Program-made: the position numbers and the translations under genes | Assembly: GCA_012729595.1 (NCBI GenBank) | Contig: JAAYCU010000129.1 | Location: 1-47,352 of the forward strand | Length of the DNA stretch: 47,352 nucleotides | From: Phycisphaerales bacterium | GTDB lineage: Bacteria > Planctomycetota > Phycisphaerae > UBA1845 > PWPN01 | Direction: 5' to 3' | The notes under the pieces: model-generated | Databases searched by the model: none | The model's input: only the letters and a program-made list of their open reading frames with translations | Told to the model about the DNA's origin: nothing | Shown: positions 1-47,352 of the stretch, in pieces | Layout of the letters: each line of letters begins with the position of its first letter | How positions within the stretch are numbered: the stretch's first letter is position 1

Positions 1-81
1 GTTGGCGATGTGCTGGCGACTGCCCCGCTTCTCATCGCAGGCGAGCACGACCCTCTCCCGTAAATCCATTGAGTAGGTCAT
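1..81 (-). mobile_element. IS630-family-like transposase, N-terminal fragment (cut by window edge)
   Basis: Minus-strand translation from ATG at 81: MTYSMDLRERVVLACDEKRGSRQHIAN..., matching the typical IS630/HTH N-terminus (YSxDLRERVV). Confidence 0.7.
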
Positions 82-355
82 GCATATATATCGGCAAATG
101 CTACGCTATTTCGTGAAATGCTCTAGTGTCAAGCTATATATATAGAATATTTCATGCGGATGTACGATGGTAAAGGATCTGTGTGTATAAGTCGATGTGG
201 GTAGTTTGTCGCAGTGCGTCAGGAACTGGTTTCATCTTGGACGTATCATCTGCTGCAAGGTCGAGTAGGTTTCCTCGCAATGGGGCAGTTCCTGCATGGG
301 CCGGTGACTCTTGCTCGAGGCCGGTCTGTTCATGCCACTTGCGAAAGTTACGTGT

Positions 356-1552
356 TCATGTCCCGAAGACCCGGCGGCGAGTGCGACGGTTGATGACTGG
401 AACCAATGTGTTGGCAACGAGCAGAGCCCAGTAGCCCGCGGCTGGAACACCTACCGCGATGCGCAGCAGCATGGCGACGATTCCAATAACCATACCGAAG
501 CGGATGTGCCCGCGGGTTGTGAGTGGCGAACTCGTAGGATCAGGGGCCAGCAGCACCAATACCAGCAGAAATTCTCCGGCGGTCAACTGGTATGTCAGAT
601 ATACCAGCCCGACGGGCAGTCCTTCCCAAACCGCGGCCCCAGGCAGCCAGAAATGGGTTATCTCGCCGTTTTCACTAAGCACGTGGAGCGGCAGGATAAA
701 GATCATGGCGGCGGCAGCCAATACCGCGGACAAAAACATGGGCCAGCGAAGAAACCCGCGCCACAACAGAAGCAGCCCCGCCACCAGTGAGGCCAACACA
801 CAGGCCGTCCCGATGGCCCCACCGCCCAGCCCGGCGATAGCCTCGGGCCAGGGTGGCAATCGATCGCGGATCAACTCGGCCAGAGCGGCCGAGGATGAGG
901 ATGGAGATACCCTTTCAAGAGCTGATTGGAGTGTTTCGGATATATTGGGGACGATCCACGCTTCCGTGCCGGCGGGCGGGGCGGCCGAGGCCCAGGTCTG
1001 CAAGGCCGGCAGCGGTCGCCCCCGGGTCAGGTTTCCCCAGAGCAAATGCCCGGCGGCCAGGACGGGCTGCTCGGCACGCGTAACCTGATCATGAAAGAGC
1101 ATTTGCATCGCGACCCGGGCCAGGGCGACCGGATGCCAGGTGTAGTTGCCTAATCCGCCCCCCAGATTCTGGCCAACTGCGACCGAGACAATCGAACCCC
1201 AGACCACTACCCGCCAGTCGATCAGTGGGGGCAGGGTTAGGGCGAACAGCAGACCGATCAGCAAGGCATGGCTCTCCGACCAGGAACGCCCCCGGCGAGT
1301 CAACAGGCTGAAGACGGATTCGGCTAACAGAGCCACGGCTATGGAGATGGCCGCCACCCGGATCACCGGCCAACCGAACAGAATCAGCCCGGACAGCAGC
1401 ACCACCGAGGCTCCGACCAGAAAGGTCCAGGAGATGAATGAGACACCCGCCGGACCATGACAGAAAGGCGCAACCCCGAGACGCAACGTGCCGGGTTCCG
1501 GTAAGAGAATCGGCTGCGGATCGCGCGTGTGTTGCGGATGTCTGCTCACCAT
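356..1552 (-). CDS. rnfD: RnfD/NqrB-family membrane subunit of Rnf electron transport complex
   Basis: Multi-TM protein with GGLGNYTWHPVALARVA and APDPTSSPLTTRG motifs typical of RnfD/NqrB; overlaps the end of rnfC. Confidence 0.85.
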   Translation of the reverse strand: MVSRHPQHTRDPQPILLPEPGTLRLGVAPFCHGPAGVSFISWTFLVGASVVLLSGLILFGWPVIRVAAISIAVALLAESVFSLLTRRGRSWSESHALLIGLLFALTLPPLIDWRVVVWGSIVSVAVGQNLGGGLGNYTWHPVALARVAMQMLFHDQVTRAEQPVLAAGHLLWGNLTRGRPLPALQTWASAAPPAGTEAWIVPNISETLQSALERVSPSSSSAALAELIRDRLPPWPEAIAGLGGGAIGTACVLASLVAGLLLLWRGFLRWPMFLSAVLAAAAMIFILPLHVLSENGEITHFWLPGAAVWEGLPVGLVYLTYQLTAGEFLLVLVLLAPDPTSSPLTTRGHIRFGMVIGIVAMLLRIAVGVPAAGYWALLVANTLVPVINRRTRRRVFGT

Positions 1553-2898
1553 TGCACCTTCAGAGGAATAAGATATTTCAGTCTAGCGGCCGCTTCCGAT
1601 AAGGGAAGCTCGGCCGGGCAGACGAAACTGCACAGGCCGCATTCGAGACAGGCATGTGGCCAGAGGGGCAGCGCCTCCTCAATCTGGCCTCGTTCGTAGG
1701 CATCGAGCAAGGCACGCGGATCAAGACCTACCGGGCAATCGTCCTGGCACCGTCCGCAACGCACGCAGGGGCCCGGGTTGGCGAGGTAATCATGATCGCG
1801 ACCGACGGCCAGCAGGCGAGCGGTTTGCCGCGTGACTACGGATTCGACCGAGGCAACGGCCCGGCCGGTCAGCAGCGGACCCTCGATGAGCCGAAGCACC
1901 GGCCCGGTCAAGCCAACGTGTTGCAGAACATCGGCAAAGGGCGTGCCCAAGGGAATGAGGTAGCGGCCTTTTTTCCGCACCGCATCGCCAGTGACGGTAA
2001 CGAGCCGCCGCGTCAGGGGACGACGATGAAGACTGGCGTTCTCCAGGGCGAGCAACGCTTCGATTGCCAGTACGAACGCCCCGATCCTTGCCGGCGACGA
2101 ACCGTAGGGCGGTTCCTGGCCGGTGACGGCGTGGGTTAACAGGTTGGGATGGGTCTGCGGGTATTTATTGGGCAGGCCAAGGACACGCACGGGCTTTCCG
2201 GTGGCGGCCGCCCGGCAGCGCCGCACACGATGCGGATCGTAGCGATCGACCAACAGCCAGAGCCGCCGGGCTTTCAGGGTCTTACGCAGACGCACGGCCG
2301 AAGAAATTATGGTATCCAGCGAGGTGTCCAGCAGGTCGTTTCGGTCGTCCGGTTCGGGCTCGAAGTCGAGCGCGTTGATAATCAGATCGTTAAGGCGTTC
2401 GGTGGCTGCTTGGCGCAACCGGCGGCCGAGCGGGGTGGCGGACTGTCCGAAGTCGATCAGACCGGCCTCATCGGCCAACTCGGCCAGTTGCTCGATTGTG
2501 AGCGGGGCGGTGGACGCGAGGGCCATGCTGGGCTCGGAAGACTCGGCGACGGGTGGGGCGGTTGCTATGCGGACGGCCGGCACGTCGCTCTGCCGGACGG
2601 TATCGACGCTTTCAAGGGCGACCACTTTGCCGGCCAGCGGAGCATGGACGTCAAGGCTGTCGGGTTTTTCGCCCCGGCCGATGACCTGACCCGCTTGGAC
2701 CCGTTGCCCAACCTGCACGACGATCCGGGCGGCCGGCCCGTCATGCTGGATCATCGGTACGCACAGAACCGGCGGGTCCGGGAAATCGCGGATTCCCCGT
2801 GGCACGGCCAGATCGCGGCGGACGGGCAAGTACAACCCGCCGCGAAAGCTACGCCGACGACGAAAAAGGCTGTTCAGGCGAATCGATATTCCTCCCAA
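1546..2898 (-). CDS. rnfC: Rnf electron transport complex subunit C
   Basis: N-terminal RnfC barrel-type sequence, plus two 4Fe-4S motifs CVRCGRCQDDCPVG and CLECGLCSFVCPAELPL. Confidence 0.9.
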   Translation of the reverse strand: MGGISIRLNSLFRRRRSFRGGLYLPVRRDLAVPRGIRDFPDPPVLCVPMIQHDGPAARIVVQVGQRVQAGQVIGRGEKPDSLDVHAPLAGKVVALESVDTVRQSDVPAVRIATAPPVAESSEPSMALASTAPLTIEQLAELADEAGLIDFGQSATPLGRRLRQAATERLNDLIINALDFEPEPDDRNDLLDTSLDTIISSAVRLRKTLKARRLWLLVDRYDPHRVRRCRAAATGKPVRVLGLPNKYPQTHPNLLTHAVTGQEPPYGSSPARIGAFVLAIEALLALENASLHRRPLTRRLVTVTGDAVRKKGRYLIPLGTPFADVLQHVGLTGPVLRLIEGPLLTGRAVASVESVVTRQTARLLAVGRDHDYLANPGPCVRCGRCQDDCPVGLDPRALLDAYERGQIEEALPLWPHACLECGLCSFVCPAELPLSEAAARLKYLIPLKVQW

Positions 2899-3493
2899 GA
2901 AACTCCGACTATGGGAACCGAAGCGGCCGAAACTGTCAAAACCAGCCGAGGGGTGGCGACCGAACCGCTCGGCTTTCAGGTATTCAGATGATTAATCGCG
3001 AAGCGAGGGTGTTGTGTCATGTTGGCAAGCTCGTGGTCGAAAGGCTCGTGACCTTATCATTGGTTGTGTCACTCCGGCACACTGGGGTGGGCGGGCCGTC
3101 AAATTTCTTGTCCAACGTGTTTAATTAAGATATGTGTGGGCAACATGGCATTTTGGTATGTGCCCGTGACGGCTTTGCGGGTGCGAACCGTGCGATTTCA
3201 TACTGCATGGCCCGGCCTCGGTTCCTGCCCGGTCCCGTGCCTGCGATCCTGACCAGTCGCGGCGCTTCCGAACCCGCTACTGGTATGCCCCGGTATCCAG
3301 AAAAATGCTGGCCGAATAGGCTTCCATATCTTATTGAACATAAGTCCTTGCTCCTCCACGCCTACCAACGGTAGGAGCTCAATGGTGGAAGTTCAGGCAG
3401 GGGGGTTTGCTCCCAGCCAAGCAAGCTGTTAGAGTTTTTCAGGGCGGGCTGGGCCACTATTAAACCGGCCGTGCGGTTTCGGAGACTTAATTA

Positions 3494-5299
3494 ATGACCT
3501 GGCAGGCATGGTTTACACTCGCGGTGGTGGGTCTGATTTTCGCGGGTCTGTTCCGGCGTATTGGTCCGCCTGATGTACTTATGCTTTCCGGCACCATCCT
3601 GGTCGCCTTGGTCGGCATAATCTCGCCCCAGGAAGCCTTTCTAGGCCTGTCCAACGAGGGGATGCTCACCGTCGCGGCTTTGTTCGTGGTCGCTGCCGGT
3701 CTTCGTGAAACCGGCGTACTCGATCTTATTGGACACCATGTCATGGGCCGGGCTCGGAAAGAGCGCGGGGCCATTCTTCGCCTGGTTCCGCCGGTATTGG
3801 GCATGTCCGCGTTCCTCAACAACACCCCCGTCGTAGCCATGCTTATCCCCATCGTTTCCGACTGGTGCCGGAAAAACCGTATTTCACCATCGCGGATCAT
3901 GATCCCGATTAGTTATCTGGCTATTCTGGGCGGCACCTGCACCCTGATCGGCACCAGCACCAACCTTGTCGTCAACGGCATGATGATCCAATCGGGGATG
4001 AAGGGGATGTCGCTCTTCGAGTTGGGTTATCTCGGTCTGCCTTACGCGCTGATCGGCGTTATCTACCTCCTGGTAATCGGGAGACGGCTTTTGCCCAACC
4101 GCAAGGATCTGCTCGAGCAGTTGGGAGATTCCCGCCGCGAATACCTGGTGGATATGATGGTGCAGCCCGGTTGCCGGCTGATCAATCAGCGGGTTGATCA
4201 GGCCGGTCTGCGCCGCCTGCCCGGTCTGTTTCTTATCGAGATCAATCGCGGCGAGCAGATCATCACTCCGGTTCGCCCCGACGAAAGACTGTGCGAAAAC
4301 GATCGCCTCACTTTTACCGGGGTGGTCAGCACGATTGTCGATCTCGAACGTATCCCCGGACTGGTACCGGTAGTCGATGACAAATACATCGCCGCCGATT
4401 CCGAGCGGCGCGAACAGCGACTCTGCGAGGCGGTTATTTCCCCTACGTCGCCCGTTCTTTATAAAAGCATACGCGACGCGAATTTCCGCGCGCTCTATAA
4501 CGCCGCGGTTATTGCCGTCCATCGCGGCGGGGCCCGCCTGCAGGGTCGTATCGGAGATATTGTCCTCTGGCCCGGCGATACCCTTTTGCTCCAGACCGAT
4601 CCGCATTTCGCCACCGCTCACCGCAACAATACGGATTTCTTTTTAGTCGGTGGGGTGGAGGGCGCACGGCCGGTTCGGCATGATCGGGCCTGGCTCGCTC
4701 TCGGACTGCTGGCGGTTCTGATTGTTCTAATGACTCTGTCCACCGGCGGGATAGGTGGGATCGGCGGGATCCCCATCGCCCTCTCGGCCTTTCTGATTGC
4801 CGGCCTGATGATCGGAACGCGTTGCCTGTCCGCGGCCGACGCCCGCCAGAGTATCGATCTGCAGGTACTGGTCACCATCGCCGCGGCTTTCGGGATGGCC
4901 CGGGCCCTGGATAACTCCGGCGCTGCCGATTATGTGGCCCAAAAGGTATTGCTGATTGATACCAGTCATGCCCTCGGTCTATACCTGGCCTTGGCCGTCG
5001 TATACCTGGTCACCTCGCTTTTGACCGAAATGATTACCAATAACGCGGCGGCTATCCTGGTCTTTCCTTTCGCCCTCGCCCTGGCCAATAAGATTGGGGT
5101 TGATCCTAGACCTTTCGCTATCGCCGTTACCTTTGCCGCCTCCGCCAGTTTCGCCACGCCTATCGGTTACCAGACTAACATGATGGTATACGGGTTGGGC
5201 GGGTATCGGTTCAGCGACTTTGTCCGGGTGGGCTTGCCTCTTAATCTGCTGCTTGCCGTCGTGGCCGTCCTGCTTATTCCTCTTATATGGCCTTTTTGA
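3494..5299 (+). CDS. SLC13-family permease with central TrkA-C (RCK_C) domains
   Basis: 601 aa: two hydrophobic halves flanking a soluble region with TrkA-C-like segments; LLTEMITNNAAAILVFPFALALA and GTSTNLVVNG are DASS/SLC13-like. Confidence 0.88.
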   Translation: MTWQAWFTLAVVGLIFAGLFRRIGPPDVLMLSGTILVALVGIISPQEAFLGLSNEGMLTVAALFVVAAGLRETGVLDLIGHHVMGRARKERGAILRLVPPVLGMSAFLNNTPVVAMLIPIVSDWCRKNRISPSRIMIPISYLAILGGTCTLIGTSTNLVVNGMMIQSGMKGMSLFELGYLGLPYALIGVIYLLVIGRRLLPNRKDLLEQLGDSRREYLVDMMVQPGCRLINQRVDQAGLRRLPGLFLIEINRGEQIITPVRPDERLCENDRLTFTGVVSTIVDLERIPGLVPVVDDKYIAADSERREQRLCEAVISPTSPVLYKSIRDANFRALYNAAVIAVHRGGARLQGRIGDIVLWPGDTLLLQTDPHFATAHRNNTDFFLVGGVEGARPVRHDRAWLALGLLAVLIVLMTLSTGGIGGIGGIPIALSAFLIAGLMIGTRCLSAADARQSIDLQVLVTIAAAFGMARALDNSGAADYVAQKVLLIDTSHALGLYLALAVVYLVTSLLTEMITNNAAAILVFPFALALANKIGVDPRPFAIAVTFAASASFATPIGYQTNMMVYGLGGYRFSDFVRVGLPLNLLLAVVAVLLIPLIWPF

Positions 5300-5453
5300 A
5301 TGAACGTCGATTTCCCGATACGCTGCGGAATCGGACACTAAAGTATGTTTTCCAGGCAGCGGACGTGGCGTAGCCGCTTTTGACACACTCAGCACGTCGT
5401 GTATACTTCGATTGTCATATGTTGTCAGTCCGTACTTGAGTGGGAGCCAAGTC

Positions 5454-6059
5454 ATGAACAGCGCGATTGTTGTACTAATTGTGATCGGGGTGATCGCGAT
5501 TCTTGTGATCGCCTGGGCGATTGGAATTTATAACCAATTGGTACGGCTGAGGAATCGTTACAAAAACTCGTTCGCCCAAATCGAGGTCCAGCTCAAGCGG
5601 CGATATGATCTGATTCCGAATCTGGTGGAGACGGTCAAGGGGTATATCAAGCATGAACGCGAAACCCTGGAGGCCGTGATCCAGGCCCGCAATCAGGCGG
5701 TCGGTGGATTGCAGAGGGCCGCCGCTGATCCCGGCAACGCCGAAGCGATCAAGGGGTTGGGCGGAATGGAAACGGTGTTGACCGGCGCCATTGGACGGTT
5801 GTTCGCTTTGGCCGAGGCGTACCCTGACCTCAAGGCCAATCAGAATATGATGCAGCTCAGCGAGGAATTGACCTCGACGGAAAATAAGGTGGCCTTCGCC
5901 CGGCAGGCCTTTAATGACTCGGTAATGAACTATAACACCTACAAACAAAGTTTTCCGCCCATTATTCTGGCCGGAATGTTCGGCCATGGCCAAGACGCTG
6001 CCCTCCTCGAATACGAGGATCGACAGGCCATTCAGGCGGCTCCGAAAGTCTCGTTCTGA
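5454..6059 (+). CDS. lemA: LemA family protein
   Basis: N-terminal TM then YNQLVRLRNRYKNSFAQIEVQLKRRYDLIPNLVETVKGY; NKVAFARQAFNDSVMNYNTYKQSFP. Confidence 0.95.
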   Translation: MNSAIVVLIVIGVIAILVIAWAIGIYNQLVRLRNRYKNSFAQIEVQLKRRYDLIPNLVETVKGYIKHERETLEAVIQARNQAVGGLQRAAADPGNAEAIKGLGGMETVLTGAIGRLFALAEAYPDLKANQNMMQLSEELTSTENKVAFARQAFNDSVMNYNTYKQSFPPIILAGMFGHGQDAALLEYEDRQAIQAAPKVSF

Positions 6060-6196
6060 ACCGCTCTGACGTTCAACGGGTTCGCAGGTACCACGTGATG
6101 TCCGGATCACTCCGGAGAGTTTCAGTATTCATCTCGAATGGATCATGCGCCGATTGCACAACCTTTGTTTGCATCGTTTAAAAGCGAGCAGTGAGG

Positions 6197-8146
6197 CTAT
6201 CCGGCTGCGGGGACCGAAGCTGGTTGGGTGGCCGGTATGAGGATTTGGTCAAAACGCTGAGCCCACTCGGGTCCGAACTGGTCAGGGATCGAAGCCTTGA
6301 GGCGTGCCAGGAATTCTCGGGCGCTTTCGGGATTGCTTTGGGCGGTTTCCTCGGCGTATCGAAGCAGACGCTCGGCGATAGCCGCCCGGACTTCCGGTAG
6401 TTTCGCGAGAGCGGCGAAAGTAATGGCATTTTCTGGCGAGGGAATACGCAAGCTGATATCTATATGCTTGGTTGCTATGCGCAGCCGACGGTCTGGCTGG
6501 TCTCCAAAGGCGGCTTCGGCCGCTCGGGCATAGGCCCCGACTGCTTCGTTAAGTTGGTTGGCCAGTACTAGGGCGTCTCCCAGTTGTTCGCGGATTTCGG
6601 CAAGGCGAACGCGTTCGCTGGGGGCGGAGGTGGTCAGAAGGTGATCGAGATCGGTCAGTAGGTCGGCACGGGCGGTGGCTATCGCGGCGTCCTGCCCGGT
6701 CCAGGAATCAAGGATGGCCTGCTGTTCGTCAGCGGGTAGACCGGTGAAAAGCTGCCGGTACGCGGTCCAAGCGGCTTTGGTAACCAGGGGGGATTTTTCG
6801 TTTTTGGCATCGAGCCGGTCACGAAGCGGTTTAAGGTGTTCGATTTTTGATCCCAGACGAGCCAGGGCCTCGGCCGCCGCCTCGCGCGTGCCGGGGTCGG
6901 GATCGTTCTCCAGCCGATCGATTAACAGAGGTATATGCTCGGCATTGCCGATCCGCCCGAGTCCGCGGATGGCCGCCTTGCGGATGGTGGCGGCTGGCTC
7001 ATCCGGTCCGGCAAATCCGGCCAACACGGGCAAGGCCGGACCGTCCCCGATTCGCGACATGGCCGTGATAATGTTTTCACGAAGGGTGGGGTTCTGTATC
7101 GGCAAGTTAATACGTTGAATAAGGGCTTCCGCGGCTTCGCGACGCACCTGATCGGTGACCCCCGAGGCCAATTGGCCCAGCAAGCTGAGTGCCTCCGCCG
7201 CACGCGCGGCAACCGCTTCATCGGGATCGTTCAACCCCGCGATACAATCAGCGATAGCCGCCGGATCCTGAAGCAGACCGAGGGCGTGATAAATGGTCGC
7301 CCTTACTTCGCCCGGCTGACCTTTCGCGAGCATGGTCCGCAGCAACGGGGCATCGGCTGGTACGCGGATATCGCGGAGCAGTTCGACGATGCGCTGGCGG
7401 ACGAGCGGATCGGAGTCGTCGAGCATGGAGCGGACTTTTTCGAGTACGCCGTTAGCCGGCTTGATATTCTTGTTCAGCCCGTCGTGCATGATTTCGAGGG
7501 CCGTTTCCCGCTCGGCAGGCACCATCGATTGCAGCCATCTAAGGAGTAATGTGGTCTGGGCTGCCTCGGGAGAGAGATCGAAAAGGGCCTTCATGTTGGT
7601 CTTCAGGGCTTCGGATAGCAGCCGGCCGCGGTGGCTTTGCAGGCTTGCCTGGACCGAGGGGTCGTTATAATGGGCCAGGGCTCTGCCGGCTTCACGCTGA
7701 AGAAGCTGATCGGGCTGTTGCAGGAAACGCAGGAGGTGCGGGGCGTATCTTGGATCCTGGGATTTCGTTGCGGCGATAGCCTGACAGATAGCCATCTTCG
7801 CGGAGATTTCATTTTTGCGCTCAAACAAAGTGATAAGCCGTTCCGCATTGTCCGCCAGATCGTTTTCCAGGATTGTGACGGCGGCTGCTTTTTTGGTCTG
7901 AATATCGTCCTCTCCCGTGAGGGTCAGAATAAGGTCGGCAATATCCGGCTGAGTAGAGGGCGGCACTGCGGCGGTTTGCGTCGCGGCTGCCGGCGGGGGC
8001 TCGGCCGTGGCGTTTTCCGAGCGGGCCGATCCGGGGTTCAGCAACAGCAGGAATCCAGGCAGGACCGATAATACTAAGGGTTGCATCCGCCGCCAGGGTC
8101 GTGGAAGCGCTGAAATGCCGACATGCCTGTACCGCGGAGGGTTCAT
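6197..8146 (-). CDS. HEAT-repeat domain protein, secreted or membrane anchored
   Basis: Repeated HEAT/PBS-lyase-like units (EVRATIYHALGLLQDPAAIADCIAGLNDPDEAVAARAAEALSLLG etc.) after a hydrophobic N-terminus; ends with TAG. Confidence 0.8.
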   Translation of the reverse strand: MNPPRYRHVGISALPRPWRRMQPLVLSVLPGFLLLLNPGSARSENATAEPPPAAATQTAAVPPSTQPDIADLILTLTGEDDIQTKKAAAVTILENDLADNAERLITLFERKNEISAKMAICQAIAATKSQDPRYAPHLLRFLQQPDQLLQREAGRALAHYNDPSVQASLQSHRGRLLSEALKTNMKALFDLSPEAAQTTLLLRWLQSMVPAERETALEIMHDGLNKNIKPANGVLEKVRSMLDDSDPLVRQRIVELLRDIRVPADAPLLRTMLAKGQPGEVRATIYHALGLLQDPAAIADCIAGLNDPDEAVAARAAEALSLLGQLASGVTDQVRREAAEALIQRINLPIQNPTLRENIITAMSRIGDGPALPVLAGFAGPDEPAATIRKAAIRGLGRIGNAEHIPLLIDRLENDPDPGTREAAAEALARLGSKIEHLKPLRDRLDAKNEKSPLVTKAAWTAYRQLFTGLPADEQQAILDSWTGQDAAIATARADLLTDLDHLLTTSAPSERVRLAEIREQLGDALVLANQLNEAVGAYARAAEAAFGDQPDRRLRIATKHIDISLRIPSPENAITFAALAKLPEVRAAIAERLLRYAEETAQSNPESAREFLARLKASIPDQFGPEWAQRFDQILIPATQPASVPAAG

Positions 8147-8342
8147 CCGATTCAGGTTTCCTGCTCTGGGCTGGTTTGGAACTCGCGTAACCGATGCTTT
8201 CTAACCTAAAGTCCGAAAAACTTCAAGTTAAATAAAAGGTAACGCCGGTTGGCACGGCCTCAAGACCGTTTCGACCGCCTATAACAACATTCCATAAATC
8301 AGACCCTTAGCGGACCAAATAGTTAGGTCGTTAGGAGTTTTT

Positions 8343-9536
8343 TCATGGGTCCATACCGATGGCGATTATGGTAATGTCGTCGATCGGCCATGATGAATGT
8401 TCATTCCGACGTAAGCGGTCGCGGATATTCTCCAGAGCGGGCACTGGCCCGGCGCCGGTCAACAATTCAAGCCAAGGAGTATGCAGGAGGCTCTCTTCCC
8501 CGCAGACCTGTTCGTCGAGCAGTAGAGCCTCGATGCCATCACTGAAAAATAGCAGAACGTCGCCGGGTTCAAAGGAGTGCTGGACTATTTCAAAGGACTG
8601 ATCGGGCACGACGCCGAGCAGGCCGCCATCACTGCGTATCTGGCGGGCGGGTTGGCCGGGACGAATCAGGACGGGGTATGGCAGCCCGGCCCGAGCCCAG
8701 CGGATCTGCTTGGTTTCGCGGTCGAGGATTGCATTGAGAGCGGTAATAAACAGACCTTGGCTTAGGTTGGCGTTAAGCAACTCTATGTTGAGTCGGCTGA
8801 GCAGTTCGCCGGGCTCGACAATCCGATAGGTGTCGTGGTGGATGATTTTGTTGGCCGCCAGGGAGTTTTTAATAAGGATGGTCAGCAGGGCGGCGGGTAG
8901 TCCGTGACCGGTGGCGTCCGCCAGCGAAAAGCCAAAGCGGTCTTCGTCGATCCGCGAGAAATCGTAGATATCACCGCTGACATGGTCCGCGGGGAGAAAA
9001 AGCGTATGAATCGTAAAGGGGGCGGTGTCCTGTAAGGGAGGCGGAAGCAGGTCGCGTTGAATTTGGCTGGCCAACTGGATTTGGTCGGTCAGGGCTTTCG
9101 TGTCCGACATCCATTCTGCATCGCGCCGCTTGAGTTCAGCCAGTTCTTGTTGCATGCGGAGCATGGGGCTGCGGATTTCGCAGAGCGCCTGAATACGGCC
9201 GGCCAACTCGTCGGCGGTGTTGCGGTCGGTAGCGAACCGGATACTGAAATCCTGGGTGTTGGCAGGACGATCCGTCAGGATGTTCGTGGTCGAGGGCATC
9301 ACCAGAGCCGCGCAGGCATGTCCGGCGACCTCGGCCAGCAGGCGATCCATCACATCGGCCGGTCCGTCATGGCTCGGTATGATCACGCAAACGTCGGCCG
9401 AGGGTGAAACCCCGCTGGTCAACGCTTTTTCCACCGACCGGATGGATACGCGGGCTTTGAGCCGACCGAGGGCGGCCCGTAGGCTCCCGGGGACGGGCTG
9501 GTCATCGACAATGAGTTGAACATGCGGTATCGACAA
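8343..9536 (-). CDS. SpoIIE/RsbU-type PP2C serine phosphatase with N-terminal receiver-like domain
   Basis: Motifs ASQIQRDLLPP, ADHVSGDIYDF, LADATGHGLPAALLT and FFSDGIEAL. Confidence 0.88.
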   Translation of the reverse strand: MSIPHVQLIVDDQPVPGSLRAALGRLKARVSIRSVEKALTSGVSPSADVCVIIPSHDGPADVMDRLLAEVAGHACAALVMPSTTNILTDRPANTQDFSIRFATDRNTADELAGRIQALCEIRSPMLRMQQELAELKRRDAEWMSDTKALTDQIQLASQIQRDLLPPPLQDTAPFTIHTLFLPADHVSGDIYDFSRIDEDRFGFSLADATGHGLPAALLTILIKNSLAANKIIHHDTYRIVEPGELLSRLNIELLNANLSQGLFITALNAILDRETKQIRWARAGLPYPVLIRPGQPARQIRSDGGLLGVVPDQSFEIVQHSFEPGDVLLFFSDGIEALLLDEQVCGEESLLHTPWLELLTGAGPVPALENIRDRLRRNEHSSWPIDDITIIAIGMDP

Positions 9537-9714
9537 CGAATGGCCTCGCTCCGAGATGCTCCGGCGAATACCAGGACTTGTACCGGGCCGGTTCGCCGAA
9601 TGCGTATCGTTAGTAGATGCTTCGGCTGAAATACCTACGGACTTAATGTTTCAGGCCCGAGAAAAAGAAAAATATTGGACGTTGTGGCATTGCCGCATCA
9701 CGATAAGCCTTGAC

Positions 9715-9751
9715 TTTTCGCCAGGCTCCAAGGCGTGGGATTTGGCGAAAA
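9715..9751. repeat. Inverted repeat (9-bp perfect arms TTTTCGCCA...TGGCGAAAA)
   Basis: Read directly; lies in the divergent intergenic region between the phosphatase gene and rtcB. Confidence 0.6.
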
Positions 9752-9852
9752 CCATACTGGAGCAACCGACATGGCGGCCGATGTGATGCCTGTCGCACCG
9801 GAGATTGCCGTTTTATCGCTACCTGGAATCATAGACTATAATATTCCGCATC

Positions 9853-11283
9853 ATGAAAGCTAGCGAACTGTTAAGATTGGGTTTCCCGGACGGCCCGGTG
9901 ATCGCGATGGCCCGGGCGGCGGCCGGTACCGCGCGGATGGCGGGCAAGAGCCGGCACGAGGTCAAAAGCCTGCTCGGCTCGATCCTGGCCGACCCGCAAG
10001 CGTTCGTGAACGATCCGTTATTCGGTAAAGTAGCCACCTCCCTCGCCCAATCGGGCGCGGCCCGGCCGGCAAAGAGAAAGCACCGGGAATACGAGCTGGG
10101 CACGCTGGATTACGGGCGAGCCGAACCGCTGGACTACGCCGTCTGGGGCGAGGACATCGACCCGCAGGCCCATCAGCAGATGCGTAACGCCTGTGCTTTG
10201 CCGATCTCGGTGAAGGGGGCGTTGATGCCGGACGCGCACGTAGGCTACGGCCTGCCGATCGGCGGCGTACTGGCCACGAACAACGCGGTAATCCCCTACG
10301 CGGTCGGGGTGGACATCGCCTGCCGGATGATGATGACCGTGTTCGATCTGCCGCCGGAGCGGCTGAACGAGCAGTCCGACCGGTTCCGCAGGATACTGGA
10401 GGAGCAGACGCGGTTCGGCGTCGGCTCGGAGTGGAAGCCGCGCCGCCAGCATCCGGTGATGGACGAGGACTGGCGGATCACGCCGGTGACCGCCAGGCTC
10501 AAGGATCTGGCCTGGAGCCAGTTGGGTACCAGCGGGTCGGGCAACCATTTCGCCGAGTTCGGCGAATTCATGCTCGATAAGCCGCTGGGCCATCTGCCGC
10601 CGGGGCGCTACCTGGCCCTGCTCTCGCACAGTGGCAGCCGGGGCACGGGCAACAAAATCGCCACCCATTACAGCAAGTGGGCGATGAGCAAGCATCGCAA
10701 GATGCCGAGTTCACTGCGGCACCTGGCCTGGTTGGACCTGGACGAGGACGGGCGGGAGTACTGGGCGGCGATGGAGTTGATGGGCCGCTACGCGTCGGCC
10801 AACCATCATATCATTCATCGGCAGGTGGTGGCCGCCGTGGGAGAGCCGCCCGCGTTGCAGGTGGAGAACCATCACAATTTCGCCTGGAAAGAGCAGCACG
10901 ACGGGCGGGAAGTGATCGTACATCGCAAGGGGGCGACCCCGGCCGCCAGAGGCGTGCTGGGGATCATACCGGGTTCGATGGCCACCCCGGCTTTTCTGGT
11001 CGAGGGGCTGGGCGATCCGCGTTCGCTTTCGTCGGCCTCGCACGGCGCGGGCCGGCGTATGTCCCGCGGCGAGGCCTCGCGCACGTTCCGCTGGCCGCAG
11101 GTCAAGGCCTTTCTGGCCGAACGCGGTGTGCGCCTGCTGTCCGCCGGCCTCGACGAAGCCCCCTGGGCCTACAAGGACATCGAGGCCGTCATGGCCGCCC
11201 AGCACGACCTCGTTCACCCGCTGGCCCAATTCATGCCCCGTCTCGTCCGCATGTCCCGCTCCGGCGAACCGCCGGAGGATTGA
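9853..11283 (+). CDS. rtcB: RtcB-family RNA-splicing ligase
   Basis: MPDAHVGYGLPIGGVLATNNAVIPYAVGVDIACRM, ENHHNFAWKE, HRKGATPA and GSMATPAFLVEGLG motifs. Confidence 0.93.
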   Translation: MKASELLRLGFPDGPVIAMARAAAGTARMAGKSRHEVKSLLGSILADPQAFVNDPLFGKVATSLAQSGAARPAKRKHREYELGTLDYGRAEPLDYAVWGEDIDPQAHQQMRNACALPISVKGALMPDAHVGYGLPIGGVLATNNAVIPYAVGVDIACRMMMTVFDLPPERLNEQSDRFRRILEEQTRFGVGSEWKPRRQHPVMDEDWRITPVTARLKDLAWSQLGTSGSGNHFAEFGEFMLDKPLGHLPPGRYLALLSHSGSRGTGNKIATHYSKWAMSKHRKMPSSLRHLAWLDLDEDGREYWAAMELMGRYASANHHIIHRQVVAAVGEPPALQVENHHNFAWKEQHDGREVIVHRKGATPAARGVLGIIPGSMATPAFLVEGLGDPRSLSSASHGAGRRMSRGEASRTFRWPQVKAFLAERGVRLLSAGLDEAPWAYKDIEAVMAAQHDLVHPLAQFMPRLVRMSRSGEPPED

Positions 11284-11352
11284 GCTTACGATTGGCTATC
11301 GAAACCCGTTGCGTGAGTCATCCTCGCCCCGGTCTAACCCGGATAGGGGAAC

Positions 11353-11384
11353 TGACAGAGTGACAGAGCGATAGCGTGACAGAG
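11353..11384 (+). repeat. Octamer tandem repeat TGACAGAG (3 of 4 in-register units)
   Basis: tgacagag|tgacagag|cgatagcg|tgacagag read directly. Confidence 0.7.
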
Positions 11385-11517
11385 AGACGATCGCGATGCT
11401 CCTCTGCCCATTCCGCTGCATTGGGCAACGGGCGTTTCGCGTGGTATGCTTGATTAGCGGCGATGCGGGTCGAGGACCGCGTTTTCAGGAGGCCGTGCAA
11501 GAACAGGCGGGTCAATC

Positions 11518-12339
11518 ATGAGCGGGCACCTACTCATTTCCACTTCCTGCGGGTTAGGGTTCACTATCGCCGCCGTCGGGGCCTGGCTGCGACTGGGACG
11601 ACCGTCGCGCCGGCCGGTGGTGCCGGTCAATTTTCTCGCCATCCTGGTCACGCTGCTGACCGTCGCCTACCTGCTGAATTCATCGCTGCGCAACGGGCTG
11701 TTCGAAACATTTCAGAACGAGCACGGCTCGGCCCTGGTGTTGGCCTTGTTGCTCGCCCTGGTGGGCATCGGCACCCATCGCTCGGCTTCCCTGCGCGGGC
11801 TCGACGTTTTTTTGTTCGGCTTGGCCGCGATTGTCGGTTGGGTCTCGCTCGGGTTGCGTCCGCAAACGGCCGGCGGGGTCATGCAACATAGCTGGTTCGT
11901 AAGCCATGTACTGGCCTTGGCCATCTCCCTGGCCTGCTTCGCGATCAGTGCCTCGGCCGGGGCGGCTTATCTGTTGATTCACCGTCTCCTGCGGCATAAA
12001 CAGCCTTCGGTGTTGCTCGGCCGGATGGCCTCGCTGGAAGCCCTCGAACGGTTCGGCCGCTGGTCGCTGCTGATCGGGTTTCCGATGTTTACCTACGGCC
12101 TGCTCACCGGTATATGCGGTTTGGCCCACCGCGTCGCCCCCGGCGAAACGCTATCGGTGACCGATCCCATGGTCGCGTATTCGCTGGCGGCCTTCGTCCT
12201 TTACGCGGCGATGGTTGGTTGCGTTTGGTTCGTCCCGCGGATTCGCGGTCGGCTGGCCGCCGCTTTGGCCATCGTCGGCGTTGCCGCGATTCTGGCGGGT
12301 TTTGTCCTGGTCGAATTAGTGGCGTCCGTGCATCGATGA
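11518..12339 (+). CDS. Cytochrome c assembly/CcsA (HemX-like) membrane protein
   Basis: Multi-TM with HSWFVSHVLALAISLACFAISASAGAAYL and GFPMFTYGLLTGICGLAH; stop overlaps the hemA start (ATGA). Confidence 0.8.
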   Translation: MSGHLLISTSCGLGFTIAAVGAWLRLGRPSRRPVVPVNFLAILVTLLTVAYLLNSSLRNGLFETFQNEHGSALVLALLLALVGIGTHRSASLRGLDVFLFGLAAIVGWVSLGLRPQTAGGVMQHSWFVSHVLALAISLACFAISASAGAAYLLIHRLLRHKQPSVLLGRMASLEALERFGRWSLLIGFPMFTYGLLTGICGLAHRVAPGETLSVTDPMVAYSLAAFVLYAAMVGCVWFVPRIRGRLAAALAIVGVAAILAGFVLVELVASVHR

Positions 12340-13631
12340 GAACGCTGGTTATAGGTTGTAATCACCGCACCGCTCCCGTCGAGCTGCGCGAGAAGATCGC
12401 CTTCGACGATGGGGCCGGCGTCCGGGCCTTGGCCCGCTTTCGCGAGCGGTTCGGCTCGGCCGAGGCCGTCCTGCTTTCCACCTGCAACCGCGTCGAGTTG
12501 TACATCGCCCGACCCGTGGGCGACTCGCCGAGTATCGCCGAGGCCATCGCGTTCCTGGCCGATTGTCACGCCCTCGCCCCGGCGCGGATCAGCGCCAATC
12601 TCTACAGCTACGAAGATGTCGAGGCCGTCCGGCATTTGTTTCGGGTGGCCGGCTCGCTCGATTCGATGGTCCTGGGCGAGTCCCAGATTCTGGCCCAGAC
12701 CCGCGCGGCCTTTGATCTGGCCCGCGCCGCCGGAACGGTCGGCCCGCGCCTCGAAGGGTTGTTTCAGCAGGCGTTGGCGGTCGCCAAGGAGCTGCACTCC
12801 CGCACCGAGCTGGCCGTCGGTCGGCTCAGCGTGGGCAGCACGGCCGTCGATCTCGCCCGCCAGGTGTTTTCCCGCTTCGACGACAAGTGCGTGCTGATGA
12901 TCGGAGCGGGCATGATCGGCAAGCTCACTCTCCATCATCTGCTGGACATGCACCCCGGGCGTCTGCTGCTGGTCAATAGGACCGAGTCCCGTTCGGCCGA
13001 ACTGGCCCAAAGGCTGCGTTTGCGGCATGTTGGGCTGATCGAGGTCGTACCCTTTGATGCCCTGATCGATGCGGTGGTCGAGGCGGACATCGTCATAAGT
13101 TGCACCGGGGCGAGCGCGCCGATTCTGACGGCCGATAATTTCGCCGGTATCCCCGCCCGGCGGAGGTATCGTTCGCTCCTGCTGATCGACATCGCCGTTC
13201 CCCGGGACATCGAGCCTTCCGTCGGCGAACAGGACAGCGTTTTTCTTTACAACATCGACGACTTGCAGGCCGTGACCGAATCCAACCTCGCCCGCCGGCG
13301 GCAGGCGGTCGAGCAGTGCCACGCCATCATCGAAAGCCACGTGATCGAATTTGTCGAGCGGCGTGGCCGGGCGGACATTGGACCCCTGGCGGCCGCCCTC
13401 CACGAGCATTTCCGCCGCGTCGGCCGCGACGAATGGGAGCGCATTTTGCCCAAGCTCGAATCCGCCTCTCCCCACGATCGCGAATTGATCGAGCAGATGC
13501 TCCACCGCATCGTCCAGAAACTCCTCCACGACCCGCTCGACCGCCTCCACGACCGCGCCGATCAGGGCGCCGCCTTCACCCAGGCCGAAACCCTCCGGGC
13601 CCTGTTCAACCTCAACGACCGCGACGAGTAA
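12336..13631 (+). CDS. hemA: Glutamyl-tRNA reductase
   Basis: GCNHRTAPVELREKIAF, LSTCNRVELYIA, GSLDSMVLGESQILAQ and LLIDIAVPRDIEP motifs. Confidence 0.96.
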   Translation: MRTLVIGCNHRTAPVELREKIAFDDGAGVRALARFRERFGSAEAVLLSTCNRVELYIARPVGDSPSIAEAIAFLADCHALAPARISANLYSYEDVEAVRHLFRVAGSLDSMVLGESQILAQTRAAFDLARAAGTVGPRLEGLFQQALAVAKELHSRTELAVGRLSVGSTAVDLARQVFSRFDDKCVLMIGAGMIGKLTLHHLLDMHPGRLLLVNRTESRSAELAQRLRLRHVGLIEVVPFDALIDAVVEADIVISCTGASAPILTADNFAGIPARRRYRSLLLIDIAVPRDIEPSVGEQDSVFLYNIDDLQAVTESNLARRRQAVEQCHAIIESHVIEFVERRGRADIGPLAAALHEHFRRVGRDEWERILPKLESASPHDRELIEQMLHRIVQKLLHDPLDRLHDRADQGAAFTQAETLRALFNLNDRDE

Positions 13632-13981
13632 CACGAAGCCACCAGCCCGAAGCAGTTTACCCGATGTGGCGGGCAAGCGAGGGGTTTACTTGCCAGCCCG
13701 CAGCGTTTACCTCGCTCGCCACGGTATTTCAACCCTGAGGCTCTCGACGGGCGGGCCTCGGCGGGCCGTGTCGGGCCCGCGAGAGTTCTTCTCTCTTCAC
13801 CAGCGCGGACGACGGAGGGGCAAACAGACGGAGCGACGGCGGGATAGAGGTAACGAGCTACCGAGCGATAGAGCGCACCGCCTGGCATCCGCGTGCCCCA
13901 CCTCGTTCCGACGTGGGGGAAGCGATGATCGGCTGGCCGTGCGAATCAGGGGCGGATTGAGCGAAACTATCGCGGACAAGT

Positions 13982-13999
13982 AACCTCCTTAAGGAGGTT
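13982..13999. repeat. Perfect 18-bp palindrome AACCTCCTTAAGGAGGTT
   Basis: Read directly: left half is the reverse complement of the right half. Confidence 0.9.
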
Positions 14000-14060
14000 T
14001 CCCCGCCACGGGCTGATAGGCCGGCCGTTAGTACGTGTTTCGCGACCATGCAAACCCTGC

Positions 14061-14227
14061 TGGCATGTCCCATCAGAACCCCAAGCGCAAGCGCGGGGCC
14101 GAAGGAGGGAGGTTTTCGGCGTTCGTTGAGACACACGTTACCGGCCCACTCGCTCCCGCTCGGGGTTCAGATGGGGCACGCCCTCGGGCGTGTGTGTCGC
14201 TGAACACATACGGCCGTTCTACGGCCG
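14061..14227 (+). repeat. Dispersed 'NPKRKRG' repeat, copy 1
   Basis: GGCATGTCCCATCAGAACCCCAAGCGCAAGCGCGGGGCCGAAGGAG ... CGCTGAACACATACG; shares both blocks with copy 2 near 37.84-37.97 kb. Confidence 0.75.
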
Positions 14228-14280
14228 GTCGGCCTCGGCGCCCATGAATCCCCCTCTCGCCGTCATCCCCGCCAGTTTTC

Positions 14281-14323
14281 AACGGGCTTCTCCCCCGGTC
14301 GATAAGCCCGTTGGAAACGGGCT
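14281..14323. repeat. Three-arm inverted repeat (AACGGGCTT / AAGCCCGTT / AACGGGCT) with two mutually exclusive stems
   Basis: Arms at 14281-14289, 14304-14312 and 14316-14323; the middle arm is complementary to both outer arms. Confidence 0.75.
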
Positions 14324-14351
14324 CAACAACATTCGCATACGCCCAACCGAA

Positions 14352-14430
14352 CCAGTCGTACAACGACTGGCCTATCAGCCCTTCGGAAATGACCGCTGAA
14401 GCGGCCTTGCAGTTTTGCCCCGCTGCCAAC
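14352..14430 (-). repeat. Structured dispersed repeat, copy A (two hairpins)
   Basis: CCAGTCGT-ACA-ACGACTGG hairpin followed by CCGCT-GA-AGCGG hairpin; aligns to copy B with about 9 differences in 57 columns. Confidence 0.8.
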
Positions 14431-14569
14431 CGAAACAAAACGGCGCAAGTGGTGCCACCTTGAGAACCATGACCCCATATCCGGTTTCCGGCATCCACCA
14501 ACTTTTGAAATCCGACCACATTACCGTTATCCTGCCGACGTTTGCATTATCGGTAAAAGGGGCGAATGA

Positions 14570-17500
14570 ATGGCGAGACGGAATACAACGGGTCCGGCGG
14601 CCGCGGAAACAACGAGCGCGGCTTTCGCGCGGTCTGTTACCGAAGCCTATCTGTCGGAATTGCACAACATACGGTCAACGGGTGCCGGAGTGCCGGAAAT
14701 CCCGTATTACCCCGCCCTGGCGAATCTGTTCAACGCCGTGGGCAAGACGCTGAAACCGAAGGTCCGCTGCATCATCAGTATCCAGAACCAAGGGGCGGGT
14801 ATACCGGATGGTGGCCTGTTTACGGCCGACCAGTTTCAGAAACAGGCCGATTCAACTCCCGCGAGAGGCCAGCTTCCCTCACGAGGGGCGATGGAAGTCA
14901 AAGGCACCCGTGAGGACGTTGCCCGAATCGCTCAAACCGAGCAAGTCAAAAAGTACCTCGAACGATACGGCATCGTCATCGTGACCAATCTGCGGGATTT
15001 CCTGATTGTCGAGCGTGGCCCCGCGCAACAGCCCGTGGTGGCGAGGGAATTGTTTTCCCTGGCCGACGACGAGGAGGATTTCTGGCGAAACAAGGCCGCC
15101 CACCCCCGAGCCACCGCCCAACAATGCGGCGAGCGGTTCATCGAGTTCATCAAGCGGGCCTGCCTGCATAATGCGCCATTAACGAACCCGAAAGACGTTG
15201 CCTGGTTTCTGGCCTCGTATGCCCGCGACGCCCTGGCCCGGGTCGAGGGCCATAGGCAGCTTCCCGCCCTGCAAGGGGTCCGCACGGCCCTGGAACAGGC
15301 GTTGGGTATGAGATTCACCGAGGAGAAGGGGGAGCACTTTTTCCGGTCCAGTCTCGTGCAGACGATTTTCTATGGGGTCTTTTCCGCCTGGGTGCTCTGG
15401 CATCGGGAGAACCCCGGCCCGCGTGCGCGCTTCGATTGGCGAAACGCGGCCTGGACGTTGCACGTCCCCTTCATTCGCACGATATACGAGGAACTCGCCA
15501 AACCAAGCCGGCTCGGCCCTCTGAATCTGGTGGAGGTCTTGGAATGGGTGGCCGGCGTCTTGAATCGCGTGGACCGGGCGGAGTTTTTCGGAAGGTTTCA
15601 GGAGGAGCACGCCGTCCAGTATTTCTATGAACCGTTCCTGGAGGCCTACGACCCGGATTTGCGCAAGGAAATGGGGGTCTGGTTCACCCCGCCGGAAATC
15701 GTGAAATATCAGGTGGCCCGCGTCGATACCGTGTTGCGCGAGGAATTGGAACTGCCCGACGGCCTGGCGGATCCGAACGTCATCATACTGGATCTGTGTT
15801 GCGGGACTGGGGCGTATCTGGTCGAGGTCATCCATCGTATCGCCGAGACGCTCCGCGACAAAGGGGGCGACGCCCTGCTGGCCTCGGACCTGAAGAAAGC
15901 CGCGATGGAGCGGGTATTCGGTTTCGAGATTCTGCCCGCGCCCTTCGTGGTGTCGCACCTCCAACTCGGCCTGATGCTTCAGACGCAGGGGACTCCGCTG
16001 TCGCATCAGGAAGGCGAGCGGGTCGGAGTCTATCTGACCAATGCCCTGACCGGCTGGGAACCGCCGAGAGGGGTGAAAGCCACCCTGCCTCTGTATCCCG
16101 AATTACAGGAGGAGCGGGACGCGGCCGAGGAAGTGAAACGCAAGAAAAAGATACTGGTTATTCTGGGCAACCCGCCATACAACGCCTTTGCCGGAGTCAG
16201 CCCGGAGGAGGAGCAGGGACTTGTAGAACTCTACAAGAAGGACTTGAACACGCCCGTACAGGCCGGCGGCTGGGGCATCAGGAAATTCAACCTGGATGAC
16301 CTGTATATCCGTTTCTTCCGCCTGGCCGAACGCCGTATCGCCGAGATGACCGGCAAGGGGGTGGTGTCGTTTATCTCCAACTTCTCCTATCTGGGAGACC
16401 CGTCATTCGTCGTGATGCGCCAGCGTTTTCTGGGCGAGTTCGATAAGCTCTGGTTGGACTGCATGAACGGTGACAGCCGCGAAACCGGCAAGCTCACCCC
16501 GGAAGGCCGTCCGGACCCGTCGGTATTCTCCACCGAATACAACCGAGAGGGCATCCGCGTAGGTACAGCCGTCTGTGTCATTGTCCGCAAAACAAAGCGG
16601 GAGAAGGCCCCGACTGTCCGGTTCCGTCATTTCTGGGGAGTGTCGAAAAGGGCCGACCTGCTTACGAGTCTGGACGCCAGGAATTTCGACAAGGCATACA
16701 CCCGGGCCACGCCCAGCCGTCAGAATCGCTATTCCTTTCGGCCGGAGGAGGTCGCGAAGCAATACCAGTTATGGCCTCTTGTTCCAGAACTTGGAATCGC
16801 ACACTTCAACGGTCCTGTTGAACGGCGTGCTGGTGCATTGATTTCCATAGATCCTCAACCACTTCTGGAGCGATTGCGTGCATACTTCAACAAGGAGGTT
16901 TCCAATTCGGAAGTGGCAGCCCATTATGCTTCACTCATGATGACGGGCAATCGTATTGTTGGCCCCGAGGCAAGAAAAAAGCTATTACGTGAGCATATTT
17001 TTGATTCATCATTTATCGTGCGGTATCCATTCAAGGTCTTCGATATACGATGGGCGTACTTGGCGAATATACGCCCGCTTTTCAGTGAGCCAAGCCCAGA
17101 CCTGCTGAAGCACGCAATGCTTGCTTCCAATCATTTTTTCATCACTCGCGATACCGCCGACAAGGCGAAAGAAGGACCACCATTTTACTTTGCTCCTATT
17201 GTTTGTGATTACGACTGCATATCCGGACATGCGCGTCATTTTCCGATTCTTTTAAAAGCGGATACGAACGGCGCGCCTGGCGAGAACGGTTTTTTCGACA
17301 ACGAGCAGCCTCACGTAAACTTATCCAAAGCTGCCCGCGCATATCTGGCCAAGCTCGGCATCAAGGATCCGGACAAGGATATGAAAACGGCGAGCCTGAT
17401 CTGGCTGCACGCGCTGGCGATCGGCTACAGCCCGGCGTATCTGACGGATAACACCGACGGCATCAGGCGGGACTGGCCGCGCATTCCGCTGCCCGATTCG

Positions 17501-18109
17501 CGCAAGGCCCTGGAAGCCTCGGCCGCCCTGGGCGAGAAGGTGGCGGCGCTGTTGGATACGGAAAAAGAGGTGCGGGGCGTTACCACGGGCCGAATCAGCC
17601 CGTTGTTCAGGACTATCGGGAATATCGCCAAGGTCGGGGGCGGGGCCATCAATCCCAGCAGCGATGATCTGGCGGTGACGGCCGGCTGGGGGTACGCGGG
17701 CAAGGAAGGCGTGACCATGCCGGGCAAGGGGCGGGGGGTAGTGCGGCCTTACGATGGTACCGAGAAGCGGGCCATCTCGGCAGCGGCGAAAGCGCGGAGG
17801 ATGCCCCTGCGTACAATCGTGGAGTTACTCAAGCCGGAAACGGCCGACGTGTATCTCAATGATGCCGTCTTCTGGCGGAACATTCCGGCCGAGGTTTGGA
17901 ACTTTCATATCGGCGGCTATCAGGTCATCAAGAAATGGCTGAGCTATCGCGAACGGAACCTGCTCGGCCGTAACCTGAAACCGGAGGAAGCCCGGGAAGT
18001 GACGGGTATAGCTCGCCGCATCGCGGCCCTTGTTCTCCTGCAACCGGATTTGGACGAGAATTACCGACGGGTCAAGGACTCGACTTATCCATGGACGGCC
18101 GTTAGCTGA
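14570..18109 (+). CDS. Type ISP/IIG-like restriction-modification protein (PD-ExK nuclease + N6-adenine DNA methyltransferase + target recognition region), no helicase seen
   Basis: GIPDGGLF...GAMEVKG (PD-ExK-like) near the N-terminus; DLCCGTGAYLVEV (SAM motif I); NPPYNAF (catalytic motif IV); long C-terminal region. Confidence 0.88.
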   Translation: MARRNTTGPAAAETTSAAFARSVTEAYLSELHNIRSTGAGVPEIPYYPALANLFNAVGKTLKPKVRCIISIQNQGAGIPDGGLFTADQFQKQADSTPARGQLPSRGAMEVKGTREDVARIAQTEQVKKYLERYGIVIVTNLRDFLIVERGPAQQPVVARELFSLADDEEDFWRNKAAHPRATAQQCGERFIEFIKRACLHNAPLTNPKDVAWFLASYARDALARVEGHRQLPALQGVRTALEQALGMRFTEEKGEHFFRSSLVQTIFYGVFSAWVLWHRENPGPRARFDWRNAAWTLHVPFIRTIYEELAKPSRLGPLNLVEVLEWVAGVLNRVDRAEFFGRFQEEHAVQYFYEPFLEAYDPDLRKEMGVWFTPPEIVKYQVARVDTVLREELELPDGLADPNVIILDLCCGTGAYLVEVIHRIAETLRDKGGDALLASDLKKAAMERVFGFEILPAPFVVSHLQLGLMLQTQGTPLSHQEGERVGVYLTNALTGWEPPRGVKATLPLYPELQEERDAAEEVKRKKKILVILGNPPYNAFAGVSPEEEQGLVELYKKDLNTPVQAGGWGIRKFNLDDLYIRFFRLAERRIAEMTGKGVVSFISNFSYLGDPSFVVMRQRFLGEFDKLWLDCMNGDSRETGKLTPEGRPDPSVFSTEYNREGIRVGTAVCVIVRKTKREKAPTVRFRHFWGVSKRADLLTSLDARNFDKAYTRATPSRQNRYSFRPEEVAKQYQLWPLVPELGIAHFNGPVERRAGALISIDPQPLLERLRAYFNKEVSNSEVAAHYASLMMTGNRIVGPEARKKLLREHIFDSSFIVRYPFKVFDIRWAYLANIRPLFSEPSPDLLKHAMLASNHFFITRDTADKAKEGPPFYFAPIVCDYDCISGHARHFPILLKADTNGAPGENGFFDNEQPHVNLSKAARAYLAKLGIKDPDKDMKTASLIWLHALAIGYSPAYLTDNTDGIRRDWPRIPLPDSRKALEASAALGEKVAALLDTEKEVRGVTTGRISPLFRTIGNIAKVGGGAINPSSDDLAVTAGWGYAGKEGVTMPGKGRGVVRPYDGTEKRAISAAAKARRMPLRTIVELLKPETADVYLNDAVFWRNIPAEVWNFHIGGYQVIKKWLSYRERNLLGRNLKPEEAREVTGIARRIAALVLLQPDLDENYRRVKDSTYPWTAVS

Positions 18110-18233
18110 GGGAATGACGGCGATGCGGGGTACGTTCCGCTCCTTACCATTGTGATTCGCCGAATATTCGCGAAAGGACAGGCCCTAAAACGGGCTCGAG
18201 GTTTGTCGAGGGAATGGGATACCTTGCCTTGGA

Positions 18234-18313
18234 CCAGCCGTAGAACGACTGGCCTATGAACCCTTCGGAGAAGACCGGTAAACCGGCCTTTGCGATTTGT
18301 GCCCACCGCCGAC
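18234..18313 (-). repeat. Structured dispersed repeat, copy B (two hairpins)
   Basis: CCAGCCGT-AGA-ACGACTGG and CCGGT-AA-ACCGG; same order and spacing as copy A. Confidence 0.8.
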
Positions 18314-18900
18314 CCTCCGTCACCTTGTCTCCCCCATACCCTCTCCCGTTCCGCCCACGCTTACGCACCCGGACCGCCCCAACGTGTTTTATAAATGACC
18401 ATTCGCCGGCACCCGTTCCGCGCGCTGGGGGAAACATGACGCCGCATGGAACCGAGTATTCGCTATGGCCCACGAAACGAGCCAACCACTCAATAAAATA
18501 TTCCCCCTTTCGAATCTCAAAAATCCCGCCGGGTCTCGACGCTGCTCCCGATCTCGCCTTCGGATCAGGATGGGAATATAAAAAAGCGCCAAACGAACCC
18601 AAATGGCTAATCGTGCATAACGCCATTTATATTAAGAAGATATGGGTGATGCAGTGGCTCCTGAACACCTCGGAAAGCCTGGCCGGGTCGGGTTTCCCCC
18701 TTCACTATCCACCCCTGAATCTCCCTCCCTCGGTTCGCCCGTCCATTCATTGCTGGTGGATTTGCCGTGTACGTGCCTTTTTGGTACATTACCAAGTCTG
18801 TAAATATGCTCCGGCCCGGATTCCACTGTTGAGGGGAATGAGTTACTCCTTGCGGCGGGGTCGCGGGTTGGTTGTTGTTCTTCTAAGGGAGCCATCTGAA

Positions 18901-19164
18901 ATGGCAGTACGTATTCGTTTGAAACGCATTGGGTGTCGCCATCGGTCGGCTTACCGCGTGGCCGCAATGGACATTCGACGGGCTCGCGATGGGCGGGTAC
19001 TCGAGGAGCTGGGGTATTACGATCCCTGCAACGCCAATCCTGACCTGCGGATCAAGCTCAACCAGGAGCGGATCGCGCATTGGCTTGGGGTTGGGGCCAC
19101 GCCGTCGGATACCGTTCGCAACCTGCTGAAGAAAACCGGCACGGCTGCGGGGGCGAAAGGCTGA
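18901..19164 (+). CDS. rpsP: 30S ribosomal protein S16
   Basis: MAVRIRLKRIGCRHRSAYRVAAMDIRRARDGRVLEELGYYDPCN. Confidence 0.96.
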   Translation: MAVRIRLKRIGCRHRSAYRVAAMDIRRARDGRVLEELGYYDPCNANPDLRIKLNQERIAHWLGVGATPSDTVRNLLKKTGTAAGAKG

Positions 19165-19173
19165 GACAGCGTT

Positions 19174-19893
19174 GTGCGGATCGACGTTCTGACCCTGTTT
19201 CCCGAAGCGCTGGACCCGTTTTTCTCGGCCAGCATCATCGGGCGGGCTCAGACGGCCGGCTGCGTGTCGATCCGTTCAACAAACATCCGCGATTTCGCCT
19301 TGGACGCCCGCGGGACCGTGGATGATCGGCCGTTCGGCGGTGGGCCGGGCATGGTACTGATGTGCCAGCCGCTCTTCGACGCGGTCGAGAAACTGGAGAC
19401 GGAAGAGCCGGTGCCGGCCACCCGGATTCTGCTGACTCCCCAGGGTGAACCCCTGAACCAGGCCCTCTGCCGCGAGCTGGCGGCCTTGCCGCGCTTGTTG
19501 GTTATTTGCGGCCACTACGAGGGATTCGACGAGCGGATCAGGCTGGGTTTGCGCCCTCGGGAAATATCCATCGGCGATTACGTGTTGTCCGGCGGTGAGG
19601 CGGCGGCCATGGTCCTGATCGACGCGGTGGTGAGGCTGCTGCCGGGCGCCTTGGGTGACGAGGAGTCCTGCAACGACGAGTCCTTCTCCCACGGGTTGCT
19701 GGAATATCCGCAATACACCCGACCCCGGGTGTTTCGCGAAATGGACGTGCCCGACATATTGCTCTCCGGCGACCACGCCAGGATCGAGCAATGGCGACGT
19801 GAGCAGGCTGTCGAGCGGACGGCAAGACGCCGGCCCGACCTGCTCGATAAATGGAAACAAGACAAGGTTGACGATTCATCCATGAAGGAGTGA
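19174..19893 (+). CDS. trmD: tRNA (guanine-N1-)-methyltransferase
   Basis: [63 protein letters not shown] start. Confidence 0.97.
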
Positions 19894-19897
19894 CGAT

Positions 19898-20308
19898 ATG
19901 ATCCACCACCTGATCGAGGCGGTTGAGCAAACCAGCAAAAAGTCGGATGTTCCGAAGTTCAATATCGGCGATACCGTCACCGTCAAGGTGCGGATCATCG
20001 AAGGTGACAAGCAGCGCGTGCAGCCCTATACCGGCGTGGTCATCGCCCGCCGGGGCCGAGGTCTGGGCGAGACTTTCACCGTGCGCCGGATCGTCAACAA
20101 TGAGGGCGTGGAGCGTGTCTTCCCCCTGCATTCCCCCAAGATCGCCGGTGTTGAGGTCGTCCGCGGCGGGCACGTGCGGCGGGCCAAGCTCTATTATCTC
20201 CGCGATCGCGTGGGCAAGGCCCAGCGCTTACGCGAAAAACGCCGCGGTCTCGGCAAGTCTGCGGGCAAGAAAAGCAAGACCGCCGAGCCTGTCGCCAGCG
20301 AGGCTTGA
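19898..20308 (+). CDS. rplS: 50S ribosomal protein L19
   Basis: [45 protein letters not shown]. Confidence 0.97.
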
Positions 20309-20404
20309 TCTCGCTCTCCGCGACAGGGTGGGGCAACGATGCGGAGGCCGGCAATCTGTCCGCGTTCCGTATCACCCACCGCTTCATGATCGGGGACCGT
20401 TTTC

Positions 20405-20773
20405 ATGGACGATCGCGCCGTTCTGGGACGCAAGGGAGAAAGACTCGCCTTGCGGTTCCTGCGCCGCAAGGGCTGTAAACTGGTCACGCGAAATTACCGT
20501 TGTGCCGGCGGAGAGCTCGATCTGGTGCTTCTGGACGACGAAGTGGTGGTTTTCGTCGAGGTTAAAACCCGCACCGGCCGCACCCATGCCGACCCCGAGG
20601 ACGCGGTTAACCTGCCCAAGCGGCAACGTATAATTCGGGCCGCCCGCTACTTCCTGCAACAGACGGATTCCTTCGATCGTATGTTTCGTTTCGATATAGT
20701 CGCGATTACCCGTGAGGACGACGGGGAACTGGCGGTCGAACATTTTATCGACGCCTTCGAACCGGCGGATTGA
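20405..20773 (+). CDS. YraN/UPF0102 family predicted endonuclease
   Basis: GRKGERLALRFLRRKGCKLVTRNYRCAGGELDLVLLDDEVVVFVEVKTR. Confidence 0.93.
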   Translation: MDDRAVLGRKGERLALRFLRRKGCKLVTRNYRCAGGELDLVLLDDEVVVFVEVKTRTGRTHADPEDAVNLPKRQRIIRAARYFLQQTDSFDRMFRFDIVAITREDDGELAVEHFIDAFEPAD

Positions 20774-20778
20774 CACCC

Positions 20779-21558
20779 ATGCCAGCCGAACTATTCGATA
20801 CCCACTGTCACTTGACCTTCAAGGAACTGTTGCCCGAGAGCGACTCGGTTATCACTACGGCCGCGTCCGTTGGCGTCACCCGCATCCTCACCGTGGCCTG
20901 CCATGCCGAGGAGATAGCGGCCGCCGAGGCCCTGGCCGAGCGACACCCGGGCATCCGGTTGGCCGGCGGCGTCCATCCGCATGAGGCCCGTTCCGCCGAT
21001 GACGAAGTGTTGAGCCGTTGGGCCGCCTTCTGGCGGACGGCCGGGGTCGTCGCCGCTGGCGAAATGGGCCTCGATTATCATTACGATTTCAGTCCGCGAG
21101 CGGTACAGCAGGAGGTTTTCCAGTGCCAACTGGACCTGGCCCGCGAGGCCGACCTGCCGGTCATTGTTCATTGCCGCGAGGCCCACGCCGACGTGGTCCG
21201 TATCCTTGCCGAGCAGGGTTATGTCGACCGCGCGGTCGTCTTCCACTGTTTCAGCGGTAGCCTGGCCGAGGCCCGCGAGTTGTGGGCCAACGGCTGGTGG
21301 ACCTCTTTTACCGGCGTGATCACCTTCAAGAACGCCGACGCTTCGCGCCAGGTGTGTGCCCAGGCCCCGGCGGATCGGTTGATGTTCGAGACGGACGCGC
21401 CTTACCTTTCCCCCGAGCCGATGCGGAAGGTCCGACCGAATACCCCGGCCTTGATGATCCACACGGTGCGCTTGGCCGCCGTTTTGCGCGGTTGCACGTT
21501 CGATGAACTGGCCGAAAACAGCACCACCAACGCACTGGGGTTCTTTCGTATCAGGTAG
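20779..21558 (+). CDS. tatD: TatD family metal-dependent hydrolase
   Basis: FDTHCHLTF, GEMGLDYHYDFSPRAVQQEVF, VIVHCREAH, FETDAPYLSPEP; ends with TAG. Confidence 0.95.
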   Translation: MPAELFDTHCHLTFKELLPESDSVITTAASVGVTRILTVACHAEEIAAAEALAERHPGIRLAGGVHPHEARSADDEVLSRWAAFWRTAGVVAAGEMGLDYHYDFSPRAVQQEVFQCQLDLAREADLPVIVHCREAHADVVRILAEQGYVDRAVVFHCFSGSLAEARELWANGWWTSFTGVITFKNADASRQVCAQAPADRLMFETDAPYLSPEPMRKVRPNTPALMIHTVRLAAVLRGCTFDELAENSTTNALGFFRIR

Positions 21559-21612
21559 CCCGACGACCTGCTTGTGCGACCATCGCGGACGCTGAAAAAT
21601 GCGCGCAAAAAG

Positions 21613-21658
21613 TCGCCCGCGCTTTGGGGGAGGTTAGAGTCGCGGAGAGCGCGGGCGA
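21613..21658. repeat. Inverted repeat, 11-bp arms TCGCCCGCGCT/AGCGCGGGCGA; resembles a terminator on the minus strand
   Basis: Read directly; a T-run (CTTTTT) follows the stem only on the minus strand. Confidence 0.5.
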
Positions 21659-22244
21659 AAGGGAATGGACTGTTTATGAATACAACAAGCACGACCGGCA
21701 GAGCCGATCGCCCAGACATGGTCCTAAAACCAAAACATTCCTCCAGAATATTACGGCCGGCCAGGCCGTTGATAGGCTCTATTTGCCTCGGTTACACATG
21801 CTCGGCCGACCCAGATTTGACCCCTTGGGGGCGGCGGAACGGCAATGATTCCAAACACTACCCTACGTATAACACGACAGTAAGTCTAACCGTTGGCATC
21901 GGTATTTTCAATCGTAATTCTTATAAACAGATAAGTATATTTTTGCCATGAATAAGTATTATTCATTTACAATAAATAGCTAAGCCCCTAAATTGACAAT
22001 AATGTTCGTATACACAACAAGATCGTATAATGGGCAATATGGATAATCATGAGACGAGAAGCCGTTTTGGTTGGCATGACGTTTGGCCGTCATCGCGGAA
22101 TGATTCCGGTTCTATTGTAATTTGGCAGAACCGTTTATTCACGGTCCAGCCCATTCGCTTGGGACCCGGGGAGATTGTAGATATTTGTGGTTGTCGCAAG
22201 ATTTGTTATGATCGGGCACCTCGAAACTTGTCGATCAGGAGCTG

Positions 22245-22667
22245 ATGAGCATGTCCTGGTTTAGAGTCTGGGCTTTTCTGTGCTTGCTGCTGGGAACGTC
22301 GGCCTTGCCGGCGATCAGCCGGAGTGCGTCTGCACAACCGCCCATGGCTTATGACCGGGCCGAGTCTGTGCCGACAGAATCGGCGTCCGAAGGCCAGCCA
22401 CCGATTGATGCGGACAACGAAGAAAAGTCTTCCGCATGCTTCTGCGTTCCGCAGGTTGACGTATGGGACGGCCCGACGACCCGGCTGACGTTGACAGGGG
22501 CGGGTCAAGTATTGATACCGACCTTGATGGGGATCCATGCGGATTGCCCATCAACCCTGCCGAACGGGGGTCGGCATTTTATTACCGTCTGTCGTTTTCC
22601 GACCGGGCCAACCGCCCGCTACTGGCTGGCCAATCGCTACCCTCATGCACCTCCGGGACAGGTTTAG
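22245..22667 (+). CDS. Small putative secreted protein, unknown function
   Basis: Signal-peptide-like start MSMSWFRVWAFLCLLLGTSALPAISRSASA; no recognised domain. Confidence 0.4.
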   Translation: MSMSWFRVWAFLCLLLGTSALPAISRSASAQPPMAYDRAESVPTESASEGQPPIDADNEEKSSACFCVPQVDVWDGPTTRLTLTGAGQVLIPTLMGIHADCPSTLPNGGRHFITVCRFPTGPTARYWLANRYPHAPPGQV

Positions 22668-22872
22668 GAATCCGGCGAACCGATCGGATTCTCTGGCCGC
22701 CGGGCCCGCGAGCGGAGGTGTTCATTCTATTGTTGCACCAGTTCGCAAAGGGCTACGCGGTTGTAGTCGGTCAAAAACTCAAATACGCATATTTACGGGT
22801 GATAGCGACACGTTCGGGTTTAGATTCATAATGAATTTCGTTAGTTGGTCGTTTTTTCAGTGAGGAACAGTC

Positions 22873-25800
22873 ATGGGCGAGAAGAACCTTTGGTGGAAAG
22901 TCCTTTTGATTTTCGTGCTGGTCGGCATGTGTGCTTGGCAACTCTATCCGGTCGATCAGAAGCTGCGGGGTGGTATCGACTTGGTCGGCGGTTATAGCCT
23001 GTTATTTGAAATCGACGAAAGCGATATGGGTAGCGAGGAAAGACAGAACCTGGCCGAGCGGGTGATGACCGTACTCAAGCAGCGGGTGGATCCGCAGGGC
23101 AATCGCAACCTCGTGTGGCGTCCGATCGGGCAGAACCGTCTGGAAATACAGATGCCTCGCCCTATGGGAGACGTGCAGGGGCCGCGCGATGCCTTTGAGA
23201 AGGCCCGTACGCAACTTGCGGCCAGCAATATCACCGCGGCGCAGATTCGGGCGGTTATGAATATGCCTTTAGAGCAGCAGGGTGAGGCCTTCGCCGGGCT
23301 GGTACGTGATGTCAGCCGACGCCAGAGTCTCTTCGATGGGCTGGTCGAGAACCAGAAACAATACGAGGAAATCCGGCAGCAGGTCGAGCGGCCCGCAGCC
23401 ACTGACCCGGCTGTGGAAGCGGAAGCAGAGGCGGACTCGGAGACACCGCCGGCCACCCAGCGGATCGATGCCGATCAATATCAGAAGCTTGATCGCTTGC
23501 TGGAGGAACGCCGTGGATTAATTGCTCAGATATTGCAGACCAATATTGCCATGGACCGGTTGGAGGATTTGCTGGCCCTCGATCCGAAATCCACGCTTCG
23601 CAAGGAGGGCCTGGAGGAGCTTTTCGAGCAGCATCCGAACCTGGCCTCTCGGATTGAAACCCTGGCGACCGCGTATGACGCCTATTCCAAGAACAAAGGG
23701 ATGCTGGATGATCCTTCGGACCTGATGCGCATGCTCCGGGGGGCCGGCGTGTTGGAGTTCCGTATTCTGGCCATGCGGGATTCGCGTTCGCCGAATATGC
23801 TGGAGTCCTCACAGCCGCAGTATAACGAGTCGGTTGACCGCTACGTCGAGCAATTGGCTAAATACGGTCCGCGCTTACAGGCTGGGGACAATTACCAGTG
23901 GTTCAGGACTTCCGATCCAAACGACGACAGTTGGAAGTATCCCGGTTACATAGTTCAGGAATACATGGGTCACCCTTACGTACTGGCATTTTCGAACCAT
24001 GCGAGCGATATGGTATTGATGAATGATCGGACATGGTCGCTGAAGAGTGCCCGTCCCAGCCGCGATCAGATGGGAAGACTGGCCATAAGTTTCGCTCTGG
24101 ATCCGCGGGGTGGAAACCGATTCGGGGCCATGACCGGAAACAATATTGATCGGCCTTTGTGTATTTTCCTGGACAATCAAGCCATCTCGGCCGCGACGAT
24201 CCGAAGTCAGATTTATGATCGTGGGGAAATCACGGGGAACTTCTCGCCGGATTACGTTAATTATATGGTAAGCACGCTGGAGGCGGGGGTCTTGCCGGCC
24301 CGGCTGCGGGAAGTGCCCTTGCAGGAAAAGAACATCGGCCCCTCGCTGGGCCAGACCAACCGAGAGAAAGGCACGCGGGCGGTTATGATCGCTTTCGCAG
24401 CCACCGTGGCCTTCATGATTCTCTACTACGCTTATTGTGGGATGATCGCGGACATCGCGCTATTGATGAATCTGGTGCTTACCTTGGGAATCATGTCGTT
24501 TCTTCAGGCGACCTTTACCCTGCCGGGTATCGCGGGCCTGATCCTAACCTTGGGTATGGCCGTGGACGCCAACGTGCTGATTAACGAACGCATCCGAGAG
24601 GAGCTGGGGCGTGGTATTTCCGTGCGTATGGCGGTCAAGCTGGGTTACGAGAAAGCCTTCAGCGCGATTCTCGACTCGAACGTGACCACGATCATGACCG
24701 CGGTGATCCTGGCCTCGCTGGGCAGCGAGGAAATCAAGGGGTTCGGGATGACCCTGGGGATTGGTTTGGTTACCAGCATGTTCACCGCTCTGTTCGTGAC
24801 CCGGCAGTTTTTCCACGTCATGGTGCCGACGACGTTGAAATCGACGGAAACGCGGAAGGCCTGGCTGACGGCGGGGATCATGGGTCTGGTCTGCGGGTTC
24901 TTCCTGGCGCTCGGGGCCCTGTTCAATGCTCCGGCGGAGCGGGTCGATTCGACTCTGTGGCAGTTGGGCCGCTTCCTGCTGTGGCTGTTCGGCACGGCGG
25001 TGGTCTTGCTCGTGGCGATGTGGGTGTTCCGGTTTTTTTATTACGCGACGGGACGTCAGAAGAACAACCGCCTGTCCATGATGAAGTTGCTGAGCAAGAC
25101 GAGCGTCAACTGGATGGCCAAGTACCGCGCGTTCTGGGCGGTTTCGGCCGTGGTCATCGTGGGGGGCATCATCCTGGAATTGCGGGTGAATTACGAGGAT
25201 TACCTGGACATCGAGTTTATCGGGGGCACCAGCGTGCAGGTGCAATTGAAGGACACGCCTGAATTGCGGGAGGAATTCCGCGTGCAGGCCGACGAGAAAC
25301 TACTGAGCGATTACATCGGCACCAGTCCGGGGGAGAGCAATCCGGAGTTGGCGACGGGCTGGCTGCGTCAGGCGGCGGACCTGCTGGATCAAGCGGAGAT
25401 CAAGGATTTGGGTAAGGGACGCTATCAGATTGGTTTGCCCGGAGATTTAAGCACGTCTCAAATCCGCGGCTTGTTGTTAACCCCGCGATTGGAGGCTGGC
25501 ATTGCACGCGATGGGATCTCCGATATGCCGGGCGGCGTGTACGTTCAATTCGGAGAACGGGATCCATCTCATGCGGTGTGTAACCTGGTCGAGCAGCTAG
25601 CGCGGTTGGCGAGCGAGGGACGAATCGAGGATGCTCGCCGCGAAGCCCAGAACCAGAAAGAACTATTGGGTCGGTATCCGGAAGGTCAGCAGATACAGGC
25701 CTTAGTGCAGGATAAGAAGCTACAGGGTCCGGAACTGGCGGCGGGCCTGACGGAGCTTGGTACACGGCTTGAAAATTGGCCGGCCGAAACGGTCAAGGAG

Positions 25801-27183
25801 CGAATCGCCGAAGCTGCGGCCATGGCCCGTTCAGCGGCGGAACGGTTGCGACTGGCCCGGGTGCAGATGGTCGAGTCAGATACGCCAGACGGACAACCCT
25901 CGTTCGAGATCATTTGTACCGAGCCGAATAAGAATCTCGTGGCCGAAGCCCTCTTGGCCAGCATGGGCAACATTTTGCAGGTAGTCCTTCCGATTGAGGC
26001 TAATCTGGTCAAGGATATTGACAAGGCGGCGGACGGTATCTTCCCGATTCGGCCAGAGGATGATGTGCTGGGTGTAGTCGTTGGGAGCGATGACGAGCAT
26101 TCGGTAGCGGAGTTCAAAGGCGGATTCGCATTGGTCTTTGACGATCTTCGGCCGCCGCAGAGTGCCGAAGACATCGAAAAGCGGCTACGGGACATGCGCT
26201 TGCAACCGGACTTCGAGGATCTGGCTTGGCGGCAACCTCGGGTCGTGGGTCTGGAACCGGTGGCAGAGGCATCCTCTTTGGGGGGGGCCATGCTGTACAA
26301 GAAGGTAGCCATTCTGGTCAAGGACGATCAGGCGTTGTATGTAGTGGGCGAGGATAATGATGGTTGGCGCAGAATGGCGGAGCAGGAGTTGTATCTGGCT
26401 CAGGCCGCTCTGGCCAGCACGCGTTCGCTGGAGCGGGTGACGCAGTTCGCCCCGCAGGTAGCCGCCGAAACCGCCCAGAAGGCGATTATCGGCCTGATTC
26501 TCGCGTTGATCGCCATCGCGGGTTATCTGTGGATGCGGTTCGGGTCGGTGCAATTCGGCGTGGCGGGCATCATCGCCTTGTACCACGACGTGGCCGTCAC
26601 TCTGTCCGCCGTGATGGTCTGCCATCATTTGCATGATACGGCCGTCGGCCAGGCGTTGTTGTTACAGGATTTCAAGATCGACCTGACCATCATCGCCGCC
26701 ATGCTGACCATCGTCGGTTTCTCGATCAACGACACGATCGTAATTTTCGACCGGATCCGCGAGTTGCGCGGGCGGCTGGCGACGGTCTCGCCGACCCTGA
26801 TTAACACGGCCATCAACCAGACCCTGTCCCGAACCATCATCACTTCGTTCACCACTTTCATCGTGGTTTTGCTGATGTACATATTTGGCGGCGACGGGGT
26901 GCATGGTTTTGCCTTCGCGATGATCATGGGGTGCCTCAGCGGCGTGTACAGCACGATCGCGATCGCGACGCCGATGCTCCAGCACCCGCGGGCGATGTGG
27001 ATCACGACCATATTCCTCGGCTCGGTCACGGCGATCGGCATCGTGTACACGATCAGCGCCCAGTTCCCCACGATCCGGACGGTGCTGATTGGGATCGTGA
27101 TGGTGCTGGCCGCCATCGCGATTATCAAGCAGGTTGCCGGTATGCTCGCGGAAAAGGCCGGCCGCCCGGCACACGCGGCGTAA
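22873..27183 (+). CDS. secDF: Fused protein translocase SecD-SecF
   Basis: SecD half (GVLEFRILA, ITGNFSPDYVNYMVSTLEAGVLPARL, TLGMAVDANVLINERIREEL) and SecF half (IEFIGGTSVQVQL, IVGFSINDTIVIFDRIREL, INQTLSRTIITSFTT) in one 1436-aa ORF. Confidence 0.96.
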   Translation: MGEKNLWWKVLLIFVLVGMCAWQLYPVDQKLRGGIDLVGGYSLLFEIDESDMGSEERQNLAERVMTVLKQRVDPQGNRNLVWRPIGQNRLEIQMPRPMGDVQGPRDAFEKARTQLAASNITAAQIRAVMNMPLEQQGEAFAGLVRDVSRRQSLFDGLVENQKQYEEIRQQVERPAATDPAVEAEAEADSETPPATQRIDADQYQKLDRLLEERRGLIAQILQTNIAMDRLEDLLALDPKSTLRKEGLEELFEQHPNLASRIETLATAYDAYSKNKGMLDDPSDLMRMLRGAGVLEFRILAMRDSRSPNMLESSQPQYNESVDRYVEQLAKYGPRLQAGDNYQWFRTSDPNDDSWKYPGYIVQEYMGHPYVLAFSNHASDMVLMNDRTWSLKSARPSRDQMGRLAISFALDPRGGNRFGAMTGNNIDRPLCIFLDNQAISAATIRSQIYDRGEITGNFSPDYVNYMVSTLEAGVLPARLREVPLQEKNIGPSLGQTNREKGTRAVMIAFAATVAFMILYYAYCGMIADIALLMNLVLTLGIMSFLQATFTLPGIAGLILTLGMAVDANVLINERIREELGRGISVRMAVKLGYEKAFSAILDSNVTTIMTAVILASLGSEEIKGFGMTLGIGLVTSMFTALFVTRQFFHVMVPTTLKSTETRKAWLTAGIMGLVCGFFLALGALFNAPAERVDSTLWQLGRFLLWLFGTAVVLLVAMWVFRFFYYATGRQKNNRLSMMKLLSKTSVNWMAKYRAFWAVSAVVIVGGIILELRVNYEDYLDIEFIGGTSVQVQLKDTPELREEFRVQADEKLLSDYIGTSPGESNPELATGWLRQAADLLDQAEIKDLGKGRYQIGLPGDLSTSQIRGLLLTPRLEAGIARDGISDMPGGVYVQFGERDPSHAVCNLVEQLARLASEGRIEDARREAQNQKELLGRYPEGQQIQALVQDKKLQGPELAAGLTELGTRLENWPAETVKERIAEAAAMARSAAERLRLARVQMVESDTPDGQPSFEIICTEPNKNLVAEALLASMGNILQVVLPIEANLVKDIDKAADGIFPIRPEDDVLGVVVGSDDEHSVAEFKGGFALVFDDLRPPQSAEDIEKRLRDMRLQPDFEDLAWRQPRVVGLEPVAEASSLGGAMLYKKVAILVKDDQALYVVGEDNDGWRRMAEQELYLAQAALASTRSLERVTQFAPQVAAETAQKAIIGLILALIAIAGYLWMRFGSVQFGVAGIIALYHDVAVTLSAVMVCHHLHDTAVGQALLLQDFKIDLTIIAAMLTIVGFSINDTIVIFDRIRELRGRLATVSPTLINTAINQTLSRTIITSFTTFIVVLLMYIFGGDGVHGFAFAMIMGCLSGVYSTIAIATPMLQHPRAMWITTIFLGSVTAIGIVYTISAQFPTIRTVLIGIVMVLAAIAIIKQVAGMLAEKAGRPAHAA

Positions 27184-27211
27184 AGCCGATAGTTGCATAA
27201 CGGAAGGATTC

Positions 27212-27241
27212 AAAGCCCGGGGATGAAGATCCCCGGGCTTT
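27212..27241 (+). terminator. Intrinsic terminator-like hairpin after secDF
   Basis: AAAGCCCGGGGAT-GAAG-ATCCCCGGGCTTT: perfect 13-bp stem with 4-nt loop, 29 nt after the secDF stop. Confidence 0.85.
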
Positions 27242-27584
27242 GTTCTGCGCCGGGTGGGTTATTCACCACCAAGCTCGCCAACCACGGAGATAAGACGGAG
27301 ATAAGAGAGACGGGGGAATACGCCGCTTTTCCACGGCCTACCCGCGAACTTCCAGATGCCGCACGACCAATCGAATGGCGTCGTAGGGAATCTCGCCGCC
27401 AAGTTTGTCGTAAAGGGGCCATGAGGATTCATTCACATTTCCGCGTATTTTCTGATAATATCGTTCGAGACCGGGAACCGACGATTCGGGTATACGTTCG
27501 GATTTCAGGGAGGGGCGGGCCTACAATGGATAAAACTGGCTACCGGATTCGTTTTTTTTCGAGACTTGATTGGGAAGGTGCATC

Positions 27585-29930
27585 ATGATCGTATGGCGAA
27601 CCTTGGGGTTGGGACTCGGGCTGCTGATCGGGGTTTGTTTGGTTCATGGTCAGGAGCCCGTGGCGGCCGGTCAGGTCAAAACTTCTTTACTGGCGGATCG
27701 CTCGGCCATCACGCCCGGAGGGACCGTCGAATTGGCGGTCGTTTTCGAAATCCCCGACGGCTGGCATATTTATTGGCGGAACCGGGGCGAGGGGGGGATG
27801 GAGACGACCTTGGCCTGGAAACTGCCGGATGGTTTTGTCCTCGGCCCCGTGCGTTTTCCGCGGCCGAAGCGCTATATCGACGCGACCGGGGCCCATACGT
27901 TCATTCTGGAACGGCGGCCGGTGGTTCTCGCGGAACTGCGAGCCCCGAGTGACATCCAGGCCGGTCAGTCCGTGGAAATCGAAGTGGATGCCCGCTGGGC
28001 CGCCTGTAAAGAGTCCTGCGTTCTGGGCGCGGAGCGTTTGAAGCTGACCCTGCCGGTGACGGCCGACGCCGAAGAAGCGAAGTTGCTTCACGAGGATCAG
28101 TTTACGTTCGCCCGTGGGCAAGTGCCCTTGCCGATGGAGGAGGCGGCGTATCTCAAGCGTTTTGAGGCGAAGGCTAACGTGGACCGGATTCAATCGGGAA
28201 AGAAATTCGAGGTCGCGGTGGTCATCGAGGTGGCGGACGGATTTTATCTGTATGCACATGAACCGTTGGCGCAGGGACTCAATCCCACGGACCTGTTCCA
28301 TGACAGTGTAACCGGGCTGGTCTTCGATCGCCCCCGCTTTCCGCCGGGGCAGATGATCCAATCGTACGGCATGACCTTCTCGGTGTACAAGGACCGGGCG
28401 GTGGTGATTCTGCCGGTCGAGGCGCATGTGTTGCCGGCCGGAGAGGAAGTGCGCATCGGTGGAGTGTTGACCTATCAGGCTTGCAGCGAGCAGACGGGGC
28501 AATGCATGATGCCGACGGCGGCGGAGTGGTCGCTCACGATTCCGGTGGCCGACGCCGGCGAGGCGGTACGGACGGCGAACGAAGAATTGTTCAGGAGTAC
28601 GGCGGACTATCAAGCCGCTGGAGCGGGCAAGGGGCCGGACGGTCGAACACCATCAAGCGAGGCGGGGCAGGGTTTCACGCTGGACAGCGTGGTGCGGACT
28701 ACCGCCCGGCAGCGTGAGTATCCGCTGGCGGTCTGGCTGATATTTGCTTTTCTGGCCGGCGTGATCCTCAATATCACGCCCTGCGTCCTGCCGGTGATCT
28801 CGATCAAGGTGCTCAGTTTCGTGCAGCAGGCGAGCGAGTCGCCGGCCAGGGTATTTCGACTTGGGTTGGCTTTTTCGTTGGGGATGCTGGCGATTTACAA
28901 CGTCCTGGCGATCCTGGCCACGGCGGCGGGGCTGGTCTGGGGTCAGCATTTTCAGAGCCCGACGTTTACCCTGGTGATGGCCTCGGTGATCTTCGTTTTC
29001 GGATTGAGCGTTTACGGAGTGTTTACCCTCGGCGTGCCGCGGGCGGTGGGCGATCTAGCCGGGCAGGCTGAGGGTGAAGGTTATCTCGGCTCGGTCGCCA
29101 AGGGAGCGTTGGCGACGTTGATGGGGACGCCTTGCCTCGGGCCGTTTTTGGGGTCGGTGCTGGTGTGGTTGGCGACCCAGCCGCCGGTTTTGGTGTTCCT
29201 GATTTTCAACACGATCGGGTTGGGGATGGCTTTGCCCTATATTCTGTTGACCGCGCGCCCAGGCTGGCTGCGTTTCGTGCCCAAGGCCGGTCCTTGGCTG
29301 GAGACGTTCAAGCAGGCGATGGCCTTTTTGCTGATGGGCACGGTGATCTACCTGTTAGGCATCCTGAATAAGCAACTCGGCGGGTCGGCGGTAGTCTGGT
29401 CACTGGTCTTGCTGATGAGTCTGGCGATAGCCTGCTGGATCATCGGTCGCTGGCTGACTGCGGAAACCTCGGCCGGCGGGCGGATGATTGTTCTGGCCGT
29501 CGCCGTGGGCGTTGCCAGCCTGGGCGGATGGGTGAGTTATGGCCGCGGGTTCCGGCCGCCGTCAGATAGCGTGTTGCCCTGGGTGCCGTTTTCGATGGAG
29601 AAACTGACCGAGTTGACCGCCGAGGGACGCACCGTGTTCCTCGACATCACCGCGGACTGGTGTCCGAACTGCAAGTACAACATGGAATTCGTCTTTCATA
29701 CGGAGGAGGTGGCGGAGGCCATTCGGGAATATGATGTGGTTCCGATGCTGGCGGACTGGACGGGGCAGGATCCGACCATTGGCCGGCTGGTGAACATGCT
29801 GGCCCCCGGTGGCAGCGTGCCCTTGTGTGCGGTATTTCCCGCAGGCCGCCCAGATGAGCCGATCGTCATGCTTGAAATCGTCACCAAGCGGCAGGTGATC
29901 GAGGCCTTGCGACAGGGGTCGGGGAGGTGA
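27585..29930 (+). CDS. DsbD-like thiol:disulfide interchange protein (periplasmic domain + TM domain + thioredoxin-like domain)
   Basis: N-terminal DsbD-like periplasmic domain, ITPCVLPVISIKVLSF TM region, C-terminal DITADWCPNCKYNM. Confidence 0.92.
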   Translation: MIVWRTLGLGLGLLIGVCLVHGQEPVAAGQVKTSLLADRSAITPGGTVELAVVFEIPDGWHIYWRNRGEGGMETTLAWKLPDGFVLGPVRFPRPKRYIDATGAHTFILERRPVVLAELRAPSDIQAGQSVEIEVDARWAACKESCVLGAERLKLTLPVTADAEEAKLLHEDQFTFARGQVPLPMEEAAYLKRFEAKANVDRIQSGKKFEVAVVIEVADGFYLYAHEPLAQGLNPTDLFHDSVTGLVFDRPRFPPGQMIQSYGMTFSVYKDRAVVILPVEAHVLPAGEEVRIGGVLTYQACSEQTGQCMMPTAAEWSLTIPVADAGEAVRTANEELFRSTADYQAAGAGKGPDGRTPSSEAGQGFTLDSVVRTTARQREYPLAVWLIFAFLAGVILNITPCVLPVISIKVLSFVQQASESPARVFRLGLAFSLGMLAIYNVLAILATAAGLVWGQHFQSPTFTLVMASVIFVFGLSVYGVFTLGVPRAVGDLAGQAEGEGYLGSVAKGALATLMGTPCLGPFLGSVLVWLATQPPVLVFLIFNTIGLGMALPYILLTARPGWLRFVPKAGPWLETFKQAMAFLLMGTVIYLLGILNKQLGGSAVVWSLVLLMSLAIACWIIGRWLTAETSAGGRMIVLAVAVGVASLGGWVSYGRGFRPPSDSVLPWVPFSMEKLTELTAEGRTVFLDITADWCPNCKYNMEFVFHTEEVAEAIREYDVVPMLADWTGQDPTIGRLVNMLAPGGSVPLCAVFPAGRPDEPIVMLEIVTKRQVIEALRQGSGR

Positions 29931-29975
29931 GACGGAGAGAGGGGGGATGATGAGATTGCTGTTCGGGAGATCGAC

Positions 29976-30878
29976 TTGAGCGACGAAAAGGTATCCATAC
30001 TACTGGATACGGATATCGGCAGTAACATTGATGACGCGGTGGCGCTGGCGTATCTGCTGAAGCACCCGCGCTGCGAGCTGCTGGGCGTGACCACGGTGAG
30101 CGGCCAGCCGGTGGTCCGGGCTCGGCTGGTCAGCGCGGTATGCACCGCGTTCGGCCGATCGGAGGTTCCGGTTCATTGCGGGGCGGCGGCCCCGTTGCTG
30201 ATTGACCAACAGCAGTTAACGGTCTCGCAGTCCACGGTACTCGAACATTGGCCGCACCGTAGCGACTTCGACGAGAACACCGCCGTCGATTTTCTGCGTC
30301 GGACGATTCGCGAGCGTCCCGGGCAGATCACCTTGTTGAGTATCGGGCCGTTGACCAATATCGCTTTGCTCTATGCCCTGGATCCGGAGATTCCACTTCT
30401 GCTCAAGCGGCACGTGATGATGGCCGGTCTTTATTTTGGGCGGCAACCGGGTTATGGGCTGAGGGAATGGAATGCCCTGGTTGATCCGCATGCGACGGCG
30501 ATCGTTTTCGCCAAGGGCCCGGCCGACACGCGTTGCGTAGGGCTGGATGTGACCGTGCCGTGCCGGATTCCGGCGGAAGGCTTCCGTGATCATTTTCGCG
30601 ATGGTTCGTTGCGGATTATCCACGATATGGCCGAGACGTGGCTGGCCGGACGCAGCGAGGTTATTTTTCACGATCCGCTGGCGGCGGCCTGCGTGTTCCG
30701 GCCGGATTTGCTGCGTTGGACCCAAGGGCACGTGGAGGTGGAATTACAGAGTGTATCTCTGCAAGGGTTGACGGCGTTTTCCAAGAATATTCATCGAAAG
30801 ATTCATCAGGTGGCCGCCGAGGTCGATGCCCCGGCATTCTTCAAGCATTATTTCGAGATCAGCACCCGATTCGCGTGA
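29976..30878 (+). CDS. Nucleoside hydrolase (inosine/uridine-preferring family)
   Basis: ILLDTDIGSNIDDAVALAYLLKHP; LLSIGPLTNIALLYALDPEI; TTG start. Confidence 0.9.
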   Translation: MSDEKVSILLDTDIGSNIDDAVALAYLLKHPRCELLGVTTVSGQPVVRARLVSAVCTAFGRSEVPVHCGAAAPLLIDQQQLTVSQSTVLEHWPHRSDFDENTAVDFLRRTIRERPGQITLLSIGPLTNIALLYALDPEIPLLLKRHVMMAGLYFGRQPGYGLREWNALVDPHATAIVFAKGPADTRCVGLDVTVPCRIPAEGFRDHFRDGSLRIIHDMAETWLAGRSEVIFHDPLAAACVFRPDLLRWTQGHVEVELQSVSLQGLTAFSKNIHRKIHQVAAEVDAPAFFKHYFEISTRFA

Positions 30879-31034
30879 CGATCAATTTTGTGATAGGTCA
30901 GACCAATCACAGAACTCGGCCCGATTTTGATAAGTTGTGTGTGTTGGGGTTTTGCAGGGTCTTCATGGGTTTTCTCCACGCCGTTAAAGAATGGTTTAAG
31001 CTGCCAGAAGATGCTTGATTGATCGCTTAAACCT

Positions 31035-31595
31035 TTACGGCAACTCCAATGGGCGGGCGAGGCGTTCTTTCTCCGACTCGCGGATGGCCCGCTCCTGATC
31101 GGTCCATTTTTTGTAGAATTCGGCGGTTGACATCCACTGGCTGGTGATCCGGCCTTGTCCCTGTTCGTCGCGATGAAAAAGAAGCACCCCTCGGCCGTCC
31201 TGTTTCAGCAACATGTCAATAGGGCTGGTGAAGGCGATAATAACTGGTTCGGAGGCGATCATGGCGTAATATCGCTCGGCGTCGTTGGCGTAAGCTAGGA
31301 ATCGTGCTTCGCCGGGCAGGATGGCGGGCAGGATTTGCCAGCGATCTACGCTTTCCTGAAGGGTGGCCATGGGTTTGTGTAATCGGTCTAGCGTGGTGCC
31401 AAGCGTTCGTTGGTCTCTTTGCCAAGCCAGTAACAGGGTGACTACTAGCACGAGGATAACGAATTGGGCCAAGGAAAGCAGTATCCATCGTCGTTGCCGT
31501 CGCAGCCTGACTTTCGCCGCCTGCTGCTTGGCGTCGACGTGTAACCGTGTGGCGGGTCGGTTAACACCGACCGGTATCTGCTGGACCCAAAGCAT
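31035..31595 (-). CDS. Hypothetical single-TM protein
   Basis: 186-aa ORF with one hydrophobic segment WILLSLAQFVILVLVVTLLLAW; no recognised domain. Confidence 0.55.
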   Translation of the reverse strand: MLWVQQIPVGVNRPATRLHVDAKQQAAKVRLRRQRRWILLSLAQFVILVLVVTLLLAWQRDQRTLGTTLDRLHKPMATLQESVDRWQILPAILPGEARFLAYANDAERYYAMIASEPVIIAFTSPIDMLLKQDGRGVLLFHRDEQGQGRITSQWMSTAEFYKKWTDQERAIRESEKERLARPLELP

Positions 31596-31783
31596 GGGTT
31601 AGTCTCCGCATTCACCGCACAGGTGAAGCAATTAGTGAGTCCCGCGGATAGCGATATCCTGCTGCCCATTATAGGGCAATTCGGGGATTACGACAATACA
31701 CTGTTTATCGGTGAGTAAGTGTACGCAAGTTTAATTGGCAACAGAGGATAGCATTTCTCGGTGATTCTTTAATACTTTTAAGA

Positions 31784-32860
31784 TTACCGGCCGTGTTCGC
31801 GTTGGTATTGGCTGTTCAGTTCGGGATCGAGCACGCTGATAGCCGCGGTATCTAACAATTCCTGTTGCAATTCGTCCTGACGCAGGCGGATCAGGCGATC
31901 AAGGAAACGTTGCCGTAAGGTCTGCGGGTCGGCCTGTTCGAAGCTGACCTGGCTGGCGGGGAAACGCCTCTCCAGTCTAAGGATCTGATAGACGCCGCCT
32001 TCGTGAATTGTTGTGGAAATCGCGCCTTCCTGAAGCTGGAAGGCGGCCTCGCGGATCAGGGGGGAGACGGCCGGGTCGTGTCGGGTGAAGGGCGGCAGTA
32101 ATCCACCCTGGTCGGCGGTCAAGGGGTTTTCGCTAAACTGGCGAGCGAGCAGTTCGAAGTCCTTGCCGGATGCCAGCAGGGTGCGGATGTTCCGGGCGGC
32201 CTCCAGGCTCGACAGTTGTATATGCCTGACCTGGATTCGTTCGGCATAGTCCAGGTTGTATTGCTCGCGGAGCATGGCCTCGCTGATCTGCATTTGCTCC
32301 GTTTCCGCGACGGCGATCTTGCGCAGTAAGGCGAGCGTTTCCATACGCAGATCCCATTCCCGGGTCGAGATATTTTTCGCCCGGAGGATCTGTTCCAGTT
32401 GGCGTTGGGCGGCGGGGCGATCGAGTGGAGGCGTGTCGGGGCGGACGATGGGGGTGGCGATCCGCTGGAGGGCGTTTTCATGCTCGGTGGCGACGTCGGC
32501 CGGCGTGATCGAAAGGCTCAGGTCCGCGGCCCGCTGGCGGGCGAGTTGCAGGAGGATTAACTGCTCCAATATCTTCAGGCCGTGGCTGTGGATCAGCAGT
32601 TCGGTCAACTGTGATCGGTAAATGGGCTTTCCGCCAACTTTGGCGACAATCGCGTCGGCGGGCGGTTCATGGTCGGTGGCGGTGGCCGGCTGCGATGATA
32701 ACGCATCTCCGGTTGGCTTGGGCGCCGCCGACGGTGTTTCATTTGGCGCGGGTGTTTCCCAGGCGGTGAATACGGATGGGCCGGTCGATACGTTCTGCTG
32801 CTGGCAGCCGGAAAGCAGGATCGTCGTAAGCAAGCCGAGCAAGCCACATAATCGTGCCAT
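31784..32860 (-). CDS. Parvulin-type peptidylprolyl isomerase lipoprotein
   Basis: Lipobox LLSGC at N-terminus; VRHIQLSSLEAARNIRTLLASGKDFELLARQFSENPLTADQGGLLPPF is parvulin-like. Confidence 0.87.
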   Translation of the reverse strand: MARLCGLLGLLTTILLSGCQQQNVSTGPSVFTAWETPAPNETPSAAPKPTGDALSSQPATATDHEPPADAIVAKVGGKPIYRSQLTELLIHSHGLKILEQLILLQLARQRAADLSLSITPADVATEHENALQRIATPIVRPDTPPLDRPAAQRQLEQILRAKNISTREWDLRMETLALLRKIAVAETEQMQISEAMLREQYNLDYAERIQVRHIQLSSLEAARNIRTLLASGKDFELLARQFSENPLTADQGGLLPPFTRHDPAVSPLIREAAFQLQEGAISTTIHEGGVYQILRLERRFPASQVSFEQADPQTLRQRFLDRLIRLRQDELQQELLDTAAISVLDPELNSQYQREHGR

Positions 32861-33022
32861 GAGCAACCCTTTCCATTGGTTCGTGCGGCATTAGTGGCTT
32901 GAAGCTACTGGCGCAGGCGGGGCTGGTCAAGAGGGCGTCGAGTCTGCCGCTTGGAGTCGGCGATGTTTTATCTGGTGGCACGTGCGTTTACAATGGGAGT
33001 ATAGCTAGGCACAAAGGATGTC

Positions 33023-34147
33023 ATGTTCATGGAATCGATGTTTTTTCAGCGCAGGATGACCCGGCGGGTGATGGTGGGACCGGTGGCGATCGGGGGGGGC
33101 GAGCCGGTGCGGTTGCAGTCCATGACCAGCACTCCCACGCACGATATCGAGGCGACGGCGGGGCAGATTCGCCGGCTGGTGGAGGCGGGCTGCGAGCTGG
33201 TCCGGGTGGCCGTCCCGGAGCCGAGGGATACCGCCGCGCTGCCCGAGCTGATCCGGCAAAGCCCGGTGCCGATAGTCGCCGATGTGCATTTTCATTATCA
33301 GCGGGCGTTGGAGGCGGTGGCCGCCGGTGTGCATAAGATTCGTCTGAATCCCGGAAACATCCAGGACCGTAAGCAGATCGAACGGGTGATCCACGCCTGC
33401 CGGGACGCGGGCATTCCGATCCGCATCGGGGTTAACGAGGGCAGCGTCGTCGAGCGGCGGGAGGCGACGGCGCGGGCCGACGAACTGCGCTGGCTGATGG
33501 CCGACCGGCGCGGGGCCTTGATCGATTTGATGGTTCGGAAGCTGGAGGAATATATTCGCCTGTTCGAGGCAAACGGTTTTTACGATCTGGTTCTGGCGGC
33601 CAAGAGCCATGACGCGGCGGTGGTGATCGAGGCTTACCGGGCGCTCGGCAAACGGTTCGATTTCCCTTTGCATCTGGGTGTGACCCATGCCGGTCCGCCG
33701 GAAACGGGGCGGATTCGCTCGGTGGCCGCCTTGGGCACGCTACTGGCCGAGGGGATCGGCGACACGATCCGTATTTCCTACGCGGCCGATCCGGTCGAGG
33801 AGGTGTTGGACGGCAAGGAATTGCTTTGCAGTCTGGGACTGCGGCCGCGAAATGAGCCGGAGCTGATCGCCTGTCCGACCTGCGGGCGGATCGAGGTGGA
33901 CCTCGTCGATCTGGTCGGCCGGGTGCGGGCCAAGCTGGCCGAGATCAAGGCCCCGCTCAAGGTGGCGGTCATGGGCTGTGCGGTGAACGGGCCGGGCGAA
34001 TGTGAGGGGGCGGATGTAGCCATCTTCGCCGGCCGGGGCAAGGGAATGATCTACGTGCGCGGCGAACGGAAGCGGGTGGTAAACGAAGCGGAGATGCTCG
34101 ACGCTTTGCTGGAGGAATGTCGGGGGCTGATAGCAAAAAGCCGCTGA
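33023..34147 (+). CDS. ispG: 4-hydroxy-3-methylbut-2-en-1-yl diphosphate synthase
   Basis: VRLQSMTSTPTHDIEAT, VADVHFHYQRALEA, IRLNPGNI, IACPTCGRIEVDL, GCAVNGPGECEGADVAIFAG. Confidence 0.97.
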   Translation: MFMESMFFQRRMTRRVMVGPVAIGGGEPVRLQSMTSTPTHDIEATAGQIRRLVEAGCELVRVAVPEPRDTAALPELIRQSPVPIVADVHFHYQRALEAVAAGVHKIRLNPGNIQDRKQIERVIHACRDAGIPIRIGVNEGSVVERREATARADELRWLMADRRGALIDLMVRKLEEYIRLFEANGFYDLVLAAKSHDAAVVIEAYRALGKRFDFPLHLGVTHAGPPETGRIRSVAALGTLLAEGIGDTIRISYAADPVEEVLDGKELLCSLGLRPRNEPELIACPTCGRIEVDLVDLVGRVRAKLAEIKAPLKVAVMGCAVNGPGECEGADVAIFAGRGKGMIYVRGERKRVVNEAEMLDALLEECRGLIAKSR

Positions 34148-34166
34148 TGTTGGATTTGTGCAGTAG

Positions 34167-34620
34167 TCAGACGTTTGTGGTGTCGAGCAGGTTGGGCATG
34201 GCAGTGGGCATATCGTTCGCGTTTTCAATCAGCGTTTTGGGTAGATCGCCGTTCACGTCCAGGATGCCCCGGGCTAGTTCGGAACGCAGGCCCGGCATAT
34301 TGATGATCGGAAACGCTCGGGCTTCGAACGGTACGGCCTGCAAATTGACCTGGCAGTTTGATCGATCCGCATAATGGGCAATGGGCTGAGCAGATGATCC
34401 AGCAGAAAGGGGTAGATGGTAAGGTTCTCATGGAGCTGCGTCTGTCCGGCTTGGTTCATACGCTGGACGTGCGCCTTCAGGAAGCGCCGGACATAGCCTG
34501 AATCACGTAAGTGGTTCTCCCGGACGAACCGACGGTCCGGGATGATCGCCTGTTGACTGCGTGGTCAGGGTCATCGATTACCGTCAGCCCAAGACCTTGG
34601 AGGGCTGCGACGGGCAGAGC
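34167..34620 (-). pseudogene. Multiply frameshifted ORF remnant of unknown family
   Basis: Minus-strand pieces in different frames join into protein-like sequence: ALPVAALQGLGLTVIDDPDHAVN / AIIPDRRFVRENHLRDSGYVRRFLKAHVQRMNQAGQTQLHENLTIYPFLLDHLLSPLPIMRIDQTA / QVNLQAVPFEARAFPIINMPGLRSELARGILDVNGDLPKTLIENANDMPTAMPNLLDTTNV*. Confidence 0.55.
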
Positions 34621-34789
34621 CTATAACGGGCCGTGAATCAGGCTGTGGATTTGATGTCAAGAACACTGAGCATATAACCAAAGCTATCGGGTCCAGGCTG
34701 ACAACTCTTTCCCGATACGGTCATGCAAGCCGCCAACTTGTGTATTGGAGCTCTGCAATATGCCTAACCCGTCGCAACGCGCGGGGGGG

Positions 34790-35941
34790 TTACGACTGCT
34801 CGGATACCGCAGCCGCCGGCTCGACCAGAATCGGAAAGACGGAACGATAGTCCGGTCGGCGGGTGATGCGTGTTTCCACCTTGATCCGCCAGGAGTAACG
34901 CGGGTAACCCTTTTCCTGCGGTAAGGAGCTGGCCGGCTGATCTGCGGGGATAATCAACTCGCCATTGACCATGAGTTTCTCGCCGGGACGAACCGGCGGA
35001 TTTTCCAATAGGGCAATACGCTGCTGGTAATGCGTGTGCGTGTCATAGTGAGTGCTTTTTCCGCTTCTCCGCTGCGTAATCGCCTCGCAGGATAATGAAA
35101 CTTCAAGTTGCCGAATATCCAGGAGCGTGAAGACGGTTTGTTCAATGGAAACCGCCAGCCGGTCGCCTAACGCAAAGGTCGGGCCGTTAACGAAAACCTC
35201 CGCGTCTCCAAGCTGGTGCAACAATAAGTGCCAATAGATGAGCATACACGAAGGGGCTAAACCAGCACCCGCATATATTAACGAAGCTATGATCACAAAC
35301 TGGCCGTAAGGCGGTTCGGCTACGCGGCAATAATGACCAATGGTCAGCATTCCGACGGCAAACCATACACCGGTCATCAGTAAGGCCACTCGGCGGCGAT
35401 CGGCAATGCGACTGACCGGCGGAACAAGATACCACCCATGCTCCGACGGATACGGTGACCGGGCTTCGGCCAGCCAGCCTTTGCCGAGCGTGTATATGAA
35501 GCCGGCCGCAATCCAGAACAGCATGGGGGACAGCATCAAGACGTAAGGTATGAAACTGTATTCGCGCACCAGAAAAGCCTCGGACGGATCGTGCGGATTG
35601 TAATAGGCTTCATAGCTGTCTCCGATAACGAAACGGGAGTTCAGCTCGCTGGCCCATTCGTGTCCGCTACTTTCGTCCAGCGGAGTCACCAGTGCGCAGG
35701 TATACGTTACTCCGTCAACTTCGTAGCGATAATGAATCACCGGTTTATACGAAGTGCTGATTTGGCCTTCACTGTTCGTGGAGGTATGCGATTCGATATC
35801 CTTGGATAATACCGTGGCCTGGACCGGTCGATAGGTGCTGATTATCCGATGCTGATTCCAGACCATGCTCACGCCAATACCCATGAATATCATCGGAAAC
35901 AGGACGAAAGCCAGCAGAAAGAGTCGCAAAAACGTTTTCAT
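34790..35941 (-). CDS. DUF3592-like membrane protein
   Basis: VIHYRYEVDGVTYTC...GDSYEAYYNPHDPSEAFLV between TM segments. Confidence 0.75.
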   Translation of the reverse strand: MKTFLRLFLLAFVLFPMIFMGIGVSMVWNQHRIISTYRPVQATVLSKDIESHTSTNSEGQISTSYKPVIHYRYEVDGVTYTCALVTPLDESSGHEWASELNSRFVIGDSYEAYYNPHDPSEAFLVREYSFIPYVLMLSPMLFWIAAGFIYTLGKGWLAEARSPYPSEHGWYLVPPVSRIADRRRVALLMTGVWFAVGMLTIGHYCRVAEPPYGQFVIIASLIYAGAGLAPSCMLIYWHLLLHQLGDAEVFVNGPTFALGDRLAVSIEQTVFTLLDIRQLEVSLSCEAITQRRSGKSTHYDTHTHYQQRIALLENPPVRPGEKLMVNGELIIPADQPASSLPQEKGYPRYSWRIKVETRITRRPDYRSVFPILVEPAAAVSEQS

Positions 35942-35993
35942 GCGAAATATCTCCGACCAAGCCACGCATTTCAATGCGTCCTAAGAACAACGA

Positions 35994-37820
35994 TCAGACG
36001 AAAATCGCGGTCACCACCGTCCAGCCTACCGCCGCTAGAGCGGCAGCGGCCGTTGCTTGTGGGATCTGCGTCTTGACGTGGTCCATCAGATCGCAACCGG
36101 TACACATCGCGCTGAGTACGGTGGTATCCGAGATCGGTGAGCACTGGTCACCGTAAACGCTGCCGTTCAGGGTCGCCGCGAAGCACAGAGCCATAAACAG
36201 TTGCGGGTGGGCCAGACCCTGTCCGTCGGCTACTGCCCACGCCAAGGGCATGGCCAGAGGAAAAGCTACCGCGAAAGTGCCCCAACTCGTCCCCGTGGAA
36301 AAGGCAATCGCCATGGTCATCGCCTGCATCATCACCGGTAGAATCCAGTATGGAATCCGTTCGCCCAGCAGTTCGACCAGGAAAATCCCCGCACCGGCTT
36401 GTTCACTGATACGTCCGATGGTTATGGCCAGCAGCAACACTACCGAACCGAGCACCACACCCTTTAATCCGTCGGCAAACCCTTCCATAAGTTGTCGTAA
36501 CTTCATGCCTCTCAGCAAGGTCAGGGTTATAGCCGACAATAATGCCGCTCCAAAGGCCCACAGCACTTCCGGTAAGCCACTGGTTATGAACGTGCTCACC
36601 GCAATACCGATTAGGATCGTCAACGGGGCGAAGAATTCAATTACATGTGGGCGATAACCTGGTGGCACGCGGGAGGTTTGCAGCTCCTTGGCGCTGAGCG
36701 GCTCGGCATCGGGAGCATCAAGTTCGCCGGTAGTACGTGCCCGCAAGATCGCCGCCCGCATTTTTCCGCCAAGAAATGCTGATCGTTCGATGCTCAACAG
36801 AAAGGTGGCGGCTACCGCCAGCCAGGCATAAAAGAACAAGGGAATGCTCTTGAAGAAAAAGGCCACTCGGTCCGCCTCGGTCGCCAGCCAGGGTACGCCG
36901 GCAACGAAGATCAAGGCTTGCACGTAGCCCGGCCAGGCATTGAACGCCAGCAGCAAGGCGATAGGTGAGGCGGTCTAATCCACGACATAGGATAATTCTT
37001 CGTGGCTGACACCTTCCCGGTCGGCCAGCGGTTTGACCGTTGTACCCACCAGCACCGTACTGACCGTTCCACCCTGAAAAAAGATCACCCCCAAGATCCA
37101 GGCGACCAGCTTGGCCGATCGCGGTCCACGTACCATCCGGCGGGTCATCATATCAGCGAAAGCCTGAGCCGCGCCAGTGCGCGACCAGACCCCCATCAGC
37201 CCACCAAGCAGCCATAAATACAGAATAAGCACCTGGGCGGCTTCCCGACTCATCAGAATGCCGACTAGCACCTGCCCGGTAAGATCGTAACGACTCAGCA
37301 GTAACGCTCCGGTTACGATACCCCCGAACAAGGCGGCCAGCGGCTCGCGGGTCATCCAGCATAAAAGCACCGCCGTCAAGGCCGGCAACAGGGACCAATA
37401 GCGCCAGTGGGGGTTGGCTCGAAGCCGAAAATATCTACGCTCCGCTCCCTCGGCATCGAGCGCCGCCTCATAGACGTATTCTTCTTTAACCTCGGGAGAT
37501 AAGCCATTGTGGTTCAGGTGCCGCACCAGCTCGGGTCGCAACCTGGAATCGATAAGGGGGGTTATTTTGTCCAGATATACGGGTTGCTCGCGGTGTACGT
37601 AATACAACCGCCCCTGCTCGTTCTCGTGAACGTCGAGGGCGATCTTTTCCACGGTCCAGGTCGGCGGGACATATCGGCCGACCCTATAACCGGCCAGCAA
37701 AGCCAGTAGGAACACCCAGAAGGCCGGGGTTCGAGTTATGCGCGCGACGGAAGCCAACAAACGTCGCGTCTCGCTCCCCGAGCCTCGGTTATTCACCAAC
37801 CCATCTCCGACAAACACCAT
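35994..37820 (-). pseudogene. NhaC-family Na+/H+ antiporter interrupted by an in-frame TAG (36975-36977)
   Basis: Both ORFs are in the same frame (both ends 0 mod 3): ...[26 protein letters not shown]...; C-terminal half has [36 protein letters not shown]. Confidence 0.82.
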
Positions 37821-37839
37821 GATGCCAAACGATTCATCG

Positions 37840-37974
37840 CGGCATGGCCCATCAGAACCGCAAGCGCAAGCGCGGGGTCGAAGGAGAACAAAGCCCCAGT
37901 ACTCGAAGCGATATTCTACACCGGCCGGTCGCTTCCTCTGCGTGTCCTGATGGCATGCGCGCTGAACACATACG
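37840..37974 (+). repeat. Dispersed 'NPKRKRG' repeat, copy 2
   Basis: GGCATGGCCCATCAGAACCGCAAGCGCAAGCGCGGGGTCGAAGGAG ... CGCTGAACACATACG; matches copy 1 at 14061. Confidence 0.75.
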
Positions 37975-38115
37975 CGGGCATTGTCCACGAAGCCGTGCCC
38001 CTCGGCAACCGCGAACCCATACCATCTGTCTCCAGCTCTGGCGTGGGCGGCGGCGCGTATGTAGAATCGCTCCCTTCATGTAGACAACGTTTCTTGGGAG
38101 CAAAGGAGAATCCCC

Positions 38116-39707
38116 GTGATCAGGCATAGCATTCATCCGCGACATTGGAGCAGGTTAATCGTTTTCGTCCTGCTTGGCTTGAGTATGCCGGCGTCCGCCG
38201 TCACGTTGCCAGCTATCATCGGAGATCACATGGTATTACAGAGGGACATGGATGCCCCTCTCTGGGGTTGGGCCGAGGCCGGAGAAACGATCAAGGTTAA
38301 CGGAAACTGGAATGATCAGTGGGTCGAGACCCGAACCGACGCGGCCGGCCGATGGGTGGTACGGTTGCCGACCCCTCCGGCCGGGGGGCCGTTTGAAATC
38401 ACCATTCAAGGCCGTGAGACGATTACTCTGAAGGATGTCCTGGTCGGCGAAGTCTGGATCTGTTCCGGGCAATCCAACATGCATATGTCGCTCAAGCCGA
38501 CGGTCAACTGGCACACGGGCTGTCTGAACTATGAGAAAGAAGTGGCCGAGGCCCACTTTCCACATATTCGCCTGTTGACCGTTGAGAGGCGCGCTTTCAG
38601 CGAACCCCTTTCCGACTGCCAAGGTAGTTGGCAACCTTGTTCTCCGGATACCGTTGCCGAATTTTCCGCGGTTGCCTACTTCTTCGGTCGCCGATTACAC
38701 AGGCAATTGAACCTGCCCGTTGGTCTTATTAACACCTCCTGGGGAGGGACCGCGATCGAGTCATGGACCCCGATGGAAATTCTGCAAGGTGAACCTTTAT
38801 GCGCGGACATTCTGGACAAGTACCACAAGGCTGTCCAACGATTTCCCGCCGCCATGGAGGAATATCGGCGGCAGTTGACCTCCTGGGTTGAGCGGGTGAT
38901 CGAGGCTCGTGAACAAGGCCGGCTGAATCCTCCTATGCCGGGCGCGCCCCCCGGTCCGGGTTTGCGGGATAGCCCGGCCGCTATATACAATGCCATGATT
39001 GCGCCGTTGGTGCCTTTCGGAATCCGGGGGGCCATATGGTATCAGGGAGAGTCTAATGCCAGTGACCCTGCTCGCTACCGCGTACTGTTGCCCGCGATGA
39101 TTTCAGGATGGCGTACAATCTGGCAACAGGGTGATTTCCCCTTTTATTTCGTGCAATTGGCCAGTTGGGACGTAACTCCAGCACCGAATCTGACCCCGGA
39201 AGGTTGGGCTGAGCTCCGGGACGCACAACGAATGACCCTTGCCCTGTCTAATACCGGCATGGCCGTCACCGTGGATATCGGGGATAAATACGATATTCAT
39301 CCCCGTAATAAGCAGGAAGTCGGCCGACGCCTGGCCCTTTGGGCTTTGGCAAGAACCTATGCGCAAGATGTCATATATTCCGGCCCACTTTTTAAATCCA
39401 TGTCGGTCGAGGGAGATCAGGTCGTACTCCAGTTCGATCATGTCGGAGGAGGGCTGGTTTCCGCCAGTGCCCGTCAATCAAAGGTTTTCTAGTCTCCGGT
39501 GCCGATCAGACCTTTTATCCGGCCGAGGCCAAGATCGTCGGAGATACGGTCGTGGTTCGAGCCGACGCGGTACCCGAGCCGGTCGCGGTACGTTATGCTT
39601 GGTGGGATAATCCTGAAATCGGTTTGTCCAACAAGGAAAACCTGCCCGCCTCGCCTTTCCGGACGGATGACTGGGTAGGCATACGCATCAAACCGGATAC
39701 CGAGTGA
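38116..39707 (+). pseudogene. Sialate O-acetylesterase-like (SGNH/SASA) protein with one frameshift near 39465-39475
   Basis: ICSGQSNMHMSLKP and GAIWYQGESNASDPARYRVLLPAMISGWR in the first ORF; C-terminal [65 protein letters not shown] continues in another frame to TGA at 39705-39707. Confidence 0.85.
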
Positions 39708-39715
39708 TAAACCAC

Positions 39716-40114
39716 TTACAATAATTCGGTCGGCAGGATATCGTCATTTGATGAAGGTCGAGGCGGCGGTGGCTCGTTTCCTCTGGTCGTGGGGTATCGC
39801 GATGGCGTATAAGATTGCTCGCTAGCGGCCTCTAGCGCCATGCTGGAAGGCTCGAAGGCCTCTTGTGCATGCTCCAGCCAAGTGGCCAGGAGCAGCGCGT
39901 TGATTTTGTAGCGAAGGTAACGCCCCTCGCGCTGGATGCTTACGAGATCGGCGGCTTTAAGCTCTTTCAAATGAAACGAAACTGCGTTAGGGGCCAAGCC
40001 AACCATACGACCGAGTTCACCGGCCACCATCGGTTCCCGGCATAAAGCCGATAGTATCCTCCGCCGATTTTCGTCGGCCAAGGCCTTGAACACTCTGTCG
40101 TATAAGTTATTCAT
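39716..40114 (-). CDS. ArsR-family winged-helix transcriptional regulator
   Basis: VFKALADENRRRILSALCREPMVAGELGRMVGLAPNAVSFHLKELKAADLVSIQREGRYLRYKIN. Confidence 0.92.
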   Translation of the reverse strand: MNNLYDRVFKALADENRRRILSALCREPMVAGELGRMVGLAPNAVSFHLKELKAADLVSIQREGRYLRYKINALLLATWLEHAQEAFEPSSMALEAASEQSYTPSRYPTTRGNEPPPPRPSSNDDILPTELL

Positions 40115-40493
40115 GTTCAACAATTCAACTAATGTTGGCATATGAGCTTGGTTCTGTCAACCCCGGAAATTGTCAATCTGAGGGTTTTCGGGACAATACT
40201 GGGGTTATTGGCGTAATTGGAGATTAAATACAGTAGTACTTGCGTGGGATTCCTGATATCTGGTTAACCCTCCGTGTATTGGCGGGGACTAACTCCAGGT
40301 ACTGAAGGGGATTGGGGGTCGCATATTTTTTTGTATGACGTGTCAGGCAACAATTCGGAATGCCGGTATGGCAAGCAGTCCGTCCTCCCCAAAATGTTTG
40401 CGGAACGGTTCGACGGTTGTGTGCGGGTCCATTAGAATACCCGCCGACTTCGCTTGATACGCGAGCAGGAAACGGTTTTCGAGGGAGTGGACA

Positions 40494-41744
40494 ATGCACA
40501 AGCAGGGTAAGCGTCGGACTGTTGTGGGTGTGGTGGGGGTGTTGGGTCTGCTGCTGTGCATGAACAGCGGCGTAAGCCTGGCTCAGCCGGCTGGACAGGT
40601 TGACTCCGCAGGGGCTCGGCTGGCTCAGGCCGGTGTGCAATTGGCTTGGCAGATATCCCTGCCTCTGGCCCATTCCGTTTCCATCCGCTCCTACCACCTT
40701 ATGGAAGAGAATATTTACGCCCTGGCCAGCGATGGGAAGGTGCATTGCGTCCGTGCGGACATTGGCCGGTACCGCTGGGTATGTCAGGTTGTCGGCAAGA
40801 CGGACACATTATGGCCGCCGGTGCTCTATCCGGCCTCGTGGGGTGACGAATTGGGTGGCGCGGCAGTTGGTTTTACGCGCATACATGATGTAGTTTTCTT
40901 CAGCACCGTCGGAGGAATCAAGGTTGGTACCCGCAGGACTCAGGCGGTCAATAAGGCCGCTGCAGTCATGGGGCCGAATGCCATTTACACAATTGAGCTC
41001 GATAAGTGTGTGGGTAAATATAACATCGAGGAGAGGTATCTGGATTGGCAGATACGCAGCAACGATTTACTGCAAATTTCCCCATTGTATCTGGCCGATC
41101 AGGGCCAGTTGGTTTTTGTCGACGAGGGGGGGCGAGTTGCTTCGGCCGATGGTGACGACAAGGAGGAGATATTCGATCAGCGAGTAGATGGTCGGCCGTG
41201 TGGTTGGCTGGCCGGTGATGCCGAAGGTATCTACCTGGTCACGGACCAGAATCTGTTTTATCACCTTGATCGGCGGACGGGTGAAGCGTTAGGGAAATAT
41301 TACCTGATGGCCGCCCCCGATGGCGGGCCGGTAGTTAAGGACGAGCATATTTACCAAGCCATGGCTCCGCGCGGCGTGGTCCAGATCAATAAAGCCCGGC
41401 AGGCTATCGGCTGGCGGATCGATCAAGCTCGGCGCTTCCTGGCCGAATGGCCCCGGCAGGTGGTCCTGTTGAATACGAACCATCAACTTGTGTTCGTAGA
41501 TCCGTTAAGCGGCAAAGTCGAGCGGTTAACCGATCTGGGCGAACCCTGTGATGGCATCAGTAATACGGTCAACGACGCGGTATTTATCACTACCCGTGGT
41601 GGTACTATTCGGTGTCTTCGCCCGTTGGGTAGCGAGCCGCTAACGGCTGCCGACTTTGCGACCCGGACGACCGCGTTGATGGAAACACACGATAATTCGC
41701 TCGACGAATCATCCGAGCCGATCTCAACCGATGGCGAACTGTAA
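40494..41744 (+). CDS. PQQ-like/BamB-like beta-propeller protein, secreted
   Basis: Signal peptide followed by repeats such as NIYALASDGKVHCVRADIGRYRWVCQVVGK and LVFVDEGGRVASADGD. Confidence 0.7.
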   Translation: MHKQGKRRTVVGVVGVLGLLLCMNSGVSLAQPAGQVDSAGARLAQAGVQLAWQISLPLAHSVSIRSYHLMEENIYALASDGKVHCVRADIGRYRWVCQVVGKTDTLWPPVLYPASWGDELGGAAVGFTRIHDVVFFSTVGGIKVGTRRTQAVNKAAAVMGPNAIYTIELDKCVGKYNIEERYLDWQIRSNDLLQISPLYLADQGQLVFVDEGGRVASADGDDKEEIFDQRVDGRPCGWLAGDAEGIYLVTDQNLFYHLDRRTGEALGKYYLMAAPDGGPVVKDEHIYQAMAPRGVVQINKARQAIGWRIDQARRFLAEWPRQVVLLNTNHQLVFVDPLSGKVERLTDLGEPCDGISNTVNDAVFITTRGGTIRCLRPLGSEPLTAADFATRTTALMETHDNSLDESSEPISTDGEL

Positions 41745-41946
41745 CATGCCGTGCCGAGAGCGGCTTACGGTTACTCATGTTGTTCCGTGCTTGCCGTTGA
41801 TTCCCCGCCCGAAGGCACGCACAAGAGGGAAATAGTCGCCTTTCGGAGCCATCGGGCCCTGGGCTCTCTGTTGGCCACGGGGTGTACGTCGAAGCCCTTG
41901 GATGGTGCGTAATCAAGCTTCAGTGCCATGCATTTCAGGCCTTCGG

Positions 41947-44900
41947 TTACGGGGAACAGTATATGTTCGCGAGGTTTCCCGCTCCGCTCAGGCACGCTTG
42001 GAAAACAGCGAAATCATCCTGGTTGATCACCCCGTCGGGGTACAGGTCTGCCTTGGCGCAATCTCCTGTGGCGGGTGACATATTATAGCATCTTTGCAAT
42101 AGTCCGAAGTCCTCAAGGTCTACATCGCCGTCGCCGTCAAAGTCTGCTGGTACGCGTGGTGCGCCGACGATAAGGTCATCGAGTCGTAATTCCGCACGTG
42201 CCCCGGATTCCCCCATTTTGTGGTAATAACGCCATAGAATCTGCACGTAAGGCTGGTTGAGAGCGGCGGCCGGTAGCATGGCCGTCTGCATGGTTTGAAT
42301 CTCCCCGTTGGGTCCGGCGACGTATTCCACCGGCTGGTCGTCCCGGAGCACATCGCTGAACTCCCCGGTAATGCCCAGGCGGTACTGAAGACGCAGCCCG
42401 TAAACGCGTGAATTCTGGAGAACGGTTCCCGCCGTCCATCCCACGGAAACCCAAGGGGCCCCTTGGGTATTCACGGCTAACAGGGCCCCGCCAAGGTCAC
42501 GCTCTCGGCCGGTATTGATGAATGATATACCGTCCTCGCCGAGCCCGTTCAGGCGGGTACGCCGCGTAGCGTTATATGGGAAGCCGATCGTGTTGCTATC
42601 GTCATCATGATAATCGTCATGCGGAATGAAATAGGCGAATTGCAAAGGGCTATTCAGATCAGGATCCGATTCGTCGCTTTGCAGGAAGAGTATATTTTCG
42701 GGAAAGACATGCTCGGCATGCGTTGGATCCCACTCAGTGAAGGAGAATCCTCCCTGATTAAGATTCCATGCCGCCGGATAGACCAATACCCGGAACGTGA
42801 TGGCGACCGGTGAGTTATATCCGTCGTCGGCGGTCACCGTTATTACGGCATCGCCCTGATACAGCGGCGCCAGGGTCAACACATTGCCGGATACCGTCGG
42901 CTCGACGACCAGGGGCTTGTCGGCCTCCGCGCTGAAAATTAACACATCGCCATCCGGATCGATAAAACGGGATGATAAATTGACCAGGGTCGGCGTTCCC
43001 ACAACCGCCTCGGTAAACGGGATCGCCTCGGCCGGTTGCGGAGGCTGGTTGGTTCCTTCCATCGGCAAACCTTCCATCGCGATATTGTCGAAGCGGTTAT
43101 TGCCCTCCGTGCCCGAAGCATTAGAGCCGCCGAACATAATACGCACAGCGAATTCAGGATTGTCATTAACTCCGGGGATTCCCGAGAAATCAAAGCTGTA
43201 CGTCTGGTATTGCTCGGTAATCTCGATTTCCTCTGCCCTTGGAATCCAGGGCTCCTGATCGCCAAGCCGGTAGTAGATGGATTGTGTCTGCGCTCCGTTG
43301 ACCGTCCGAGTTACGGCGTAGGACAGGCTGATATACTGATAGCCGGTTGTCGGAAGCTTCAGTAACAATTCGCGAGTGTTGGACGGGTTGCGGACGCGCA
43401 GGGCATAACCGGCGGGCTGATCCATTCGAGCGTTGAGTGTCGTGCCGGGATCGACGCGATCCATATATCCGCTGCCGGAGCCCGGGTAGGTGATCTGGTC
43501 CCCCGGTATAATCGAATATTCCGACATGATGGTAGTTAATGTACCGCTTGGTAGAGAATTACAATGCCAGTAATGCAGAAGGGAAGCCGGGCAGGTATAG
43601 GCGGCCTCGTTCAGCGCGCTCCATGTTCCGTTATGTAGAATGCGCGCCTTGATCGCCAATGGGCCTGTTAGCGTTATGTCGCTGTTGTAGATCAGTGCCG
43701 AAGGCGATACGCCGCCTCCGGGCAAACGCGGATCATCGCCGTTCTTCGTATAATATACGGTGCCCGAGGCGTTCGGATTCTGGATGGTCAGGGTGTCGTC
43801 AATAGAGGCGTCGCCGCCATGCATAGACTGACCGTTGATCAGGAATGCCGGTGCCCCGACCGACGGATACCAAGCGGGATTCTTGCTGGTAAACTGGCCG
43901 AGTACGGTATTCGTGCGTCCGGGTATGTACTGTTGCAAAAGACGGTTGCATTCGGTCAGCCACTCGTTGTTTCTCGTATAGGGGGGGCCTGTCGGACGCC
44001 GAGTATCGCCCCAGCGCGCCGACTCTCCAACTATCGCCCGGTCGATCTCGTTGACCCGATTCGCGAATAGCGCCGCGAAGTTGGACGGTGTTAGCACCCC
44101 ATTGTTGAACATGTGCTTATGGGCCCGATCGGCGAACAGCATCCGATATTCCGGATTGGCGATCCATTTCTGATGCAGCCCTGTCGGCGCCATGGGGTTG
44201 TTTTTAGTTGTAACATCCTCAGTGGGCAGCCAGACATATCCGGTGTCCAGGCAGTGCTCGGCGTCCCACATATGCCAGCGCCAGCGGCCAGCGGGATCGA
44301 AACGATTACAGGACGCGAACCAATTGGATCCGTCCCAGTCCGCGTTGCCGAGATAGAAATTGGCGATCATATAATCGATGAATTCCTCGACGGCCAGTTG
44401 TTGCCGGAGGTTATCGAGGGCGGTTATGGGGTCGGGTGCGGTTGCGGAAAGTGCGAACATGGCCAGGTAGTCATCATTACTTCCCTTAACCACCGTATTG
44501 GCGTTGTGCTTCAGTGCGTCGTAATCCTCGCCATCGCCGCCCAGGTATGACGCAGCAAACCAATGATCCGGACGTTCCTGTACCCAGTACATCCCCCAAT
44601 ACAGGCCGTTGAGATATAAATGTATAGGCCGTCCCTGACTGGCGTATCCCCCCATCGCCAATTGCAGATCGGCGGCCACCCGGTCGCGAACATAGGTTGC
44701 GCGTACCTTTTGAACGACATCACCGTCATATGCCCACGTCATATTGTGACGCGCATCAAGAATCAGATTTTCGAAACTGCTCGCCGCATGCTCTCCGAAC
44801 AGTGGATAATCCAGTGAACCGCCATACCCACCGCGAAATCGTAGACGCAGCGAAAGCTTGAAAATCGACCAACGGAACAGAGACGATCCGCCCTGCATGC

Positions 44901-46083
44901 GGACGCCGCAATTCGTGGCAAATGCCTCGGTGCCCGTGGGATCGATGAATTCCACCGAGCCGGCTCGTTCCGTGCCATCCTGGTTTTCATGGGTATAAAT
45001 CCCCATTGGTGAGCCAAAGAAATGCTCCAACGGGACGACCACCGACACCGTCGGAACAGCTTGCAGATCGCTTTTAAGCGTTGCCGCATACAAATGGCCG
45101 AACAGGCCTGACGGGGAAGCGATATCCGGATCCACCTGATAATCGCCGGGTTGCTCCTTGTACGTACCCCCGGGCCAGATTGCCGGATAACCCGTCGGCA
45201 CCACCTGCTCGCCGGTTGACGGGTTCGTGGCCTGCACCAATACCTGATTCAGGAAAATGTATGTGTGGGTAACGATTGTCGATGAAAGATACCCGCTTTT
45301 AAATGCCGCCGCCCGCAGGCAAGTCGTAGACGCAACTGCAATCGGCTGGGATGGATTATAAATAATTCCGGTGCTAGCCGTCGGTTCCGAGGTGTCTATG
45401 GTATACCGAATCACCGCGCCCGGCGTCGCGCAGGTCAGATGGACCAGGAACGGGGTTTCATAGAACCCGCGGGTAACACTGAACGAAGGCTGATCCACAA
45501 CGCCCGCGTGAGTTCCGGTATTGGCCGCTCCGATGGTAACGCCCGTCAAATAACCGGTATTGCTATCCGCTCCTATGCCGTAGGATACCAGCCCCCGTTG
45601 CATGGGATAATTCGAATGAGCATGCTCGATGGTCACGCCGTCGGGTCGCACCAGAGCCACGCATTCCCCTTCGCGGGAAAGGGCGAAGGTGGTATGTAAC
45701 TTTCCCAAATCATCCACGAATGGGTAACCGTATTTCGCGACTTCCTTTTTGGAGGCGTATACAACCAGATAGCCGTTCGGCGCAATACTGTAGCCTGCCG
45801 GAAACTGCCACTTGGTCAGATTGTTAGTATTGTCCGTGAGATACCACCCCGCTAAATCGATCGTTTCGTCGGATAAATTATGCAGTTCTATCCAGTCCTC
45901 GTAGACATGCTCTCCGTTGACGATAGTGAATAGATTGAGCGATGGTAAGGGGCGCAATGCGCTGATATCCGAATTGACGGCCATAAATTCGTTAATGACG
46001 ATGTCCTGAGACATTGTCGGGGCCGCCAAGGCAAGCATTCCTATCAGGACAAGCCGCCACGAGGTAGCAGTCATAGACGACAT
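41947..46083 (-). CDS. Secreted lamin-tail + chitobiase-like + CotH-kinase-like protein with C-terminal dockerin/EF-hand-like segment
   Basis: DIVINEFMAVNSD...EDWIELHNLSDETIDLAGWYLTD (LTD); GAVIRYTIDTSEPTAS (CHB_HEX_C-like); VRMQGGSSLFRWSIFKLSLRLRFRGGYG and WDGSNWFASCNRFDPAGRWRWHMWDAEHCLD (CotH); DFDGDGDVDLEDFGLLQRC (dockerin-like). Confidence 0.88.
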   Translation of the reverse strand: MSSMTATSWRLVLIGMLALAAPTMSQDIVINEFMAVNSDISALRPLPSLNLFTIVNGEHVYEDWIELHNLSDETIDLAGWYLTDNTNNLTKWQFPAGYSIAPNGYLVVYASKKEVAKYGYPFVDDLGKLHTTFALSREGECVALVRPDGVTIEHAHSNYPMQRGLVSYGIGADSNTGYLTGVTIGAANTGTHAGVVDQPSFSVTRGFYETPFLVHLTCATPGAVIRYTIDTSEPTASTGIIYNPSQPIAVASTTCLRAAAFKSGYLSSTIVTHTYIFLNQVLVQATNPSTGEQVVPTGYPAIWPGGTYKEQPGDYQVDPDIASPSGLFGHLYAATLKSDLQAVPTVSVVVPLEHFFGSPMGIYTHENQDGTERAGSVEFIDPTGTEAFATNCGVRMQGGSSLFRWSIFKLSLRLRFRGGYGGSLDYPLFGEHAASSFENLILDARHNMTWAYDGDVVQKVRATYVRDRVAADLQLAMGGYASQGRPIHLYLNGLYWGMYWVQERPDHWFAASYLGGDGEDYDALKHNANTVVKGSNDDYLAMFALSATAPDPITALDNLRQQLAVEEFIDYMIANFYLGNADWDGSNWFASCNRFDPAGRWRWHMWDAEHCLDTGYVWLPTEDVTTKNNPMAPTGLHQKWIANPEYRMLFADRAHKHMFNNGVLTPSNFAALFANRVNEIDRAIVGESARWGDTRRPTGPPYTRNNEWLTECNRLLQQYIPGRTNTVLGQFTSKNPAWYPSVGAPAFLINGQSMHGGDASIDDTLTIQNPNASGTVYYTKNGDDPRLPGGGVSPSALIYNSDITLTGPLAIKARILHNGTWSALNEAAYTCPASLLHYWHCNSLPSGTLTTIMSEYSIIPGDQITYPGSGSGYMDRVDPGTTLNARMDQPAGYALRVRNPSNTRELLLKLPTTGYQYISLSYAVTRTVNGAQTQSIYYRLGDQEPWIPRAEEIEITEQYQTYSFDFSGIPGVNDNPEFAVRIMFGGSNASGTEGNNRFDNIAMEGLPMEGTNQPPQPAEAIPFTEAVVGTPTLVNLSSRFIDPDGDVLIFSAEADKPLVVEPTVSGNVLTLAPLYQGDAVITVTADDGYNSPVAITFRVLVYPAAWNLNQGGFSFTEWDPTHAEHVFPENILFLQSDESDPDLNSPLQFAYFIPHDDYHDDDSNTIGFPYNATRRTRLNGLGEDGISFINTGRERDLGGALLAVNTQGAPWVSVGWTAGTVLQNSRVYGLRLQYRLGITGEFSDVLRDDQPVEYVAGPNGEIQTMQTAMLPAAALNQPYVQILWRYYHKMGESGARAELRLDDLIVGAPRVPADFDGDGDVDLEDFGLLQRCYNMSPATGDCAKADLYPDGVINQDDFAVFQACLSGAGNLANIYCSP

Positions 46084-46362
46084 AACATACTCCAGCAGAT
46101 ATCGATTTGATCCCCATCTCTGATACGCGAAAAGGCAGACAAACGCTGGGGAACGCGCCGTTTGCCGGCCCCTGAAGGCCGAATGCGTTTTTATTGTTAT
46201 CGCGCCATGGTCCGGTCCGATGTCCCGCCCGGTATTGTTGGACTTGTTTGTCCATCGCCGTTACCGGGGTGCGGGTCGCAATCTACTCGGATTCGCGTTG
46301 CGCCCGTAATGGCTGCGTGAACCACTTCCCGACCAGTCGGCGGCGCGATGCTTAAGCAATTT

Positions 46363-47055
46363 TTACTTGGCCTTGGAATCCGTTGTAACGCGATTAGCAG
46401 GGCGGCGACGATTGCATACCATCAATCCGCCTGCCAAAAGCAGCAGAGCGGCCGGTTCCGGAATCACATGCACGCCCGGGCTGCCGATGTCTCCGCTCAA
46501 CGCGGCCCATGAGTTTTGCATATCTCCGATGGACGACAGGGTCCACTCGTACGGATCATTCATTCCGAGGCCGGCCTGGCTGACCCATCCGCTGGCCCCG
46601 TCCGTGCGGATGCTGCCAGGGAAAACCTCATCCCCGTAGGTCAGGCGATCGACGAGTATGCCAAGCGCGTCGTAAATATTAATCTCGTCTGCGCGCCCGA
46701 GATTATTTCCGGTCGGGTTGCCCAAATCTCCGATGATCTTGATCGACATATCCAAAGACCACTCGTCGCGAAATCGTTCAACGGTTGTTTCTGTGATGAT
46801 CACGGATTCGCCCGGCATGACTATGCCGAACGAACTTAAATCAAAAATTCCTGGAGTCCGTTTATCGTCATCAAAACTCCAACCGTCCATATCGATCGGT
46901 ACGCTCCCTATGTTCGTCAGCTCGATGAATTCCCGTTCGCGATTACTACTGCTGTCGACCGCGCCTCGGTACATATACTCGGTAATGCGTATGTCGGCGC
47001 CGACGGCGGACGTGATTAGAACAAGCGACACAAAGGCTGTGATAATTTGTTTCAT
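46363..47055 (-). CDS. LTD protein with PEP-CTERM-like sorting signal
   Basis: MKQIITAFVSLVLITSAVGADIRITEYMYRG...REREFIELTNIGSVPIDMDGWSFDD; C-terminus VIPEPAALLLLAGGLMVCNRRR; upstream AAGGAGA ribosome-binding site. Confidence 0.85.
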   Translation of the reverse strand: MKQIITAFVSLVLITSAVGADIRITEYMYRGAVDSSSNREREFIELTNIGSVPIDMDGWSFDDDKRTPGIFDLSSFGIVMPGESVIITETTVERFRDEWSLDMSIKIIGDLGNPTGNNLGRADEINIYDALGILVDRLTYGDEVFPGSIRTDGASGWVSQAGLGMNDPYEWTLSSIGDMQNSWAALSGDIGSPGVHVIPEPAALLLLAGGLMVCNRRRPANRVTTDSKAK

Positions 47056-47352
47056 GATTTTCTCCTTGAGATAAGTGTTTTTCGTGATCCGCGTGAGTTT
47101 CTGGGTGGCAGAATCCGACAGGCTAAGCTCAGAGCCGTTGGCGAGTGCGCCAGCGTAGTGCATTAACCCCCCAGTCGCTCTACTCTAATATTCAATTGTA
47201 CCTATTTGCCGCTCAAATACAAATCAATTGGGCGTAACTCGCCAAGCGCGCCCACGTAACGTCCTATAATACAAGCATTTACAGCTTGCGGTTGTTTGAT
47301 ATAGTGGGCCTCCCGAGGGGAACATTGCTTGTCAAGGACGATGTTCGACCCA

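What the first reader, a model, noticed from the sequence alone, without database searches (positions are those of the whole stretch)
14352..18313. Structured repeat with compensatory base change on both sides of a restriction-modification gene
Copies at 14352-14430 and 18234-18313 share order, spacing and about 48 of 57 aligned bases. In hairpin 2 the stems are CCGCT/AGCGG (A) and CCGGT/ACCGG (B), a compensatory C-G to G-C swap. In hairpin 1, CCAGTCGT/ACGACTGG (A) becomes CCAGCCGT/ACGACTGG (B), which stays paired as G-U only in the minus-strand transcript. Both copies also keep a G-U at the base of hairpin 2 on that strand. This suggests selection on minus-strand RNA structure, or a hairpin-based mobile unit (REP/MITE-like). 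Same-orientation copies bracketing the RM gene could mark the borders of a mobile cassette.
Basis: partly seen in the sequence, partly recalled or inferred. Interest (0 to 1): 0.72.

Follow-up and report, generated by a model that had tools for sequence, protein, structure and literature searches.

The report
Hairpin ends of a Phycisphaerae transposon
The two repeats are copies of a three-hairpin DNA module found across many planctomycete (Phycisphaerae) genomes, where it flanks a specific branch of small single-strand DNA transposase genes, so they are most likely left-over transposon ends and not borders of the restriction gene that happens to lie between them.

Summary
Copies A (14350-14407, minus) and B (18232-18289, minus) share a three-hairpin module (a-m-b). 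At paired sites, GT outnumbers AC 124 to 12 on that strand.

Copy A is half of a longer palindrome. Its inverted partner lies at 13982-14229 and is split by another repeat. This inverted pair sits inside a decayed MITE whose ends match an ISKra4-like IS. Copy B is a truncated half.

The module occurs in 36 of 397 Phycisphaerae-class genomes, mostly as inverted pairs with the b sides facing. It flanks one clade of IS200-type Y1 transposases (support 0.998). In a blind set of 75 Y1 loci, the only full-scoring clade member had the module; 70 scoring below 90 bits had none.

Best reading: it is the end module of a Y1 transposon with REPIN-like, non-autonomous derivatives. It is close to REPs but is not one, because the foot is NTAG and the enzyme motif is Y---Q--HH. 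The R-M border idea is not supported. RNA and single-strand DNA selection cannot be separated here.

The parts
13935..14476 (.). Composite element: decayed MITE carrying an inverted pair of modules; terminal relics at 13935-13954 and 14455-14476
   Evidence: Same architecture as eight elements in relative G011 with ends GGGTCCGTGACAGAATCGGCGG...CCGCCGATTCTGTCACGGACCC; left flank shared with own-genome copy C283. End points approximate.
13982..14029 (+). Inverted partner module, first part: hairpin a' (AACCTCCTTAAGGAGGTT), remnant of m, foot and 5' arm of hairpin b'
   Evidence: CM hit 13982-14026 +, 36.8 bits, E 1.6e-7
14030..14212 (.). Nested second repeat inside hairpin b', flanked by GGCCGTT direct repeats, ends GTACGTGTT/AACACATAC
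   Evidence: Dispersed homologues in own genome (C193, C129, C141, C363, C308, C292 and others); interrupts the b' palindrome
14211..14229 (+). Remainder of hairpin b' (CGGCCGTTCTACGGCCGG)
   Evidence: CM partial hit 14211-14227 +
14271..14322 (.). Central palindrome c (GCCAGTTTTCAACGGGCTT...AAGCCCGTTGGAAACGGGC)
   Evidence: Inverted repeat I2, 86% complementary; matches centre of G011 elements
14350..14407 (-). Copy A: full a-m-b module
   Evidence: CM 70.3 bits, E 1.3e-15
14570..18109 (+). R-M gene (N6_Mtase plus Type_ISP_C specificity domain, 1179 aa); lies between A and B, judged not part of the element
   Evidence: Pfam, PADLOC, NCBIfam; patchy in the order, 14 of 114 genomes
18181..18203 (.). 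Relic of the central palindrome of copy B (GGCCCTAAAACGGGCTCGAGG)
   Evidence: Sequence and position match the centre in relatives; inference
18232..18289 (-). Copy B: full a-m-b module; partner half missing
   Evidence: CM 69.9 bits, E 1.6e-15
18290..18325 (.). Outer flank of copy B shared with A, C98 and C141 (MITE relic)
   Evidence: Alignment of right halves

Best explanation
The repeats are end modules of an IS200-type (Y1, HuH) transposon lineage of Phycisphaerae and its non-autonomous, REPIN-like derivatives. One unit is hairpin a, short hairpin m, a foot NTAG, then hairpin b. Two units in inverted orientation, b sides facing, form either a mini-element (gap about 45-170 nt, often with a central palindrome) or an element with a Y1 gene inside (gap about 550-710 nt). 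The proposed mechanism is inferred: the clade-specific Y1 enzyme binds hairpin b as folded single strand on the a-m-b strand, is guided by the NTAG foot, and cuts and rejoins the unit as single-stranded DNA, which keeps the stems paired. In this genome the copies look like relics: no cognate Y1 gene was found, A is split by another repeat, B is half lost. The pair in A sits in an ISKra4-type MITE that could also have moved it. Shown: module, covariation, inverted pairing, clade-specific link to Y1 genes. Inferred: binding, cutting, movement.
For: Covariation on 62 copies: 96.0% paired against 82.1% shuffled and at most 55% when slid; 14 of 23 pairs changed on both sides against 3-7 slid; score 0.344 against 0.119; 0 of 500 shuffles. 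Of 48 neighbouring pairs within 1 kb, 39 face each other with b inward, and six of these have gaps of 549-712 nt; each of those six holds a Y1 gene that scores above 200 bits with the clade profile. Module-flanked Y1 genes form one clade, 7 of 7, support 0.998. Blind test: among 75 Y1 loci picked by PF01797 alone, the single full-scoring clade member (279 bits) has a 68.8-bit module beside it; 70 loci scoring below 90 bits or not at all have no hit above 26 bits. The Y1 proteins match IS200 NF033573 above cut-off and the PDB transposases 2a6m, 2vhg and 2fyx. Homology stops at hairpin a in unrelated copies.
Against: No movement was shown: no empty site, no target-site analysis, and relatives lack hemA next to rpsP, so the site cannot be compared. 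This genome has five Y1 genes, none of the clade and none with a module found near it. Four Y1 genes of intermediate score (131-183 bits) have no strong module. Most pairs used for the facing-pair count came from loci fetched for a module. One flanked Y1 (G011:C189) has W where the catalytic Y should be.
Confidence: 0.78

Rival explanations
1. The module is a structured RNA (small RNA, or an mRNA-end or attenuation element) read from the minus strand and kept by selection on RNA folding.
For: Strong covariation and excess of GT over AC on one strand; REPs can act as RNA elements (PMC3733652).
Against: Copies sit in unrelated contexts, mostly as inverted pairs, and track a transposase clade. 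No Rfam family matches at gathering score. A ssDNA hairpin read by a Y1 enzyme, or C-to-T bias on an exposed strand, gives the same asymmetry.
Confidence: 0.12
2. The modules are only cargo of an ISKra4-type MITE that spread them; the link to Y1 genes is secondary.
For: Eight G011 elements and copy A lie between ends that match an ISKra4-like IS present in both genomes.
Against: Many copies (C52, G011:C189, G047, G049, G101) have no such ends, and the module with its Y1-clade linkage extends to other families of the class.
Confidence: 0.12
3. A and B mark the borders of a mobile R-M cassette (compound element).
For: Same-direction copies on both sides; the R-M gene is patchy in the order and lower in G+C (0.586 against 0.653 and 0.632 in hemA and trmD).
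Against: R-M homologues elsewhere have no modules; A is closer to C52 than to B; other copies bracket no accessory gene; A is a full composite and B a half.
Confidence: 0.05
4. The hairpins are paired transcription terminators between genes.
For: G+C-rich stems followed by short T runs; mostly intergenic in this genome.
Against: Terminator scan finds none in modules A or B (nine found in the region against 6.2 expected; one lies on the leftover of hairpin b' at 14211-14227); the foot and the three-part order are conserved beyond what a terminator needs.
Confidence: 0.05

Closest known systems
REP / REPIN with RAYT (TnpA-REP)
   Same: Short imperfect hairpin with a tetranucleotide foot, stem covariation, inverted doublets, linked to a Y1 HuH transposase gene (PMC3116915, PMC2817692, PMC3733652)
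   Different: Foot is NTAG instead of GTAG/GTGG; three hairpins; modest copy number seen; transposase has Y---Q--HH and not Y---NP, and is below the NCBIfam RAYT cut-off
IS200/IS605 elements (TnpA subclass 1.1)
   Same: Y1 transposase, HVH and Y---Q motifs, terminal hairpins; above the NCBIfam IS200 cut-off
   Different: The two ends are inverted copies of one module; non-autonomous pairs outnumber elements with the gene
TnpA-Y1 subclass 1.2 (PMC6006769)
   Same: Y---Q--HH signature, short protein, low copy
   Different: That subclass was described as generally without terminal hairpins and mainly from Cyanobacteria and Bacteroidetes; here it is in Phycisphaerae with a defined end module
TIRtrons / TIRYT (PMC3733652)
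   Same: Y1 gene flanked by long inverted repeats, some self-complementary, that also occur alone
   Different: TIRYTs belong mostly to subclass 2.1 with HTH domains and GGGGWSAS repeats (PMC6006769); the module consensus has no GGGGWSAS and the proteins match no HTH profile in Pfam

Membership tests
REP / REPIN | GTAG or GTGG tetranucleotide just 5' of the hairpin | tested here: not met
   NTAG: first base A 39, T 16, G 5, C 2; then T 56, A 60, G 62 of 62
REP / REPIN | Cognate RAYT (class 2, Y---NP) | tested here: not met
   Cognate clade has Y---Q--HH; REP_Tyr_transpos 26.1 bits against cut-off 80
REP / REPIN | Inverted doublets | tested here: met
   39 of 48 neighbouring pairs within 1 kb face each other
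REP / REPIN | High copy number, intergenic | tested here: inconclusive
IS200/IS605 (TnpA class 1) | Y1 HuH transposase with Y---Q | tested here: met
   PF01797 and NF033573 above cut-off; PDB 2a6m, 2vhg; alignment. One of seven has W for Y.
IS200/IS605 (TnpA class 1) | Left and right end hairpins on the same strand, no inverted ends | tested here: not met
   Ends are inverted copies of the module
TnpA-Y1 subclass 1.2 | Y---Q--HH signature | tested here: met
   Alignment of flanked Y1 proteins
TnpA-Y1 subclass 1.2 | Subclass-specific C-terminal domain | not tested
   Profile from PMC6006769 not available here
MITE with ISKra4-type ends (host of copy A) | Terminal inverted repeats shared with an IS in the genome | tested here: met
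   Clear in G011, relics only in window; IS end with transposase C-terminus in both genomes. The 36-aa C-terminus from G000 alone matched nothing; the family name rests on the G011 copy.
MITE with ISKra4-type ends (host of copy A) | Target-site duplication | tested here: inconclusive
   Ends too decayed in the window
Known structured RNA (Rfam) | Match at gathering score | tested here: not met
   No match in window
Compound mobile R-M cassette | Module copies at borders of R-M homologues elsewhere | tested here: not met

The most novel reading that the evidence does not exclude
A distinct single-strand transposon type of Phycisphaerae, between IS200 and REPIN systems: a subclass-1.2-like Y1 transposase clade with a dedicated three-hairpin, NTAG-footed end module used as inverted pairs. 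It would give a candidate DNA partner for a Y1 subclass described as generally lacking one.
Probability: 0.45. Interest if true: 0.65.

Novelty: new variant of a known kind. Interest (0 to 1): 0.5.

Why it matters
Subclass-1.2 Y1 proteins were described as close to IS200 transposases but without IS properties and generally without terminal hairpins (PMC6006769). A clade with that signature and a specific, covarying end module gives a testable enzyme-substrate pair, and may show how IS200 ends became REPIN-like doublets. It also gives an annotation model for a repeat that recurs across a little-studied class of bacteria.

Tried and rejected
R-M cassette borders: homologues of the R-M gene carry no modules, and synteny of trmD-rpsP in relatives gave no empty site because hemA is elsewhere. 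Rfam: nothing. Terminator reading: none in modules A or B. Plasmid collection: no match. First covariation count used a misplaced structure and was discarded (corrected). The best-scoring Y1 genes of the order were first thought to be partners; they are not flanked by modules and belong to other clades. Literature searches found no description of this module.

Full report
Observation. The two copies are real and in the stated places. They are 81% identical over 67 nt (14351-14417 and 18233-18299), and no other direct repeat in the 6 kb comes close.

Copies elsewhere. The same genome holds clear copies on contigs C52, C98 and C141, and another on C283. One relative in the same family, G011 (its C189 matches the Phycisphaerae MAG record JAUCQB010000189.1), holds many. 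There the copies are part of longer palindromes: outer ends GGGTCCGTGACAGAATCGGCGG, hairpin a, linker with hairpin m, hairpin b, a central palindrome, then b', m', a' and the inverted end. The window shows the same plan around copy A from about 13935 to 14476. The partner module (13982-14029 and 14211-14229) is split by a second repeat that is itself dispersed in the genome. The flank left of the partner matches the C283 copy. Copy B is a right half only.

Host MITE. The outer ends match the ends of an IS. In this genome six contigs carry an IS end at their contig end; in most of them a transposase C-terminus runs into GTCACGGACCC. In G011 a deletion derivative of the same kind of IS matches the ISKra4 profile NF033572. 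So the pair of modules in copy A most likely lies inside a MITE of that type. Other copies lack these ends, so the MITE does not define the module.

Structure. I aligned 62 modules and counted pairs for a three-helix structure. 96.0% of cells pair (82.1% shuffled, at most 55% when slid), 14 of 23 pairs have two-sided changes (8.5 shuffled, 3-7 slid), and no shuffle of 500 reaches any observed measure. Related sequences inflate such tests, and the structure was read from these sequences, but the slid control keeps relatedness and still falls short by a wide margin. On the a-m-b strand, pairs of the GT type outnumber the AC type 124 to 12, or 43 to 12 without the two basal pairs of hairpin b. 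It does not tell RNA from single-stranded DNA, nor selection from strand-biased mutation.

Distribution and arrangement. A covariance model finds the module in 36 of 397 genomes of the class, with at most 13 candidates scored per genome. Of 48 neighbouring pairs within 1 kb, 39 face each other with b inward: 33 with gaps up to 323 nt and six with gaps of 549-712 nt. Five of those six (L031, L038, L152, L161, L257) contain Y1 genes used to define the clade, and the sixth (L273) contains one found with the clade profile.

Transposase link. The flanked Y1 genes form one clade (7 of 7, support 0.998). To test the link without bias I took 75 Y1 loci chosen only by PF01797. One scores 279 bits with the clade profile, and it has a 68.8-bit module 60 nt away. 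Seventy score below 90 bits or not at all, and none of these has a hit above 26 bits. Four of intermediate score (131-183 bits) have no strong module; one of them has a weak hit (26.6 bits) next to the gene. The blind set thus holds only one true clade member; the other flanked genes came from loci fetched for their modules. The proteins are IS200-type by profile and by solved relatives, carry HVH and Y---Q--HH, and fall below the RAYT cut-off. In PMC6006769 that signature marks subclass 1.2, described as generally without terminal hairpins.

R-M gene. The gene at 14570-18109 has N6_Mtase and Type_ISP_C domains and is patchy in the order, 14 of 114 genomes. None of the homologues examined has a module nearby. 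A is closer to C52 than to B. I see no support for a cassette bounded by the repeats; two separate insertions are simpler.

How it most likely works. Shown: a conserved three-hairpin module, inverted pairs, a clade-specific Y1 partner. Inferred from IS200/IS605 and REP biochemistry (PMC6006769, PMC3733652): the enzyme reads hairpin b and the NTAG foot on one single strand and moves the pair. In this genome the copies appear to be relics, since no cognate gene was found.

Novelty. It works like a REPIN system and its enzyme is IS200-type, but it fails defining tests of both (foot, enzyme class, inverted ends). I file it as a new variant of a known kind.

Noticed in passing
L188, L200, L202, L205 (12 matches), also upstream of Y1 genes in L184, L185, L197: Other Y1 clades of the order have their own two-hairpin repeat, CGCCCGGAGGGCGCACGATGGTTGCCAGNGACTTCAGTCNCTGG, next to the gene and in arrays; the pairing of Y1 clade and hairpin family may be general.
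   Followed up: partly
L038:2769-3299 (G011:C189): A module-flanked Y1 protein has W in place of the catalytic Y (WVRNQKIHH), so it is probably inactive.
   Followed up: no
G000 contigs C70, C102, C148, C188, C198, C381 (ends): Contigs break about 125 bases into an IS with end GGGTCCGTGACAGTTTAGGCGG (or a near variant, C70), which suggests a multi-copy, recently active ISKra4-like IS.
   Followed up: partly
window 14030-14212: Nested repeat with GGCCGTT direct repeats and short inverted ends, dispersed in the genome; looks like a separate MITE family.
   Followed up: partly
window 14570-18109: Single-chain R-M enzyme with N6_Mtase and Type_ISP_C domains but no helicase match; nearest homologues are in other families of the order at up to 73% identity.
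   Followed up: partly
L169:2307-2365 (G000:C283): A further module copy in the own genome shares the left MITE flank with window copy A.
   Followed up: yes
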